Source of the DNA: Paracoccus cavernae | Lineage (GTDB): Bacteria; Pseudomonadota; Alphaproteobacteria; Rhodobacterales; Rhodobacteraceae | Direction: 5' to 3' | Assembly: GCA_030410095.1 (NCBI GenBank) | Contig: JAUFRC010000001.1 | Coordinates: 3,366,501 to 3,430,500, forward strand | Length of the DNA stretch: 64,000 nt | Shown here: positions 1-64,000 of the stretch, in pieces | Layout of the letters: each line of letters opens with the position of its first letter | Position numbering within the stretch: position 1 is the first letter of the stretch | The notes under the pieces: generated by a model | What the model was told of the DNA's origin: nothing | Databases searched by the model: none | What the model saw: the letters and a program-made list of their open reading frames with translations, nothing else | Position numbers and translations under genes: made by a program

Positions 1-135
1 GGCATCCGCATCGACCATCTTCTGCTCAGCCCCGAGGCGGCCGATCTGATGGTGGATGCCGGCGTCGACCGCGACCAGCGCGCCGCCGAAAAGCCGAGCG
101 ATCATGTCCCCGTCTGGGTCGAACTCGCTGCCTGA
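1..135 (+). CDS. xthA: Exodeoxyribonuclease III, C-terminal end (partial)
   Basis: The window opens inside a gene whose last 44 codons read GIRIDHLLLSPEAADLM, then a short linker and a C-terminal SDHVPVWVEL. Established: in the ExoIII/APE family of Mg-dependent AP endonucleases and 3'-5' exonucleases, RIDHLLLS precedes the catalytic Asp-His pair, seen here as SDH. The enzyme repairs abasic sites in the cytoplasm. Only the 3' end is present, so length and start cannot be judged. The gene ends in TGA and converges on the CsbD-like operon. Confidence 0.85.
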   Translation, partial: GIRIDHLLLSPEAADLMVDAGVDRDQRAAEKPSDHVPVWVELAA

Positions 136-195
136 GGCCTGCGCCCTGCGGTGACGCAATCGCGATCTTTCATGTCCCAATATCCCCGGGGAGGA

Positions 196-227
196 GAGGC
201 ATTCGTCCCTAGAGGACGAAATGCCTC
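196..227. terminator. Hairpin between convergent xthA and CsbD-like gene
   Basis: GAGGCATTCGTCC and GGACGAAATGCCTC form a 13-bp stem with a one-base bulge and a 5-nt loop, between two convergent genes. There is no T-run on either side, so termination activity is inferred from position. Confidence 0.45.
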
Positions 228-294
228 GCCGGGGCGGAAGCCCCGACCTTCGATCCGCCTGACCCGCGCATGGCGCAGCGGCCCAGGCGCGTGC

Positions 295-631
295 TCAGTC
301 GTTGTCTTCGTTGTCGTAATCGTCGTCGCCGAACAAAGCGTCGTCATCGCTTTCGTCTTCGCCCTCGGGGACGAACTTCGACGAAAAGGCCATCGAACGG
401 TCGTTATGGCTCGGGTCCATGACGACATCCGAGGAATCTCCCCGAGAGCCATTCGCGGATCTCGTCGCGGGCCTCGCGTGGGTCTTGTTCGGTGACTTCG
501 GCGATATAGGCGATGAAGGCGCGCTGGTCGCCGTCGATTTCCTCAAGCTCGTTCTCGTCGACATCGGGCCACTTTTCCGAAATCGCGTCGAAGAAGGCGG
601 ACCAATTGTCCTGAACCTGCTGCCATTTCAT
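295..631 (-). CDS. CsbD-like small stress protein (frame broken once)
   Basis: ATG at 629-631 begins MKWQQVQDNWSAFFDAISEKW, followed by DVDENELEEIDGDQ and a helical DEIREWLSG. This matches the CsbD/UPF0337 pattern of a short soluble helical protein often induced by general stress. At about 440 the frame shifts; the continuation DSSDVVMDPSHNDRSMAF ends in an acidic tail (DESDDDALFGDDDYDNED) before TGA at 295, an unusual extension for the family. The ATG shares its A with the TGA of the upstream lipoprotein gene (TGATG), so translation is probably coupled. AGGAGG lies just upstream. One extra base near 440 explains the break. Confidence 0.6.
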
Positions 632-764
632 CAGTAGCCTCCTCCCGAGACACCCCTTGGACCAGACGCGAAGCGCCGGTGATATCCTCTCCGACACCAG
701 CAACCGTATTGCAGCCGGACAGTGTGAGCGTCGCCAAAATTGCGGCGGTGAACAGACGTTTCAT
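631..764 (-). CDS. Entericidin-like small lipoprotein
   Basis: From ATG at 762-764, with AGGAGAAGG upstream, the product starts MKRLFTAAILATLTLSGCNT. That is a signal peptide with lipobox LSGC, then the NTVAGVGEDITGASR segment typical of EcnA/EcnB entericidins, short outer-membrane lipoproteins. The direct frame would run on into the next gene; adding one G in the GGGG run near 655 gives an ending GVSGGGY and a TGA that overlaps the next ATG. The start overlaps the stop of the yejA-like gene (ATGA), making a three-gene coupled unit. The C-terminus depends on that correction. Confidence 0.6.
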
Positions 765-2608
765 TCCTTCTCCTCTTGCCACCAGAGTTCCGGCAGGAAC
801 CCCGGCCAATCGCCGTAAAGCGGTATGCGTTCAGGATAATGCAGGTCCGATAGATGGGCCAAGCGCGAAATCCTAGAGTAACTGACAGGCACAACGTAAC
901 GACCGGCGGTTAAGATCCGGTCAAGCGCACGCACCGCGGCACGGTAGTTTTCAGGCGATCCGTGGTCAGCATCTCGGTAATCATGGCTTCGGCGGCGGGC
1001 GAATCCATCCCCATCCAGTTCTTCGTCCCCGGCTGCGTCACGCCATCGTGACCCCAGTAAAGCCGCTGCTCGTTGCCCGGAGAGAGCGAAAGCGCCCGTT
1101 CGTACCATGTCATGTCGAATTGGTAGTTGTTCGTGCGCTCGATGAACTGGGCCGAATCGAGCAGGGTGATCCGCGCCTCCATCCCGAGATTGCGCAGGGA
1201 TTGGGTGTAGATATCGACGATCTGGCGGGTCTCGGAGCTGGTGCGCATCGCCGAGCCCGACTGGTTGAGAAGGATCTCGAAGCGGAACGGCTGGTCCTCG
1301 CCGTTGCGCAAAATGCCGTCTTCGTGGACCGTCCATCCGGCCTCCGCCAACAGCGCCACCGCGCGCCGGATGCCCGCACGGTCGAGAACGCGGGGGCCGC
1401 CTTCGGGCAGGCTGTAGCCCTCGATCGTGCCATAGGGCAGCTCGGCCGCGAAGGGGCAAGAAGTTCGGCCTCGCGGCCCGAGGCGGGGCCGTGGTCCATG
1501 GCGAGATCCGAATTCGCGAAATAGCTGGTGACGCGCGGATCGGTGCCGCCGGTCAGGGTCTGGTTGATGAATTCGAAGTTGAAGGCTTCGATCATGGCCT
1601 GCCGCACGCGCCAATCTCCGAACAGCGGATTGCGGGTGTTCATCACCAGCCCCATGATCCCCGAAGGCCGGTGATGCGGGATCTCGCTTTTGGTCACACT
1701 GCCGTCGCTCACGGCGGGAAAGGTGAAATCGCGGTCCCATTTCGCGGCCACCAGCTCGCGCCAGACGTCGATCTCGCCGGCCTTGAAGGCCTCGAACATG
1801 GCCGAGGCATCGCCGAAATAATCGTAGCGGATCTCGTCGAGGTTGTTGAGGCCGCGCATGACCGGCAGGTCCTTGCCCCAGTAATCGGGATTGCGGCGGA
1901 AGGTGATGCGGCGGCCCGGATCGACGCTGTCGACGACATAGGGGCCGGTGCCGATGGGCACATCGAGGCTGGATTGGCTGAAATCCTTGCCCTCCCATTG
2001 CGCCTTTTTCAGGATCGGGCGCATGCCCATCAGCAAGGGCAGTTCGCGGTCGATCTCGGTAAAGGAAAAGCGGACCGAGCGCGGGCCGGTCTGGGCCATT
2101 TCGGCGACTTTCGACCAGACGCCGCGATAGCGCGGGTGGCCCTGCGTTCCGAGGGTCTCGTAGGACCACATCACATCTTCGACAGTCACGGGGCTGCCGT
2201 CGGAAAAACGGGCCTCGGGGCGCAAGGTGAACTCGACCCAGGACCCGTCCGGCGCCGTCTCGGCGCTTTCCGCAAGCAGTCCGTAGAGGGTGAAGGGCTC
2301 GTCGATCGAGCGGTACATCAGGCTCTCGGTGACGTGAACGCCAACCGACCAGACGGGGTTTCCCATCAAAACCCAAGGTTTCAGCGAGTTGAAATTCCCT
2401 GCCTCGCCGAACCGATCGAGCCGCCCTTGGGCGCATCGGCCCGCGCATAGGGCAGGGATTCGAAATCGGCGGAAAGGGCCGGTTCTCCATAGATTGCAAG
2501 GGCATGGGACGGTTCGGCAAGGCTTGCCAGCGGCATCCCTGCAACACCAAGAAAAACCGCCACAATTCGCAGAATCGCGGATTCGTTAGAAATTTTGAAG
2601 AATCGCAT
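761..2608 (-). CDS. Periplasmic peptide-binding protein of ABC transporter, YejA-like (three frame breaks)
   Basis: A family-5 solute-binding protein of about 615 residues. It starts MRFFKISNESAILRIVAVFL with a signal peptide cleaved near SLA-EP, then SHALAIYGEPAL and the YejA-type PYARADAPKGGSI. Later landmarks are VWSVGVHVTESL, ARFSDGSPVTVEDV, IGTGPYVVDS, FRRNPDYWGKDLP and a C-terminal WPGFLPELWW. Homologues deliver oligopeptides (microcin C-type uptake) to YejBEF permeases, which are not in this window. Frames break near 2412, 1452 and 958; each is repaired by one added base and then reads family-like sequence straight through. The gene is first in an operon with the entericidin-like and CsbD-like genes. 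Confidence 0.8.
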
Positions 2609-2690
2609 ACGAGTCCCGCCCGGTTTTTCTTATTTGTCTTGCCTCGGGATGCAGATTACCGCGCGCTTAACCGAGTGGCAAACTTCCTCC

Positions 2691-2719
2691 TTGGACTCAG
2701 AGGGGAAAAAGCATATAGA
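2691..2719 (+). promoter_or_regulatory. Sigma70-type promoter for candidate small RNA
   Basis: TTGGAC (2691-2696), a 17-nt spacer and TATAGA (2714-2719) form a good housekeeping promoter pointing right. No plus-strand protein gene starts until 2864, and a strong terminator intervenes at 2774-2799. The expected transcription start is A2726. Confidence 0.55.
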
Positions 2720-2725
2720 TAAGGC

Positions 2726-2799
2726 ACTGCTCGATAGGTTTCTTGCCTGTATGAAACCTGCCTCATGACTTAGCGCCCGCCTTGTGCGGGCGTTTTTTT
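2726..2799 (+). ncRNA. Candidate small RNA, about 74 nt, family unknown
   Basis: Between the promoter above and a terminator lies a short non-coding stretch with two hairpins. AGGTTTC (2736-2742) pairs perfectly with GAAACCT (2753-2759) around a 10-nt loop TTGCCTGTAT. CGCCCGC (2774-2780) pairs with GCGGGCG (2786-2792), followed by seven T. A promoter, an internal stem-loop and an intrinsic terminator make a complete small-RNA unit. The anti-Shine-Dalgarno-like CTTCCTCCTT at 2683-2692 lies just upstream of the predicted start and overlaps the -35. I do not recognise a described family. The unit could instead be a leader decoy for bdhA, but the terminator argues against that. Confidence 0.5.
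2774..2799 (+). terminator. Rho-independent terminator of the candidate sRNA
   Basis: A 7-bp perfect GC stem (CGCCCGC/GCGGGCG) with a 5-nt loop, followed by TTTTTTT. No plus-strand coding gene lies upstream that it could serve. Confidence 0.8.
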
Positions 2800-2863
2800 A
2801 TGCGGAACTTGTCCCCGCAGCATAGGGTTCATGCTGCATATGCAAACGAAATTGGGGATCGTC

Positions 2864-3645
2864 ATGTTCGAGAAGTTCCTGGCCGGAAAGACGGCTGTCG
2901 TGACCGGGTCGAATTCGGGGATTGGCTTGGGTGTCGCGCACGAGCTTGCCCGTGCCGGTGCGGATCTTGTCATCAACAGCTTCACCGATGCGCCCGAGGA
3001 TCACGCTCTGGCCGAGGCTCTGGCCAAAGAGCATGGCGTCAAGGTTCGCTATATCCAGGCCGATATGTCGAAAGGCGCGGAATGCCGTGCCCTGATCGAA
3101 AAGGCGGGGGTTTGCGATATTCTGGTGAATAACGCGGGCATCCAATATGTCGCGCCGATCGACGAGTTTCCGGTCGAGAAATGGGATGCGATCATCGCGA
3201 TCAACCTGTCCTCGGCCTTCCACACCACAGCCGTCGCGCTGCCGATGATGCGCAAGGCCGGCTGGGGCCGCATCGTCAACATCGCCTCGGCCCATGGTTT
3301 GCGTGCCTCGGAGTTCAAATCGGCCTATGTCGCGGCGAAGCACGGCGTGGTCGGGCTGACCAAGACGACCGCGCTCGAGACCGCGCGCGAGCCGATCACC
3401 GCCAATGCGATCTGTCCGGGCTATGTTCTGACGCCGATCGTCGAGAAGCAGATCCCCGACCAGATGAAGGCCCACAACATGAGCCGCGAGGATGTGATCG
3501 CGAAGGTGATGTTGCAGCGCCAACCCTCGGGCGAGTTCGCGACGACGGCGCAGATGGGGGGACGGCGGTGTTTTTGTGCTCGCCGGCCGCCGACCAGATC
3601 ACCGGCACGACGATTTCCGTTGATGGCGGCTGGACCGCGATGTGA
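2864..3645 (+). CDS. bdhA: 3-hydroxybutyrate dehydrogenase (SDR family)
   Basis: A short-chain dehydrogenase that interconverts (R)-3-hydroxybutyrate and acetoacetate with NAD, the last step in using PHB-derived hydroxybutyrate. It starts MFEKFLAGKTAVVTG, with the NAD-binding GSNSGIGLG, then DILVNNAGIQYV, catalytic Ser in NIASAHG, and YVAAKHG (Tyr/Lys). The C-terminus SPAADQITGTTISVDGGW is typical, and the corrected length (about 260 residues) fits the family. The frame breaks in a G-run at 3556-3561; one extra G gives TAQMGGTAVFLCSP. ATG 2864 gives the family-like N-terminus. It converges on thyX across a bidirectional terminator. Confidence 0.88.
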
Positions 3646-3672
3646 TCGCCGGAAAACGGGTATTTATGTGAT

Positions 3673-3710
3673 GAAGAAAGCGGGCAGGGGGAACTCTGCC
3701 CGCTTTCTTC
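3673..3710. terminator. Bidirectional terminator between bdhA and thyX
   Basis: A 15-bp perfect inverted repeat, GAAGAAAGCGGGCAG with CTGCCCGCTTTCTTC, and an 8-nt loop, with A-rich and T-rich flanks on each strand. It sits 28 bp past bdhA and 20 bp past thyX. Confidence 0.85.
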
Positions 3711-3730
3711 TGTGCGTGACGGGCCGTGGA

Positions 3731-4634
3731 TCAGCCCCAGACCGCTTCGAATTCGCGCCACTCGCCTTTGCTGAGGCCCGAGTTCTCGAAGGTCACCGTT
3801 TCGCCTGCGAGGCGGCGTTTGATGATCTCGATCCCTTTGCCCGAAAGCTGCGTGCCGCCGAGGCGGTAATCCTCGAAGGCGCCATAGGCGAAGGGCACCC
3901 AATCCTTGACGATCTGGCCCATGGTTTCGGCATAGACGCGGATTTCGTATTGGGCATGGGGGTCGGCGCGCAGGCGCAGGAAGTGGAAGAGGTTGTGCAG
4001 ATCCACCTTCCAATACCATTGCGTATAGATATTGGCGGGCAGGTTCATGCGGGCCAGTTCGCGCGCGAGGCCCTGCTGGCCGTCCTGGCTGAGCATGGAT
4101 TCGTAGCTGTCGTAGCTGCGCATCGCGTCTTCGCGCAAAGGTCGAGGACGCGGGCGGCCTCTTCGCCTTGCAGCGTCTGGCCGCGGCCCTGATTGTTCAC
4201 CGTCGATTGCGCGGCGAGCTGTTCGGGGGCGGGGATGTAGAATTCGCGGTCGAGGATCGAGTAGCGCGCCGAATATTCGTTCACATTGGCGGTGCGGTGG
4301 CGGATCCATTGGCGGGCGACGAAGACCGGCAATTTGACGTGGAATTTGACTTCGCACATCTCGAACGGGGTCGAGTGCCAGTGGCGCATGAGATAGCGGA
4401 TCAGGCCTTCGTCATTGCTGACCGATTTGGTGCCGCGGCCGTAGCTGACGCGGGCGGCCTGCGTGATCGCGCTGTCGTCGCCCATATAGTCGATGACGCG
4501 GACAAGGCCGTGATCAAGGACCGGATGGGCGGTATAGAGATGCTTTTCCATCCCCGGGAAACCGCGCGCAGGGTCGGCTGCGGATGGGCACGCTGCTCGT
4601 CGATTTCGGCTTGCTGTTCGGGGGTCAGGGGCAT
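3731..4634 (-). CDS. thyX: Flavin-dependent thymidylate synthase (two frame breaks)
   Basis: ThyX makes dTMP from dUMP using FAD and methylene-tetrahydrofolate. The signature [11 protein letters not shown] (RHR, seven residues, Ser) is present, preceded by [19 protein letters not shown] and followed by [18 protein letters not shown]. The C-terminal part contains [20 protein letters not shown], the substrate-binding region. The start [16 protein letters not shown] at 4634 has a plausible upstream region. Frames break near 4555 and 4135; one added base at each restores continuous ThyX sequence of about 300 residues. The enzyme is essential unless a ThyA exists elsewhere, so the breaks are probably not biological. 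Confidence 0.88.
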
Positions 4635-4779
4635 CGCAGAATCCTCGTCTTTGTAGGTTCTGTTTCTGGCACCCAGGCGCTCTTCTTGCAACGTGCAACT
4701 GCCGTGACGTGAGGTGGGGGGAATTGTGTAATTTATGGCCGCGTGCCAGTCTTCGGTCAAAGTCCTCGGGAGGAAAGTG

Positions 4780-5208
4780 ATGAATATTCGCTATTTGCAC
4801 ACGATGGTGCGCGTTGCCGATCTGGAAAAGACCATGGCGTTCTTCGGCCTTCTCGGGCTGGTGGAAACGCGCAGGATCGACAACGACAAGGGCCGCTTCA
4901 CGTTGGTCTTCATGGCGCCACCCGGTCAGCCGGATACGCCGGTCGAGCTGACCTATAACTGGGACGGGGACGAGGGCCTGCCTTCGGACAGCCGCCATTT
5001 CGGCCATCTCGCCTACCGTGTCGAGAATATCTATGACCTGTGCCAGAAGCTGATGGACGCGGGTGTGGTGATCAACCGCCCGCCGCGCGACGGCCATATG
5101 GCCTTTGTGAGGAGCCCCGACAATGTTTCGATCGAGCTGCTGCAGGAGGGGGACCATCTGCCGCCGCAGGAGCCTTGGTCGAGCATGGCCAATACCGGCC
5201 ATTGGTGA
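4780..5208 (+). CDS. gloA: Lactoylglutathione lyase (glyoxalase I)
   Basis: A 142-residue vicinal-oxygen-chelate enzyme that converts the methylglyoxal-glutathione hemithioacetal to S-lactoylglutathione. Two beta-alpha-beta repeats begin at [19 protein letters not shown]; the four metal ligands are visible as His in YLHTMVRV, Glu in PVELTYN, His in FGHLAYRV and Glu in SIELLQ. GGGAGGAAAG lies upstream of ATG 4780, which sets the start. It is transcribed away from thyX and followed by a strong hairpin. Confidence 0.9.
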
Positions 5209-5222
5209 GCCCGTATGCAAGG

Positions 5223-5253
5223 GACAGGCAGCCGGATTATGCGGCTGCCTGTC
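5223..5253. terminator. 12-bp hairpin downstream of gloA
   Basis: GACAGGCAGCCG pairs perfectly with CGGCTGCCTGTC around the 7-nt loop GATTATG, 15 bp past the gloA stop. No T-run follows, so it may be a terminator or an mRNA-stabilising hairpin. Confidence 0.55.
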
Positions 5254-5351
5254 GGAAATGCGGAACCGGATGTCTCCGCGGTGATCGGCCCTGATGCGGG
5301 GGATGCGGTTCCGTTGCACCGGAAAATTCCGGCGCGTTCAAAGCTTTGTGG

Positions 5352-5855
5352 TCAGTAGATGTAGCGGATTTGTTCGGACCAGAAGCGTTCGATCCGGCGC
5401 CATTGCAGGTTGACCTGTTCGATCGCCGGATCGTCGAGAATGCCCGATGCTTCCAGCCCGTCGGCATGGGTCGCGAAAAGGGAGGCGACGGTATCGCGGA
5501 CCAATTGTCCCGAATCGGTCAGGCGCACGCGGACCGAGCGGCGGTCCGCCTCGCTGCGTTCGTGGCTAACGAAGCCCATCTGCACCAGCTTCTTGAGATT
5601 ATAGGACACGTTCGAGCCCTGATAGATCCCGCGCGAACGCAATTCGCCCGCCGACACTTCGGAAGAGCCGAGATTATACAGGATCAGCGCCTGCACCGGC
5701 GTCAGGTCGTCGCGGCCCAGACGCTCGAATTCGTCTTTGACCAGATCCAGCAAAAGCCGGTGCAGACGTTCGAGAATCTGCAGGCTTTCAAGATAGGAGC
5801 CGGTCCGGTCGCGCGCCAAGGTCGGGCGCATGGCAGAAGCAATATTCGGGGGCAT
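5352..5855 (-). CDS. MarR-family winged-helix regulator, LdtR-like
   Basis: A DNA-binding regulator. After MPPNIASAMRPTLARDRTGS comes a dimerisation helix SLQILERLHRLLLDLVKDE, then the winged helix SAGELRSRGIYQGSNVSYNL and a wing with ERSEADRRSVRVRL. The YQGSNVSYNLKKLVQMGF block is typical of LdtR-type MarR proteins of alphaproteobacteria, linked to stress and cell-wall control. ATG 5855 is chosen; an in-frame GTG at 5888 would add 11 residues. No clear operator was found. It stands alone between gloA and sdhE. Confidence 0.75.
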   Translation of the reverse strand: MPPNIASAMRPTLARDRTGSYLESLQILERLHRLLLDLVKDEFERLGRDDLTPVQALILYNLGSSEVSAGELRSRGIYQGSNVSYNLKKLVQMGFVSHERSEADRRSVRVRLTDSGQLVRDTVASLFATHADGLEASGILDDPAIEQVNLQWRRIERFWSEQIRYIY

Positions 5856-5939
5856 GAACAAATCCGTGAGTGACCAATCGCCGATCACTTTGCCCGAACT
5901 TCCCCAATCTTCGGTTAATGGCGCGCCGGAATTCGCGGA

Positions 5940-6218
5940 TCAGCGCCGCAGGCGATCAAGCGAGAAAGCCGCAATTCGGTTCAAAAGAGCCTCGAATTCC
6001 TGAGGACCCGGGGTTTCGCCACGCGAACGTGCTGTAATCCAAGGATAAAGGTCCTGATCATTTTCATTCAAAAGCTGCTCATATTCATCCAGCTCGGCCG
6101 GCGAGAGCGTCTTCAATTCGCTGTCCGAGAAGGGGCCGAGGATCAGGTCCATCTCTTTGGTGCCCCGCCGCCAGCTGCGCATCGACAGCCGTTTCAATCT
6201 TGCTTCTTCTTCGGTCAC
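5940..6218 (-). CDS. sdhE: FAD assembly factor SdhE
   Basis: A 92-residue helical protein of the SdhE/UPF0350 family, which promotes covalent flavinylation of succinate dehydrogenase. The diagnostic RSWRRGTKEMDLILG (RGxxE) is at residues 14-28, followed by YEQLLNENDQDLYPWI. Length and motif order match the family. Confidence 0.9.
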   Translation of the reverse strand: MTEEEARLKRLSMRSWRRGTKEMDLILGPFSDSELKTLSPAELDEYEQLLNENDQDLYPWITARSRGETPGPQEFEALLNRIAAFSLDRLRR

Positions 6219-6257
6219 GCTTTTGCCCCGGTTGCTTGCCCGCCCCGAGAGGCCTAA

Positions 6258-7483
<1,226 letters not shown>

Positions 7484-7518
7484 AATAAGCCGCGAGCCCG
7501 AGCCGGAATGCTCTTTCG

Positions 7519-7544
7519 GGCCGCCCCTCCGGGGCGGCCTTTTT
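7519..7544 (+). terminator. Rho-independent terminator of aspC
   Basis: GGCCGCCCC and GGGGCGGCC form a perfect 9-bp stem with a 3-nt loop, followed by TTTTT, 36 bp past the aspC stop. Confidence 0.92.
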
Positions 7545-7747
7545 CATGGGCGCGGATCGCGGGTTCTTGTCGCGGGCCAAGAGCCGCGTTCCGCGAAAGG
7601 CCCGATTTCGAGGCGGAAATTCCGCCATGCTCGCCCTGTGGTTGATCAATCTTCCTTTGCGTTCCGCGAGGTGAAATGCGCGCTGGACAAAAGCCCCATT
7701 GCTCGGGCAAGTCACATTCCAGTCAGATCAGGCAGGAGGAGAGCCCG

Positions 7748-9061
7748 ATGGATGTGATGATCGACGACGCCTTGGCGCGCGCCGGGGCGGGACGGTTCCA
7801 GAGGCGCCTGCTGGGGATTTTCGGCCTCGTCTGGACGGCGGATGCGATGCAGGTCATCGCGATCGGCTTTACTGCGGCCTCGATTGCGAAGAGCTTTGAT
7901 CTGACCGTGCCGCAGGCGCTCCAGACCGGCACCCTGTTCTTTCTGGGCATGTTTGTCGGCGCCTCGCTGTTCGGGCGCGTCGCCGACCGTATCGGCCGAC
8001 GCAAGGTGTTGTTGCTGACGGTCGCCTGCGAGGCGATCTTCGGCGTGCTGTCGGTGTTCGCGCCGAGCTTTACCGTGCTTTTGGTTTTGCGCTTCCTGAC
8101 CGGCGTCGGGGTGGGCGGCACTTTGCCCGTCGATTACGCGATGATGGCGGAGTTTCTTCCGCCCAAGAACCGCGGGCGCTGGCTGGTCTGGCTGGAGGGG
8201 TTCTGGGCGATCGGCACGATCATCGTCGCGGTGACGGCCTGGCTCGCCTCGCTTTATATCGAGGCCGACCAATGGCGCTGGATTATGGCGGTTGCGACCG
8301 TTCCGGCGGTAATCGGGGTCGGGCTGCGGCTCTGGGTGCCGGAATCGCCGATGTATCTCATCAAATCGGGCCGCGATGCCGAGGCGCGCGCCGTGATTGC
8401 GCGCGTGCTCGCGGTCAATGGTGCCGAGCCCTTCTCCGATGCGGTCCGCATCGTGCCGACGCCGACCGAATCCGATCCGAACGGGCTCTTTGGTCCCGCT
8501 TTGCGCCGCCGCACCCTGTCGATTCTGGCGGTGTGGTTTCTGGTGTCGCTGTCCTATTACGGCGTCTTTGTCTGGCTGCCGCCGCAGCTAGCGGGCGGTG
8601 GTTTCGGCTTTGTGCGTGGCTACGGCTTCCTTGTGCTGATGGCTCTGGCCCAGATCCCCGGCTATGCTTTGGCCGCCCATGGGGTCGAGACCTGGGGCCG
8701 CCGTCCGACGCTGCAGCTCTTTCTCGTGCTTTCGGCGCTCGGCTGCCTGCTGTTCACCATCGCGAGCGGGCCGGTCATGATCGCGGCCTCGCTGCTTCTG
8801 ATGAGCTTTGCGCTTCTGGGGACATGGGGCGCGCTTTACGCCTATACGCCCGAGCTATACCCGACCGGCCTGCGCGGCTCCGGCATGGGGACGGCGGGCG
8901 CGGTGGCGCGCGTTGGCGGGCTGCTTGCCCCCTCGCTTCTCGGCTCGATCATCGCACAGGGCTTTGGCGTGGCGATCGGCCTTTTCGCGGGGCTCTTGCT
9001 GCTCGCGGCGGTGCTGACCCTTCTGATCGGCGTCGAGACGCGCAACCGCTCGATCGGTTAG
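7748..9061 (+). CDS. MFS transporter, 12 transmembrane segments
   Basis: A major facilitator protein of 437 residues. Two six-helix halves are separated by a cytoplasmic loop (about residues 200-255). The MFS motif GRVADRIGRRKVLLL follows helix 2, and RFLTGVGVGGTLPVDY (helix 4) with PESPMYL resembles the sugar/aromatic-acid and NiaP-like branch. AGGAGGAG upstream supports ATG 7748. The substrate is not visible; the neighbouring aldehyde dehydrogenase hints at aromatic compounds, but the two genes converge and need not be linked. Confidence 0.85.
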   Translation: MDVMIDDALARAGAGRFQRRLLGIFGLVWTADAMQVIAIGFTAASIAKSFDLTVPQALQTGTLFFLGMFVGASLFGRVADRIGRRKVLLLTVACEAIFGVLSVFAPSFTVLLVLRFLTGVGVGGTLPVDYAMMAEFLPPKNRGRWLVWLEGFWAIGTIIVAVTAWLASLYIEADQWRWIMAVATVPAVIGVGLRLWVPESPMYLIKSGRDAEARAVIARVLAVNGAEPFSDAVRIVPTPTESDPNGLFGPALRRRTLSILAVWFLVSLSYYGVFVWLPPQLAGGGFGFVRGYGFLVLMALAQIPGYALAAHGVETWGRRPTLQLFLVLSALGCLLFTIASGPVMIAASLLLMSFALLGTWGALYAYTPELYPTGLRGSGMGTAGAVARVGGLLAPSLLGSIIAQGFGVAIGLFAGLLLLAAVLTLLIGVETRNRSIG

Positions 9062-9064
9062 GAC

Positions 9065-10537
9065 CTAGCGCATCAACAGGCGCATCAGATTGCGGAAACG
9101 GTGACGATAGGGCGGGGCGAGCAGTCCCGCCCCGTTCATTTTGGCCTGCTCGAAGACCGGCATCAGATGCGAGAGGCGCTCGAACCCCGCCTTGCCGTGA
9201 TAGGCCCCCATACCGCTTGCGCCGATCCCGCCAAAGGGCAGGCCGGGTTGGGCGATGTGGAACAAGGTGTCGTTGACGCTGACGCCTCCCGCCGTGACGT
9301 GCGCGAGCAAAAGCGCGCGGGTCTCGGGGTCGCGGGTGAAGGGGTAGAAGGCCAGAGGGCGCGGGCGTGCCGTGATATGGGCGACGGCCTCGCGCAGGTG
9401 GTCATAGGGGACCAGCGGCAGGATCGGGCCGAAGATCTCCTCCTCGGCGAGCGGTCCTTGCGCATCGAGCACGATCAGCGGCGGCATCAGGCGGCGCGCG
9501 GCATCGGGCGCGGCATCGCTGAGCGCATGGGCCGAGGCCCCCTTGGCGAGCGCGGCCTGCAGCGCCCGGTCGAGGCGGGCGAATTGCGCGGGATTGATGA
9601 TATGGCTGTAATCGGGATTGCCCGCGAGGGCGGGATAATGGCGCGCGACCCATGCCTTCGCGGCAACGATGAAATCGTCCTGTCGCGCACGCGGCACGAG
9701 GACGTAATCGGGTGCGATACAGGTCTGGCCCGCGTTCAGCAGCTTGCCGCGCATGATGGCCGCAACCGCCTGATCGAGATCGGCGTCGGGCGCGACCAGC
9801 GCGGGCGATTTGCCGCCAAGTTCGAGCGTGAGGGGCGTCAGGTTTGCTGCCGCTGCCGCCATGACATGATGCCCGATCGCGGTCGAGCCGGTGAAGACCA
9901 GATGATCGAAGGGCAGCGCCGTGAAAGGCGCGGCCACTTCGGGCCCGCCGGTGACGACCGCGAGTGTCTGCGCGTCGAAATGCGCGGTTGCGGCGGTGGC
10001 GAAGGCTTCGGCAAAGGCAGGCGCATGTTCGGAGAGCTTCACCATGGCGCGATTGCCCGCGACAAAGGCAGAGACCAGCGGGCCGATGGCGAGGAACAGC
10101 GGGTAATTCCACGGCGCGACAATCCCCACAAGCCCGACCGGACGGGGATGGATCGCGGCGCGTGCTGGTAAAAAGGGCAGGCTGACACCCGCTTTCCTGC
10201 GCCGCATCCAGCCTTTGCCGTGGCGCAGGGCGTGGCGGATTTCCTGAAGCGAGGGGAAAATCTCGGCCATATCGGTCTCGGCCTGCGGGCGTTGGCCGAA
10301 ATCGCGCGCAATGGCCGCGCCGAAGACTGTGCGGTTCCGCCTGATCATGGTCTTGAGCGCCAAAAGCCGCGCGCGGCGTCGGGGCCAATCCGGCAAAGGA
10401 TCGGCGCGGCTCGCCTGAAACAGCGCATCAAAGGCGGCACGAAGGGCTGTGTCGGATGACGCGGCACCTGTCGCGGCTTGCCCCTGGGCGGTCGCGGGCG
10501 GGCTGTCTTCGTGCATGTTCGGGGCGGGATCTGGCAT
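9065..10537 (-). CDS. Aldehyde dehydrogenase, coniferyl-aldehyde dehydrogenase type
   Basis: A 490-residue NAD(P)-dependent aldehyde dehydrogenase. VGIVAPWNYPLFLAIGPL, GNRAMVKLSEHAP, VFTGSTAIGHHVM, catalytic Glu in LELGGKSPALV, catalytic Cys in NAGQTCIAPDY, and EEEIFGPILP are all present. The early RADPLPDWPRRRARLLALK and the hydrophobic, basic C-terminus (HRFRNLMRLLMR) resemble CalB-type and long-chain aldehyde dehydrogenases. The first 30 or so residues are low complexity, so an internal start is possible. It converges tightly with the MFS gene (3-bp gap). Confidence 0.83.
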   Translation of the reverse strand: MPDPAPNMHEDSPPATAQGQAATGAASSDTALRAAFDALFQASRADPLPDWPRRRARLLALKTMIRRNRTVFGAAIARDFGQRPQAETDMAEIFPSLQEIRHALRHGKGWMRRRKAGVSLPFLPARAAIHPRPVGLVGIVAPWNYPLFLAIGPLVSAFVAGNRAMVKLSEHAPAFAEAFATAATAHFDAQTLAVVTGGPEVAAPFTALPFDHLVFTGSTAIGHHVMAAAAANLTPLTLELGGKSPALVAPDADLDQAVAAIMRGKLLNAGQTCIAPDYVLVPRARQDDFIVAAKAWVARHYPALAGNPDYSHIINPAQFARLDRALQAALAKGASAHALSDAAPDAARRLMPPLIVLDAQGPLAEEEIFGPILPLVPYDHLREAVAHITARPRPLAFYPFTRDPETRALLLAHVTAGGVSVNDTLFHIAQPGLPFGGIGASGMGAYHGKAGFERLSHLMPVFEQAKMNGAGLLAPPYRHRFRNLMRLLMR

Positions 10538-10635
10538 CGGGACCTCCGGTTTGGGGACAGGCTAGGCGTGCGGAATTTCGGACGCAAGCGCCGCGCCCTC
10601 TTGCAGTCGGGCAGGCTTCTTGGCAGGGGTGGGCC

Positions 10636-11736
10636 ATGACAAGCGTGACCCAAGCATATGAGGCCCGCGTTGCCGCCGGCGCTCTGGAATCCGATCCCGC
10701 GCAACGCGCGGTCCTGCCGGCTTTGGATGCGCTGGTGGCGCGTCTCGGGGACGGCACGCCCGCGCCCGTGAAATCGGGCTGGCTGTCGCTTTTGTCGCGC
10801 AGCCCCAAGCCCGATCCGGTCGCGGCCAAGGGGCTTTACCTTTGGGGCGGGGTCGGTCGCGGCAAGTCGATGCTGATGGACCTGATCATGGACGCTGCGC
10901 CTTTCGAGGCCAAGCGCCGCGTCCATTTCCACGAATTCATGCAGGAAATACAGGCCGGTTTGCAGCGGATGCGCGCCAAGGGCGTGGCCGATGCTGTCGC
11001 TCCGGTCGCGCATGAGGTCGCCGACAAGGTGCGGCTTTTGTGCTTCGACGAGATGCAGATCACCGATATTGCCGATGCGATGATCGTGGGGCGGTTGTTT
11101 CAGGTGCTGCTTGCGCGCGGCGTTGTGATCGTCACCACCTCGAACCGCGTGCCCGAGGATCTCTACAAGAACGGCCTCAACCGCCAGCTTTTCCTGCCCT
11201 TCATCGCGCTGATCCGCGAGAAGATGGACGTGGTCGAGCTGGTCTCGGCGCAGGACCACCGTCAGGGCCGGCTCGAGGGCGGGAAGATCTGGTTTTCGCC
11301 CGCCGGCAAAGAGGCGCGGGCCGAGCTGGACGCGATCTGGGCGGATCTCGCGGGCGGCGCGGAGGCCTCGCCCCTGGTGCTCGAGGTCATGGGCCGCAAG
11401 CTGGAGCTGCCGCAGCATGTCGGGCGCATGGCGCGGGCGGGGTTTTGGGACCTCTGCGGCAAGCCCTTGGGTCCAGCCGATTATCTGGCTTTGGCCGAAG
11501 CGGTGGACGTTCTGTTCATCGACGGGGTTCCGCTGCTGAGCGCCTCGAATTTCAACGAGGCCAAGCGCTTCGTGACGCTGATCGACGCGCTTTACGAGGC
11601 CAAGGTCAAGCTGTTCGCCAGCGCCGCCGACGAGCCCGACCGCCTTTACGCGGAGGGCGAAGGGGCCTTTGAATTCGAGCGCACCGCCAGCCGTCTGCAC
11701 GAGATGCGCGACGAGCATTGGGGCAAGCCCGCCTGA
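10636..11736 (+). CDS. zapE: Cell division protein ZapE / AFG1-like ATPase
   Basis: A 366-residue AAA-like ATPase. Walker A is GGVGRGKSMLMD, with VHFHEFMQEIQ after it, Walker B LLCFDEMQITDIADAM, and a sensor region VVIVTTSNRVPEDLY. ZapE acts on the Z-ring in bacteria and its mitochondrial relative AFG1 aids quality control. The C-terminal LFIDGVPLLSASNFNEAKRF is conserved. No break in frame. Confidence 0.92.
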   Translation: MTSVTQAYEARVAAGALESDPAQRAVLPALDALVARLGDGTPAPVKSGWLSLLSRSPKPDPVAAKGLYLWGGVGRGKSMLMDLIMDAAPFEAKRRVHFHEFMQEIQAGLQRMRAKGVADAVAPVAHEVADKVRLLCFDEMQITDIADAMIVGRLFQVLLARGVVIVTTSNRVPEDLYKNGLNRQLFLPFIALIREKMDVVELVSAQDHRQGRLEGGKIWFSPAGKEARAELDAIWADLAGGAEASPLVLEVMGRKLELPQHVGRMARAGFWDLCGKPLGPADYLALAEAVDVLFIDGVPLLSASNFNEAKRFVTLIDALYEAKVKLFASAADEPDRLYAEGEGAFEFERTASRLHEMRDEHWGKPA

Positions 11737-11873
11737 TCCGCCCGCTTTAGGTATCGTCGCCGCCGGTCGCGCAAAAGCGAGCCGATGTGAGCGATTTGGC
11801 GGAACAAGCGTGCGGGGTTTCGGGTTTCGCTGTCGGGTCCGTCGCGATCGGGCCGGACAGAAGGAAGCTCTCC

Positions 11874-12140
11874 ATGAATTTTCAATCAAAGGTCAGACCG
11901 GATATGGAAATCGTGGGCGCAGATGGCGTCCATGTCGGCATCGTCGATCATATCGACGAAAACCGCATCAAGCTGAAGCGGCATGATCCCGAGCATGGGG
12001 TCGAACTGACGCATCACCGCTATATCCATGTCAACAACATCGCCTCGACCGAGGGCAACAAGCTGTGGCTTTCGGCCAATGCGGCATTGGTGGAGATCCT
12101 CGAAGAGGAAGACCGCGACGGCAAGCCGATCAAATACTGA
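11874..12140 (+). CDS. DUF2171 domain protein
   Basis: An 88-residue soluble protein. MNFQSKVRPDMEIVGADGVH, VGIVDHIDENRIKLKR and the end NAALVEILEEE fit the PRC-barrel-like DUF2171 family found beside stress genes. AGAAGGAAG precedes ATG 11874. Function unknown; it may bind small ligands or nucleic acid, but nothing here shows that. Confidence 0.75.
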   Translation: MNFQSKVRPDMEIVGADGVHVGIVDHIDENRIKLKRHDPEHGVELTHHRYIHVNNIASTEGNKLWLSANAALVEILEEEDRDGKPIKY

Positions 12141-12279
12141 GACTGCTCGTCGAAGACGAGGCAGGGCCGGCACGCCTTGGGCGGCGCCGGCTTTGTTGCT
12201 TTCGGGGAGAGGGCTGCGCGGCGTGGAATGGCGCGGTCACGGCAGCGGCGCGGTTTTGGGGTATTTCCGTGATGAAGAA

Positions 12280-12312
12280 AGGGCCGCGCTTTGAGCTGCG
12301 GCCCTGTTTTCT
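12280..12312. terminator. Bidirectional terminator between DUF2171 gene and folC
   Basis: AGGGCCGC pairs with GCGGCCCT around a 10-nt loop, with GTTTTCTT on the plus side and TTTCTTC on the minus side, between convergent genes. Confidence 0.7.
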
Positions 12313-12330
12313 TGTGCGAGTGGGCGGGCT

Positions 12331-13596
12331 CTATGCGTTTTGCTTGAGGACCTGTCCGGCGAGATAAAGCGAGCCGCAGATGAGCAGGCGCGCACCGGAT
12401 GGGCCTTGGCAAGGCTGCGGACGGCTTCGAGCGTGTCGGGGGCCGTGGTTGCGGCAAAGCCTGCCTCGGTGGCGGCTGCGGCTGTTTCCTCGGCGCTGAG
12501 CGTTGCCGCCTCGCCGGGAATGGCGACCGCCGTCAGGCTGAGGGCCACGGCGGTCAGGGCTGCATATAGCCCACGACATCCTTGGTGTTGAGCATGCCGC
12601 ACACCAGATGGGTCGGGCGTTTGGGCAAAGCCGCCAGCGTGGCCGCAATCGCGATGCCGCCTGCGGGATTGTGGCCGCCGTCAAGCCAGAGCTCGCAATC
12701 GCCCGCCGCTTCGACCAGGGGGCCGGATTTGAGGCGCTGCATCCGTGCCGGCCATTCGACCTCGGTCACGGCGGCGCGGGCCTCGACGCGGCCGAAGCCC
12801 AATTCGCGCAGGGCGGCAATCGCGGTTCCGGCATTGTCGATCTGGTGGGGGCCGGGCAAAGCGGGCAGGGGCAGATCCATCAGCCCGTTGTCGTCCTGAT
12901 AGACCAGAGCGTCGCCTTCGCGCAGCGAGACCCAATCCTGACCCGCGATGCGCAGGGGCGCGTGGAGCCTTTCGGCGCGGGCCTCGATCACCTCGCGGGC
13001 GGCGGGCAGTTGGCGGCCGACGATGCAGGGCACGCGGCGCTTGAGGATGCCGGCTTTCTCGCCCGCGATCGCCTCGAGCGTGTCGCCGAGATATTGGGTG
13101 TGGTCGATCGAGATCGGGGTGATCACCGTCAGGCGCGGATCCTCGATCACATTGGTCGCGTCGAGCCTGCCGCCAAGCCCGACCTCGAGCAGGGTGTAAT
13201 CGGCATCGATGCGCGAGAAGGCGAGGAAGGCCGCCGCGGTGGTGATCTCGAAGAAGGTGATCGGCTCGCCTGCATTCGCGGCCTCGCATTCGGCCAGCAT
13301 TTCGGCCAGCATCGGCTCGGAGATCAGCTCGCCCGCGACGCGGATGCGCTCGTGGAAATGCGCGAGATGGGGCGAGGTATAGGCATGGACCTTGAGCCCC
13401 GCCGATTCCAGACCCGCGCGGATCATGGCCTGGGTCGAGCCCTTGCCGTTGGTGCCCGCGACATGGATCACCGGCGGGATCTTTTCTCGGGATTGCCGAG
13501 CGCGTCGAGGATGCGGTGCATCCGGTCGAGCGACAGGTCGATGACCTTGGGGTGAAGCGACATCAGCCGCGCAAGAATGGCATCGGAGCCGGACAT
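12331..13596 (-). CDS. folC: Folylpolyglutamate synthase / dihydrofolate synthase (three frame breaks)
   Basis: FolC adds glutamate to dihydropteroate and to folates. It starts MSGSDAILARLMSLHPKVID, with RMHRILDALGNPE, then P-loop HVAGTNGKGSTQAM, YTSPHLAHFHERI, GLGGRLDATNVI, SIDHTQYLG, GEKAGILK and the late LWLDGGHNPAGG. The last part (LICGSLYLAGQVL) is the normal C-terminus. Breaks near 13483 (A/T-run), 12557 and 12395 are each repaired by one base. It lies downstream of accD with 52 bp between, the usual order. An essential gene, so errors are likelier than decay. Confidence 0.88.
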
Positions 13597-13648
13597 GGCA
13601 ACACCCTGGCTAAAGACGGTCTGGATTATGGGGCAGGAAAGGCCGGTT

Positions 13649-14579
13649 TCAACCGGCCTTGGCATCTGCTTCGGCTTCGGCATGGGCTGCCGCGATCGTG
13701 CCGGGCGCAGGCAGATCGGCCGCGATCGGTGCGGGCTGGCGCATCATCATGCGCAGGATCGAGATCAGCTCTCCGCGCAGTTCCTTGCGGTGCGTCACGC
13801 GGTCGAGCATCCCGTGCTCGAGCAGATATTCCGCGCGCTGGAAGCCTTCGGGCAGTTTCTCGCGGATGGTTTGCTCGATCACGCGCGGACCGGCAAAGCA
13901 GATCAGCGCATTGGGTTCGGCGATCTGGACATCGCCCAGCATGGCATAGGATGCGGTGACGCCGCCGGTCGTCGGATGGGTCAGCACGACGATATAGGGC
14001 AGGCGCGCTTCCTTGAGCATCTGGACCGCGACCGTGGTGCGCGGCATCTGCATCAGCGACAGGATGCCTTCCTGCATGCGCGCGCCGCCTGCGGCCGAGA
14101 ACAGCACCAGAGGGCGCTTGAGTTTGACGGCGCGTTCGGCGGCAGCCACGATGGCATTGCCGACATACATGCCCATCGAGCCCGCCATGAAGGCGAAGTC
14201 CTGCGCGGCGGCGACGACCGGCGTGCGGCCGATTTCGCCCTCGGCGACCAGCATCGCCTCTTTTTCGCCGGTGGATTTCTGTGCCGCCTTCATGCGGTCG
14301 GGATATTTTTCTGGTCGCGGAAATGCAGCGGGTCGGCGACCGGCTCGGGCACTTTCACGTCGACGAAGACGCCGCCGTCAAAAAGCGCCGCAAAACGGTC
14401 GCGCGGCGAAATGGCGAGATGGTGCTGGCACGTCGTGCAGACATTGAGATTGTCGGCCAGTTCGCGGTGGAACAGCATCGTGCCGCATTCGGGGCACTTC
14501 GTCCAAAGGTTCTCGGGCACTTCGCGACGCGAGAAAGCGAATTGATGCGCGGACGGACGTAGTTGGTGATCCAGTTCAT
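13649..14579 (-). CDS. accD: Acetyl-CoA carboxylase carboxyltransferase subunit beta (two frame breaks)
   Basis: The beta subunit transfers the carboxyl group from biotin to acetyl-CoA, the first committed step of fatty acid synthesis. [15 protein letters not shown] leads to the zinc ribbon [23 protein letters not shown] (CX2C-X15-CX2C), then [49 protein letters not shown] and [12 protein letters not shown]. Breaks at 14533-14535 (AAA) and 14306-14310 (TTTTT) are each restored by one base. The corrected length of about 310 residues is normal. Confidence 0.9.
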
Positions 14580-14667
14580 CGGAAGCCTTTTTCTCTGCAC
14601 TCGGGCAATGAGATAGGCCGAGAAGCGGGGAATTGCAATTCCGCTGTGCCGGAGTCTTAATGCCCAT

Positions 14668-16095
14668 ATGTGGACAGAAACAATCGCCATCCTTCACTAT
14701 GCCCTCGCGCTGGCGGTTTCGATCCGCGTGCTTTTGCGCCCGCGGCTCGAACCGACGGTGCGGCTGTCGTGGATCCTCGTGATCGAGCTGGTGCCGCTGG
14801 TCGGCATCATCGCCTATATCCTCTTCGGCGAAGTGCGGATGCGCGGTGCCGAGGTCCAGAAGATGGCCGACGTGCGCGACCACCTGACCGGCGGCTGGGA
14901 GAGCAGCCCCTATCACATCGACACGCCCGAGGGTGATAACGGACCGGTTCTGGCGACCAACAAGGCGATCGGTGGTTTGCAGGCCGTTGCGGGCAATCGC
15001 GTCACGCTTTTGTCCGAGGACGATGATGCGATCGACGATCTTGTCGCGGCGATCGATGCCGCGCGCCATCATGTCCATATCCTGTTCTACATCTGGCTCG
15101 ACGACGTGTCGGGGCGCAAGGTCGCGGATGCGGTCATCCGCGCGGCCCGTCGCGGCGTTCATGTACGCTCGATCATCGATGCGATCGGCTCGCGGGCTTT
15201 CTCGCGCTCGTCCTCGTGGCAGCAGATGAAGCAGGCCGGCGTCGAATGCGTCGAGGCCTTTCCGCTCGGCCTGCCGATCATCGGCGCGCTTTTCCAGCGC
15301 ATGGACCTGCGCAACCACCGCAAAATCGTGGTGATCGACAATTCCGTTGGCTTCACCGGCAGCCGCAACTGTTCGGACAAGGCCTTTGCGGTCAAACCGA
15401 AATTCGCGCCATGGGTCGATGTCTTCCTGCGCATCGAGGGGCCGGTCGTGCGCCAGATGCAGGTGATCTTCCTGCAGGACTGGATCAGCTATACCGGCGA
15501 GGATCTGGGCGACATGCTGGTATTCGTGCCGCCCGCAGAAGAGCCGGGCGTGGTGGCGCAGGTCGTGGCGACGGGTCCGGACCTGCGGCAGGGCACGATG
15601 GCCGACAGCATGGTCGCGATGCTTCATGCCGCGCGCGAAAGCGTGGTGATCACGACGCCCTATTATGTGCCCGACGGCACGCTTGATGCCGCGATCCGCG
15701 CGGCGGCGCGGCGCGGTGTCCATGTCTGGATGATCGTCCCCGAGCGCAACGATTCTCTGGTTGTGGGCGCCACCAGCGAGGGCTTTTACTACGGTCTGGT
15801 TCAGGCGGGCGTGCGGCTTTTCCTGTTCAAGCCGGGCCTTCTGCACGCCAAGATCATGACGGTCGACGGCGAAGTGGCGATGTTCGGCAGCGCCAATATG
15901 GACCGCCGCAGCTTCGAGCTGAATTACGAGATGAACATCTTCACGCTCAGCACCGAGGTGACGATGGATCTTTTCGAGCGCCAGATGAGCTATGTCGAGC
16001 GCTCGGTCGAGATCACCCGCGAGGATATCAAGGCATGGTCGGTGTGGCGGCGCCTGCGCAACAATCTCTTGGCGCTGGCTGCGCCTTTGCTCTGA
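14668..16095 (+). CDS. cls: Cardiolipin synthase
   Basis: A phospholipase-D superfamily enzyme of 475 residues that makes cardiolipin. The N-terminus has two membrane helices (WTETIAILHYALALAVSI and LSWILVIELVPLVGIIAYI). Two HKD motifs follow: HRKIVVIDNSVGFTGSRN and HAKIMTVDGEVAMFGSANMD. FYIWLDDVSGRKVADAV is also typical. It is divergent from accD with 88 bp between. Confidence 0.93.
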   Translation: MWTETIAILHYALALAVSIRVLLRPRLEPTVRLSWILVIELVPLVGIIAYILFGEVRMRGAEVQKMADVRDHLTGGWESSPYHIDTPEGDNGPVLATNKAIGGLQAVAGNRVTLLSEDDDAIDDLVAAIDAARHHVHILFYIWLDDVSGRKVADAVIRAARRGVHVRSIIDAIGSRAFSRSSSWQQMKQAGVECVEAFPLGLPIIGALFQRMDLRNHRKIVVIDNSVGFTGSRNCSDKAFAVKPKFAPWVDVFLRIEGPVVRQMQVIFLQDWISYTGEDLGDMLVFVPPAEEPGVVAQVVATGPDLRQGTMADSMVAMLHAARESVVITTPYYVPDGTLDAAIRAAARRGVHVWMIVPERNDSLVVGATSEGFYYGLVQAGVRLFLFKPGLLHAKIMTVDGEVAMFGSANMDRRSFELNYEMNIFTLSTEVTMDLFERQMSYVERSVEITREDIKAWSVWRRLRNNLLALAAPLL

Positions 16096-16114
16096 GCTGT
16101 GGCAGGAGGAAAGC

Positions 16115-16496
16115 ATGACTGCGAAGATGACGGGTTCCGCCTCTGATTTCGCGCCGGAGAATGGCGTTTTCTCGGTACCGGCCCTGGCTGCTGGCCGGAT
16201 CGTCGATGGTGCGCCTCTTTTGGCGCAGGAGACGCTGGCGGGGGCTTGCCGCGCTCGAAGGCTGGAGCCTGATCGAAGAGGGCCGCGCGATCGGACGGCG
16301 GCTGGACACCAAGAGCTTTCTGCGCGCGCAGGCTTTGGCCATGGTCGCGGGCGGGATCGCCGATCTGGCCAATCACCACCCCGATATCAGCTATGGCTGG
16401 GGCTATTGCAGCCTGCGTTTCACCACCCATTCGGCGGGCGGCGTGACGATGAACGACCTGATCTGCGCGGCGCGGGTGAATGCGGCCATCGGCTAG
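16115..16496 (+). CDS. phhB: 4a-hydroxytetrahydrobiopterin dehydratase (one frame break)
   Basis: The C-terminal half has the pterin-carbinolamine dehydratase pattern: GWSLIEEGRAIGRRL, FLRAQALAMVAGGIAD, the key NHHPDISYGWG and LRFTTHSAGGVTMNDL. ATG 16115 with GGAGGAAA starts MTAKMTGSASDFAPENGVF; the frames join in the G-run 16240-16244, giving LLAQETLAGLAALEGW. It lies 19 bp after cls. It recycles pterin cofactor after aromatic amino acid hydroxylation, or acts as a transcriptional cofactor. Confidence 0.78.
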
Positions 16497-16767
16497 GCCA
16501 ATCGGCTTGCCTGCGGGAAGCTTCCTGCTCTTTTTGTTTGATTCCGGTAATTTGCGCGTTTCTTTGCGGCGACAGGCAGCAAGGAATTTCTCTGTTGGGC
16601 GCAAGTATGACTGGCAGCCGCCCCACCAGTCGGCATAAGGATGCGCTATTACAACCGAATTTCATGCCCGATCCCCGCGCCGCTGCGCAACGCGGCTGCA
16701 AAGCCCGGAAATTTCTGGTCCGGTGGGGGGAGCGGGCGACGACCGAAGATGAAGATGAGGACAGAGC

Positions 16768-17553
16768 ATGGCGATCCGGCCCCGCAAATGGCTTGACCGA
16801 AAACTGCGCGAGGCGGCCTACCGCCGCTGGTCCCATGTGGCCGAGATTGCCGCCGGTCTGGGAACCGTGCGCAAACGCAGCCTGCGCGAAGAGGCCTTGG
16901 TGCTGCGCCGCAAGCTCGATCTCGTGCTGATCCGCACCGACCGCCGGATCGAGCTGGGCCGCGAGGCCCTCAGCGCGCTGCATCTGCCGATCGGGACCGA
17001 CTGGCGCTGGCGTCCGGGCTTGATGTCGACTCCGATCCGCCCGACCGGCATCGCCTCGCCCGAGAGCGGCGACCGTCTGGGCGAAGAGGCCGCCGTCTGG
17101 CACGATTGCCGCGACAGCGCGCTGATCCTCAAGCAGATCTCCAACCTGCGCGAGACCGACCTTGCGCCCTTCGGTCTCGAAATGGAGGTTTTCGCCTTTT
17201 CGGGCAGCTTCCTGTCGCTCTCGATCGACTTGCCCAAGGATGCGCTTTCGGGGCTGACGCGCAGCCATATCCTGCGCCTCGAAACCGGCCTTTCGGCCGA
17301 GCGCGCCATGAATGTCTATGCGCGGCTGAACGTGCTGAGCGGGCCCAATACCGATCAGGTCACGCATCATCTCGCCGAGCTCGGCACCAACAGCGTCGGC
17401 CATCAGGTCACGGAATTCGACCTCGCCTATACCGAGATCAACGAAAAGCGGCTGGAGAAGATCTGGATCGACCTGATTTTCGAAAGCCCCTTCATGAATG
17501 CGCTGCAACTGCGCGAACTCTTCGTCTCGCGCCATTTGCGCGCCGAGTTCTGA
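16768..17553 (+). CDS. Conserved protein resembling DUF6478 of Rhodobacteraceae
   Basis: A soluble protein of 261 residues with no transmembrane segment. A basic N-terminus (MAIRPRKWLDRKLREAAYRR) is followed by a beta-rich middle with GTDWRWRPGLMSTPIRPTG and LEMEVFAFSGSFLSLSIDLP, then VTEFDLAYTEINEKRLEKIW. The WRWRP and SGSFLSL blocks fit my memory of a family confined to Rhodobacteraceae; function unknown. The next gene begins 14 bp downstream, so they are probably co-transcribed. Confidence 0.6.
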   Translation: MAIRPRKWLDRKLREAAYRRWSHVAEIAAGLGTVRKRSLREEALVLRRKLDLVLIRTDRRIELGREALSALHLPIGTDWRWRPGLMSTPIRPTGIASPESGDRLGEEAAVWHDCRDSALILKQISNLRETDLAPFGLEMEVFAFSGSFLSLSIDLPKDALSGLTRSHILRLETGLSAERAMNVYARLNVLSGPNTDQVTHHLAELGTNSVGHQVTEFDLAYTEINEKRLEKIWIDLIFESPFMNALQLRELFVSRHLRAEF

Positions 17554-17566
17554 GCCGCCCGAGAGG

Positions 17567-18007
17567 ATGACCGATATGGACAGATTTGAATCGCTTGGCC
17601 TCAAAGGTGGCGTTTGGCAGGGCGTCGTGCGTCGCGAGCAGCCCTTCGGCCGCGTGGTCCTGACCCATCTGGGCGAGGTGATTGCCGTGGCGACGGTCTC
17701 GCCCGATGGCGAGAAAAGCTGGCGGATTTCGGTGACGATCCCCTCCGAGCGGCTTTTCGACGGGGTCCAGACCTTCCTGCTGTTCGAGGATGGCGGCGAG
17801 GGGCTCGAGCCTTTGGGTGCGGATGCCCTGCGTCTGGCCAGCCTGCCGATGATCGCGGGCGGGGCGCTGGACGAGGATTTGCTGGCCGAGCTGGGCCTGT
17901 TGCGCAGCGAGCTGGATATGCTCAAGCGCGAATTCCGCCGCATGGCGGCCGGATTGGCGCAAGCGGGCAATAGGCCCCGCGCGCCGTTTTGCGCGACCTG
18001 CACTTGA
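17567..18007 (+). CDS. Hypothetical protein, co-transcribed with the DUF6478-like gene
   Basis: A 146-residue product: MTDMDRFESLGLKGGVWQGV, an anti-parallel beta pattern (GRVVLTHLGEVIAVATVSPD, SWRISVTIPSERLFDGVQTF), and a C-terminal helical stretch LAELGLLRSELDMLKREFRR that may form a coiled coil. GAGAGG precedes the ATG. I do not recognise the family; coupling to the upstream gene is the only clue. Confidence 0.6.
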   Translation: MTDMDRFESLGLKGGVWQGVVRREQPFGRVVLTHLGEVIAVATVSPDGEKSWRISVTIPSERLFDGVQTFLLFEDGGEGLEPLGADALRLASLPMIAGGALDEDLLAELGLLRSELDMLKREFRRMAAGLAQAGNRPRAPFCATCT

Positions 18008-18023
18008 GGTCGGGCCCTTTGGG

Positions 18024-18755
18024 TCAGGCCTTTGCGGGGAGGTGCTCCCAATAGCGGTAGCTTGCCGCCTTTTCGAAACCGAGCTTGCCGTAAAGCCCAG
18101 CCGCCGGGGCATTGCTGGCGGTCATGGCCAGCGCCAGACGGCGCGCGCCTTGTGCCGCGCCCCAGATCGCCGCTTGCCGCACCAGCCATTCCGCCATGCC
18201 GCGGCGGCGCATTTTCGGCGCGACCTCGACGGCATGGATCATCGCGACATCGCCGTCCACCGCCACGAAAGCCGCGCCTGAAGCGTGATCGTCGAGTCGG
18301 CCGAGCAAGGCCGTGCGGGGCAGGGTGACGCGCTCCATCGCGGCTTGGCGCGGTGCCGAGATATTACCCTCGGCCCAGATCTCGCGCTGGATCGCAAGCG
18401 GCGGCCAGATTTCGAAAGCGGTGAGCGGCGGCGGCACGCGGTCGGTCAGGCGCGAGATCTCCACGACATGGAGCTCGGTCGGACGCAACCCGCCATAGCC
18501 ATGCCGCGCGAGGGCCTCGGTCAGGCGCGTGTCGTCTTCCCAGACGCGGAATTGCGCGATCTGGTCCCAGTCTTTCTGGATACGTGCGACGGCGGGAATG
18601 GCGTCTTCCTGCCAATCGGGGCCCAAGGCCAGCGCCGAGCTGATCCGCCCGCCACCGCCCAATCCCCGCCCGATGCGGAAGCCGCCCAGATCGCGGTACT
18701 CCGCAGCGGGCCAGGTCGTCTCGAAGGCGCGTGCGAGGGTTTGGTCGATCGCCAT
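18024..18755 (-). CDS. GNAT-family N-acetyltransferase
   Basis: A 243-residue protein. The C-terminal half has the acetyl-CoA binding pattern: IHAVEVAPKMRRRGMAEWLV (motif A, RRRGMA), then RLALAMTASNAPAAGLYGKL and GFEKAASYRYW. The N-terminal half is family-specific (GPDWQEDAIPAVARIQ). Substrate unknown. It starts 8 bp after the stop of the cinA-like gene, so the two are one transcription unit. Confidence 0.8.
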   Translation of the reverse strand: MAIDQTLARAFETTWPAAEYRDLGGFRIGRGLGGGGRISSALALGPDWQEDAIPAVARIQKDWDQIAQFRVWEDDTRLTEALARHGYGGLRPTELHVVEISRLTDRVPPPLTAFEIWPPLAIQREIWAEGNISAPRQAAMERVTLPRTALLGRLDDHASGAAFVAVDGDVAMIHAVEVAPKMRRRGMAEWLVRQAAIWGAAQGARRLALAMTASNAPAAGLYGKLGFEKAASYRYWEHLPAKA

Positions 18756-18762
18756 GGGCGGC

Positions 18763-19502
18763 TCAGCCGAAATGGTTGCGCAAAGCGGTCATAGCCGCCG
18801 CGACCCGTGCGCCGTCGAGGCCGCGGATCACCAAATTCGTGCCGTAGCTTTCGCCGCGCTTGAAAGGATAGGAGCCGAGCGAGAGGTCGCTGAATTCTTC
18901 GGCCACGGCGCGCAGAGGCCCCGCGACTTCGGATCGGGGCGCATGACCTCGAGCGCCTCGCTGATCGAGGGGCGGCCTTTGGTCAGCTCGGGCAGAACCG
19001 CCTCGACCATGGCGGTGAAGACATTGGGAACGCCCGCCATCACGAAAGTATTGCCGATGTGGAATCCGGGCGCGGCCGAGACCTTGTTCTCGATCAGCCG
19101 CGCGCCATGCGGAATGCGGGCCATGCGCAGGCGCGCTTCGGTAATCTCGACGCCGCGGCTTTCCCAATTCGCGGTCAGGATGCGGCGGGCCTCGTCGTTA
19201 TGCGAGATGCCGGTATCAAAAGCGCGCGCCACGGCATCGGCGGTGATGTCGTCATGGGTCGGCCCGATCCCGCCCGAAGTGAACAGCATGTCGCAGCTGC
19301 CGCCGAGGCTTTTGTCCAGCGCGCGGATCGCGCCGACGATCTGGTCCTCGTCATCGGCCACGATGCGGACTTCGCGCAGGTCGATCCCGATGCTGTTGAG
19401 AACCTGCGACAGGTAATGGGCGTTGCCTTCGCGGGTGCGGCCCGAAAGGATCTCGTCGCCAATGACCAGAATGGCGGCTGTGGGGTTGTCCGATTGCATC
19501 AT
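18763..19502 (-). CDS. Molybdopterin-binding (CinA N-terminal type) protein (one frame break)
   Basis: A MoCF_biosynth domain protein. AAILVIGDEILSGRTREGNA, LREVRIVADDEDQI and LFTSGGIGPTHDDITADAVA are the diagnostic blocks, and GFHIGNTFVMAGVPNVF follows. The frame breaks near 18935; one base restores a C-terminus (AVAEEFSDLSLGSYPF, SYGTNLVIRGLD). About 247 residues, without the nicotinamide-deamidase domain of full CinA. ATG at 19502 or 19499. Confidence 0.82.
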
Positions 19503-19614
19503 TCGTCCCTCTTCTCAGGCAGGCTGGCATGCATTCAGGGTATAGGTGGTCGCACAGGGTGGAACAAGGCCCGCGCGAGGTCTATCTGTTCAGGCAACAG
19601 AATGTGAGGAAGTG

Positions 19615-20418
19615 ATGAGCGAAGTTCGGACCAAAGAGGGGATCCTGATCCACAACCCTGAAGACTTCAAGGGAATGCATGCTGCCGGCCAGATCACGGC
19701 GCAAATTCTCGACGAGGTCGGCGCGCTGGTCAAACCGGGTGCAACCACGGGCGAAATCGACGCCTTCATCACCCGCCGCGTCGTCGAGCTGGGCACGGTC
19801 AGCGCGACCATCGGCTATCGCGGCTACCAGCATGCAAGCTGCATCAGCGTGAACCATGTCGTCTGCCACGGCATTCCGGGCGAGAAAGTGCTCCATGACG
19901 GCGATATCCTCAATATCGACGTGACGGTGATCCTCGACGGCTGGTTCGGCGATTCGAGCCGGATGTATGTCGCGGGCAAAGCGAGCCGCAAGGCCGAGCG
20001 CCTGATCAAGGTCACCCACGACAGCCTGATGAAGGGCATCGAGGCCGTCCGTCCGGGCGCGACCTTCGGCGATATCGGCCATGCGATCCAGTCCTATGCC
20101 GAAAGCTTCAACATGTCGGTGGTGCGCGATTTCTGCGGCCACGGCATCGGGCGGGTGTTCCACTCGGCACCGAACGTGCTCCATTACGGCCATCCGGGCA
20201 AAGGTCCGGTGCTGGAAGAGGGCATGTTCTTCACCATCGAACCGATGATCAACCTCGGCCGTCCCGAGACCAAGACGCTTGCCGACGAATGGACCGCCGT
20301 GACGCGCGACAAATCGCTCTCGGCGCAGTTCGAACATGCGATCGGCGTGACCGCGACGGGTTGCGAGATCTTCACGCTTTCGCCTTCGGGCAAATTCTAC
20401 CCCGATTTGGGCGCCTGA
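19615..20418 (+). CDS. map: Methionine aminopeptidase, type I
   Basis: Removes N-terminal Met from nascent proteins; 267 residues. The five metal ligands are visible: Asp in LNIDVTVILDGWFGD (two), His in GHGIGRVFH, Glu in MFFTIEPMINLG and Glu in FEHAIGVTATG. CISVNHVVCHGIPG carries the substrate-side His. The ATG at 19615 after GAGGAAGTG is chosen over upstream starts because MSEVRTKEGILIHNPEDF is the usual N-terminus. Divergent from the cinA-like gene. Confidence 0.93.
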   Translation: MSEVRTKEGILIHNPEDFKGMHAAGQITAQILDEVGALVKPGATTGEIDAFITRRVVELGTVSATIGYRGYQHASCISVNHVVCHGIPGEKVLHDGDILNIDVTVILDGWFGDSSRMYVAGKASRKAERLIKVTHDSLMKGIEAVRPGATFGDIGHAIQSYAESFNMSVVRDFCGHGIGRVFHSAPNVLHYGHPGKGPVLEEGMFFTIEPMINLGRPETKTLADEWTAVTRDKSLSAQFEHAIGVTATGCEIFTLSPSGKFYPDLGA

Positions 20419-20446
20419 GCGCGGCGCTTTCGCAGGGATCGAAACG

Positions 20447-20475
20447 AAAAGGCGCGGCTTCGGCCGCGCCTTTTT
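20447..20475. terminator. Terminator of map with UUCG tetraloop
   Basis: AAAAGGCGCGGC, loop TTCG, GCCGCGCCTTTTT: a 12-bp stem ending in a T-run. The A-run on the other side makes it usable by the convergent lacI-type gene too. Confidence 0.92.
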
Positions 20476-20495
20476 CATGTCCCGTTTGGTGCCGC

Positions 20496-21521
20496 CTATT
20501 TGCCGCGCTGGCGGATCGTATCGCCCGGCAGGAAGGTCGGCGTCAGCGCAATGGTTCCGTCCTCTGGGGCCGGCTCTTTGCCTGCGACGATCCGCGCCGC
20601 CCGCTTGCCGATATCGACGCGCCGCGCATCGGTGGTGGCCAGACGCATCGGCAAACCGTCGAGCAGCTCGACCCCGTTGAAGCCGGCGAGGCCGAGCTTT
20701 CCGGGAATGTCGTACCCTTGCTCCATGCTCCAAAGCAGGCCGCCCGCGCCGATCATGTCGTTGGAATAGTAAAGGAAATCGAGATCCGGCTCGCGCGCCA
20801 GAATGCGCTGGGTCAGCTCGCGGCCCTTTTGAAGCGAGGAACCACCCTGATAATACTCGCGCGCGGCCAGCGAGACACCGGCCTCGGCCAGGCGCTCCTC
20901 GAAACCGGCAAGGCGTTTGCGGGCACGGTGGTCCTCGGGCATATGGGTGCCGATAAAGCCGATGCGGCGGTAACCGGCGGCAAGGATTTCCTCGGCCATG
21001 TCGCGACCGGCGCGGCGATGCGAGATGCCCACCGCCGTGTCGATCGGATCACCGTCGACATCCATGATCTCGACCACCGGAATGGCCGCATTGTCGAGCA
21101 TCGCCCGCGCCGCCTTGCTGTGTTCGAGCCCCGCCAGAATGACGCCGGTCGGGCGCCAGGAGAGCATGTCGTAAAGAACCTGATCCTCGCGCGAGGGCGA
21201 GTAATTCGTTACGCCCACCACCGGCTGAAGATCGGTATCGTCCAGCTCGGCCGAGATCCCGCCCAGCACCTCGGGGAAGACCATGTTCGAGAGCGAAGGG
21301 ATGATCACCGCGACAAGGTTCACCCGCTGGCTGGCGAGGCCGCCCGCGATCTTGTTGGGCACATAGCCGAGCGTGCGCGCTGCCGTCAGCACTTTCTCGC
21401 GCGTGGCGGCGGAAACATCCCCGCGGTTGCGCAGAACGCGGCTCACGGTCATTTCCGAGACACCGGCGGCCTCGGACACGTCGCGGAGCGTCAGGGGACG
21501 GGGCGGGCGCTTGGGGGACAT
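20496..21521 (-). CDS. LacI-family transcriptional regulator, GntR(gluconate)-like
   Basis: A 341-residue repressor. The HTH is LTLRDVSEAAGVSEMTVSRV with hinge GYVPNKIAGGLASQR; a periplasmic-binding-like effector domain follows (LVAVIIPSLSNMVFPEVLGG, SWRPTGVILAGLEH, GYRRIGFIGTHMP, GLAGFNGVELLDGLP). SNMVFPE and SEMTVSRVLR resemble the gluconate repressor GntR and related LacI members. No sugar gene is adjacent, so it either acts in trans or was separated from its target. ATG 21521 fits the family start. Confidence 0.82.
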   Translation of the reverse strand: MSPKRPPRPLTLRDVSEAAGVSEMTVSRVLRNRGDVSAATREKVLTAARTLGYVPNKIAGGLASQRVNLVAVIIPSLSNMVFPEVLGGISAELDDTDLQPVVGVTNYSPSREDQVLYDMLSWRPTGVILAGLEHSKAARAMLDNAAIPVVEIMDVDGDPIDTAVGISHRRAGRDMAEEILAAGYRRIGFIGTHMPEDHRARKRLAGFEERLAEAGVSLAAREYYQGGSSLQKGRELTQRILAREPDLDFLYYSNDMIGAGGLLWSMEQGYDIPGKLGLAGFNGVELLDGLPMRLATTDARRVDIGKRAARIVAGKEPAPEDGTIALTPTFLPGDTIRQRGK

Positions 21522-21541
21522 GGGAATTCCGCTTTGAAATA

Positions 21542-21556
21542 ATGTTATCGTTACCA
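21542..21556. promoter_or_regulatory. Possible LacI/GntR-type operator upstream of the regulator gene
   Basis: ATGTTATCGTTACCA is an imperfect palindrome around a central CG, the usual LacI-family operator geometry, and resembles the ATGTTACCGGTAACAT type of gluconate operators. It lies 20 bp upstream of the regulator start, suggesting autoregulation. Confidence 0.4.
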
Positions 21557-21616
21557 AACCACCGGATGCGCGGCAAGCTTGCCATTCCATCCGCCGCCGT
21601 GCAAAAAGATCGCGGC

Positions 21617-21693
21617 GGTCCCGTGGCTCAACTGGATAGAGCAGCCCCCTCCTAAGGGGCAGGTTACAGGTTCAAATCCTGTCGGGATCACCA
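21617..21693 (+). tRNA. tRNA-Arg (anticodon CCT)
   Basis: A full cloverleaf of 77 nt with encoded CCA. The acceptor GGTCCCG pairs with CGGGATC (one G-U), the D arm is GCTC/GAGC, the anticodon stem GCCCC/GGGGC holds loop CTCCTAA (anticodon CCT, reads AGG), and the T arm is ACAGG/CCTGT with TTCAAAT. The prophage integrase ends only 24 bp after it, so its 3' end is the likely attachment site. Confidence 0.95.
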
Positions 21694-21716
21694 GTTCTAA
21701 ATTTAATCATTATATT

Positions 21717-22833
21717 TCAACCTCTTGCGGTCCGGTTTCCATTCTGGGTGGGGGCGGTTTCCAAATTCTGTTCCGGTTCTGCCCCCGAGAGGATGCGTCT
21801 GCGGTCCGCGGCCTTGGAGTATCGCTGCACTTCGGTCAGTGATTCATGACCTGTCCAAGCGGCGATTTGGTGCGCCGTCGCGCCTGTTTCGGCGATCGCC
21901 ATTGCCCGTGATTTGCGTAGGCCATGTGCGGACTTTCCGATGATTCCGCGGCTGCGGCGGCCCCCGCGAACCAGCTGCTGAACGCCTTGTCTGACCGAGC
22001 CTTCCCGTTCTGGGTCACAAGCCATGTCATGTGGCGCGGCGCGGCCGAAATCGCAGCCTTCAGAAAATCCAGATCACCCTGCATGCTGAGGGCAAACGGG
22101 GTAGGGCGCGATTGAAGGGGATCGAGACTTCGCCGCCGGTTTTCTTTTGCCGAAAGGTGAGCCAACCGTCACGCTGTACCATGCCAGGGCCAATTCTAAC
22201 TGCATCTGATGCGCGCGCGGCCGTCCAGTAGATCAACTCCAATGCCAGCCGTTGGGCTGTGCCGATCGACCAGTGTTTTCGGAAGGTCTCGATTTCGGAC
22301 GGAAGCCATGGCGTGAATCCGTCCGTCTTTACTGTCGCGACTTTGTCGACCTCGAGCGAAGGGTCCAAGGCTATCTGTTGGGTCGCTTTTGCCCAGGCGC
22401 AAAAGCCGCGCCAAACCTTCCGACGGTTATTTGCGGGGTGGGGTGCAAGCGTGAAGATGTCGGCTTGGATGTGTTTGGTTCGCAGGTCGGAAAGGCGAGC
22501 ATCGCCCCACCGATCGACGATCTTGCTGAGATGGCCGCGCCTTTGGGTCTGTGTGTTCGGCGCGAGTGTCTTAAACGCCGCGCTCGTTTGGTAAGCCTTG
22601 ACTGCTGCTGCGATGCTGCCGGTGGCAAGCTTGCGGCCTCGTTCGGCCGGTTCTGCGGTTGCCATGGCTGTGGCGTAGGCCAGCAGAAACTCCGGGCTAT
22701 CCCTTGGTCCGTCGGGAAGGCGGACCAGCTTTTGCCCCGGCACGGCGAGGTAGGTGAACGTGGCGCCAGAAGGCTTGGTCACCGTCTTGACGTGCTTCAG
22801 CTTCACTGCATTCCTCGCAAGACTTCGTCGCAC
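21717..22833 (-). CDS. int: Prophage tyrosine integrase (two frame breaks)
   Basis: A site-specific recombinase of about 370 residues. Catalytic residues are Arg in YWTAARASDAVRI, His-x-x-Arg in HGLRKSRAMAI, His in WTGHESLTEV and the nucleophile Tyr in VQRYSKAADRRR. The N-terminal SAM-like domain contains TQRRGHLSKIVDRWGDARLS. Breaks near 22110 and 21950 are each repaired by a single base. It is the last gene of a leftward block; its start overlaps the excisionase-like gene by 31 bp. Adjacent to tRNA-Arg, its probable target. Confidence 0.87.
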
Positions 22834-23042
22834 GAATTCACCTCTTCCGATTCTCGCCCTTCAGAGGGCAGGTCGGAGGCATATTCGTCCAGCATCATGC
22901 GATCGTATAGACGCTTGCCACGCAGGACTTTACGCGGCAGTGCAAGCGTCCGGAGCGTAGTTTCGCTGACGCCAAGGTAGTAGGCGGCCTCTGGTGCGGG
23001 CAGCAGTCGTGGCAAGAATGAAATCGACCGGTCCCTAGCCAT
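22803..23042 (-). CDS. Excisionase-like helix-turn-helix protein
   Basis: A 79-residue product starting MARDRSISFLPRLLPAPEAA, then YYLGVSETTLRTLALPRKV and RGKRLYDRMMLDEYASDL: the MerR/AlpA-type winged helix used by phage excisionases. Its 3' end overlaps int, the normal xis-int arrangement. Its ATG overlaps the TGA of a short upstream ORF. Confidence 0.65.
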   Translation of the reverse strand: MARDRSISFLPRLLPAPEAAYYLGVSETTLRTLALPRKVLRGKRLYDRMMLDEYASDLPSEGRESEEVNSCDEVLRGMQ

Positions 23043-23206
23043 CAATCAACTCTCCTGTACTCGACGCATTCGGAAAAGGTTGTCGGGACCATGACTTTAC
23101 CCGCCGGCATGAGCATCATCGTCATCCGCGTGTCGCTGCATTCCCAGTTGTTCTTGGGCAGGGTGAAGGTCCCGGATCTAGCATCCTTGACCGCGACTGC
23201 GATCAC
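23042..23206 (-). CDS. Small hypothetical protein upstream of xis
   Basis: A 54-codon frame from GTG 23206 gives a hydrophobic start (IAVAVKDARSG), TFTLPKNNWECSDTRMTM, MLMPAGKVMVPTTF and SECVEYRRVD, ending TGA that overlaps the xis ATG (TGATG). The two cysteines and the short hydrophobic lead suggest an exported small protein. There is no clear ribosome-binding site. Coupling to xis is the main support. Confidence 0.4.
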   Translation of the reverse strand: MIAVAVKDARSGTFTLPKNNWECSDTRMTMMLMPAGKVMVPTTFSECVEYRRVD

Positions 23207-23217
23207 ACCGACGATAA

Positions 23218-23358
23218 TCAGAGCGCAGAATGGGCGGCGGCATTCTTCTCGGTGCCGGTCTCGCTGAAGTTTTTATAGAGCCAAGGCGGGTCGGCCATGA
23301 TCATGTCGAAGCCGCCGGCGGGACGAATGTTGACGAATGATTGCAGGATGCTGGTCAT
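23218..23358 (-). pseudogene. Truncated MT-A70-type adenine methyltransferase fragment
   Basis: Reads MTSILQSFVNIRPAGGF, DMIMADPPWLYKNFSETG and TEKNAAAH, then stops. DPPW is the catalytic motif of MT-A70 N6-adenine methyltransferases, and Y-(K/N)-N-F-S with NAxxHY normally continues for about 150 residues. Here only the first 46 codons remain, so this is a remnant. The frame after the stop does not resume the family sequence, so a single-base error does not explain it. Confidence 0.6.
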
Positions 23359-23521
23359 GTCTCTCGGACTCGTGGGCGTTATTGGCGCGAGTTTCTGGGG
23401 CCGATCTGGGGAATGGTGCCCCCGAGGCCACCCATCCTCGGGGCTGCCCGCTGCGCTGAAGGAGGATCGCGCAGCGGATCTTGCGCCGCCGGAGGCTGCC
23501 ACTCCGGCGGCTCTGCCACGC

Positions 23522-23722
23522 TCAGTTTGACGCGGGAGCGGGGCAGATCTCGATTTCAGGATTGGTCGGTCCGAACTCCGTATGAAGTGCGCCGATGAAA
23601 GCCGACATGACGCGCTGCGACGTGTCGAGGTTATGGTCCTCGATCGCAACGCGGCAGATCGAGCGTCCGGTCATGCGGTCGATGATCCAGCCGCCGCGCG
23701 TTTCAAAGAAGCGGGGTTTCAT
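23522..23722 (-). CDS. Hypothetical prophage protein
   Basis: A 66-residue product: MKPRFFETRGGWIIDRMTGR, SICRVAIEDHNLDTSQRV, MSAFIGALHTEFG. Its ATG overlaps the stop of the upstream gene (ATGA), placing it in the leftward operon. Not recognised. About 160 bp of non-coding sequence separates it from the methyltransferase fragment. Confidence 0.55.
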   Translation of the reverse strand: MKPRFFETRGGWIIDRMTGRSICRVAIEDHNLDTSQRVMSAFIGALHTEFGPTNPEIEICPAPASN

Positions 23723-23973
23723 CACCGCGCGCCCTCGACCAACTGCTCGATAGAGCGGGACTGGCTTTCCAGCGAAGTCGGTGCTGCGAATGCGCGGATG
23801 CTCTCGGGAGTGATCGTGCTGCTCGCGATGTGCCAAACTGCTGCAGCGATGATGACGGTCGCGATCGCGGCGGCACCGATCGCGGCAGCGCGCAGTGCGC
23901 CAGATACCGCTCCGCGCAGCTGCGGCGATGGGGCGGCCGTGGGCTTTGCGGGGCGGGCGAGAGCGGTGCTCAT
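23722..23973 (-). CDS. Small single-pass membrane protein
   Basis: 83 residues: an Ala/Pro-rich cytoplasmic-looking start (MSTALARPAKPTAAPSPQ), one transmembrane helix (AAAIGAAAIATVIIAAAVWH) and a polar tail. Overlaps both neighbours by ATGA. Not recognised; it could be a membrane anchor or an exclusion-type product. Confidence 0.5.
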   Translation of the reverse strand: MSTALARPAKPTAAPSPQLRGAVSGALRAAAIGAAAIATVIIAAAVWHIASSTITPESIRAFAAPTSLESQSRSIEQLVEGAR

Positions 23974-24296
23974 GCGGCACCGCCATTTGCCTGCGCGGCG
24001 TCGTCATACAGGTCATGCGAAATGAACGCGACGCTGCCGATGTCGATGAAGCCCATCTGCGCGCGGCGCTTTCCATAAGGCACGACGAATGTGCCGTCGC
24101 CGCTTTTCAGGGCATTGAACAGATCAGGACAGATCGCACCCTCGACGTGATGCAGGGTCTCGATCGCGCCGGATTTCAAGACGATGCGCAAGAAGCCGAG
24201 GCAGGGCAGATCCGTAACCGCGCTGATCGCGCTGCTATCGTGTTCCGCTATAACCGGCTCGGCGTTTTGGGCCGTGGGGAAGGTGGGAATGTGCAT
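23970..24296 (-). CDS. Hypothetical prophage protein, first gene of the leftward operon
   Basis: A 108-residue product starting MHIPTFPTAQNAEPVIAEHD, then LGFLRIVLKSGAIETLHHVE, GAICPDLFNALKSGDGTFVV and GFIDIGSVAFISHDLYDD. Mostly beta; not recognised. GGAG lies 8 nt upstream of ATG 24296, and a repressor-controlled promoter lies 35 bp further up. Confidence 0.55.
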   Translation of the reverse strand: MHIPTFPTAQNAEPVIAEHDSSAISAVTDLPCLGFLRIVLKSGAIETLHHVEGAICPDLFNALKSGDGTFVVPYGKRRAQMGFIDIGSVAFISHDLYDDAAQANGGAA

Positions 24297-24330
24297 GGGC
24301 GGGCTCCATCCGGAAGATCGGGATGGAGTT

Positions 24331-24373
24331 AAAATGCCTAACAGGAATAATTCTGTCAATGAGGAATATTCAC
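24331..24373 (-). promoter_or_regulatory. Leftward promoter with nested repressor operator
   Basis: On the minus strand TTGACA (24354-24359), 17 nt, CATTTT (24331-24336). CAGAATTATTCCTG (24342-24355) sits over the end of the -35 and in the spacer, matching CAGGAATATTCCTG at the Cro promoter. A second GGAATATTC half-palindrome is at 24363-24371. It would drive the operon that ends in xis and int. Confidence 0.65.
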
Positions 24374-24541
24374 AATGGGAATTTTCAACTTAAAGTGGCA
24401 CTCTGCGTTGTGGTGGCCTTGCCATGCTCGCTTTCATTGCGGCATGTTGTTCTGGTAATGTTCTTGAGGTGGTTGCTTTGGACGTTGATGCTCGATTCTC
24501 GAAGGTTATCGCAGGCATGAGCGATCGGCAGTTTGCCGATT

Positions 24542-24844
24542 TTATGCGCTGGCTTCAGGATTCGGGCGAGCTATCGCTTGAGCCATCTCAAGCCATCCTT
24601 GCTGCCTCTCTGCGGGAAGTGAGCGAAAAGCTTGGATAAGCGCCGCCTCTGCTGGTCCGCGACTATCAGCAAACAGTTCCGACAGGTCTACCTCTAGAGC
24701 ATCGGCGATCTTGTAAAGAGAGCGGAGGGTGACGCCGTCATAGCCCCTCTCGATCTTCGAGATGGTTGATTGTTTAAGCCCGGACATGTCGGCAAGGTCG
24801 CCCTGCGTCAGCCCTCTCTCAGATCTGATCTTCTCTAAGTTCAT
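24542..24844 (-). CDS. Prophage repressor, HTH_3 (cI-like)
   Basis: A 100-residue DNA-binding protein: MNLEKIRSERGLTQGDLADM, SGLKQSTISKIERGYDG, VTLRSLYKIADALEVDLSEL. The XRE/HTH_3 domain fills residues 3-58; the short remainder (LPAERQQGWLEMAQAI) is helical and lacks the LexA-type autoprotease domain, so induction must work differently from lambda. ATG 24844 is chosen because the -10 would overlap the alternative ATG at 24850; the mRNA may be leaderless. Confidence 0.78.
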   Translation of the reverse strand: MNLEKIRSERGLTQGDLADMSGLKQSTISKIERGYDGVTLRSLYKIADALEVDLSELFADSRGPAEAALIQAFRSLPAERQQGWLEMAQAIARPNPEASA

Positions 24845-24852
24845 GGGCATAT

Positions 24853-24930
24853 AGTTGCCAAGTTCGTGGCGACTAGCAAACGACCAGCAAGAATATGATG
24901 CTTGACAGGAATATTCCTGACAATCATATT
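24853..24930. promoter_or_regulatory. Divergent repressor/Cro control region with two operator types
   Basis: Rightward promoter: TTGACA (24902-24907), 17 nt, CATATT (24925-24930). The perfect palindrome CAGGAATATTCCTG (24906-24919) lies within it. Leftward, toward the repressor, TTGCTA and ACTATA flank a different dyad at 24853-24874 (AGTTGCCA and TGGCGACT). The first palindrome recurs at the int-operon promoter, so it is the likely repressor site; the second dyad may bind Cro. Confidence 0.68.
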
Positions 24931-24937
24931 GCCGTCT

Positions 24938-25531
24938 ATGCAAACGCTCAAATCATACCTCCAGTCTTCAAAAGTAACGCAAGCGGAGTTTGCCGCATCT
25001 GTTGCTGTGAAGCAGGGCACCGTCTCGAAGCTGATTAGCGGGCGGATTCTGCCGAGCTTGAAGCTGGCTCAAAGAATTGACGCTGCAACTGGCGGTAGGG
25101 TCCCTGTTGGCTCGTGGGTTATCGGGGCGCCTGCCACCTCTATTTTTATGTCCTCCCCGCCGCACCTGCGGCCCCAACCCAAGAGCAGCCCCATGAAACA
25201 ATCTCTTCTTAAAAGCGAGCATTCGCATCATCGCATCCCTCGGGCTCAAACGTCCCGCCTCAATCCCTTTGATGGCAGGGGTCGGTCGGTCGCTGATCGG
25301 CGCCGTAATCACGGCGCCGTCGGCCGACTTGAGCCTGAGGATTTTCGCCGTCGATGGTCGCTGTTGCTGATCTCGAACTTCGCGACGCGTGAACTTTGCG
25401 CCGTCCATTTCGGGGTGACTTTCCAGACCTCGTGCAACTGGTTCGATGGCCTCCGCACACCGACGGGCGATGTCGTCGACTTCGCCGCGCACTCCTTGCC
25501 GAATTATGCCGCAGTGATGTGGGGAAAATGA
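24938..25531 (+). CDS. Cro/YdaS-type HTH protein with a second HTH-like C-terminus
   Basis: N-terminal HTH: MQTLKSYLQSSKVTQAEFAA, SVAVKQGTVSKLISGRILPS, the Cro/YdaS pattern. ATG lies about 8 nt after the -10 end, so the mRNA is probably leaderless. The frame continues through a low-information linker (residues 75-135) to FATRELCAVHFGVTFQTSCN and WFDGLRTPTGDVVDFAAH, which again looks like an HTH. This could be two genes fused by a sequencing error or a genuine two-domain protein; no internal start is convincing. Confidence 0.6.
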   Translation: MQTLKSYLQSSKVTQAEFAASVAVKQGTVSKLISGRILPSLKLAQRIDAATGGRVPVGSWVIGAPATSIFMSSPPHLRPQPKSSPMKQSLLKSEHSHHRIPRAQTSRLNPFDGRGRSVADRRRNHGAVGRLEPEDFRRRWSLLLISNFATRELCAVHFGVTFQTSCNWFDGLRTPTGDVVDFAAHSLPNYAAVMWGK

Positions 25532-25849
25532 ATGTCCGGTTTTCAGGGTCCACCGGGCGGGGCAAATGCGGGGCGGCAACGCCTGGCTGAAACCTTGCCG
25601 GGGACGCGCCGCCCTGGTGGCGATCAATTCATCGCGGTCCCCGGAACCTGCGGCCGGCCCATCCGAGAGGCGGCTGAAAGCCGTCGGGGCAAAATTCACC
25701 GAAGCCTGCTTCGTGCCGGTGAGACCTGCGGGGCGGTCTCTGCTCAGATCGCCCCGCTTTTTCTAGAAATCGCAGAACGCGAGAGGGACAGGAAATGCAG
25801 CATCATTGCCCGTACCATGTCAGGATCGGCGCGCGGATGGCGGCTTTGA
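25532..25849 (+). CDS. Hypothetical, doubtful frame
   Basis: ATG follows the previous stop directly, and MSGFQGPPGGANAGRQRLAE TLPG resembles the start of a common early gene in alphaproteobacterial prophages (GPPGGRNAYRERLLATLPG). The rest (RRPGGDQFIAVPGTCGRP onward) is arginine-rich and overlaps the next gene, so the frame probably breaks soon after residue 24. Confidence 0.35.
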   Translation: MSGFQGPPGGANAGRQRLAETLPGTRRPGGDQFIAVPGTCGRPIREAAESRRGKIHRSLLRAGETCGAVSAQIAPLFLEIAERERDRKCSIIARTMSGSARGWRL

Positions 25850-26094
25850 CGGTCGCATTCCAAGCCAAGGCAAAAGCCGTCGATCCGCGCTCGCTGTGCT
25901 GTGCCGTTCGCGATGTCGATGCGGCCTATGGCTGCGAGCATCCACTTGCGGTAGAGCTTGCAGCCTTTGCTTCCTGTTATCCCGAGTTGCGGTATGCGCC
26001 GGACGCGCTGAGTGGTGCGGGCGATCGCCTGATGTCCTCGGTTGTCCGTGCCTGCTGGCCCGAGCGCGTCCAGCGTGCCGATATCGATGGGTGA
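25795..26094 (+). CDS. Hypothetical prophage protein
   Basis: A 99-residue product: MQHHCPYHVRIGARMAALTV, AFQAKAKAVDPRSLCCAVRD, VDAAYGCEHPLAVELAAFAS. Cys- and His-containing N-terminus; no recognised domain. It is followed 4 bp later by the next gene and belongs to the early rightward operon ahead of the primase. Confidence 0.55.
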   Translation: MQHHCPYHVRIGARMAALTVAFQAKAKAVDPRSLCCAVRDVDAAYGCEHPLAVELAAFASCYPELRYAPDALSGAGDRLMSSVVRACWPERVQRADIDG

Positions 26095-26098
26095 GGTC

Positions 26099-26413
26099 AT
26101 GAAGCTTTCTCTTGCTGATCATCTCGTCATCCATGCCTTGGGCCTGATTTCTCGGCCCACCTCTGTGCGCATCGATCCTCATGAGCTTTCGCTCGAAGTC
26201 GATATCCTGCGCTCTGTCTTGCCGACCGCTTCGCGCGGGCTTCTGCCGCTCCAGCCGCTGATCTCGCTCGCCGAGCGCATCGCCTCCATGTCGCCACGGA
26301 TTGCCGGTTGTTACGGCTCGCTGCACGATGAGGCGGCGCAGGTCATGAATCGTTGGGACCGCTATCGCATGGCCGAAGCATGGGACCGCATCAATTCCGG
26401 CGGGCGTGCATGA
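26099..26413 (+). CDS. Hypothetical prophage protein
   Basis: A 104-residue helical product: MKLSLADHLVIHALGLISRP, TSVRIDPHELSLEVDILRSV, MSPRIAGCYGSLHDEAAQVM. GTGAGG precedes the ATG. Its stop overlaps the primase start, so it is translated with the replication genes. Not recognised. Confidence 0.55.
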   Translation: MKLSLADHLVIHALGLISRPTSVRIDPHELSLEVDILRSVLPTASRGLLPLQPLISLAERIASMSPRIAGCYGSLHDEAAQVMNRWDRYRMAEAWDRINSGGRA

Positions 26414-27547
26414 TGCGTGACGATCACCGCCTTTCAGATGCGCATGCAATGCCGATCGCCGATGTCGCGGCGCGCCTCGAAATCACCAACCTTGTGCCTG
26501 CTGGTGGTGAGCTTGTCGGACCTTGCCCGAACTGCGGTGGCAAAGACCGCTTCGGCATCAACCTGCAGAAAAACATCTTCCAGTGCCGCAAGGACTGTTC
26601 GCCCCATGCCAAAGGCGACCAGCTCGCCCTGGTCCAATTGACGCTCGGCATGGATTTCCGCGCGGCACTTGAATGGCTTTGCGGTCCCGCGCAGGGCCTA
26701 AGCGATGCAGAGCGGGAAGATCGCCAGCGCAAGGCTGCCGCCGCCCGCGAAAAGCAGGAGCGTATCGGCGCGCGCGAGCGGGAAAAGACCATCAAGGCGG
26801 CGCGCGATATCTGGTTCGCGTCCAAGGATGCCGAAGGATCGCCGGTGCGTGACTATCTCGCGCGGCGCGGACTTGCGGCCGAGTTGTTGCAGGATCTGCC
26901 CAATGCCATGCGCTTCGATCCCGCTGCCAAATATGTGCATCCGGTCAAGGGCGAGCGCGGCAAGTGGCAGACCCTACATGTCGGACCCGCGATGATCTGC
27001 GCGGTGGTCGACGCCGCCAATCGCGTGACGGCGATTCATCGGACGTGGATCGACCTCGATCAGCCCAAAGGCAAGCTGCTCTTGCGCGATCCCGATGATG
27101 CCGAAGTCTTCCTGCCATCTAGAAAAGTTCTCGGGTCCAAGAAAGGCGCGGTCATCCGCCTCACGACCCCGAAGGATGCCACGACCATGATCATGGCCGA
27201 GGGGTGGAAACCACCCTTTCCGCCCTGATCGCGGAGCGCCAGCCGCGCCAAGCGGCCTATTGGTGCGGCGTTGATCTGGGCAATATGTCCGGCCTGCGCG
27301 AGCGCGGTCCAGGCAAGAAATACGCCGGCTTGCCAGACATGAGCGATCGCGAGGCCTTTGTCCCGCCGCCATGGGTGAAACGGCTGATCTTTGTGCAGGA
27401 CGGGGACAGTGAGCCCCGCCTGACCCGAGCGCAACTCGAGGCGGCCTGCGGCGCGCGATGATCAAGAACCCCGGTTTGAAGGGGCAGATCGTGCATGCCG
27501 GTGAAGGCCGAGACCTCAACGATATCCTGATGGGGCAGCATCAATGA
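26410..27547 (+). CDS. Phage primase with CHC2-type zinc finger and Toprim domain (two frame breaks)
   Basis: Starts MMRDDHRLSDAHAMPIADVA. The zinc finger CPNCGGKDRFGINLQKN with FQCRKDCSPHAKGD is at residues 39-70. Later ICAVVDAANRVTAIHRTWID and KDATTMIMAEGVETTLSALI (Toprim acidic motif), then VKRLIFVQDGDSEP (DxD-like) follow. Breaks in the G-run at 27201-27204 and near 27450 are each mended by one base, giving about 380 residues ending GEGRDLNDILMG. It overlaps the helicase gene by ATGA. Confidence 0.8.
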
Positions 27548-29383
27548 CTTTTGACGATGACGAGTTTGACCGAGTGGATGCCGTTCGCGACGTTATGGGC
27601 GCGGCCGAAGATGTGTCCTTGCCCGACGGCCTGGCCGGCGAGGGTGATCACGTCGATTATCCCGACAACTATATGCCCCCGCCGCCCCTCCGGAAGCAGA
27701 CGCGGATCAGGCTCATGAGCCCGAGGGTCCGGTCGAAAAGGCCTCGCGGGAGCCGCTGAACGATCTGGGCAACGGCAAGCGTTTCGTGATCCATTTCGGC
27801 GACGACATCCTGTTCGTCTCGCAGGTCGGTTGGTTCGTCTGGGACGGCGCGCGCTGGCGCAAGGATGATGAAATCAGCCGCGATGTCTCGCCGCTGATCC
27901 GTGGCCGCGCACAACAGATGTCCGCGCTGATCGAGCAGGAAATCGATTGGCTCCAGCCTTCGCCCCGTGATCGGCAGCTGATCAACGAGGAACGCGACCT
28001 GCGCAAGCGGCGGGCCGAGATCGAGGGGATCGCGGGTTACGCCGATGACGAAAGCCTCATGACCGAGCTGTCAAATCTCGCGAGCCGTCTGCGCAGTATC
28101 GATGCCGCGCTCAAGTCCCACAAGGCGCTGATCGGTCGGCGTCTGACTCATGCCAAGAACGCGGGGAACTCGGGGCCGATGTCCAATCTGATCTCCGAGG
28201 CGCGCGTCATGCTCGCGCGCTCGGTCGATCAGATGGACAAGGGGGATCTCGACGTTAACACCCTGACCGGCGTGCTGCGCTTCGAGCGGATCACGGGGAT
28301 GGCTTCTCGCCGATGTCCGATGTGAAGCTGATCCCGCATGATCGCGGCCAGCTGCTGACCAAGGTCATGCCCGTCGAGTATGACCCCGATGCGAAATGCC
28401 CGCGGTTTGACGCCTTCCTCGAGCAGATCCAGCCTAACATCGCGATGCGGCAATTCATTCAGCGCTGGTTCGGCCTGTCGATGAGCGGCCTCGATGTCCA
28501 GAAGCTGGCATTCTTCCATGGTGGCGGCGCGAACGGTAAATCGGTCCTGGTCGATCTCATGGGGCGCATGATGGGCGATTACTCCGCCTCGGCCCGTATC
28601 GAATCCCTGACCGGCAAGAACAAGAAAGGCGGCTCGGATCTGCAGCCGGACCTGATGCCGCTGATCGCGGCGCGGATGGTGCGGACTTCGGAGCCCGAAG
28701 AGGGCGAGCGCCTGCAAGAGGGCTTGATCAAGGCGCTGACTGGTGGCGAGCCGATGATGATCCGCGCGCTTTATGCCGATTTCATCACCTTCCGGCCGAT
28801 CTTCAAGCTGACCATCTCGGGCAACCACCTTCCCGATATCAGGGGCGGTGACGACGGGATCTGGCGGCGCCTGATGCTGGTCAACTTCCCCGTCCAGATC
28901 CCCGAGGAAAAGCGGATCCCGAAAAAGGAGCTGGACGATATCTTGTGGTCCGAGCGATCGGGCATTCTCAACTGGCTGGTCCAAGGGCTGCTGTCCTATC
29001 TCGAACGCGGCCTTGCCGAACCGGCCGAGGTCCTCGAGGCGACGGGCAGCTACCGCAAGGACAGCGATCCGATCGGCACCTTCCTCGCCGATGCCGCGAT
29101 GGTCACCGGCTATGAAGGCGACTTCATGACCGCGCGCGAGTTGGGTGATGCCTTCAATTACTGGATCGAAGAGCGGGGCGAGCAGCGATGGGGCCCGCGC
29201 ACGGTTTCCTTGAAGCTCAAGGCCAAAGCCGGTGTCTGGCGTCATCCCGAAAACAACAAGACGTTCGCATCAGGCAAGAGCGGCGTCACGGGATATCGCG
29301 GCATTCGCCTTGATCCGATCTTCGCACAGCGCATGCGCGAGGCGCAGTCGCGCGACACTGGTAACGCATGGGGGCCGCGATGA
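27544..29383 (+). CDS. P4-type superfamily-3 helicase (D5_N family; two frame breaks)
   Basis: About 613 residues. An acidic N-terminus (MTFDDDEFDRVDAVRDVM), a D5_N-like region (HFGDDILFVSQVGWFVWDGA), then the SF3 helicase with Walker A FFHGGGANGKSVLVDLMGRM, LIAARMVRTSEPEEGERLQE, and the later FKLTISGNHLPDIRGGDDGI and WRRLMLVNFPVQI. Breaks near 27686 and 28296 (homopolymers) need one base each. It unwinds DNA for prophage replication together with the upstream primase. An iteron-like region follows directly. Confidence 0.83.
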
Positions 29384-29646
29384 CCCCGCACCCCACCTTC
29401 ACACCTATCGACTGGGCGGGCCTGCGGGCCCGTCGCGCATTTCTGGGGTTAGGCCACGAATTTGGGCCAGACGGGCGCGAGTCCGGAAGCGGGTGGGCCG
29501 GAGACTTTCGCGGGGTCAGGGGGTGGCGGTCTAGGAAATTCAAACGCTTACGCCGCGTTTTTGGGCTTGAGGGCCAGATGGGCCGGAAAAATCGACATGT
29601 ATGCGCGCGTATTCCCCAAGGGGTTAGGGGAAAGCAATCCCCGTAA
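29380..29646 (+). CDS. Possible small ORF over the iteron-like region
   Basis: ATGA overlap with the helicase and MTPHPTFTPIDWAGLRARRA look translatable, but the rest (RGVRGWRSRKFKRLRRVF) is arginine-rich and coincides with the repeated GGGC elements, so coding beyond about residue 25 is doubtful. Confidence 0.3.
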   Translation: MTPHPTFTPIDWAGLRARRAFLGLGHEFGPDGRESGSGWAGDFRGVRGWRSRKFKRLRRVFGLEGQMGRKNRHVCARIPQGVRGKQSP

Positions 29647-29779
29647 AGGTTCAAATCTCTCGCCCTTCAAGCCCTCAAGCCCAAAAAAGCAATCTAACCC
29701 CTTGAAAAGAAACAAACGAGAAAAGCCGGAAGGCCTGATTTTCAAACCCACCTTTCCAAATCTCCAGCCCGTCAAGCCC
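29464..29779. repeat. Iteron-like inverted repeat cluster (candidate replication origin)
   Basis: Six copies of a motif near GGGC(TT/CA)GAnGGGC. On the plus strand: 29464-29476, 29563-29574 and 29571-29584. On the minus strand: 29662-29674, 29671-29682 and 29767-29779. The two halves are inverted around about 29620. A 17-bp perfect inverted repeat joins 29558-29574 to 29671-29687, and an 11-bp one (CAAGGGGTTAG) joins 29617-29627 to 29694-29704; the two are interleaved as in a pseudoknot. Position directly after an SF3 helicase gene is where P4-like elements may keep an origin. Confidence 0.55.
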
Positions 29780-29812
29780 AACCTAGAAAACCAGACCACA
29801 ACAGGTAGTAGA

Positions 29813-30637
29813 ATGAATAAGAGGGACCGCAAAATGATGATCGAAAACGGCCAAGGCGTGGTGTTCTCTGTCGATAGCAATGGCGTTGCCGCGCAAATGG
29901 ATTTGACCGCAAGCCGCGAGATCGTCCGGCAACATGCCAAGGCACAGGCTGCCCGCGTTAACTCGGAACGGTCCCGCCTTGATGCCGTGCTCGATGCTGC
30001 TGCTATCCCGGCTGAGTGCGGCCCCGACATTATCGCGGCTCCGGCACGCGGTGGGTTCCGCGTCGATCGCCAGTTCACCATGGTGCCGAACGGCGTCGAT
30101 GAGAATGGATTGGAAAAGTGGGCAGTTGCGCCGACCGGTTACGGTCACCGCTCGGCCATCCGCGCCGCCGATATCTTCGACCGCATGCAGGCGCAGGCCC
30201 TGCGCGCCAAGCGCCCGATGCAGCTGACACCGGGGCAGGTGGCGATTGGTCGTCGTTACCGCAGCCTTGTTGAGATGCTGAACGCGGACGGCTGCAAGCT
30301 ATCAAGCCTCGATGGTTCCAGCGGATCAGCGGACGGTGGCAACTGGATGGATCGCCGCCTAGAGATCTCGGGCGAGCTGGCAGCCTTGCGCCGCCGGATC
30401 GGCGGGCAGGATGCGCTGATGGTGCGGCGGGTGCGCCCGTCGTTGCGTGCGGTTCGCGATGCGGGCGAAGACCCGCGCTGCAAGTTCTCGAACCTCGATG
30501 TCGTCGAGCGTGTCTGTGTCGATGACTTCTCGGTCGGCGATGTGCTGCGGCATTACCGGTGGCAGTACAACAGTCGCAACATGAAAGCCGTGCTGGAGGC
30601 GCTGAGAGCGGCGCTGGTTAGGATGGAGGGATATTGA
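29813..30637 (+). CDS. Hypothetical prophage protein
   Basis: A 274-residue soluble product starting MNKRDRKMMIENGQGVVFSV, with REIVRQHAKAQAARVNSERS, YGHRSAIRAADIFDRMQAQA, MQLTPGQVAIGRRYRSLVEM, and the C-terminal FSVGDVLRHYRWQYNSRNMK helix pair. The last block looks like a DNA-binding helix, as in late-gene activators, but I do not recognise the family. Last gene of the early operon. Confidence 0.65.
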   Translation: MNKRDRKMMIENGQGVVFSVDSNGVAAQMDLTASREIVRQHAKAQAARVNSERSRLDAVLDAAAIPAECGPDIIAAPARGGFRVDRQFTMVPNGVDENGLEKWAVAPTGYGHRSAIRAADIFDRMQAQALRAKRPMQLTPGQVAIGRRYRSLVEMLNADGCKLSSLDGSSGSADGGNWMDRRLEISGELAALRRRIGGQDALMVRRVRPSLRAVRDAGEDPRCKFSNLDVVERVCVDDFSVGDVLRHYRWQYNSRNMKAVLEALRAALVRMEGY

Positions 30638-30696
30638 CCTCAAAAACGATGCTTGACGCTTATGGCACTCTATGAGAGATATTTGGATAGTATCTG

Positions 30697-30736
30697 GAAT
30701 TGCGCCCGCAGGGATAACCCCTAGCGGGCGCAATTC
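30697..30736. terminator. Hairpin ending the early operon
   Basis: GAATTGCGCCCGC pairs perfectly over 13 bp with GCGGGCGCAATTC around a 14-nt loop, between convergent genes. No long T-run. Confidence 0.65.
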
Positions 30737-30744
30737 GTTTCGGG

Positions 30745-30999
30745 TTAGAGGGGCGCGCCGGTTGTCATGATCGTTGCGCCTTCCATGCCCGCTTCCGCGA
30801 TTATGACCTCAATCCTGAAATCTTCGTAGCTGAGGACCGGGTTATCCGACCGCCCGAATATCGCCATGGCGTCACGTGTGGAGAAGTAGCCCTTTCCTGA
30901 CATCTGTCCTTGGGTGGCAGCATACCGGATATCCACCTGGCCATTGGCCGTTGTGCCATCCGCGAAGCTAAGTGTGGCTGCGCCCTTGTAGTTCTTCAT
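30745..30999 (-). CDS. Small hypothetical protein
   Basis: An 84-residue product from ATG 30999: MKNYKGAATLSFADGTTANG, QVDIRYAATQGQMSGKGYFS, NPVLSYEDFRIEVIIAEAGM. A beta-barrel-like small protein of unknown role. Opposite in direction to both neighbours, with its own upstream region, so it may be expressed in the lysogen. Confidence 0.55.
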   Translation of the reverse strand: MKNYKGAATLSFADGTTANGQVDIRYAATQGQMSGKGYFSTRDAMAIFGRSDNPVLSYEDFRIEVIIAEAGMEGATIMTTGAPL

Positions 31000-31239
31000 G
31001 ATCGGTTCCTTCGCTTTGGTGAGCAAGGAACGTGATAACGATCAGGCCCTTCACGACAAGGTTAGATTTAATGGACCGGTTTCTCGTGCAGAGATCTCGT
31101 TGGATACCGATTGCAATCTTTGTGCGCGGTGAAAGCCAACGCGGTTGGAAGACGTGGTGCAAGCTATGTGATGTGCCAGGTGGGCGCTGGCTCGCTGCGC
31201 GGTTGCATTCGAGTTGAGCAGCGCAAGGGCCGGAATGTA

Positions 31240-31617
31240 ATGGCAAGGCTCAAGCAATTGACCCCTCGGGTTGGTGCGTTGCAGCAGCGCGTGCGGCAGC
31301 CACAAGGGCAAGCTCGCGTGCGCGATCAGGTTTATGCTTGGCGCAGGTGGTACAAGACCGGCGCATGGCAGCGGCTGCGGTGGCAGTGCATCTCGGCTGC
31401 GCTCTTCACCTGCGCCCGCTGCGCGCGAGTCGCCGACAGCCCCGATCTCGTTGCCGACCATTTCCAGCCGCATCGCGGGGATGAGCGGCTGTTCTGGGAT
31501 CCGGCCAACCTGCAATGCCTGTGTAAGTCCTGCCACGACGGGGCGAAGCAGCGGGAGGAAAGAGCGGGCCATGCCTCCGATCATCGCACCGCCTTCGGTC
31601 ATGGCGTTCGGGCCTAG
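31240..31617 (+). CDS. HNH endonuclease ahead of terminase
   Basis: A 125-residue HNH nuclease: AWRRWYKTGAWQRLRWQCIS, paired cysteines CARC, then VADHFQPHRGDERLFWDPA and LQCLCKSCHDGAKQREE (the HNH with CxxC-type zinc sites). Family knowledge: such genes sit beside terminase in HK97-like phages and stimulate DNA packaging cleavage. The stop codon TAG is exactly where the first IS copy is inserted; the protein itself is intact. Confidence 0.8.
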   Translation: MARLKQLTPRVGALQQRVRQPQGQARVRDQVYAWRRWYKTGAWQRLRWQCISAALFTCARCARVADSPDLVADHFQPHRGDERLFWDPANLQCLCKSCHDGAKQREERAGHASDHRTAFGHGVRA

Positions 31618-32466
31618 GTCGTGTTGACAAAAGGGATTCCCCTCGGGCGTAGGGTATGATTCAAGCTGGCATCTGCGATGGAGACCAGCTTGGCACGAGA
31701 CCTTATGTCGGACGAGGAATGGGCGTTCTTTGAGCGCTTCATCCTCGCCGTCCGCGCCCCGAACGGACGCAAAGCAACCAACCACCGCCTCGTCCTTGAT
31801 GGGATTTTCTGGATTGCCCGAACCGGGGCGCCATGGCGGGACCTACCTGGCGAGTTCGGCAAATGGTCAAGCGTTTACCGACAGTTCCGGCGCTGGACAC
31901 TGGCGGGCCTCTGGGAGGACATCATGGATGCTCTGAACCAGAGCGGAGCCGTGCCAAGCGCCCTGCAAATGATCGACAGCACCGTGATCCGCGCCCACCA
32001 TCAGGCAGCGGGCGCTAAAGGGGACTCCACGACAGGGTTTCGGCCGTTCTCGAGGTGGCTTTACGACCAAGATCCACCTTCTCGTCAACGCACACGGGCT
32101 TCCCATGAGGACAGAGATCACACCTGGCCAGACGTCGGACTATCTCGGCTTCGATCTGGTGATGGCGGATAATCTGCCCAGCCCGAGCGTGCTGCTCGCG
32201 GATCGCGGCTACGATGCAGACAAGATCAGAGAAGGCATGGAGGCGCGCAACGTCCTGCCCGTGATACCGATGCGCAAGTCCCGCAAGAAGCGGATTGGTG
32301 TCGATCGCTCGCTGTATCGCCTGCGGAATCTGATCGAACGTTGCTTCAACAAGCTCAAGAACGCCAGGCGTGTCGCGACCCGCTACGACAAGACGGCGGA
32401 AAGCTTCCTCGGCTTCATTGACATCACGTCGATCCGTCTCTGGATCCGCCATTTGTCAACATGACC
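31617..32466 (+). mobile_element. IS5-family (IS427-like) insertion sequence, copy 1
   Basis: 850 bp bounded by 16-bp imperfect inverted repeats: GGTCGTGTTGACAAAA at the left and the complement of GGTCATGTTGACAAAT at the right. It is flanked by TA on both sides (CTA / TAG), the 2-bp duplication expected of this group. It carries a two-frame transposase. Same orientation as copy 2 at 33331-34179. Confidence 0.9.
31678..32464 (+). CDS. IS5-family transposase in two frames, copy 1
   Basis: Frame A: METSLARDLMSDEEWAFFER, NHRLVLDGIFWIARTGAPWR, FGKWSSVYRQFRRW and MIDSTVIRAHHQAAGAKG. Frame B: RGGFTTKIHLLVNAHGLPMR, LLADRGYDADKIREGMEARN and YRLRNLIERCFNKLKNARRV. DDE residues: Asp in MIDSTV, Asp in LADRGYD, Glu in NLIERCF. 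The frames join at CTAAAGGGG (about 32017), a plausible slippage site; IS427-group elements often use frameshifting here, but sequencing noise cannot be excluded. Confidence 0.85.
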
Positions 32467-32644
32467 TAGTGAAATTCATCCAGGGCGCGGTCTGACCCGA
32501 TCGTCGCTTTCTGGCGGAACGATGGCGGTGCTTTCCTGAGGGAAAGTGCCGCCTTTTCTTTTGGGTTGGAAGAGCTTTGCGGATGGAACCTCGGCCGGTG
32601 ATGCCGTATTGTCTGGGCGAACCCGAAAGAAGATGGAGACAGCC

Positions 32645-33118
32645 ATGGCAGTGAACCTGAAAGGCCTGACCGACAATGCCCGCAAGACCGCGATTGCCGA
32701 GCTGAACGCGCGGCTTGCCGACGCGGTGGCGCTTTCGGCGGCGATCAAGCAAGCGCATTGGAACGTGAAGGGCCGGAATTTCATCGCCGTCCATGAGCTT
32801 TTCGACACGACCTTCGCCAACCTGCAGGTGCATGTCGACGAAATGGCCGAGCGCGTGCAGCAGCTTGACGGCGTCGCCGTGGGCACGGTCGAGAAGGTCG
32901 CCAAGGCCAGCACGATCAAGGAATATCCGACCGACCTGACCAAGGCCGAGGATCATATCAAGGCCATTTGCGAGCGGATGCGCGACTATGGCGCGAAGGT
33001 CCGGGCGGCGATCGACACGACCGACGAGGCGGGCGACGCGGATACGGCCGACCTGCTCACCGGGGCTTCGCGGACGGCGGACAAGGATCTGTGGTTCCTC
33101 GAAAGCCATCTGGAATAA
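32645..33118 (+). CDS. dps: Dps ferritin-like DNA-protection protein, inside the IS-bounded segment
   Basis: A 157-residue Dps: MAVNLKGLTDNARKTAIAEL, IKQAHWNVKGRNFIAVHELF, FANLQVHVDEMAERVQQLDG. The inter-subunit ferroxidase residues (His in HWNVKG, His in VHELFD, Asp and Glu in DEMAE) are present. Dps oxidises Fe(II) with peroxide and compacts DNA. GGAGA 7 nt before ATG 32645 favours that start over ATG 32633. It is a chromosomal-type gene carried between two IS copies within a prophage. Confidence 0.9.
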   Translation: MAVNLKGLTDNARKTAIAELNARLADAVALSAAIKQAHWNVKGRNFIAVHELFDTTFANLQVHVDEMAERVQQLDGVAVGTVEKVAKASTIKEYPTDLTKAEDHIKAICERMRDYGAKVRAAIDTTDEAGDADTADLLTGASRTADKDLWFLESHLE

Positions 33119-33136
33119 ATCCGGGCGGGCAATGAA

Positions 33137-33161
33137 AAAACCGGGGCAATGCCCCGGTTTT
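33137..33161. terminator. Bidirectional terminator after dps
   Basis: AAAACCGGGGC, 3-nt loop, GCCCCGGTTTT: perfect 11-bp stem with A/T ends, between dps and the convergent BMP-gene fragment. Confidence 0.88.
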
Positions 33162-33181
33162 CGTTTGTCTGGCGGGCTGGA

Positions 33182-33300
33182 TTACTTGGGCATGGGCGCG
33201 GTGATGCCCTCGACATAGAAGTTCATGCCCGAGAGTTCCTCGTCCGTGGCCTTCTGCCCTTCGGCCAGCCAGTCGCTGCCGTCTCTGACAGAACCGGACT
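33182..33300 (-). pseudogene. 3' end of a BMP-family ABC binding-protein gene, cut off by IS copy 2
   Basis: The minus strand reads DGSDWLAEGQKATDEELSG, then MNFYVEGITAPMPK and stop. GMN(F/Y)(F/Y)VEG is the typical end of BMP-family (nucleoside or basic-membrane lipoprotein) periplasmic proteins. Only about 38 codons remain before the frame is lost and the IS begins at 33331. It shows that the dps segment was lifted from a chromosomal dps / BMP-gene neighbourhood. Confidence 0.65.
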
Positions 33301-33330
33301 ATGAAGTCTTTGTGTTCAGGGAAATATCTA

Positions 33331-34179
33331 GGTCGTGTTGACAAAAGGATTCCCTCGGGCGTAGGGTATGATTCAAGCTGGCATCTGCGATGGAGACCAG
33401 CTTGGCACGAGACCTTATGTCGGACGAGGAATGGGCGTTCTTTGAGCGCTTCATCCTCGCCGTCCGCGCCCCGAACGGACGCAAAGCAACCAACCACCGC
33501 CTCGTCCTTGATGGGATTTTCTGGATTGCCCGAACCGGGGCGCCATGGCGGGACCTACCTGGCGAGTTCGGCAAATGGTCAAGCGTTTACCGACAGTTCC
33601 GGCGCTGGACACTGGCGGGCCTCTGGGAGGACATCATGGATGCTCTGAACCAGAGCGGAGCCGTGCCAAGCGCCCTGCAAATGATCGACAGCACCGTGAT
33701 CCGCGCCCACCATCAGGCAGCGGGCGCTAAAGGGAGACTCCACGACAGGGTTTCGGCCGTTCTCGAGGTGGCTTTACGACCAAGATCCACCTTCTCGTCA
33801 ACGCACACGGGCTTCCCATGAGGACAGAGATCACACCTGGCCAGACGTCGGACTATCTCGGCTTCGATCTGGTGATGGCGGATAATCTGCCCAGCCCGAG
33901 CGTGCTGCTCGCGGATCGCGGCTACGATGCAGACAAGATCAGAGAAGGCATGGAGGCGCGCAACGTCCTGCCCGTGATACCGATGCGCAAGTCCCGCAAG
34001 AAGCGGATTGGTGTCGATCGCTCGCTGTATCGCCTGCGGAATCTGATCGAACGTTGCTTCAACAAGCTCAAGAACGCCAGGCGTGTCGCGACCCGCTACG
34101 ACAAGACGGCGGAAAGCTTCCTCGGCTTCATTGACATCACGTCGATCCGTCTCTGGATCCGCCATTTGTCAACATGACC
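33331..34179 (+). mobile_element. IS5-family (IS427-like) insertion sequence, copy 2
   Basis: 849 bp, same ends and orientation as copy 1, flanked by CTA / TAG. It differs from copy 1 in a few short indels (AAAAGG-ATTCCC against AAAAGGG-ATTCCCC near the left end, and GGGAGACT against GGGGACT near the frame junction). With copy 1 it brackets dps as a composite element. Confidence 0.9.
33390..34177 (+). CDS. IS5-family transposase in two frames, copy 2
   Basis: Same protein as in copy 1: frame A from METSLARDLMSDEEW, frame B covering MRTEITPGQTSDYLGFDLVM to SIRLWIRHLST. The junction at CTAAAGGGAGACT differs by one base from copy 1, so the true slippage context is uncertain. Confidence 0.85.
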
Positions 34180-34181
34180 TA

Positions 34182-34375
34182 GGCAACCCGTGCGCCGCGA
34201 CGTTCCAATCGGTCGTCGCGACCTTGGCTGCGCCTATTGCGGTAGCGGCGTGACCGGGCATCGCTGCCAATCCTGCGGCGCTCCGGTGCAGGTGGAAGCA
34301 GAGCGCGTTTTCGAGGGTGTCGATGTCGCTGATTGCGATGATCCCTCCCTCCCGCGTTGGTGGTCGCGCCACTGA
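34182..34375 (+). pseudogene. 3' part of a small zinc-ribbon gene split by the composite element
   Basis: Reads PVRRDVPIGRRDLG, then zinc ribbon CAYCGSGVTGHRCQSCGAPV and ERVFEGVDVADCDDPSLP. Removing 31617-34181 (both IS copies, dps and one TA copy) joins it in frame to ATG 31571, MPPIIAPPSVMAFGP, which overlaps the end of the HNH gene. The composite insertion therefore disrupted this gene. The zinc-ribbon part alone could still be translated from GTG 34190. Confidence 0.55.
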
Positions 34376-34525
34376 CCCGGATTTCGCCGCGATCTGGCCG
34401 CGAAGCCGCCGATTTCGGGCGATTTCGGCCATTTTCGCGACATTTTGGCAACAGGGAGGGTGGGTCGAAAGTTCGGAGGGTTTTCGGCCCTAGACCCGCG
34501 TCCCCCTCATCTGGAGATTTTTCTG

Positions 34526-35014
34526 GTGGATGTGAATTTTGACCTCTTCGGCAACCCCGTTCGGGCCGGGCACGGCAAGCGTGGTCGTCCGACGTTCGAG
34601 GTCACGCCGGAAAAGTCCAACAAAATCAGGCTTGGTCTCGCCTTGGGGTGGTCGAATGAGCGCATCGCCAATGCGATTGCCTGCTCGCCTGCGACCCTGA
34701 AGCGCTATTTTAGAGCCGAGCTGCAAGAGCGGTTGATGGCGCGCGACCAGTTGGAGCTGCGCCGCTTCGAGCTCGTCATGGAACAGGCCAATGCCGGCAA
34801 TGTCGGAGCGATCAAGGAACTGGGGCGGATGATGGAACGCAATGACAGCGTCCTCGCTGGTCGTCGTTTCGACGATGCCCAGTCACGGCCGACAGAGCCA
34901 AAGGGCAAGCCGATCGGCAAGAAGGAAGCGGCCCAGCTCGCGGCCGAAACTGCGGGCGGTGAGGATTCACTTTGGGGCGATGACCTGACGCCCGTCTTTA
35001 CGCGTCCGAACTGA
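34526..35014 (+). CDS. terS: Terminase small subunit
   Basis: About 162 residues from GTG 34526: DVNFDLFGNPVRAGHGKRGRP, then a helix-turn-helix (KIRLGLALGWSNERIANAIA, CSPATLKRYFRAELQERLMA) and an acidic C-terminus ending LWGDDLTPVFTRPN. The HTH plus position immediately before terL (TGATG overlap) identifies the DNA-recognition subunit. An ATG farther upstream would add a non-conserved stretch. Confidence 0.75.
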   Translation: MDVNFDLFGNPVRAGHGKRGRPTFEVTPEKSNKIRLGLALGWSNERIANAIACSPATLKRYFRAELQERLMARDQLELRRFELVMEQANAGNVGAIKELGRMMERNDSVLAGRRFDDAQSRPTEPKGKPIGKKEAAQLAAETAGGEDSLWGDDLTPVFTRPN

Positions 35015-36717
35015 TGACCGCGCCCATTCGTCCTGAAAGCTGGTCGACGGCGGTTCTGGATTGGGAAGACCGGATCAAGGCGCGGCGCAGCCTCGTACCG
35101 GATCTGCCGCTGTTTGATGCGGTTGCGGAAAAGGCGCTACGCATCTTCAAGCGCCTGCGCGTACCGGACATTATCGGAACCCCGACCTACGGCGAGGTCT
35201 GCGGGGACTGGGTGTTCGACTTCGTCCGTGCCGTGTTCGGCAGCTACGATCCGGAAACGAAGCGGCGGATGATCCGCGAGTTCTTCCTTCTGGTCCCGAA
35301 GAAGAACGGCAAGTCCTCGATCGCCGCCGCGATCATGGTCACGGCGATCATCCTGAACGAGCGTCCGCTCTGCGAGCTGTTGCTGATCGCTCCGACCATC
35401 GCTGTCGCGGGGATCAGCTACGATCAGGCTTTGGGGATTATCGCGCTCGATGAGGATCTGCTGAAGGTTCTTCATCCGCAGCCGCATTTGAAGACGATCA
35501 CGCATCGGATCACCGGCGCGGTCCTGGCGATCAAATCGGCCGACCCGAAAGTCGTGACGGGGACCAAAGCGGCCTATGTGCTGATCGACGAACTGCACGA
35601 GTTTGCAGAGATGTCCCGTGCGGCGGCCGTGATGCGCGAGATCAAGGGCGGGCTCGCCGCCCGTCCCGACGGGTTCTTGCTGACGATCACGACCCAGTCG
35701 AAGAAGCCGCCCGCAGGCGTCTTCAAGTCGGAGCTGTCGAAGGCTCGGGCGGTGCGGGATGGTGACATCGTTTTGCCTCTGTTGGCGGTGCTGTACGAGC
35801 TGCCGCAATCCTTGGCCAAGGACGGTGGTTGGAAGGATCCGAAGACCTGGGCCATGGTCAATCCGGCACTCGGTGCATCGGTTCAGCCCGAGTTCTTGGC
35901 CGACGAATTGATTGCGGCCGAGGCCGACGGGATCGAGGCGCTGGTTCTTCTGGCGAGCCAGCACTTCAACGTGCAGATCGGCATGGGGCTACGCGCGGAC
36001 CGTTGGCCCGGCGCGATCCATTGGGAAAAGTGCGGAGATCCCGATCTGACCTTGGACGAACTGATCCGGCGCTCGGAGGTTTGCGTTGTCGGGGTTGATG
36101 GCGGCGGGCTCGACGATCTTTTCGCTCTGGCCGTCATCGGTCGCGACAAGGAGACGCGCGATTGGCTGCATTGGGCACATGCCTGGGCCTATCCGGACGT
36201 GTTTGAGTATCGCAAAGAGATCGCGCCCCGCCTTCGGGACTTCGAGGCGGCAGGTGATCTGACGCTTTGCGAAACTGTTGGCGACGATGTGCGCGGGGCT
36301 GTGGATGTCATCGAGCAGCTCGAGGAAGCGGGATTGCTGCCGATGGATACACCCGCGATCGGGCTCGATGCTCACGGTATCGCCGAGCTTCTGGACGAGC
36401 TCGAGGCCCGCGGCTTCGGCGATGATCGCCTGATCAGCGTCGGGCAGGGATGGAAGCTCCAGCAAGCCGTTGTGACATTGCCGCGCCGCCTGAAGAACCG
36501 GCAGCTTGTTCACGGTGCCAGCGACATGATGGCGTGGAACGTCGGCAACGCCAAAGCGGAGCTGAAGGGCAGCAATTACATCGTGACCAAGCAGGTTGCC
36601 GGCAGCGCCAAGATCGATGCGCTGATGGCCACCTTCAACGCGGCGATGCTGATGTTTGGCAATCCGGTGGCCTCTGGTCGCTCGGTTTACGAAGAACGCG
36701 GGATTTTGGTGATCTGA
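35014..36717 (+). CDS. terL: Terminase large subunit
   Basis: 567 residues, intact. ATPase Walker A is VPKKNGKSSIAAAIMV and Walker B AAYVLIDELHEFAEM; the nuclease domain begins near VCVVGVDGGGLDDLFALAVI (catalytic Asp) with the later AIGLDAHGIAELLDELEARG. Belongs to the Terminase_1 family of HK97-like phages. It packages DNA into the prohead. TGATG coupling with terS; stop overlaps the portal ATG. Confidence 0.93.
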   Translation: MTAPIRPESWSTAVLDWEDRIKARRSLVPDLPLFDAVAEKALRIFKRLRVPDIIGTPTYGEVCGDWVFDFVRAVFGSYDPETKRRMIREFFLLVPKKNGKSSIAAAIMVTAIILNERPLCELLLIAPTIAVAGISYDQALGIIALDEDLLKVLHPQPHLKTITHRITGAVLAIKSADPKVVTGTKAAYVLIDELHEFAEMSRAAAVMREIKGGLAARPDGFLLTITTQSKKPPAGVFKSELSKARAVRDGDIVLPLLAVLYELPQSLAKDGGWKDPKTWAMVNPALGASVQPEFLADELIAAEADGIEALVLLASQHFNVQIGMGLRADRWPGAIHWEKCGDPDLTLDELIRRSEVCVVGVDGGGLDDLFALAVIGRDKETRDWLHWAHAWAYPDVFEYRKEIAPRLRDFEAAGDLTLCETVGDDVRGAVDVIEQLEEAGLLPMDTPAIGLDAHGIAELLDELEARGFGDDRLISVGQGWKLQQAVVTLPRRLKNRQLVHGASDMMAWNVGNAKAELKGSNYIVTKQVAGSAKIDALMATFNAAMLMFGNPVASGRSVYEERGILVI

Positions 36718-37963
36718 TGGGATATTTTAACCGCCTTGGCGCGGCGCTGCTCGGTCAAGGCGGGGTAAAAGCTGCGGTGTCCGACAGCCCGCCCAGCTAT
36801 GAGCTGACCGATCCACGCATCGTCGAATTGATGACGGCGCTCGGCCGGATCGAGAGCGGGCACAGGTCTCGGTCGCCAGCGCCCTGCGCAACACGACCGT
36901 CTTTCGCTGTGTCAGCCTGATCAGCTTTGCGATGGGGATGCTGCCTTTGCAGCTGCACCACAGCAAGGACCGCAGCAAGGCGCGCGAGCATCCGCTTTAT
37001 GCTTTGCTCGCGGTCCAACCGAACGATTGGCAGTCGGCCTTCGACTTCAAGTCGTGGATGCAGTTGCAGGCGCTGGTGCGGGGCGATGCTTTCGCGTTGA
37101 TCGTGCGCAGTATGGGCCGCCCGATCCGGCTCGTGCCGCTAAAGCCGGGCACGGTGACGGTAATACAGCGTGCAGATTGGGCCGTCGAATACCACTACCA
37201 AGCCTCGCGCGGCGGCAAACGGATCTTTGGTGCAAGCGAGATTCTGCATCTGCGCGGTCTGTCGGAAGACGGGTTGCGCGGCATGTCGTTGGTCAAACAG
37301 GCGGCAGAGGCGATCGGGCTGGCCGCTCAGGCCCAAAAGGCAGCGGGGCGGCTGTTCAAACAGGGCATGATCGTCGGCGGCATCCTGAAGCATCCAAACA
37401 AGCTCAGCCCGGAGGCATTCGAGCGCCTGAAGGCCAGCCTCGAGGCGCGGCGCGGGGCCGAGGGTGCCTATAAAGAGATGATCCTCGAAGAGGGGATGTC
37501 CTGGGATACGCCCGCTTCGACCAGTCGCGACAGCCAGCATCTGGAAATGCGGGGCATGCAGATCGAGGAGATCGCGCGGGTCTTTGGCGTCCCGCGCCCG
37601 CTGCTGATGCTTGACGACACCTCATGGGGCTCGGGGATCGATGTGCTTGGCCAGTTCTTCGTGCGCTATGGCCTCGCGCCATGGTTCACGGCTTGGGAGC
37701 AGGCGATCCGCCGTTCGGTTCTGACCGGCGCGGAAAAGGAAGATCTTTACGCCAAGTTCAACGACGGTGCGCTCCTGCGCGGTTCGATGAAAGACCAGTC
37801 CGATTTCTTCGCCAAAGCGCTCGGCGCCGGCGGCCACCATCCTTGGATGACCACCAAAGAGGTCCGCGACCTGCAGGACCTGGGCGAGATCGATCCCAAA
37901 GACTTGCCGCCCGCTTTGGGCCAGCGAAAGGAGAAGGGCGATGAGCCTTCGCAAACTGCCTGA
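36717..37963 (+). CDS. Portal protein, HK97 family (one frame break)
   Basis: MGYFNRLGAALLGQGGVKAA, then after a break at the GGG near 36860 (one base) VSVASALRNTTVFRCVSLIS, PLQLHHSKDRSKAREHPLYA, EILHLRGLSEDGLRGMSLV, EIARVFGVPRPLLMLDDTSW and LGQFFVRYGLAPWFTAWEQA. About 415 residues, usual for HK97-type dodecameric portals. The 3' end overlaps the protease gene by 23 bp. Confidence 0.9.
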
Positions 37964-38785
37964 GATTTCTGCGGCGCGGCTACCGACGGTTTGCGCCTTC
38001 GAGCCGGACGCCGATGCGGTCGAGCGCTGGAGCCCAGGGGTGACGGCCGCTGTCTCGGGCGAAACGACGATCAGCATCCTCGATGTCATCGGTGAGGATT
38101 ACTGGAGCGGTGGCGGCGTGACTTCGAAACGGGTTGCAGCTGCTTTGCGCGCGATCGGCGAACAGGATGTTGTGGTCGACATCAACTCGCCCGGTGGGGA
38201 CTTTTTCGAGGGCGTGGCGATCTATAACGCTCTGCGCGCTCACCCGCGCAAGGTCACGGTGCGCATCATTGGTCTCGCAGCTTCCGCCGCCTCGGTCATT
38301 GCGATGGCTGGCGACGAGATCCAGATCGGAAAGGCGGGCTTTCTCATGATCCACAACTCTTGGGTCATGGCGATCGGCAACCGCCACGATCTCGCCGATG
38401 CGGCGCGGACGATGGAGCCCTTCGACGATGCCATGGCCACGGTATACAGTGATCGGGCAGGTGTCGAGAAAGCCAAAGCCGCCGAATGGATGGACGGCGA
38501 GACATGGTTCAACGGCGCGCAGGCTTTGCAGGAAGGCTTGGCCGATAGCTTCCTCTCTGCCGATGCTGTCGCCGAAGACAAGGCCAAGGCCGAGGCTGTA
38601 CGCGGGGTGAATGCCACGCGCCGGATCGATGCCCGCCTCGCCAAAACTGGAATGCCTCGGACGGAACGCCGCGCGCTTCTGGCCGAGCTGAAAGGGGCAT
38701 GCACGGCGCTGTCCCGCCCGCTACGCATGACGCTGGCGCACTGGTCGCAGCCCTCGCTGCGGCATCCCTGACAATCCGGTCATAA
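37941..38785 (+). CDS. ClpP-like prohead protease
   Basis: Serine peptidase of the ClpP/S49-like group used as capsid maturation protease. DINSPGGDFFEGVAIYNAL, catalytic Ser in GLAASAASVIAMAGDEI, His in FLMIHNSWVMAIGN and NGAQALQEGLADSFL are visible. The frame breaks at GGGG 38694-38697; one base turns the arginine-rich tail into MHGAVPPATHDAGALVAALA and moves the stop to 38785. About 281 residues. Confidence 0.87.
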
Positions 38786-38797
38786 CGGAGGTATCCC

Positions 38798-40085
38798 ATG
38801 ACCAAACACTTTCCTCCCGCGAAAGCTCGCGGGATTGTCGCCGTGCGCGCCGATGGTGATGCGCTGACAATGATCCGGGCGCTGAATTCTGACTGGCAGG
38901 CGCATAAGGACGCGCAGGCGGAAAAGGACAAGCAGCTCGCCGCCCGCTTCGACGACGTGGTCACGACCGACAAGCTCGCCAAGATCGAGGCTTCGGTCGG
39001 CGCGCTCACCGGCGCGCTCGACGATGCCAATGCCAGGCTCGCAGCACTGACGCTGAACGGGACCGGCGCACAGGACGAGCGCAGCGAGGAAGAGCGCGAC
39101 TATTCCGCCAAGTTCGACGCGTGGTTTCGCTCGGGCGAGGGCGAGCGCGACTTGAAGGCGCTGGCCAAGGCCGGCGGGATCAAGGCGGCCTATTCGGTCG
39201 GCTCCGACCCCGATGGCGGATATACCGCGCCGGTGGAATGGGATCGCACCATTACCGACAGGCGCGTGGAAGTTTCGCCGATGCGGCAATATGCGGGCGT
39301 CCAGTCGGTTTCGGGGCAGGGCTTCAAAAAGCTCTACAACGTCCACGGCACGGCGGCGGCGTGGGTTGGTGAAACCGATGCGCGCGCGCAGACTGACGGA
39401 TCGAAACTGGTCGAGTATGAATTTGCCTTTGGCGAGATCTATGCCAATCCGGCAGCGACCGAGCGGATCCTCGAGGACAGCGAGATCGACATCGCCAACT
39501 GGCTCGCCGGTGAGGTCAATACCGAGTTCGCGCGTCAGGAAGGCCTTGCCTTCATCAACGGCGACGGCGTCAACAAGCCCAAGGGTCTGTTGCGCTATGA
39601 TGCCGCGACCGAGACCGCGCTTCCGGCTGCGCAGCGTCACCCTCGGGCCGGTTGGCGAGGTTGTCAGCGGTGATGCGGCCGCACTGACCCCCGACGGTTT
39701 GATCGACCTGATTTACGATCTTCCCGAGGACCGTTCGACCGGTGCGGCGCTTTACGCAAACCGCAAGACCCATGCGGTCATCCGCAAGATGAAAGACGGC
39801 GACGGCAATTTCCTGTGGTCGCCGCCCTTCCAGGCGGGACAGCCCGCTCAGGTTTTGGGGCAGGCGATCCGCGAATTGTCGGGCCTTCCGGACGTCGCTG
39901 CCAATGCCGTGCCGATCGTCTTCGGCAATATGGCGGAGGGTTACCGGATCTTCGATCGCGTCGGCATTTCGGTGCTGCGCGATCCCTACACCAACAAGCC
40001 TTTTGTCATGTTCTACACCCGCAAACGCGTCGGCGGCGGGCTGTGGAACCCTGAATGGCTGCGTTACCACCGCGTCGCAGCCTGA
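38798..40085 (+). CDS. Major capsid protein, HK97 fold (one frame break)
   Basis: Starts MTKHFPPAKARGIVAVRADG. The first 100 residues are a coiled-coil scaffold (delta-like) domain, with AEKDKQLAARFDDVVTTDKL. The shell domain follows: GSDPDGGYTAPVEWDRTITD, EYEFAFGEIYANPAATERIL, ALYANRKTHAVIRKMKDGDG, IVFGNMAEGYRIFDRVGISV. The break near 39645 needs one base (AAQRHPLGPVGEVV). About 429 residues. The N-terminal part is expected to be removed by the upstream protease. Confidence 0.9.
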
Positions 40086-40153
40086 TCCGGCGCGGTGCGT
40101 TGAACCGGAGGGCGGCATTGCCGCCCCTTTCTTTCGGCAACAGGAGGCCAATC

Positions 40154-40634
40154 ATGGCAAAGCTGACCAAGGCCATCACCGGCGTGCCGGATGGTGAAAT
40201 CTACCCGCAAGAGATTCCGGCAGGGGCCGAATGCCCGCCCGCCCTGCATGATTATGCCGCCAGCATCGGCGCCTTTGAAGAAGTGACGGACGGCGATGTG
40301 ATGGTGTCCGTCGAATTCGATCCGCACTCGAATGCCGCCTATCAGGAGGCGCTGGCCGAGCTGCAGCGTATGGCGGGAGATCTCGATGCACGCTCGGAAG
40401 CGCTCGATGCCCGCGAAGCCGATCTTGTTGCTCGTGCGCAAGATTTGGACCTCCGCCACGCCGATCTGGAGACGTGCGACGCGGATCTGGCGGTGCGTGT
40501 TGCAGCTTTCGAAGCGAGCCAAGCCGCGATCCGGCGGATGCGGGCCAAGCTGTGGAAGACGCAGATCTCGACAAGGCGGATGCCCCGAAGGCAAAGCGGG
40601 TGCCAAGACTGACGCGGGCGAGCCGTCGGCATGA
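40154..40634 (+). CDS. Hypothetical prophage protein with coiled coil (two frame breaks)
   Basis: MAKLTKAITGVPDGEIYPQE starts a beta-rich N-terminus; residues 60-125 form a long coiled coil (EALAELQRMAGDLDARSEAL, DAREADLVARAQDL). Near 40548 and 40595 the frame must change to reach DADLDKADAPKAKAGAKTDA and the TGA that overlaps the next ATG. Probably a capsid-associated or head-tail accessory protein by position; not recognised. Confidence 0.55.
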
Positions 40635-41137
40635 TCCCGCGCCGCATCGTCCCGCCGGTCGATCAGTTGGTCATGCTCGAGGATGCCAAGGCGCATTGTC
40701 GGGTTGATGGTGACGACAGCAACGTGCTGATGCAGGGCTATATCGACGCCGCGATGGCTTATCTCGACGGCTATCGCGGCGTGCTTGGCCGGTGCATCAT
40801 GGCGCAGGATTGGGAAATCGACCTGGCTTGCGCGGGTCGTCATCGCTTGCCGCTGCCCGATGCAATCTCGGCCAGCGCGCGCGATGCCGCGGGTGATCCG
40901 GTCGCGGTCGAGCTCCACCACGATGCGCGCGGCAGCAGCGTCACGATTGCAGGTCCAGCCACCGTCAGCTTCAAGGCGGCGCTACCGGAAGAATTGCTGC
41001 CGAGCCTGCGCGTCGCAGCCCTGCTGCTGATCGGGCATTGGTTCGAGAACCGCGAGGCGGTCTCGGAGCGGTCTATGGCCAGCCTGCCGATGTCGGTCGA
41101 TGCCCTGATCGCCCCGATCCGGTGGTATGCGCCATGA
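40631..41137 (+). CDS. Head-tail connector, gp6-like
   Basis: 168 residues: MIPRRIVPPVDQLVMLEDAK, AHCRVDGDDSNVLMQGYIDA, AMAYLDGYRGVLGRCIM, LLPSLRVAALLLIGHWFENR. The DAKxHxRVDxxDxDxxLxxxIxAA pattern is that of HK97 gp6 / phiE125 gp8 connectors, which form a ring under the portal. ATGA-overlaps with both neighbours. Confidence 0.87.
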   Translation: MIPRRIVPPVDQLVMLEDAKAHCRVDGDDSNVLMQGYIDAAMAYLDGYRGVLGRCIMAQDWEIDLACAGRHRLPLPDAISASARDAAGDPVAVELHHDARGSSVTIAGPATVSFKAALPEELLPSLRVAALLLIGHWFENREAVSERSMASLPMSVDALIAPIRWYAP

Positions 41138-41472
41138 CGGCGGGAATGCTCTCGAAGCTCGCCACCTTTCAGCGGCCGCACAAAGCCAAAGATGCCGACG
41201 GTAAGGTTATCCATACCTACCCTGAAGCCTTCAAGGCTTGGGTCAATCTCAAGCCGCTGCGCGGTGGCGAAAGCGTCATGGCATCGCGGATGCAATCGCG
41301 GGCGCCCGCGATCGTGACCTTTCGGACCTCGACGCAGGCGCGCGAGGTCACCTCTGAATGGCGGGTGGTGATCGACGGGCGGATCTATGAGACCAAAGAG
41401 GATCCGCGCGAGACACAGGACCGGGCCTTGTTTGAGATGCTGGTCGAGGGTGGTGGCAATGCGGGCAGGTAG
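41134..41472 (+). CDS. Head closure / head-tail adaptor protein
   Basis: 112 residues: MTAGMLSKLATFQRPHKAKD, KAWVNLKPLRGGESVMASRM, SEWRVVIDGRIYETKEDPRE. The L(K/R)PLxGxE and W-x-V-x-x-x-x-R-x-Y-x-I patterns match the SPP1 gp16 / HK97 gp7-like head-tail joining family. Confidence 0.8.
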   Translation: MTAGMLSKLATFQRPHKAKDADGKVIHTYPEAFKAWVNLKPLRGGESVMASRMQSRAPAIVTFRTSTQAREVTSEWRVVIDGRIYETKEDPRETQDRALFEMLVEGGGNAGR

Positions 41473-41836
41473 AGCGATCCGTCAGGCGGTCATCGCGCGC
41501 CTCGAGGCCGAGGTTCCGGCGCTGACCGGTGTTTATGACAGAGCCACCGAAAGTGAGGCCTATCCGTATGTCTCGCTCGGGCCGAGCTTCTGGAATGATG
41601 AGAGCGTCGAGTGCATCGAGGCCCGCAGCTACACGCTTCAGGTCGATGTTTGGTGCACCGACGGAAAGGGGGCGGCCGAGGATGTCGTGGACGATGTCTC
41701 GACCGCGCTCAACGGCTGGATGGATCAGGACGCGGTAACGGCGCATCCTGCGCGCGTCACGCTGGTTCGCGTCATGGATGATCCGACAGGATGTGTGCAT
41801 GGGGTCGTGCAGGTCGAGGTGGAGGTGGAAGGGTAG
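41459..41836 (+). CDS. Tail terminator / DUF3168 protein
   Basis: 125 residues: MRAGRAIRQAVIARLEAEVP, ALTGVYDRATESEAYPYVSL, SYTLQVDVWCTDGKGAAEDV, ending VVQVEVEVEG. DUF3168 proteins are gp9/gpU-like tail terminators. The C-terminal third (41718-41836) is repeated at 42369-42485 beyond the AhpD-like gene. Confidence 0.83.
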   Translation: MRAGRAIRQAVIARLEAEVPALTGVYDRATESEAYPYVSLGPSFWNDESVECIEARSYTLQVDVWCTDGKGAAEDVVDDVSTALNGWMDQDAVTAHPARVTLVRVMDDPTGCVHGVVQVEVEVEG

Positions 41837-41946
41837 GTTACCTTCGCACCTTTCCGGGATCTGACCTTATACGACGAATGGGTGATTGCTGCTGTTTCAA
41901 CCTCCGTACAGGCTCTCAGTATCGAAATCGCTTAGGGAGTGAGCCA

Positions 41947-42285
41947 ATGGATTGGAACGCTAATAGAAGCCACCTGATGGGAGGTGTCGGCAAGCTTGCT
42001 CAACTGTCCCCGGACACGGTGCAGGGATATCTGACTGCGAGTGGCGCTGGAAAGAAGACCGGACATCTCGACGAAAAGACGCGCCAACTGATTTCGTTGG
42101 CAGTTGCTGTGACCACCCGTTGCGATGGCTGTCTCTCGGTTCATTCGAATGAGGCTCTGAAGGCTGGAGCCACTCGCGAAGAGGTCGCAGAAGCATTGGG
42201 AGTTGCCGTTGCAATGAATGCCGGCGCGGCCTTGGTATACTCGACGCGCGCACTTGAGGCTTTTGACAACGCCGACAAGAGCTGA
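41947..42285 (+). CDS. AhpD-like carboxymuconolactone decarboxylase-family protein (moron)
   Basis: 112 residues with the AhpD redox motif CDGCLSVHSNEALKAG (CxxCxxxH) in a helical context (LDEKTRQLISLAVAVTTRC, GATREEVAEALGVAVAMNAG). Family members reduce peroxides or serve as thiol partners. GGGAGTGAG precedes ATG 41947. It sits between two diverged copies of the DUF3168 3' end, with its own terminator: a classic moron layout in the late operon. Confidence 0.82.
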   Translation: MDWNANRSHLMGGVGKLAQLSPDTVQGYLTASGAGKKTGHLDEKTRQLISLAVAVTTRCDGCLSVHSNEALKAGATREEVAEALGVAVAMNAGAALVYSTRALEAFDNADKS

Positions 42286-42329
42286 TCAACGACATTTTCC
42301 GGGCGTGATGTGCCCTTCATAAAGCTTTT

Positions 42330-42354
42330 AAAAGCCCCTTACGAGGGGCTTTTT
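42330..42354 (+). terminator. Terminator of the AhpD-like gene
   Basis: AAAAGCCCCT, loop TACG, AGGGGCTTTTT: perfect 10-bp stem with a T-run, 45 bp past the stop. Confidence 0.9.
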
Positions 42355-42368
42355 CATGTCGCGTAGCA

Positions 42369-42485
42369 GGATGGATCAGGACGCGGTGACGGCGCATCCC
42401 GCGCGTCACGCTGGTTCGCGTCATGGACGATCCCTCGGGGTGCATTCATTGCGTTGTGCAGGTCGAGATCGGTGTGGAGGCTTAA
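42369..42485 (+). pseudogene. Second, diverged copy of the DUF3168 gene 3' end
   Basis: GGATGGATCAGGACGCGGTG and the following sequence align with 41718-41836; after a 2-base gap correction it translates MDQDAVTAHPARVTLVRVMD, DPSGC, VVQVEIGVEA and stop, matching the true C-terminus with substitutions. There is no start, so it is a leftover of recombination, not a gene. Confidence 0.7.
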
Positions 42486-42558
42486 ACTTTTTGCGAGCAA
42501 ACGCGCGGGCAACAATGTCGTCGGCTTTGAGCGCCCCAACTATCGGGGGCTCAGCAGT

Positions 42559-43650
42559 TCAAGAATACGCTAGAATTGACGCCTCGATAGCCCCTACATG
42601 TTGATAGAGGTCCGACGGCGATGACACGCGGATCTTGGTTTCATTCTTCTCCGTGTCAAAAACGCCCAGGTTTTTTGTCGTCGTCGAGTTGAAGTATAGG
42701 CGGCAGATTGGCCTTCGGTTGTTGTCGTCCATCAAGATGGCGCAATAGCTTTTAGCATCTCGCAAGGTGACGCGATCGATTGGAACATGCTTCGCTGCAA
42801 TAGCTCGAACGATCATAAAAGCTTCGCGTTCTTCATCGGTTGTAACGATCTCCCCGTCACCTTCTTGAGCATCGTCGTCCGCTTGAGATTGGGTGCTTGA
42901 GATCTCCGGGCGTAGTGTGATGCTCAGCTTGTCTTGGATTCTGTCTCTAATGATTTCGTCCAATGCCGATTGGATCGCGGGTCTCAGCACTTCTGTCACG
43001 CCCTTAGTGATAGCTCCGTCATGGATTTGCCTGCCGATAAGTCGCACAAAGTCGTCGTCTGGGTCGTCCAGTTGCTTCTTTAGGTAGGCCGCAGCTTGTT
43101 GGGTGTACTTCAGATTGGATGCCGCCTCGATAATGGATTCGATCGCAAAACTGCCCTTCTGAAAGCGCGCCAACTCGTCAATGTCCGCCTTGTCGTACTT
43201 CTGGAAATTGAACGTAAAAAACGGCTTCTTGTCCATTTTGTTTGGTTCGTCTGTGTCGGAAAAGAACCACGCTTCCCTTCCGTTTGTCAGGATCGCCAGT
43301 CTGGCTTCAGTCACCGAAAAATAGCGGAAAAGCTGGCTGAACTGTGCCTCTCCTAGGCGAGTGCTGACCGGCTTCGCCTCTATGAGCATAGCAATTTTTC
43401 CATCGATTTTTACGACAAAGTCGACCTTTTCGCCTTTTTTGACACCCACATCGGCAATGAACTCCGGCGTGACTTCGTCCAGATTAAAAACGTCAAATCC
43501 AAGCGCTTGGATAAATGGCAGAATAACAGATGTTTTCGTAGCCTCTTCAGTTAAGGCCTGGCGCTCAGCTGTTTTTGACCTGGTGGCAAGGGCATCTATA
43601 CGTTCTGAAAAAATGGACACTGATCCCTCCATTGATGCGATTTTACTCAA
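42559..43650 (-). CDS. Stand-alone HsdR N-terminal-like nuclease domain protein
   Basis: 363 residues, antisense to the late operon and visibly more AT-rich than its neighbours. RSKTAERQALTEEATKTSVI, LPFIQALGFDVFNLDEVTPE and GVKKGEKVDFVVKIDGKIA followed by LIEAKPVSTRLGEAQFSQLF form the PD-(D/E)xK-type core of type I restriction R subunits (HSDR_N family). The helicase motor is absent; the C-terminus (CAILMDDNNRRPICRLYFN, VFDTEKNETKIRVSSPSDLY) is a separate module. Inferred role: lysogen-expressed defence or superinfection exclusion. Confidence 0.75.
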   Translation of the reverse strand: MSKIASMEGSVSIFSERIDALATRSKTAERQALTEEATKTSVILPFIQALGFDVFNLDEVTPEFIADVGVKKGEKVDFVVKIDGKIAMLIEAKPVSTRLGEAQFSQLFRYFSVTEARLAILTNGREAWFFSDTDEPNKMDKKPFFTFNFQKYDKADIDELARFQKGSFAIESIIEAASNLKYTQQAAAYLKKQLDDPDDDFVRLIGRQIHDGAITKGVTEVLRPAIQSALDEIIRDRIQDKLSITLRPEISSTQSQADDDAQEGDGEIVTTDEEREAFMIVRAIAAKHVPIDRVTLRDAKSYCAILMDDNNRRPICRLYFNSTTTKNLGVFDTEKNETKIRVSSPSDLYQHVGAIEASILAYS

Positions 43651-43688
43651 CCGTAAGCGGATCGTTGCCGATTCTGGGAGTCTTATTA

Positions 43689-44102
43689 ATGGTCAACGGA
43701 ATTCCACAGATGCAGGCGATGTTTCGACGCAAGGCCAAGGCGGTGATCGCAGCGGCTCGGACATCGGCAAAGCAGGGCGGTGATGAGGTCGCCGATGCAG
43801 TCCGTTACCTGGCGCCACGCGATCAGGGCGAACTGGTGGCGTCGGTGCGCGTTGAGCAGGCCGATACAGTCAAAACCCGAAAGGGAGACCGCGAGTTTAT
43901 CGGTGTTATTGTCAAAGCGGGTGATGCGAGCACGACCATTAGTAATGACGCCGGTGAGATCTTCCAGAACGCGCGCATTCAGGAGTTTGGCACGAAAAAC
44001 ATGCCGGCCAACCCATTCTTTTTCCCGGCTTGGCGGCTAAATCGCGCGCGCATTCGCAGCCGCATCAGCGGTAGCGTATCCAAAGCATGGAAGAACGGTT
44101 GA
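43689..44102 (+). CDS. HK97 gp10-like tail/neck protein
   Basis: 137 residues: MVNGIPQMQAMFRRKAKAVI, AVRYLAPRDQGELVASVRVE, FQNARIQEFGTKNMPANPFF and FPAWRLNRARIRSRISGSVS. The (I/V)E-FG-T-x-x-MPA-x-PF(F/L)-x-PA block is diagnostic for HK97_gp10. It was separated from the connector block by the AhpD-like and HsdR-N-like insertions. Confidence 0.87.
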   Translation: MVNGIPQMQAMFRRKAKAVIAAARTSAKQGGDEVADAVRYLAPRDQGELVASVRVEQADTVKTRKGDREFIGVIVKAGDASTTISNDAGEIFQNARIQEFGTKNMPANPFFFPAWRLNRARIRSRISGSVSKAWKNG

Positions 44103-44103
44103 T

Positions 44104-44310
44104 ATGCGCAAAAGAAAGCAATGGCTGGTCGTTCTATACTTCGAATGGTCGCCGAGCAGGAATGTCGTGATGACCTTTCCGGTCGGGCAAATCCTGTCCG
44201 GCCTGACGCGCGCCTGTATCCGGCACGCGGGGACTGCATCCAAGAGATCAGGGCAGAATAGCCCTGCCGCCCATTCAGCTGCCCTTGGGCAAGGCGCTGC
44301 AACTAAATAG
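44104..44310 (+). CDS. Small ORF between gp10-like and tail-tube genes
   Basis: 68 residues starting MRKRKQWLVVLYFEWSPSRN one base after the upstream stop. No recognisable domain and no good ribosome-binding site; position is its only support. Confidence 0.3.
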   Translation: MRKRKQWLVVLYFEWSPSRNVVMTFPVGQILSGLTRACIRHAGTASKRSGQNSPAAHSAALGQGAATK

Positions 44311-44319
44311 GAGCCAGTC

Positions 44320-44772
44320 ATGGCTAAACCGACCACCTACGTTGGGTCGAGCGTTGCCTTGTTTCTGCAGGGTACGCCGATCACGACCTGGACGCGCCCC
44401 TGCGGCTTGACCAACCATACGATCACTTTCTCCAAGAACACCCAAGATACTACCGTTCCCGATTGCGATGACCTTGAAGCGGCAGCGTGGGTCGAGCGTG
44501 GCGTGGAAAGCCTCGATATGAATGGGTCCGGCTCTGGCGTTCTGGCTGCCGAGTCGGTTGAGCGTTGGTGGGAAGCATTCAATTCAAACGAGAGCATCCC
44601 GGCTCGCCTCTACGTCGGCGCTCCGACCGATACCGCCAACGGTCACTATTGGGCAGGAAACATCCACCTCACCCAGTTCGAGGTAACCGGCGAGCGCGGC
44701 GGAAAAGCGCAGGTGAACATCTCCTTCGTTTCGGACGGCGAGGTCACCTATAACGATGTGACGGCACCCTGA
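44320..44772 (+). CDS. Major tail tube protein
   Basis: 150 residues: MAKPTTYVGSSVALFLQGTP, ITTWTRPCGLTNHTITFSKN, YWAGNIHLTQFEVTGERGGK, QVNISFVSDGEVTYNDV. The beta-sandwich pattern and position before the chaperone and tape measure fit the tail tube (GTA gp9-like) family. TGATG overlap with the next gene. Confidence 0.8.
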   Translation: MAKPTTYVGSSVALFLQGTPITTWTRPCGLTNHTITFSKNTQDTTVPDCDDLEAAAWVERGVESLDMNGSGSGVLAAESVERWWEAFNSNESIPARLYVGAPTDTANGHYWAGNIHLTQFEVTGERGGKAQVNISFVSDGEVTYNDVTAP

Positions 44773-45332
44773 TGGATCCCGCCGTTCTGAACTGGCCTTG
44801 CGGAGAGGATCCGTTTCTTCTCCGCATAGGCGAGCTTGAAGCGCTTGACGATCTTACCGCCGAAGGTGTTCTCGACCTGCGGTGGCGGTTGGCTCAGGGC
44901 GCGCACCGAGGGAGTTTGGCCTATGCGCCCGTAAAGGTTCGCGAGGTCATTGCCTGCCTCCGCTTGGGGTTGATTGGTGCAGGGATGGACCGCGCCACGG
45001 CAGAACGCAAATCGCGCCAAGCGTTCGAGGAAGGCGATATCGGCGCCTTGAACCTCATTGCCTTCACGATTTTGAGCAATGCGTTCGCAGGCAAGGAGCA
45101 TGATCCCGTGGGGAGGCGCAAGCGGGGAGGTGACGGCGAAGGTCAGCGTATCCGCTTCTCCCGCCTCTACGGCAATGGCGTCGCACTCGGGTTCACGCCG
45201 GCCCAAGTCAAAGAAATGAGCATGTGGGAGCTGACGGCCTGCCTTGACGGTTGGAACCGGGCTCAAGGGGCGGGCATCGCCATAACGGCGATCCGTTCAC
45301 TGACCAAGAGTATGACGCGCTTGTTGCGCTAG
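44772..45332 (+). CDS. Tail assembly chaperone (fused)
   Basis: 186 residues: MDPAVLNWPCGEDPFLLRIG, ELEALDDLTAEGVLDLRWRL, YAPVKVREVIACLRLGLIGA, and a second module VALGFTPAQVKEMSMWELTA CLDGWN. The first module is the GTA gp10-like tail component and the second the short chaperone usually encoded just before the tape measure; here they read as one frame. Confidence 0.72.
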   Translation: MDPAVLNWPCGEDPFLLRIGELEALDDLTAEGVLDLRWRLAQGAHRGSLAYAPVKVREVIACLRLGLIGAGMDRATAERKSRQAFEEGDIGALNLIAFTILSNAFAGKEHDPVGRRKRGGDGEGQRIRFSRLYGNGVALGFTPAQVKEMSMWELTACLDGWNRAQGAGIAITAIRSLTKSMTRLLR

Positions 45333-45344
45333 GAGAGAGCTGGA

Positions 45345-47598
45345 ATGGCTGAATCTGACGGTGGGCTCGAACTTCCGATCGGTCTGACCGAGAAAAAGTT
45401 CGCCCAGCAGCTGGCGCGCATCGAAGCAATGGCAATCAAAACCTCGCGACGCGCTGAAGAGGCCTTCAAGAAATCGAACGCCGCGTCGGCCCGGTCATTT
45501 GCGGCCCTCGAGCAGTCAGCAGGTCAATCGTTCCGCGGGCTGCAACAGGCCCTGAAAATCGGTGGCGGGCTGCTTGCAGGTGGTTTTGTCGCCAATCAGG
45601 TCAGGCAATTTCTGCGCCTATCGGATGCGGCAACCAAGATGCGCAACTCGCTTCGCGTGGCAGGTTTGAACGGCGAAGAGCTTTCCAGCGTTTACGGAAA
45701 GCTGTTCCAGTCGGCTCAGCGCAACTCGGCTCCCATCAGCTCGCTTGTCGATCTCTATTCAAAGCTGTCTTTGACGCAAAAGGAGCTCGGCGTCAGTAGC
45801 GATGAGCTGATCCGCTTCACAGACGGGATTGCTGTTGCGCTGCGTGTAGGGGCACCGATGCCCAGGCGGCCAGCGGCTCGCTCTTGCAGCTGTCGCAGGC
45901 GCTTGGCGGTGGCGTCGTGCGTGCCGAGGAATTCAACTCGATCCTTGAGGGCACGCCGACGATCGCGCAGGCGGTTGCGCGCGGGCTGAAAGAGGCGGGT
46001 GGTTCGGTCGCCGAGCTGCGCAGGCTGGTGGTCGACGGTAAGGTTTCCAGCAGCGCTTGGTTCCGCGCGTTTCAAGTCGGATCGGAGGAATTGCGACGGC
46101 AGGCCGAAACCTCGCAAACCACGGTGGGCCAAGCCTTCACCAAGCTCGGCAACAGCATCCTTGATGTGGTCGGCGAGTTCGACAAGGCGTCGGGCGCTTC
46201 GGCATCCTTCGCGCGCGCGATCGGGTCGCTCGGCGACGGGCTCGACAGCTTCGACGCTGAGGGCTTTATCGCGCGCATTCGCAGCATCGCGCAGGCCTTT
46301 TCCGAGGCGGAGGCCGCGGGGACCGTGTGGCTCAACAATATCGGGAACGCCGATATCTGGAGCAGGCTGAACGAGGCCACAGGCACCACCGTCAACGGCC
46401 AATTCGTCAACCCCGATTTCAATGACGCTCAAGCCAAGATCGGGGTGATGGAGGGCGAGATTGAAAAGCTTCAGGCTCAGATCGAACACCAGACGACTTT
46501 GGGTTTCGATCCGAGCGAAGCCATTGCACGACTGGCCCAGCTCCGCAGCGAACTTGCCGCGTTCAAGGCCGAGGCATCGGGCATCGCGCAGTTTGTGACC
46601 GACCTTAAAACCCGCACACCGGTCGAGGCGCCGGCGGCTGTCACTACCGGAGAATTCTATGATGGCACGGGGTATAAGCCCCGACGCCAGCTCCTGTTTC
46701 CGCCCCAGTCAGCATCGCAGACTTTCCGACAGCTCCCACGAAACCAAAGGGTGGATCGGGTGGCGGCGGACGGAAGAAAACTGGCGGTGGCGGCTCCAAG
46801 CGCGATAAGAGCCCCGCGGACATTCTTGGCATTGGCGCGGATGAGGTTCGCGATATCGAGAGGTCGATTCAACTCATCGGTTTGACCACGAAAGAGGCCG
46901 CGACTCTCGAGGCGCAATGGGAAATGCTCGACGCGGCGAAAAAGCAGGCGTTCCGGTCAATGATAAGCTCAATGCTCAAATTGCGGCCCAGGCCGAACAG
47001 GTCGGTAATTTGGCAGCCGAGCTTGAGGCTGCCGAGGTGAAGCAGCAGCAATTCGATGATGCGATTGACGGGATCGCAGATCCTTTGCCGGTGCGCTATT
47101 GGCAGGCGAAAGCCTACGCGATGGATTGGCGCAGGTGCTCAAACAGATCGCGAGCGATATTCTCGGCAGCGGGATCCGTGATGCGCTGCGTTCGCAGTTT
47201 GCGGGCACGGGCGGCGGCGGGTTTCTCTCCAGCCTGCTTGGCGGCTTCTTCGGCGGCGGGGACGCCCTGTCAGGCGCCCTTCGCGGCGCAGGCCTCCCGC
47301 GCGCGCCAATGGCGGCAGCGTCCGATCGGGACAGGCTTATCTGGTCAACGAGAACACCGCGAACAGCGAGGTCTTCGTGCCGTCGATGAGCGGGGCGATC
47401 CTCAACGTGCCGCAGGCGCAGGCAGCGCTGCGGGGCGGGCAGGGCGGAGGCAACGCAACCTTCGCCCCTCAAATCCATATTGCCGGCGACGCCAGCGAAA
47501 AGACGATCCAGATCATGGAGGCCATGCTGGCGCGCGAGAACGACAAATTCGTCTCGCGATGGCGGCTGGCGCAGAAAGAAGTCGGTCAGAGGACATAA
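45345..47598 (+). CDS. Tail tape measure protein (several frame breaks)
   Basis: Reads MAESDGGLELPIGLTEKKFA, QQLARIEAMAIKTSRRAEEA, FRGLQQALKIGGGLLAGGFV (hydrophobic), then TPTIAQAVARGLKEAGGSVA, ELRRLVVDGKVSSSAWFRAF, and after a Gly/Lys-rich linker ERSIQLIGLTTKEAATLEAQ and GNATFAPQIHIAGDASEKTI to the end KEVGQRT. The tape_meas_nterm domain and coiled coils fix tail length. At least four one-base breaks (near 45870, 46680, 46965, 47115) prevent a clean reading; corrected length is about 750 residues. Confidence 0.8.
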
Positions 47599-48274
47599 TG
47601 CCGGAAATTATTGATTGGCCGTGTGATCTCGGCGTCCGCGATACCGACTTCTTCCTGAAGTGGACCACGCGAAGCGCCGGAAGATCACTCGCGGGCCACG
47701 AACAGATCGTCGGCGTCAATGCGGCGGTCTGGGAGGTCTCGCTCACCTTTGCGCGGACCTTCGACGGGGATCGCCTGCGTCGGTTCGAGGCGCTGGTCGC
47801 GCGTATGCGTGGGCGCCAGAACGTCGCGGCCCTCTGCGTCTGCGACCCCTATCGCTATGGCCCGCGCGTCGCGCCCAGCAGTGGCCGCATGATGACGGGA
47901 CGTGGTTCTCGGACGGGACGGGCTATGCAGACGGCCCGACCGGTGCGATGCAGCCGCTTCTCGCGAGTGCACCCGCCGCCGTCGGCGCGACCTCGGTTTC
48001 GGTCGGGTTGACCAATCCGGTGCGGCCGAACCTGCGGATCGGCGACATGTTTTCGCGCAGCGGCTTTCTTTACCGCACGGTCGGGGTCGCAGGCAATGTC
48101 GTGCAGTTCGAGCCGCCTTTGCGCCGCGCGATTGCGGTTGATGACTCACTTACGACCAACCCGCCCAAGTTCTTCGGACGCTTTGCGACGGATGACGAAG
48201 GTCGGCGTGTCCGCGAGAACCTCAAATGGGGCGCGCAGGTCACCGTCAATTTCGTCGAAGCTTTCGATCGGTAG
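47598..48274 (+). CDS. Tail structural protein (one frame break)
   Basis: MPEIIDWPCDLGVRDTDFFL, AGHEQIVGVNAAVWEVSLTF, ARTFDGDRLRRFEALVARMR, then after a break near 47885 DGTGYADGPTGAMQPLLASA, SVGLTNPVRPNLRIGDMFSR, FYRTVG-type beta strands and VRENLKWGAQVTVNFVEAFD. Likely distal tail or baseplate component by position after the tape measure; family not recognised. Confidence 0.6.
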
Positions 48275-48300
48275 GGGGATCGGCCGCGCGGGCGATGGCG

Positions 48301-48519
48301 CTAAGCTTTGGCCGGGAACGCTTCCGCAGTTGCGGATTGCAGCGTGAGCCTGAGGTTTGAGAGGGCGTCGGCCCGGTAGGGATGATCCTCGATCGTGATG
48401 CGGGCGATCTCGTCGACCAAGGTGATGGCATGAAGAATTGCTGCGTGAATCTTGTCGTCACATGACGCCATGAGCTTATCCGTTCGTTGTTGGTGTGAGG
48501 CCAAATAGGCGCTGAACAT
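48301..48519 (-). CDS. Small antisense hypothetical protein within the tail operon
   Basis: 72 residues: MFSAYLASHQQRTDKLMASC, DDKIHAAILHAITLVDEIAR, ITIEDHPYRADALSNLRLTL, a protein-like helical composition. Opposite to all flanking tail genes and in a gap of about 275 bp, so it may be a small moron. The ribosome-binding site is weak. Confidence 0.45.
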   Translation of the reverse strand: MFSAYLASHQQRTDKLMASCDDKIHAAILHAITLVDEIARITIEDHPYRADALSNLRLTLQSATAEAFPAKA

Positions 48520-48549
48520 CGGAAAAGTCCAGAAAAGGAGCCTGTGTGC

Positions 48550-49116
48550 ATGGCTTTTACTTTGGCGCAGGTCGAGCTGCTCGATGCCAATCGCGAGCTG
48601 GTCGAGTGCCGGCGGCTCTTTTACGTCAGCTTCACCAGCCAGACCTATCGGCTGATCGAGGGTAATGTTCCCGAAGCCCTCGGCGGTTTCACCTGGCTGC
48701 CGGCGCATGATTGGGTGCAAGCGGCAGCGCTGCAATCGGGCGGTCCGCTCGAGGCGGTTCCTGCCGTCTACCGCATCACAAAGAACCCGCTGACTCTCTT
48801 GCTGGCCGCGCTCGACAACCGCGCCGAATGGTGGGGGCGACCGATCCAGCAGTTTCTGCAGCTTTATTCGAACGGTGCTGCCGTCGGGCCGATGGTGTCG
48901 ATGCATCGCGGCAAGATCCGAGATGTCAAAAAGGTGCAGACCGCCACGGCCGAATACCTCGAAATCAGGGCCGAAAGCCCGCTCGACATGCGCAACATGA
49001 CCCCGCTCGGGGAATATACCGATCGCGATCAGCAGCGCCGCAGTGCCGGTGACCGCGGCTGCGCGTTCGCGCCGTCCCAAGTCGGCAAGGTGATCACGGG
49101 TTGGCTGCGCAGCTAG
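48550..49116 (+). CDS. Tail protein, GTA gp13-like position
   Basis: 188 residues: MAFTLAQVELLDANRELVEC, RRLFYVSFTSQTYRLIEGNV, WWGRPIQQFLQLYSNGAAVG, TPLGEYTDRDQQRRSAGDRG CAF. AAGGAGCC precedes the ATG. The position between the distal tail gene and the peptidase matches baseplate hub genes; the D-R-D-Q-x-R(R)-x-x-GD-x-(G)C motif is typical of such phage proteins. Confidence 0.6.
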   Translation: MAFTLAQVELLDANRELVECRRLFYVSFTSQTYRLIEGNVPEALGGFTWLPAHDWVQAAALQSGGPLEAVPAVYRITKNPLTLLLAALDNRAEWWGRPIQQFLQLYSNGAAVGPMVSMHRGKIRDVKKVQTATAEYLEIRAESPLDMRNMTPLGEYTDRDQQRRSAGDRGCAFAPSQVGKVITGWLRS

Positions 49117-49469
49117 GCGACTACATCCTGCGGACCTGGCATCTGCCTTGGTCGTGGGGATCGGTCGATTGCACGATCTGGGTTGCGGACTGGTGCGTCG
49201 CGCATTGGGGGATCGATCCGGCTGACGGCTGGCGCGGGACCTACTCCAGCGAGGCGGAAATGCGCGGTCTGACCGGCGGCGATCTGGTCGGGTTTCTGGA
49301 CCGGGAATGTTGCCTGCCGGTTCGCGGCGCCGCCCGTGACGGGGATGTCGGGGTGATCGCGGTTGCCGGACACCGCGTCGCCGCGATCCGGCATGGCGGG
49401 AAATGGGCTTTTCGCAAGCCGCATGGCGTCGGGATCGTCCGCGCTAGAGCTTTGAGAATCTGGGGATAG
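49101..49469 (+). CDS. NlpC/P60-like tail peptidase (DUF6950 type)
   Basis: 122 residues: LGDYILRTWHLPWSWGSVDC, TIWVADWCVAHWGIDPADGW, GHRVAAIRHGGKWAFRKPHG. The Cys in SVDCTIWVADW and a later His fit a small papain-like cell-wall peptidase, as in GTA gp14, that opens peptidoglycan during DNA entry. Start TTG 49101 overlaps the upstream gene; no ATG is available in the right place. Confidence 0.68.
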   Translation: MAAQLGDYILRTWHLPWSWGSVDCTIWVADWCVAHWGIDPADGWRGTYSSEAEMRGLTGGDLVGFLDRECCLPVRGAARDGDVGVIAVAGHRVAAIRHGGKWAFRKPHGVGIVRARALRIWG

Positions 49470-49472
49470 AGG

Positions 49473-51519
49473 ATGCCACAAGTCGGGGCGTGGCTCGCCG
49501 CTGTTTGGACAGCGGGCGGGGCGGGAGCGTTTGCGCTCAAAACGGCGGCCAGCATCGCCTTGAATGCGGCCATCGCCAAGGTGACGGCCCCAAAGGGCCG
49601 AAGCCGCGCGATATCCAGACCGAAGCCCGCGAAAGCGCGGCACAGCGCGTCCGGCATCTGGGGCGGGTGCGTGCCTCCGGCACGGTGATGTTTTGGGATT
49701 GGACACGGGTCGGTGGACAGCGCCGTCTCTTCAAGCTGCTTGCGGTCGGGCAGGGCGGCATCACGGGGTCGAGAAAGTCTGGCTCAACGACACGCTGGTC
49801 AGCCGATCGGGTGAGGCGGTCACGACCAGCCCCTACAATGGCAGGGTCTCGGTCCGCTGGCGCAGCGGCTTTGGCGATGAGCTCTCCGGCGGTGCCTTTG
49901 CAACGCTGCAGGCAGGCTTCGGTGCCTGGACGGCGCAGCATCGTCTCGACGGTGTCGGTACCATTCTCGGCGAATTCGACGCGGTCAAAGGCGAGGATGT
50001 GGCCGAGGTCTATAGCGGTGGCGATCCCGATATCACGGCCCTGATCCGTGGCGATCGCTGCTATCGACCCGCTGACGGTACTTATGCCTGGTCCGACAAC
50101 CTCGCGATCCAGTTGCGCGATGTCTTCACGCATCCGCTTTACGGCCCGCTCACGCTTGACGATATCGACAATGCCTCCTTCATTCAGGCTCAGCTTGATT
50201 GCGATGACGACTTGCCCAAGCGCGGTGGCGGGACGATCAAACGCTATAGCGGCGGCGGCAGCTATTCGTTGTCCGAGCCAGTGGTCGATGTCGCGCGCCG
50301 GATCTCGGATGCCTCGGCCGGTCAGATCTACATTACGACCGAAGGCAAGATCGGGTTTCGGGTCGGTAAATGGCGCGCGCCGAACCATACCATCCGAGGC
50401 GAGCATATCGTGGCGCTCGATATCGGTCCGGGCTCCGGCGAGTTCGAGCGCGTCACGACCCTGATCCCGAAATATGTCGCGCCCGAGATCGACTGGCAGG
50501 AAACCACCGCCGATGCCTGGGAGGATGCTGCCGCGATCGCACTCTATGGCGAAAGCGCGGAAAAGGAACTGGACGTGCCGTGGGTGCAGCACCACGGGCA
50601 AGGGCGCCGCTTGGCCAAGATCAAGCTGGCAAAGCTCAACCCGTCCTGGCGCGCGACCATCAAGCTCCGCTTCTGGGGCCTGCTCCTGCTCGAGGAGGAA
50701 ACGGTCAGGCTGCATCTGCCCGAACTCGGCCTGAGCAACGCCCCCGCATGGGTCGACAGCTTCGCCTTCGATGCCGATGGTGACGAGGGCGTGGTGACGG
50801 TGAACCTCATCGCCGCCGATCCGGCCAGCTTCAATTGGACTGCCGCCGAGGAGGGGATCCTCCAAGCACACCGCCGGCCATCAGCCATGAAGCCCCCTTC
50901 TGGCCGCGCCGGTGATTTCCTCGCTCGTCGTCATGACCAATGACGGCCCGCCCTATATGGTGCTCGCGGTCGACGACACCACCGGTCCCTACTATCTCGG
51001 GGGCCAGTATTGGCGCGAGGGCAGCACGCAGCGCTTTGATCTGGAGGTGCAGCAGACCCCAGTGACGGGAAGATCGTTGCGCGCTCACTGCCGAATGCCG
51101 ATCGCGGCCAGTACAATGTGCAGGTTGCCTGGTACACGACGCGCCTCACGGGGCCGGCTACGATCGGCTTGGGCAAGCGCGCATCAGAATATGCGACGGT
51201 GACCGGCATCGAGGTCTTTGCCAATACCACCCCGCCCGATGCGCCGGCCGTCATCAGCCAAAGCGGCACGGCCGGCGGCAGCTTCACCATTATCTTCGCC
51301 CCGGATCTCGGAGCGAACTACTATCGCACCTCGCTCTGGCGTGGCGCGCCCGGCTCCACCTTTGCCGACGCGACCTTCATGCGCTGGAGCTATGACACCT
51401 CCTCCGAGGTGGCGATCACCGGCAGCGTGCCGGCAGGCGGTGCGCGCTACTGGCTCCAGTCGGAGAACGGCAGCGGCAAGACATCGGCCGCGGTGCTGGT
51501 CGGACAATACATCCCTTAA
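49473..51519 (+). CDS. Tail tip / host-specificity protein (several frame breaks)
   Basis: Begins MPQVGAWLAAVWTAGGAGAF, a hydrophobic segment, then after a break near 49600 RDIQTEARESAAQRVRHLGR, VWLNDTLVSRSGEAVTTSPY, YAWSDNLAIQLRDVFTHPLY, SEPVVDVARRISDASAGQIY, and fibronectin-like beta repeats at the end (TTPPDAPAVISQSGTAGGSF). This is the lambda J / GTA gp15-like central tail tip. Breaks near 49600, 49770, 50905 and 51070 each need one base. Corrected length about 680 residues. Confidence 0.72.
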
Positions 51520-51534
51520 TTATTGAGGTCAGAC

Positions 51535-53804
51535 ATGGTCAATCCGACCAATTCCCGGGTACGATTTACCCGACCGGCAGCCCCGTGGCCAAAGGCGATA
51601 TCCGCCAGTGGATGAGCGAGATGATCGCGCAGGTAAATTCCGAGTTCGCCTTCTCCGGCAAGCAGTTCGGATCACGCGCACAGGCCGCCTCCGTCGGTCA
51701 AGCGGGTTTGCCTTCTACCTTGGGCATGATCGTCACCATGGAAAGCGGCGTGCTGACCTATCGCCTCTCCCATCTTGACGCCGACGACCCGCTGTTTCCG
51801 GGCGCCGCGCCCTATTGGGGCGTGGTGCGCCGCGTGGATACGATGACCCTCGCACGCGATGCCGGCCTGATGTCGCTGGCCAATATCGGCGGGACGGCCG
51901 ACGCACTGACGGCGGAACTTCCCTCGGCCGCCAAGCGCAACGGGGTTGCCGCGATCTCGGGGACTTCGACCGTACTGATTTATGTCGCGGGCACGAATAC
52001 GGTGGAACCAACCCTGTCGATCGATGGCGGCACGGCCATGGTCATCAAAAGCGAGGCCGGTGCCGCCTTTGCTGCAGGCCAATTCGGCGGCGGGCGCTAT
52101 TACCAGCTCACCCGCCACGGCTCGGGCTGGCGCGTCATGGCGGGCTCGGTCGGGATTGCCGATCTCGCCAATGCCGTTGCGGCCGAGGCGGTCGCGCGCG
52201 CGCAGGCACTCGCCGGAACCAATGCCATGATCACCGGCGTCAGCGCTGAACTTTCCCAGCCGATGGAAACCGCAGACCACGACGGTGTTCATTGGGGGTT
52301 CTGGGATGGTGCGGGAAACGGCCTGCTTGGCTGGTCGGAAACGGGTATGCGCGTCATCCTCGATGATGCCACGCTGGCGAATGCCGGTCCGCGCCTGCTC
52401 TCGGATCCCGGTCTCGATGTCGCACTGAGCACGGCGGAAACCCTCGATGCGCGGGTGCTCGAGCGCGATGCGGCGGGCAATGCGGTCGTGCTCTGGCGCG
52501 AAGATGGGTTTGACGCGCATATGTCGCAAGACTTTTGGGATCGCGGTCGCGCCAAGCTTCAGATCGAGGGCGGGCTGCTATCGACGACTGCCGTGCAGAT
52601 CTGCGGCGTCGACGGGCAGTCCCTGTCGGTCGGCGGCGCGTTCACAGCGGCCCTGACGCGCGCGATGCTCGAGGCTTTGGGCGGTGATCACTGCCTCCAG
52701 CTTGCCGGCATGCAATTCTCGGATGCGGTGCCGATCACGGATACGCTCGGGCCGCGTGTGAAAGGCTACAACCTGACCAAGGCCGCCACCGGCTTCGAGC
52801 GGGCGCAGACGGGTAGCGGTGCCAGCGGCATGGCCTTTCCGGCCTTCGCTCTGCTCAATGCCCATCGCCGCGATCTCGGCTTGGCGCAGGTGCCGATTGT
52901 CACCAGCTGCCACGGCATCCCCGGCATTGCGATCGAGGATATGGATGCTGATCCGGCGACCGGCTCGGGGCAGGTAACGGTCTGGAGCAATTTCAGCTAC
53001 TGGAACGCGCAGGCGAAAGCGGTGGCGGAAGCCGCCGGCAAGGCGATCTTGCCCGGCTGGCATCTTTGGGATCACGGCACCTCGGCCAAGACCAGCCCGC
53101 GCGGCGACTATCTGGAAAAGTGGTGGAAGTTGCAGGCCGAGAGCCTCGCCTATTGGCGCGGGCAGGGTTTGCCCGCCCCGCGCTACATCCTGACCCAACC
53201 GAGCGGCGATGCCGACACCACCAACGACGGGGCTACGGGCTGGGCGGTCTGCGACGACATGCTCGATCTTGTCGAGCAGGGCGGGGCGATCCTCGGCACC
53301 TGCCAGCATTGGTACGAGATTGCCGACAACAACGTCCATCCCGACGCGGAGGCGACGGCACTTGCCTCGGAGACCTGTGCTTGGGCCATGGCCGAGGTCG
53401 AGGCCGGTCACCGCTGGTCGATCCTGCGCCCGCACCTGCTCTCGCATGAAGGCGGCGTCCTGGTGCTGCAGTTCGCCAGCCTGCGCGAGGATGAGGCACT
53501 CGCTCTTGAGGATGCGGCCAAATACGGCGGGCAAGGGATCGACGCCTTTGCGGGCTTCGAGCTGGTCGGGGGCGCGATCACCGCCCTGACCCTGCGCGGC
53601 AACACCGCCCGCATCACCTACACCGGCGCGCCGACGGCCCTGCGCTACGCCATGCAGGTCCAGAACGTCACCGGCATTGCGGGCAACCGCTTCACCGCCC
53701 ATCGCGGACTGCTGCGCACTACGTTGCAAAAGCCCTCCAAGATCCTGCCGGCGCGCAAACTCCAGCGCCCGGTTCCTTCCTTCACCTTGAACCTCGGAGC
53801 ATAA
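51535..53804 (+). CDS. Tail fibre-like protein with SGNH/GDSL-type esterase domain (one frame break)
   Basis: From ATG 51535, one base near 51560 gives NFPGTIYPTGSPVAKGDIRQ, a fibre-type N-terminus. The central part holds ICGVDGQSLSVGGAFTAALT (Ser of block I in GQS), VTSCHGIPGIAIEDMDADP, and DNNVHPDAEATALASETCAW (Asp/His of block V), the layout of sialate-esterase-like SGNH hydrolases. About 757 residues. Likely removes acetyl groups from host surface polysaccharide. Confidence 0.68.
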
Positions 53805-53806
53805 CC

Positions 53807-54526
53807 GTGCGTATCAACTTCGATTTCACCGCCGCGCCCGGCGCCCATTTCGGCCCCAAGCAGACCATCGACGAGTTGCTGGCCGAGATCCCGAACCCGA
53901 TCGACTTCTGGGAGGCTCGTCCCGAGAACCTGACCATCACCGACGGCAAGGTCTCGGCATGGACCGGCAAGCTCGGCCGCCAGTTCGTTCAGGCCAATGC
54001 CGCGCGCCGCCCGACCTATACCGCCGACGGCTTGCGCATGGGCAATGCGGCGGGCGATGGGCCCGAGGCCTTCCTGAGCCTGGCCGGTGCCCAGATCGGC
54101 CCCGCTCCCGCGCTGGCGATCGCGACCAGGATCCGCCTGCCACCCGCGGCCCTGACGCAGGATCTGCACTACCTCTGGGCGGGCAGCGTGCCGATCCTGC
54201 GCCTGACCTATCGCTACACCAACAGCAACAACTATCTGCGCGCCAATATCCTCGGGGCCGCGAACAGCCTTGATGTGGATCTGCCGGCGGGGCAGGAGAC
54301 CATCGGCGCGGTTCTGGTCGCGGACGGGCCGGCCGTCAGCCTCCATTTGCCGGGCGGGGCGACGGCCAGCTTCGCTGCGGCTGGCGATGCCGATTTTGCC
54401 AACCTGTTTATCGGATCGGGCACGGGGGCAGCCGCTGCGCTGAACGGCTGGCAACAGCGCTTCGGGATGTGGCGGCATGTCCCCGACGCGGAACAGCTGG
54501 CAACGCTGCTGAAATGGGTGGGGTGA
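53807..54526 (+). CDS. Tail-associated protein, beta-sandwich
   Basis: 239 residues from GTG 53807, 2 bp after the fibre gene stop: RINFDFTAAPGAHFGPKQTI, NPIDFWEARPENLTITDGKV, LRLTYRYTNSNNYLRANILG, LNGWQQRFGMWRHVPDAEQL. The concanavalin/LamG-like pattern (WEA.., YTNSNNYLRANI, RFGMWRHVPD) suggests a carbohydrate-binding fibre tip; specific family not named. Confidence 0.58.
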   Translation: MRINFDFTAAPGAHFGPKQTIDELLAEIPNPIDFWEARPENLTITDGKVSAWTGKLGRQFVQANAARRPTYTADGLRMGNAAGDGPEAFLSLAGAQIGPAPALAIATRIRLPPAALTQDLHYLWAGSVPILRLTYRYTNSNNYLRANILGAANSLDVDLPAGQETIGAVLVADGPAVSLHLPGGATASFAAAGDADFANLFIGSGTGAAAALNGWQQRFGMWRHVPDAEQLATLLKWVG

Positions 54527-54807
54527 TGACGCGGCAGAAAGCCGCGGGAGACCGCGCCAGCCAGGCAATGTCTCCCGCGCAGGTATGGATCGCGGGACGT
54601 GTGCGATCCAGCCGCGCCAAGCACAGGCGGCAGACGGGGCGTAAGTTCATCTTTGTCGGGAAGCAAGTAATTCTTTGGAATCGAGTTTTTCCTGTGCGGA
54701 CGCGACAGCGTCGAGCAACGTGTCACGCCCGCATAGGAATGGCTGCCGTGCTCGCCGTTCGATTTAGAACTGCGTCAGCCAGCCCGGGAGGGCGGGATGA
54801 CGAATAA
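54526..54807 (+). CDS. Doubtful ORF after the fibre genes
   Basis: TGATG overlap with the previous gene and the first part MTRQKAAGDRASQAMSPAQV WIAGRV are plausible, but the rest is arginine-rich and of mixed quality. Probably a short gene whose frame is lost after about residue 45. Confidence 0.3.
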   Translation: MTRQKAAGDRASQAMSPAQVWIAGRVRSSRAKHRRQTGRKFIFVGKQVILWNRVFPVRTRQRRATCHARIGMAAVLAVRFRTASASPGGRDDE

Positions 54808-54857
54808 CGAAACAACCTGTGATTGCAATACCGATCGCCGGACGCCGGGGAGACACA

Positions 54858-55142
54858 ATGACGGAAATCCGAGAATTCTGGGCCATGATCCTCGCCGCGA
54901 TTGGCTTCGTTGCTTGGCTGGTCCGGCTGGAAGCCCGCGTGAACGCAAACGCCAAGGAGGTGTTGCGGCACGAGGAACGATTGCGTGGCCTTGAAGCGGC
55001 GCAGCATCAGCAGGCGATTGGTGCCGCCGAGACCCGCGAGGCAATCAAGAGCATCAAGCTCACGGTTGATAGGATCTATGCGCAGATCTCCGCACAAGGC
55101 CGCGTCACCCACTGGGACGACAAGACCAGCCCGCCGAGGTGA
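54858..55142 (+). CDS. Spanin-like membrane-anchored coiled-coil protein
   Basis: 94 residues: MTEIREFWAMILAAIGFVAW (one N-terminal transmembrane helix), then LEARVNANAKEVLRHEERLR and AIGAAETREAIKSIKLTVDR, a continuous coiled coil. This matches inner-membrane spanins or holin-associated proteins at the start of lysis cassettes. GGGGAGACACA upstream. The stop is followed immediately by the first GGCCCCC hairpin. Confidence 0.6.
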   Translation: MTEIREFWAMILAAIGFVAWLVRLEARVNANAKEVLRHEERLRGLEAAQHQQAIGAAETREAIKSIKLTVDRIYAQISAQGRVTHWDDKTSPPR

Positions 55143-55144
55143 CC

Positions 55145-55211
55145 GGCCCCCGAAAACCGCGAAGAACTGGGGGCCGATCCGCTCGCGGGAGTTCCACAAA
55201 GAAACGCGAGC
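55145..55211. repeat. Lysis-region hairpin module 1
   Basis: GGCCCCC (55145-55151) / GGGGGCC (55169-55175), followed by a second perfect stem GCTCGCG (55181-55187) / CGCGAGC (55205-55211). It begins 3 bp after the spanin-like stop in the context GTGACCGGCCC. Confidence 0.7.
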
Positions 55212-55351
55212 AATACCATCATATCACGCCGCCCTGTGAACGTCACGGGGACAGCTGAATGCACGACTTATTACCTTCCGATGGTTGTCGTCGGCTGTGT
55301 CGTGGTTGCTGCGAACACGTTTCACTAACTGGCCAACAGTAGATCGGGCGT

Positions 55352-55774
55352 TTAAAAGAAAGCGTCGATCAGATTGATGACTGCGAGAATCTTACGTGTA
55401 TCGCGGTCGATCCGGTAAACCCTTTCGTCATCGCGGTAATAATCCCACCCGCGGCGATAATCGAGATCGTAGCGATCACGGTCGCGGATCAGTCGATAGT
55501 CGCCAATACGCAAGGTGTCGCCGATTCTGGTGCCATAACGCTTTCCGACCTGACCGGGAGGAATGCAGGGCGGGTCCTTCTTGGCCAGCCCAGGTGGGCA
55601 ATCAGCAACATAGCGCGCGCGGTTGCGGTGATCGCGTTCCGGGCCCCTGTCGTGGCTATGACGCGCACCGTTTCCTTTGCCGTTTCCACGACCATTGCCC
55701 GGGTCGGCAAAGGAAGGTGCGGAGGATACTGCCCCCAAAGCTGCGGCTAGGATCAAGCTGGCTGTCCGGTTCAT
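55352..55774 (-). CDS. Secreted basic protein inside the lysis region
   Basis: 140 residues with a signal peptide (MNRTASLILAAALGAVSSAP, cleavage near SFA-DP), a Gly/Asn/Arg/His-rich stretch (GNGRGNGKGNGARHSHDRGP), VADCPPGLAKKDPPCIPPGQ, and a C-terminal Tyr/Asp/Arg-rich part (YRRGWDYYRDDERVYRIDRD). Resembles RcnB-like or other exported small proteins of proteobacteria. Opposite to the lysis genes, so it is probably a moron expressed from the prophage. Confidence 0.68.
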   Translation of the reverse strand: MNRTASLILAAALGAVSSAPSFADPGNGRGNGKGNGARHSHDRGPERDHRNRARYVADCPPGLAKKDPPCIPPGQVGKRYGTRIGDTLRIGDYRLIRDRDRYDLDYRRGWDYYRDDERVYRIDRDTRKILAVINLIDAFF

Positions 55775-55902
55775 CTCGAGTTCTCCTGAGATACTTCGCA
55801 TTCGGTCATACCCTGAAGGCTCGGTTCAGTTGCATCACGAAATTTGGATGCGGCGAAAGTTGGCTCAAAGCAGCCGGCGCGAAGATGTGCGCATGACGGG
55901 CA

Positions 55903-56202
55903 ATGACAGATCCACCCTCTTTCCGTTCGCCCGAGTTCTGGGTGGCGGTCGCAATCGCGCTGATCGTGAAAAATTAAGACCACCGCGCAGCTCGGGCCGG
56001 TCAAGGTGATCACCACGATCGTCGTCGCCGTTGGTGCGGCTTGGGTCGCGACCGATTACACGGCCGAGGTTCTGGGTGTGCCCGAGCCGGTCGCGGCCGC
56101 AATCGTCACGCTGACGGCAGAGGGCGCGATGCGCTGGCTGCTGATGGCGGTCGATAACCCGAAGAATGCGATCTCGATCTCTGGAAGCACTGGCGGCGCT
56201 GA
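55903..56202 (+). CDS. Phage holin (two frame breaks)
   Basis: MTDPPSFRSPEFWVAVAIAL IVK, then after removal of one A in the A-run near 55976, TTAQLGPVKVITTIVVAVGA, AWVATDYTAEVLGVPEPVAA and AIVTLTAEGAMRWLLMAVDN, ending IWKHWRR. Three hydrophobic segments and a basic tail fit holins of alphaproteobacterial prophages. The second break near 56183 yields the C-terminal KHWRR. Confidence 0.65.
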
Positions 56203-56222
56203 AATCTCTGCCAGAGGTGACC

Positions 56223-56293
56223 GGCCCTGCCGGGCTGGGTGGCAGCGTCGGCAGGGCCAGTCTGCTCGCTGAGACTGTCATCAGAACGAGCAG
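56223..56293. repeat. Lysis-region hairpin module 2
   Basis: GGCCCTGCCG (56223-56232) pairs over 10 bp with CGGCAGGGCC (56249-56258), followed by CTGCTCG (56262-56268) / CGAGCAG (56287-56293). Same two-stem order as module 1. Confidence 0.7.
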
Positions 56294-56311
56294 ATCAACC
56301 ATACCACAACG

Positions 56312-56335
56312 CCCCGCCATCGCGCGGGGTTTTTT
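56312..56335 (+). terminator. Terminator-like hairpin immediately upstream of a ribosome-binding site
   Basis: CCCCGC / GCGGGG with TTTTTT, then CATGGAGAAACC and the ATG at 56348. A terminator ending at the Shine-Dalgarno could act as an attenuator for the next ORF. Confidence 0.6.
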
Positions 56336-56347
56336 CATGGAGAAACC

Positions 56348-56470
56348 ATGGCCGTCAATCTCACGCTGGGGCACACCCAGCGGATCATTCAGGCTGCGCG
56401 GGCCGCGGGCCTCTCAACGCCCCAAACAGCCTATGTTCTGGCAACCGCGCTCTGGGAAGTTGTGTCGTGA
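56348..56470 (+). pseudogene. Truncated phage lysozyme N-terminus
   Basis: MAVNLTLGHTQRIIQAARAA followed by GLSTPQTAYVLATALWEVVS and stop, 40 codons. GL(S/T)xPQTAYVLATAxWET is the start of a phage glycoside-hydrolase endolysin family; the catalytic part is missing. A remnant of a second endolysin. Confidence 0.5.
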
Positions 56471-56495
56471 TTGCCGTCGCAGCTTTGCGGTAACC

Positions 56496-56531
56496 GGCCC
56501 CCACAGGTTTGCGCACCAGGATGTGGGGGCC
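56496..56531. repeat. Lysis-region hairpin module 3
   Basis: GGCCCCCACA (56496-56505) pairs over 10 bp with TGTGGGGGCC (56522-56531), in the context GTAACCGGCCC. Confidence 0.7.
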
Positions 56532-56630
56532 AGAGTTCGCTCGCGGCTCTCCGTTCCGAAAGCGTCCCGAAAGGACCCTAGCACGTCCTGCCGCCTTTTG
56601 GCGGGCTTTTCATATCCGGAGATATCACCA

Positions 56631-56839
56631 ATGGAATCATCGTTCGCCGGAAGCGGAGTGCGGCTCCTATCGGACCAGTCGCCGCGCTGCTTCTCGAATT
56701 TTCTGGAGGCTTAGTCGGCCCTCACCCCGCGCCGTGGAGTGAGGGCCGTGACTCGGCCAAACTTCCAGGAAAGGCCAGTCATGCGAACTTTATCACAACT
56801 CCAGGCAAATGGACGAATTTTGTCCGGGTGAAGCAGTAA
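56631..56839 (+). CDS. Possible small ORF (frame break at start)
   Basis: Preceded by CCGCCTTTTGGCGGGCTTTTC and ATCCGGAGA, the same leader as the amidase gene. ATGGAATCATC resembles the amidase start; after one added base it reads GIIVRRKRSAAPIGPVAALL, LEFSGGLVGPHPAPWSEGRD, ending NFVRVKQ at a TAA that begins hairpin module 4. Could be a small lysis protein or decayed amidase start. Confidence 0.3.
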
Positions 56840-56841
56840 CC

Positions 56842-56883
56842 GGCCCCGAACCTGGCAATGACGAGCCGATCCGGAGCCGGGGC
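56842..56883. repeat. Lysis-region hairpin module 4
   Basis: GCCCCG (56843-56848) / CGGGGC (56878-56883) in the context GTAACCGGCCCC; weaker stem than the other modules. The 220 bp after it hold no gene that I can support. Confidence 0.5.
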
Positions 56884-57024
56884 TCAATCAAGCAGATCTG
56901 TTCGGATTCGCGAGAGCCTGAACTGATCTTAGCATAACTTCTTCCTAAGGGGGCCGCATTTACGCGTTCTGCCGGAACCCCGAGCTAAATCTTCGCCTAG
57001 GGGCGATGGGCTCGGGCGTAAGGG

Positions 57025-57066
57025 CCGGCCCCCAATCAATTTGCGCAACAGGAGTCTGGGGGCCGG
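57025..57066. repeat. Lysis-region hairpin module 5
   Basis: CCGGCCCCCA (57025-57034) pairs over 10 bp with TGGGGGCCGG (57057-57066). About 60 bp later the terminator-like GCCGCC-TTTC-GGCGGC-CTTTTC ends at the amidase ribosome-binding site. Confidence 0.7.
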
Positions 57067-57155
57067 TGGGAACCATCTGGGTATCATCAGGTGTCCCGCA
57101 AGCACTTTAGCACGACTCGCCGCCTTTCGGCGGCCTTTTCATATCCGGAGACATC

Positions 57156-57877
57156 ATGGACGGAATCATCCTGCACTGGACGGCGGGCGCCGACGGTGTG
57201 ACGCATCATGAGGCGGACAGCTACAACTTCCTGATTGGCCGCGACGGGACCATCACTCCGGGGAAGCATGCACCCGAAGCGCAGATCCCGCCGCTTAGGA
57301 AGGGATCCTATGCCGCCCATACCCTGAACGCCAACGGCAACCGCATTGGCGTCGCCCTCGATGCCATGGGCGATGCCAACGAGCGCCCGTTCCGCGCCGG
57401 CCGCTTCCCGATCACCGAACTGCAGCTGGATGTGCTGGTGACCTTTGTTGCCGATCTCTGCCTGAAATACCGCATCCCCGTGACGCGGCGCACGGTGCTG
57501 AGCCATGCCGAGGTCCAGCCGACGCTCGGGATCCGGCAGAACGGGAAATGGGACATCAGCTGGTTGCCCGGCATGGCCGCCCCGGCGATCCGGTCGCGGT
57601 GGGCGACCAGCTCCGCGCGCGGATCCTCGCGGCCATGGGCCAGCCCGCGATCGAGCCGGTCGCCTTTACGCCGGTGCTGCGGCGCGGATCCAAGGGCGAT
57701 GCCGTCCGCCGCCTGCAAGAGCTTCTGACGGGGCAGGGGCATGTTCTCGGCAAGGTCGACGGTGATTTCGGCGAGCGCACCGATGCCGCGGTGCGGATCT
57801 TTCAAAAGCTCGAGCAGCTGAAGCCCGACGGGATCGTCGGTGCGCAGACCTGGGCAAAACTCAACAAGGGACAGTGA
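57156..57877 (+). CDS. Endolysin: N-acetylmuramoyl-L-alanine amidase with peptidoglycan-binding domain (one frame break)
   Basis: MDGIILHWTAGADGVTHHEA (zinc His in LHWTAG), YNFLIGRDGTITPGKHAPEA, HTLNANGNRIGVALDAMGDA, TRRTVLSHAEVQPTLGIRQN and GKWDISWLPG (His, Lys/Asp of Amidase_2). One base near 57583 leads to GDPVAVGDQLRARILAAMGQ and the PG_binding_1 domain RRGSKGDAVRRLQELLTGQG, VDGDFGERTDAAVRIFQKLE. About 240 residues. It cleaves the stem peptide from muramic acid during lysis. Confidence 0.87.
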
Positions 57878-57879
57878 TC

Positions 57880-58335
57880 ATGGACATCATCAAAGCGGCG
57901 CTTCTGCCGCATCTTCAGGAAATCATCGGGATCCTGCTGGCCTCGTTGATAGGCTGGGCCGCGAATACCGCCCGCCGCAAATGGGGCATCGATATCGAGG
58001 CCAAGCACCTCTCCGCTTTGCAATCTGCCCTCATGACCGGCGCCCGCCTCGCGCTCGACCGCAATCTGGACGGCAAGGCCGCGCTCGCGGTGATCATGGG
58101 CCACGTTCAATTGAGCGTCCCTGACGCGGTGATCGGCCTCAAGGCGGACCAAGAGGTTCTAACCAACCTTGCGCAGGCATCCCTTTCCAAAGTCACCAAA
58201 GAGGCCGCCAGCGCAGTGCAGGGAGCTGGTGCGGCGATTTCCGCAATGGTACAGGCCGAGGTTGCTAAAGCGCTTCCTGCTGCCGCTCAGGTCACAATGA
58301 GCCAAGGTAGCAAGCTGAACGCTCCCCGCCGATAA
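57880..58335 (+). CDS. Membrane-anchored phage protein after the endolysin
   Basis: 151 residues. MDIIKAALLPHLQEIIGILL ASLIGW is an N-terminal membrane helix; then RRKWGIDIEAKHLSALQSAL, MTGARLALDRNLDGKAALAV, VQGAGAAISAMVQAEVAKAL. Common downstream of endolysins in Rhodobacteraceae prophages; role unknown. Its ALQSAL.GARLAL segment recurs in a remnant at 58698-58760. Confidence 0.62.
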   Translation: MDIIKAALLPHLQEIIGILLASLIGWAANTARRKWGIDIEAKHLSALQSALMTGARLALDRNLDGKAALAVIMGHVQLSVPDAVIGLKADQEVLTNLAQASLSKVTKEAASAVQGAGAAISAMVQAEVAKALPAAAQVTMSQGSKLNAPRR

Positions 58336-58339
58336 TCAG

Positions 58340-58373
58340 AACCGCCCTCGGCTCACGCTGGGGGCGGTTTTTT
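58340..58373 (+). terminator. Terminator of the lysis genes
   Basis: AACCGCCC / GGGCGGTT with a 14-nt loop, followed by a run of six T, directly after the stop at 58335. Confidence 0.85.
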
Positions 58374-58399
58374 GCGTTTCGGGGACGGGGTGGATCAGG

Positions 58400-58540
58400 C
58401 TATTTCCTACGATAGAGCTCTTCGAGCTCACCAATCTCGCGTAGGATCGCGACCACGTCTCGGACCAGCTTCACTGAGCGCCCCGTTTCCAAAGCTATAT
58501 CTTCGACGCCATAGCCTTTGCGTAAAAGCTTCTCGATCAT
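58400..58540 (-). CDS. Short helix-turn-helix protein (46 residues)
   Basis: MIEKLLRKGYGVEDIALETG, RSVKLVRDVVAILREIGELE and ELYRRK, stop TAG. The pattern (I..L..KG.G..DIA..TG.S...VR..V..LR) is a clean HTH, probably a small DNA-binding regulator. GGTAGG precedes the ATG. Confidence 0.6.
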   Translation of the reverse strand: MIEKLLRKGYGVEDIALETGRSVKLVRDVVAILREIGELEELYRRK

Positions 58541-58697
58541 CCTACCGGCCCCCCATGCAACCCTAAGATGTTCGCTTTATGTTCGGGTGACTGCAAGCTG
58601 ATTTCTGGTAGTTGTGGATAACCCTTCCCCGCCTTACCTGATCCACTTCACCACCCTTTCCGCCCGTTCTTATCGTCTAAGTTGCTTCCCAAGCCGA

Positions 58698-58850
58698 GAG
58701 GCGCTGCAATCGGCACTGCTCAACGGCGCGCGTCTGGCGCTCGAGCGCGGCTTGCTGCGCGCGAGCGACGAAACCGCTAGGGCGCGCGGCATGACCCGTT
58801 CGTCCTTCTTGGCGTCGTCGGCTCGTCGGGAGCTGGTGGGAGCTGCCTAA
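58698..58850 (+). pseudogene. Mosaic remnant: phage membrane-protein segment fused to HicB-like C-terminus
   Basis: REALQSALLNGARLALERGL repeats the ALQSALMTGARLALDR segment of the 57880 gene, and in the same frame continues TARARGMTRSSFLASSARRE LVGAA, which resembles the ribbon-helix-helix end of HicB-type antitoxins. No start of either parent is present, so this is recombination debris. Confidence 0.45.
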
Positions 58851-58985
58851 GAGAAAGCTCCGCGCGGCGTGAACCGGCGGGGCGTCAGTGACCAGCTTGG
58901 CCGCGCATCATTGATGAGGCGGGCATTTGACTCATGTCCGATCAAGGCACATGCTCTGGCATTCCGGATCTAAAAGGAATTGCCC

Positions 58986-59147
58986 GTGACAGATCTCAGA
59001 GACTGGATGAGGGCGAAAGCTCAGGATGAGGCGGGCAGCAAAGCCAGCACAGCAACCGAGCAAAGTGTGCCTGATGAAGTGATCGAGCGACTGGACCGAC
59101 TGGAGGCGAAAGTGGATCGCATCTTGCTTATGCTTGGTCGCCCATAA
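58986..59147 (+). CDS. Small hypothetical protein (53 residues)
   Basis: From GTG 58986 with AAAAGGAAT upstream: TDLRDWMRAKAQDEAGSKAS, TATEQSVPDEVIERLDRLEA and KVDRILLMLGRP, ending in a leucine-rich coiled coil. A protein-like sequence with a good ribosome-binding site; function unknown. Confidence 0.55.
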   Translation: MTDLRDWMRAKAQDEAGSKASTATEQSVPDEVIERLDRLEAKVDRILLMLGRP

Positions 59148-59152
59148 TTAAA

Positions 59153-59182
59153 GGCCCCGCCTGCATTGCTGCGGACGGGGCC
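59153..59182 (-). terminator. Terminator for leftward zinc-ribbon gene
   Basis: On the minus strand GGCCCCGTCCGC pairs with GCAGGCGGGGCC (one mismatch) and is followed by TTTAATTA. It lies 60 b downstream of the gene stop at 59242. Confidence 0.6.
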
Positions 59183-59241
59183 AATCCAGATGCTTGCGGT
59201 GATCAACCCGCGCGGGGCGGTTGGTTTCTTTGCCATATCGG

Positions 59242-59380
59242 CCTCAGCTATCCTCGCCGGTCCAGTAGCACTGCGGACAGGTGCGCGCGTCGCTGGCGAA
59301 CCGGAAGCACGGGCGGTCCTTCTTGGACGGGAAACGGATTTCACGGCACCCTTCCCGTCGCATTTCTTGCAGATCGCCAT
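59242..59380 (-). CDS. Small zinc-ribbon protein (one frame break)
   Basis: MAICKKCDGKG, then after one added base CREIRFPSKKDRPCFRFASD and ARTCPQCYWTGEDS, stop. Two CxxC pairs (CKKC, CPQC) make a complete zinc ribbon of about 46 residues. No relative of known function can be named. Confidence 0.5.
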
Positions 59381-59562
59381 GTCGGGGCCTCGGCGGGGGC
59401 AATATGAAGAAACCTTATACTGCTCTGGTGATTTCGGAGGGGGCCGCGCCGATTGGAGCGGGGCCACGCCCTCCCCGCTCGGGAGGCGAGCGGATGGGCT
59501 GCGGGTTTGACGCTGAGAGCGCACGACCTCATTCTGAGATGAATTATCGATAGGGGCAGGAA

Positions 59563-59814
59563 GTGTCAGAGCAACCAACGGATGGTGTCTACGGGGTAAT
59601 AGTTGACGACAGACACATTGCCGAACTGATGATCACGTTCTTCCCCACATACGACGGTCAAATTGTGGCAAAGCTTCCAGGAAGGCACATTGATCGGCTG
59701 CGGGATTGCTACTCAATCACCCTGCGGCCCAAGAGAGTGGGCAGAGACCTGACAGCACATCTCTATGACTGGGATGTGAACAATGACGGGCATGCTGTGG
59801 TGGCCGTTGTGTGA
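59563..59814 (+). CDS. Hypothetical protein near the right prophage end
   Basis: 83 residues from GTG 59563 with GCAGGAA upstream: SEQPTDGVYGVIVDDRHIAE, LMITFFPTYDGQIVAKLPGR, VGRDLTAHLYDWDVNNDGHA. Not recognised. The last gene that could be assigned to the prophage on context. Confidence 0.5.
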   Translation: MSEQPTDGVYGVIVDDRHIAELMITFFPTYDGQIVAKLPGRHIDRLRDCYSITLRPKRVGRDLTAHLYDWDVNNDGHAVVAVV

Positions 59815-60034
59815 CCCCCTGAAACTCAAAGCGCCCGCGACGATCTCTCGTCCGGGCGCAATAATCCTTCTGGCAACAATGCAAGATCTGTTGTGGGGTG
59901 TCAACGGCGCACAACTGAACCTGCGAGGACTGCTCTAATTTCGTGCCACGCTTAGCTAGTTTCGCCTCACCTGTCTTTACGTTCCTCTCGGACGTGACTT
60001 AGCATGACTGCGAAACGATCAGGAAGGCGGCGCG

Positions 60035-60730
60035 ATGCTGATCCGGGTGGGCGACGAACGCACCAAGTCGATTGATCTGGCGTTAGCGGGTATCATGTCA
60101 TCAGTTGCCGGGGCGCTGAATGCGGTGGGCTTTCTTGCCGCTGGATCCTTCACAGCTAACATGACTGGAAATGTCTCGGCATTTGCCGACCATCTCGCCA
60201 ATGGCCAGCTGACCTTGGCCCTCTCGTTTTTGGGACTGCTCGGCGCGTTCGTCTCGGGTGCATTTCTGGCAGGCCTGGCGGTTCAGCATGCAGAAAAACG
60301 CCGCTTGCGGTCCATTTACGGCCTTCTCGTCGCCGTCGAGGCAGTGCTGCTAATGGCAATTTCCCTCACCATCCCGCCCCGCCCATATTCCGAGCAGGAG
60401 GTCGCACTCGTCTTTGGCCTGAGCTTCATTATGGGCTTGCAGAATGCGACCACCACATTGATCTCGCGGGCACGTGTGCGCACCACCCATGTCTCGGGGA
60501 TGGCAACGGATATCGGGATCGAACTTGCCGCCTTGATCGGTGGTCCTGAAATTCAGCAAGAGGCTCGACCCAAACTCAAACTTCACAGCCTGACACTGTT
60601 TTGCTTCGCGGGAGGTGGAATTCTCGGTGCCGTGCTATTTGGGCTGATTGGTCACGGACTGTTTCTGATAACCGCCGCACTGCTCTTGCTGATCGCGTTG
60701 CCCGAACTGATCCGCGCTCATCGACCCTGA
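60035..60730 (+). CDS. DUF1275 (YoaK-like) membrane protein
   Basis: 231 residues with six transmembrane segments. [59 protein letters not shown] and [20 protein letters not shown] are the signature blocks of DUF1275. Function unsettled; some relatives affect biofilm or stress. No frame breaks. About 220 bp upstream hold no gene I can support. Confidence 0.88.
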
Positions 60731-61030
60731 AGTAACCGTGACGCGGATCTCGACCGAGAATTGGCCAGCCGCCACAATTGGCGCACATACCTTGAAACGG
60801 CTGGCCACGCTCGAAGTGTAGGGAACTTGCGAGCTGCGGCGCTTATGCAGGACAGGTTCGGGGATGAAAAGGCTTTGGCTGACCAGCCCGCGTCAACTAT
60901 GCGCGGGCCGGTCAGATTGGTTGATCGTTACTCAAAAACTCGGCAAAAACACAAACTTAGCACTACGCCTTTTCTCTACTGCACAAGGATAGGTTTTGTC
61001 ATCTGTCGAAATGGTTAAGTGCGTTTCTAC
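60731..61030. other. No gene seen; hairpin near 60889
   Basis: 300 bp without a convincing reading frame. TGACCAGCCCGCG and CGCGGGCCGGTCA (about 60880-60913) form an imperfect stem that could end the DUF1275 transcript, but no T-run follows. Confidence 0.4.
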
Positions 61031-61248
61031 CTAGGTAGTTTTGCCTATATGGCTGGGGCCGCGCTCCCGCTCCGCCACCTGCCCGTAGACGAAGTCTATA
61101 TGCCCCTCGACGCGATCCCATGCGTCTTGGATCGCGGGCGTGCCCTCGGCCACGCTGGCGCGGCAAAGGGCGTTGGTCTCGGCGTGCCTTTTCGTGACGC
61201 GCCGGTTGCCGTAGCGGGTGGGCGATATGGGTTTCCCATATCGCTCAT
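61031..61248 (-). CDS. Phage-like hypothetical protein (one frame break)
   Basis: GGAGGTTTAGGC precedes ATG 61248. After one added base near 61240: YGKPISPTRYGNRRVTKRHA, ETNALCRASVAEGTPAIQDA and WDRVEGHIDFVYGQVAERER, stop TAG. Codon use is protein-like and the content (tandem HxEx, Cys, Trp) is phage-type, suggesting that prophage or remnant DNA extends to at least 61.3 kb. Confidence 0.4.
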
Positions 61249-61625
61249 GCCTAAACCTCCACCAGATCAGGGCCGTGGCCTTAGCGCTCGAGCTTGTCGC
61301 CCAAGCCTTTGATCATCGCCACGTGTCATTTATCCGCCCTGCATGCGGGCTGGGCCAATGACCCGGAAGCCGACCCTGCTGCGCATGCAAACTGCAGCTA
61401 GGTCTCGCATTGCCTCCCTGGATAGTCCCCTCCGAGCATTGGATGGTTTCTTGATGGGAATTTTTTTACAAAGGTTGCGCGGAGAGGAAAGATGTCCCTA
61501 TCCTTGGAGGGCCCTTCATTGCTGGGAGGAAGTGAAGGGAACAGGGCGACTTGAGCGGTCAGTGCCTGCGCGCCGATCGCCATGGCGTCCCCAGAAAGGT
61601 ATGTGACAAAGGGAGGGACACGAGG
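61249..61625. other. Remnant and leader region before the symporter gene
   Basis: The minus strand at about 61279-61314 reads MIKGLGDKLER and stop, which looks like the end of a decayed gene. The rest holds no frame I can support. GGGAGGGACACGAGG just before 61626 is the symporter ribosome-binding site. Confidence 0.35.
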
Positions 61626-63285
61626 ATGCAGCTTACCCAGCTGAGTACGACGGTTACTTTGACGCTTTTGTTTCTGTTTTTCGGTTTGACGTTTCTTGTC
61701 TCGCTATCGATTGGGCGGAAACAGGAGAACGCCGATGCCTATATGACGGCCGGCAATCAGGTGGGCTTCGGGATATCGGCTGGATCCATGACCGCGACCT
61801 GGATCTGGGCGGCCTCGCTCTATGCGGCGGCAACCTCGGGTTACACATATGGCGTATCTGGTCCGATCCATTACGGGCTTTGGGGCGCCTTGATGATCCT
61901 TTTCATCTATCCGTTCGGAAAACGCATCCGTTCTTTGGCCCCCGAGGCACATTCGCTGGCCGAGATCCTGCAAGCCCGCCACGGCAGTTCCAGCCAGCTC
62001 TTGTTGGCAGGATCGAACATTCTGGGCAGCCTGCTCAGCATCACCTCGAACTTCATTGCGGGCGGTGCGCTGATCACGATGCTGACCCCGCTCAGTTTCA
62101 GTACGGGCATCCTGATAATCGGCGGCGGCATCCTGCTCTATTCTCTCTGGTCGGGCATCCGCACCTCGATCTTGACGGACTTTATTCAGGTCTGCGCCAT
62201 GTTGGCCGCTGTCATCATCATCGTGCCCGCGATTTTCTTTGCTGCGGGCGGGCCCGCGATGTTCACCGAAGGAGCGGTCAATCTGACTGCACAGCAACAG
62301 AGCTTTTTCTCGAGCGACGCCTTCTTCAATCAAGGTGCCCCTATATCGCCGCAGTTCTGGCCTATGCGATCGGCAACCAGACAATCGCACAGCGCCTGTT
62401 CGCGGTGCGCGAAGACAAGATCCGCGCAACCTTCGTCACGGCCACTTTCGGCTATGGTGCCACAGTGATCGGCATCGGCATGCTGGGCGTTCTGGCCCTT
62501 TATGCAGGCGTCACGCCGCTTGACGGCAATGCGAACAATCTCGTGCCGCAGATGGCCGCGACCTATCTTGGTCCGGCAATGCTGTGCCTGTTCTTCATTC
62601 TGATCATCGGCTCGCTCGCTTCGACAGCGGATTCCGATCTGGCGGCGCTGTCTTCGATCGTCATGACGGATATCTACGGCCGAAATCTTGCGAAACCGGG
62701 TGAGGTCAAGCCGCATCTCATGCTGCTTGTGGGTCGCCTGACCATGATCGCCGCGACCATTATCGGGCTTTATCTGGCGGGAAAGCAGTTCAACATCCTG
62801 GAGTTGCTGGTTCTTGTCGGAGCAATCTGGGGCGCATTGGTGTTTCCTGTCATTGCTAGTTTTTATTGGAGCAAGGTCACGAACCGGGCCTTCTCTGCTG
62901 GCGTTCTCGGGGCGCTGATCGTGTTCTTTCCGGTCCGCTTCGGCTGGATCGCACTGGATGGCGTGATAGGCCTCGTCACCGACGCCATGGCCTGTATCGG
63001 AATCAGGTTATCGCCGGTCTGATGGCTTTCGGCTTCTTCGGTCGCAGAACTGGGATCTTAGTTGGCATCGCGGCTGTCTTGGCCTCCTTGCCCTTCGGCA
63101 TAGGGTTCTTGTCACAGTATCCCGTGCTTACCGCATCGCTGCTGGCTTATGCTGTCAGTACGATTCTGTGCGTGGCATTGTCGTGGAACAGTGACGAAGA
63201 TTTTGACTTCTCAACAATCGCCGAGAAAACCCGCCATTTCGATGATGTCGACCCAATGCCTGTCACCAAGGAGGCAATCGCATGA
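61626..63285 (+). CDS. Sodium:solute symporter (SSS family; two frame breaks)
   Basis: About 553 residues with 13 or so transmembrane segments. It starts MQLTQLSTTVTLTLLFLFFG; typical blocks are GFGISAGSMTATWIWAASLY, YGLWGALMILFIYPFGKRIR, ITSNFIAGGALI, GIRTSILTDFIQVCAMLAAV and FILIIGSLASTADSDLAALS (Na-binding region). The AxSLxAAATSGYTYGVSGP region resembles urea-transporter-like SSS members. Breaks near 62338 (CCCC) and 62995 are each fixed by one base. ATGA overlap with a small partner gene. Confidence 0.83.
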
Positions 63286-63413
63286 GCACGACCCTTTTAA
63301 CGATCTATGTCCTGATCTGGCCGGCAATTGTCGCGATTGTCTTATGGGTGTTGGTCAGTGCCTTCTTCAAGGAATGGCGTGAAGCTCGCCGTGACGGACG
63401 GCCGTTGATTTAG
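63282..63413 (+). CDS. Symporter-associated small membrane protein (43 residues)
   Basis: MSTTLLTIYVLIWPAIVAIV LWVLVSAFFKEW is one transmembrane helix with a basic end (REARRDGRPLI). The ATG overlaps the symporter stop (ATGA). Short partner proteins of this form follow SSS transporters in many proteobacteria and are annotated as putative transporter small subunits. Confidence 0.7.
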   Translation: MSTTLLTIYVLIWPAIVAIVLWVLVSAFFKEWREARRDGRPLI

Positions 63414-63809
63414 AAGACAGAGCTGAATCGCGTTCGGGCGGGTTCCTTGAAGGTTAGGGGCCCGCCTAATGTATTATCGCCATATCTCCCAAGAAAAGCG
63501 GTAAGCTGGTCGACCGAAAGTTTTACACCTAAGTGGGCGAGCCTAACAATCCTTCACTTAAAAGCGCTATGCGGCCAAGCAGTAAAGCGATGCTGCGCGC
63601 AACTCACGACTGCGATACGGCTTGGTCGAGAGCCTGTTGGACTGCCGCCAACACGGGGCTCGGGTTGCGGCCTGCGTTCGTTTCCTTTTGGGGCTGGCCT
63701 CAAGGATAAATGTCGTTTTGTTTGTTTTTCCATTCCATTTTCGTAAACCTGCGATATTGATTTGATTGAATATTAAGACGTTTAGCATGATTTTTTGAAA
63801 GGGGCGGGC
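63414..63809. other. Intergenic region, AT-rich at its right end
   Basis: 396 bp with no supported gene. 63700-63800 is T/A-rich (TTTGTTTTTCCATTCC and GATTTGATTGAATATTAAG) and is the likely promoter region for the gene at 63810. Confidence 0.4.
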
Positions 63810-64000
63810 ATGTGCCAGACCTGTTTTGAGACGATCACCGAGGGCGGGCGACAGTACTTTTGTCACTGCAGCAGTCCCATGACGCTAGCTGCGATGCGTC
63901 GGATCGAGGCGGATATTTCCCGGCGGCAAATGTTGGGAGGGATGTCGGCGGTGGTCGGCATGTTCGCAGGGTTTGGGCTGGCTCCGAATGAGGCGCGGGC
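63810..64000 (+). CDS. N-terminus of a Tat-exported protein, possibly an amidohydrolase (partial)
   Basis: MCQTCFETITEGGRQYFCHC, then SPMTLAAMRRIEADISRRQM and LGGMSAVVGMFAGFGLAPNE before the window ends. SRRQMLGG with a following hydrophobic stretch is a twin-arginine signal. CxxC-rich leaders ahead of a Tat-like signal are seen in Rhodobacteraceae amidohydrolases, but the catalytic part is outside the window. GAAAGGGGCGG precedes the ATG. Confidence 0.45.
   Translation, partial: MCQTCFETITEGGRQYFCHCSSPMTLAAMRRIEADISRRQMLGGMSAVVGMFAGFGLAPNEAR

Follow-up and report, generated by a model that had tools for sequence, protein, structure and literature searches.

To our knowledge, phage genomes are mosaics jointed between genes, and the markers of these joints are mostly unknown. 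The lysis region of a Paracoccus cavernae prophage raises the matter in a concrete form: what are the repeated hairpins between its genes, and what might they do? They were noticed in a stretch of 64,000 nucleotides (contig 1, 3366501-3430500), here called the window, where five copies of a hairpin module had been predicted and read as a possible attenuator or RNA-processing element that times the lysis genes. The modules lie in prophage DNA, with a tail-fibre-like gene on one side and the gene of an Amidase_2 endolysin on the other.

Hairpin modules of the lysis region

Stems were found at 55144, 56223, 56496, 56842 and 57025, and the five predicted hairpin modules are present. A count of perfect stems that reach 8 bp or more and enclose loops of 10-32 nt gave five in 2.05 kb (55100-57150), leaving out module 4, the stem of which is too short, and taking in a sixth hairpin that the original prediction had missed, with a GGCCCTCAC stem at 56717. 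Shuffles preserving dinucleotides had a mean of 0.49 such stems, and none of 500 was as high, while five such stems occurred in 1 of 310 sliding windows. Comparison of the copies side by side revealed a unit composed of a lead (TRACCGG), a stem A of 6-12 bp with a loop of 13-30 nt, usually a stem B of about 4-10 bp, a spacer and a tail (TAnCAY), the last of which had been overlooked. The pattern TA.CA[CT] was present nine times on the + strand between 55.1 and 57.15 kb and never on the - strand, where about one occurrence is expected from the + strand rate of the window; six of the nine are tails, two lie inside modules 1 and 5, and one stands before a start codon. The features of the region are as follows.

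54543 to 54610, + strand: hairpin pair M0, behind the preceding gene, with no TAnCAY tail, perhaps related to the modules in kind only
54858 to 55142, + strand: gene X, 94 aa, with a hydrophobic N-terminal segment (by eye) and a TGA common to module 1
55139 to 55227, + strand: module 1, with lead GTGACC, stem A (55144-55176), stem B (55181-55211) and tail TATCAC (55222-55227)
55232 to 55250: hairpin without a T-run, after module 1
56217 to 56307, + strand: module 2, with stem A (56223-56258), stem B (56261-56294) and tail TACCAC (56302-56307)
56311 to 56330, + strand: intrinsic-terminator-like hairpin behind module 2
56348 to 56470, + strand: open frame of 40 codons with a Shine-Dalgarno
56490 to 56584, + strand: module 3, with stem A (56496-56531) and tail TAGCAC (56579-56584)
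56587 to 56605, + strand: terminator-like hairpin behind module 3
56711 to 56796, + strand: module M3b, the sixth, with stem A (56717-56747), stem B (56750-56780, one bulge) and tail TATCAC (56791-56796)
56836 to 56935, + strand: module 4, with the arms of stem A (56842-56884), stem B (56894-56929, one mismatch) and tail TAGCAT (56930-56935)
56930 to 57107, + strand: segment from the module-4 tail to the module-5 tail, missing at this place in the prophage-like loci L161 and L200
57021 to 57113, + strand: module 5, with stem A (57025-57066), stem B (57074-57093) and tail TAGCAC (57108-57113)
57117 to 57134, + strand: terminator-like hairpin behind module 5, with the GGAG of the amidase Shine-Dalgarno 12 nt further on
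57156 to 57877, + strand: Amidase_2 endolysin with a PG_binding_1 domain, in two overlapping frames in the window

The predicted lead, GTRACCGGCCC, was found in four copies within 1.7 kb of the lysis region, out of 33 occurrences in the 4.4-Mb genome, but module 5 carries GGGCCGGCCC instead. Likewise, the arms of the stem predicted for module 4 (56842-56884) are present, but they form just 6-7 bp and adopt another register in the minimum-energy fold. As had been stated, modules 1 and 2 each have a perfect second stem; the second stem of module 4 is interrupted (AGATC.GTTC / GAAC.GATCT), and that of module 5 has 6 bp including one wobble, while module 3 of the window has no clear stem B. The loop of stem A in module 5 contains TTTGCGCAACAGG. 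Regarding the stop codons that had been read in two modules, the TGA of module 1 terminates gene X, which gave weak PHROG matches only and no Pfam match; the TAA of module 4 closes an open frame of 70 aa in the sister locus L161, but the start of this frame is out of register in the window.

Terminator-like hairpins were located behind modules 2, 3 and 5 (56311, 56587 and 57117-57119), as anticipated, and their stems begin 8-9 nt past the start of TAnCAY. The sequence predicted where hairpin and Shine-Dalgarno meet, ATCCGGAGA, was recovered after modules 3 and 5, but module 2 is followed by CATGGAGA. No T-run terminator stands directly behind modules 1, M3b and 4 of the window, and the number of terminators over 50-60 kb (8) was not above that of shuffles (mean 6.8, sd 3.2). 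The 40-codon frame, which we take to resemble an N-terminal remnant of another endolysin, gave no PHROG or Pfam match when searched in the correct frame. The amidase is a single open frame of 240 aa in another locus of the same genome, L162.

Copies in related prophages

Four more prophage-like loci of the genome are related and carry the module, namely L161 at 631 kb, L200 at 1817 kb, L199 at 1889 kb and L162 at 3334 kb. L200 has counterparts of modules 1, 3, M3b and 4, the counterpart of module 3 having a perfect stem B of new sequence, and L162 and L199 carry an M2-type module ahead of the amidase. Further copies were accepted by eye on plasmid p1 of Paracoccus sp. TOH (L020; two copies, with TATAAC replacing TAnCAY in the second), in phage Psul1 (L017) and identically in G113 (L470), in the IMG contigs L009 (two copies) and L405, and in G012, at L496 and, away from lysis genes, at L205. 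The module at L205 lies near a gene that looks like an integrase. The order of lead, stem A and tail, on the strand of the endolysin, is constant in L161, L162, L199, L200, L020, L017, L470, L009, L405 and L496, and L161a, Psul1, L009 and L405 have a stem B that is short or uncertain. In the phages of other species (L009, L405 and L020), the copies adjoin different genes.

Stem A begins at most 14 nt from the stop codon in all six loci with a module behind gene X. Among the 30 regions shown behind gene X, six have a hairpin module by eye, the window included, and four of them have the TAnCAC tail. Many related lysis regions are without the module, which is therefore not essential to lysis.

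The covariance-model search proposed along with the original prediction returned further examples in related prophages. Model R2 was built from 12 seeds, and model R3 from 18, L405 and L496b among them. R2 recovered module 3 (23.8 bits, E 0.0025), L200 M3b and L200 M4, all three outside the seed, although each has a relative or counterpart within it (for module 3, the L200 counterpart). On 116 lysis loci (73 from other genomes and 43 from viral contigs), R2 gave four matches up to E 2, one of them credible (L405, E 0.1 in 487 kb). The R2 scan of the genus (124 other genomes) gave three places at E 0.05, of which L205 was judged a module and two were judged chance, and it missed known copies, among them module 2 of the window, L496 in G012 and L470 in G113. 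With R3, 40 other genomes were without a match at E 0.1; among 92 loci, the matches were two of its seeds, L496b and L405, the second Psul1 module, which is not a seed (L014 and L470, E 0.23), and three more that were judged chance. As a measure of the false-positive level, R3 gave two weak matches on 78 of 240 background loci, which amount to 0.65 Mb of contigs. Since the genome scans miss known copies, the distribution is undercounted; as sampled, the family of modules looks small and patchy.

A strict descriptor of two perfect stems plus the tail, written once copies had been seen, matched five places in 1.03 Mb (both strands), all of them known modules. Without the tail, it matched 33 places in 1.03 Mb of lysis loci versus 62 in 2.11 Mb of other viral contigs, and the contrast was gone. 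A scan of viral contigs with the tail pattern (at least 120 matches) gave, among the matches listed, six places with a terminator-like tail, two of them the host's own and the other four judged non-modules by eye, and a loop-motif scan (at least 120 matches) left, among those listed, two that passed the tail and T-run filter, both judged non-modules. A hairpin at 3189 of L009 was set aside, as its position falls within an open frame. L343, L495, most L010 pairs and the first modules of Psul1 and L496 have no tail and stand outside the core family.

The Rfam search gave only a tRNA at 21617 in the window, and between 54.5 and 57.2 kb the best score was 21.0 bits versus a cut-off of 50. No description of such a hairpin element was found in the open-licence literature searched, and the terms hairpin, stem-loop, terminator and inverted repeat are absent from the main text of a paper on the Paracoccus virome (PMC6536676). 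The modules share one anatomy and one orientation and recur in related prophages; they constitute a real, small family of hairpin-bearing intergenic elements in Paracoccus prophages, absent from Rfam.

Conservation of the fold

The original prediction held that the structure of the modules, not the sequence, is kept. Distant copies do differ in their arms and still pair, but 10 of 94 stem pairs break between orthologues, and TRACCGG and TAnCAY are conserved as sequence; overall, the claim is weakly supported. The orthologue count was taken from a MAFFT alignment made without structure and covers four sets of tailed modules in six comparisons, leaving out the module-3 pair, which is too diverged, and the L161 copy of M3b, the stems of which are the same as in the window. 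Its 94 comparable pairs comprised 81 unchanged pairs, one double change that pairs, two wobbles and the 10 breaks; in module 1, the gain or loss of one pair on both arms left two pairs on a gap. The tailless M0 (two comparisons, 36 pairs) gave 30 unchanged pairs, three double changes that include one event counted twice, one wobble and two breaks, and the tailed and M0 sets together (130 pairs) gave 111 unchanged pairs, four double changes, three wobbles and 12 breaks.

In the tailed sets, stems were less changeable than unpaired sites (13/94 pairs versus 82/342 sites), and lead and tail were constant while loops and spacers varied. The M2-type copies had 7 of 36 stem pairs broken and uncompensated. 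In the rows A9 and A14, which were trimmed, fitted by hand and chosen for their hairpins, 94% of the cells are paired, and each of the seven stem B positions changes on both sides in at least one place. For 19 hand-picked modules, the folding energy was low relative to shuffles (mean z -3.3). Better folding upstream of tail-bearing terminators was not clear (14 versus 67, p 0.06), including in the same comparison without the host genome (7 versus 66, p 0.53), and the tail was present in 2/3 terminators behind strict hairpin pairs versus 12/78 others (p 0.08). These results would indicate, at a weak to moderate level, a constraint on the fold in these modules.

Additional pairings were considered. 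Kissing pairs between loop A and loop B, suggested by modules 1 and 2, were rejected (Stouffer z -0.75 versus shuffled loops, 19 modules), whereas pairing of loop A with the spacer, the 5' arm and the loop of stem B showed a weak trend (Stouffer z -1.81, 19 modules). By eye, module 1 and its counterpart in L200 are closed by an outer stem, GTGA/TCAC, that other copies such as L161a or L009 do not keep. Also by eye, the 3' arm of stem A might pair with the terminator in module 2, but no such pairing looked possible in modules 3 and 5.

The modules might be ordinary leftovers, that is, GC-rich hairpins of single origin and shared ancestry, functionless beyond their terminators, whose recurrence reflects descent and duplication within a region in decay. 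The gene remnants between the modules, the uncompensated breaks of the M2-type copies, the many relatives that lack the module and the folding, which outside the host genome is no better upstream of tails, would agree with such an origin. However, lead and tail persist as loops and spacers diverge, the stems change less than unpaired sites, and copies stand beside different genes in the phages of other species, and this explanation appears somewhat unlikely.

Gene joints and proposed transcript ends

Any mosaic phage is expected to have joints between its genes. Six prophage comparisons, chosen rather than random, yielded 22 BLAST blocks with 44 ends, nine of which lie in the tail (modules 2, 3, 4, 5 and L496); some of these nine belong to short matches between tail-terminator stretches of different modules, and alignment similarity stops where a conserved motif stops. 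One of the 44 ends lies at the 5' edge, GAGGTGACC (L162 versus L199), and three lie in terminators (Psul1 versus L163, and two window-L161 blocks). Between the window and L200, one block runs from TAGCAC of module 3 to TTAGCA of module 4, and the next starts from TAGCAC of module 5. Between the window and L161, one block reaches its end in the module-4 tail and the following one begins at the module-5 tail, and two short tail-terminator matches begin at the module-2 TACCAC and the module-3 TAGCAC. Comparison with L162 gave one block that begins within the module-5 tail and another that crosses the module-2 tail, reaching the next start codon, and in L496 versus L164 a block begins at CCACAC.

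The amidase, in blocks that are 88-92% identical, stands behind module 5 in the window, behind module 4 in both L161 and L200, and behind the M2-type module in L162 and L199. In L161 and L200, the module-4 tail leads straight into the terminator and the amidase. The segment that separates the tails of modules 4 and 5 is bordered by TTAGCA at each end and has no evident gene within, and no match to it was found elsewhere in 125 genomes of the genus. By these alignments, lysis genes have been swapped at or near the modules, which suggests that the modules mark gene ends and serve as shuffling points; in sequence terms, the shuffling role, which was not part of the original prediction, is at least as well supported as the attenuator or processing element first put forward.

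We tentatively propose, with less than even confidence, that the modules are transcribed cistron-end elements that double as joints for lysis-gene exchange. Their position and orientation, in several copies behind a stop codon, and before a terminator and Shine-Dalgarno, would fit a transcribed element. In one group of Paracoccus prophages, every module would form the 3' terminus of a cistron of the late operon. The late mRNA would fold into hairpin A and usually hairpin B, often just past the stop codon, followed by the short unpaired TAnCAY stretch and, behind many copies, by an intrinsic terminator reaching the next Shine-Dalgarno; the module may form the 3' end of the transcript and limit read-through into the endolysin gene. 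The stretch of tail, terminator and Shine-Dalgarno would serve as the joint because it is alike from gene to gene, allowing the swap, loss and stacking of lysis genes among co-resident prophages, probably through ordinary short-homology recombination, as the mosaic blocks suggest. Should they act on the transcript, the modules would also be a compact means of providing every late gene in one operon with a separate 3' end. What marks the joints of phage mosaics becomes directly testable with the five co-resident loci, in which the same amidase stands behind three different modules.

Module and terminator could also be freed together as a prophage small RNA of 100-130 nt, the loop or TAnCAC of which would pair with targets. 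The hairpins, the conserved unpaired stretch, the T-run terminator and the presence of more than one copy per genome are in agreement with this, but the sole promoter-like site in 50-60 kb lies on the - strand (55246-55218) and three window modules (1, M3b and 4) have no T-run terminator directly behind them, and we consider such RNAs unlikely.

An attenuator or put-like antiterminator, through which the RNA would make RNA polymerase either pass or obey the terminator behind the module and so time the endolysin, seems distinctly unlikely. Modules 2, 3 and 5 directly precede a terminator and Shine-Dalgarno, the two adjacent stem-loops resemble the put RNAs of HK022, and the pairs of loop A with the spacer, 5' arm and loop of stem B are slightly above shuffled; nevertheless, conserved alternative pairing with the terminator was not seen by eye, pairing between loops A and B does not exceed that of shuffled loops, and the same kind of terminator is present in many relatives without the module.

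Improbable too are site-specific cassettes, in which stems A and B would fold as single-stranded DNA and TAnCAC would be the crossover, as in attC-like lysis cassettes. The TTAGCA on both sides of the segment between modules 4 and 5, its absence from that place in L161 and L200, and the 9/44 block ends in the tail would favor them. Against this, the attC core (GTTRRRY or RYYYAAC) was found in 0/13 modules with flanks, the genome (79% complete) gave no integron integrase over the cut-off, with six weak matches below it, and no match to the Y1 transposase PF01797, the segment is without an evident gene, and identical copies at new sites were not seen; moreover, the breaks between L162 and L199 (5' edge) and between Psul1 and L163 (terminator) are not at the tail. 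A novel system that cuts at TAnCAC and captures, stacks and loses lysis cassettes, each with terminator and Shine-Dalgarno, is very improbable.

The proposed transcribed cistron ends that double as joints can be compared with several known systems. Integron attC sites have the core pair RYYYAAC ... GTTRRRY. The modules are like attC in being folded sites with a variable stem behind a stop codon and in bounding gene segments by a short core, but this core is missing in 13/13 modules and no integron integrase exceeded the cut-off. Like the REP and BIME elements of RAYT transposases, they are palindromes that stand in series in the intergenic space 3' of genes; unlike REP, these palindromes vary (in stem A at the inner pairs and in stem B at all seven positions, in the hand-fitted rows), and in contrast to REP/RAYT and IS200/IS605-derived elements, no Y1 transposase was found in the 79% complete genome. 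The put RNAs of phage HK022 consist of a pair of stem-loops that only a few nucleotides of the phage transcript separate, whereas the modules stand in the late region, before a terminator and in many copies, and are known from sequence rather than from mutants. The promoter-stem-loop cassettes (PeSL) of T4-type phages and the boundary sequences of lambdoid phages are short intergenic elements at gene-shuffling joints. The modules are likewise short intergenic stem-loops where phage genes shuffle, but, unlike for PeSL, no + strand promoter-like site was found in 50-60 kb, their loops are of 13-30 nt, and they usually comprise two stems and the TAnCAY tail.

The Pas small RNAs of lambdoid prophages of pathogenic E. 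coli have several intergenic copies, with stem-loops and a 3' intrinsic terminator, and the proposed seed of PasB lies in an unpaired stretch ahead of the terminator (PMC13192938). Unlike Pas, which have a gammaproteobacterial host, the modules often abut stop codons and some have no terminator; known from their sequence alone, they are likened to Pas by architecture. The modules and Pas are both intergenic multi-copy prophage elements, with a terminator behind modules 2, 3 and 5 but not behind modules 1, M3b and 4 of the window, and in the literature searched Pas are the nearest analogue in architecture (PMC13192938, a preprint).

Genes flanking the hairpin modules

The features of the window considered here are as follows.

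50571-50655, minus strand: tRNA-Ser call (ARAGORN)
55352-55801, minus strand: gene between the repeated hairpin modules 1 and 2
56006-56272: second small gene (98 amino acids in L161)
57156-57877: amidase endolysin, in two overlapping frames
60879-60968: hairpin CTGACC.GCCCGCG/CGCGGGC.GGTCAG, then TTAGCACTACGCC (15.6 bits with model R1)

The product of the minus-strand gene has, by eye, a signal-like N terminus and matched nothing in Pfam or PHROG, and relatives of the gene are present in the lysis regions of Pthi1, Pben1, plasmid p1 of Paracoccus sp. TOH and locus L010. The second small gene is interrupted in the window by two in-frame TGA codons within the match, while its matches in L161 and L162, two further prophage-like loci of the same genome, are free of internal stops. 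The amidase endolysin, split in the window, is disrupted in L161 as well and forms a single open frame in L162; an intact copy is present in the same genome.

The tRNA-Ser call

Long frames run through the site called by ARAGORN, and Rfam listed no tRNA there; the call is probably false.

Other hairpins

Lacking the GGCC-led stem and the TAnCAC module tail, highly regular hairpin pairs were found in the lysis region of P. indicus (L343, 3180-3250) and, immediately 3' of gene X, the 94-aa gene that precedes module 1 in the window, in that of the Paracoccus genome G009 (L495). The hairpin at 60879-60968 and another at position 6650 of the IMG contig L009 (CTGACCGGCTT/AAGCCGGTCAG) are perhaps terminators between convergent operons.
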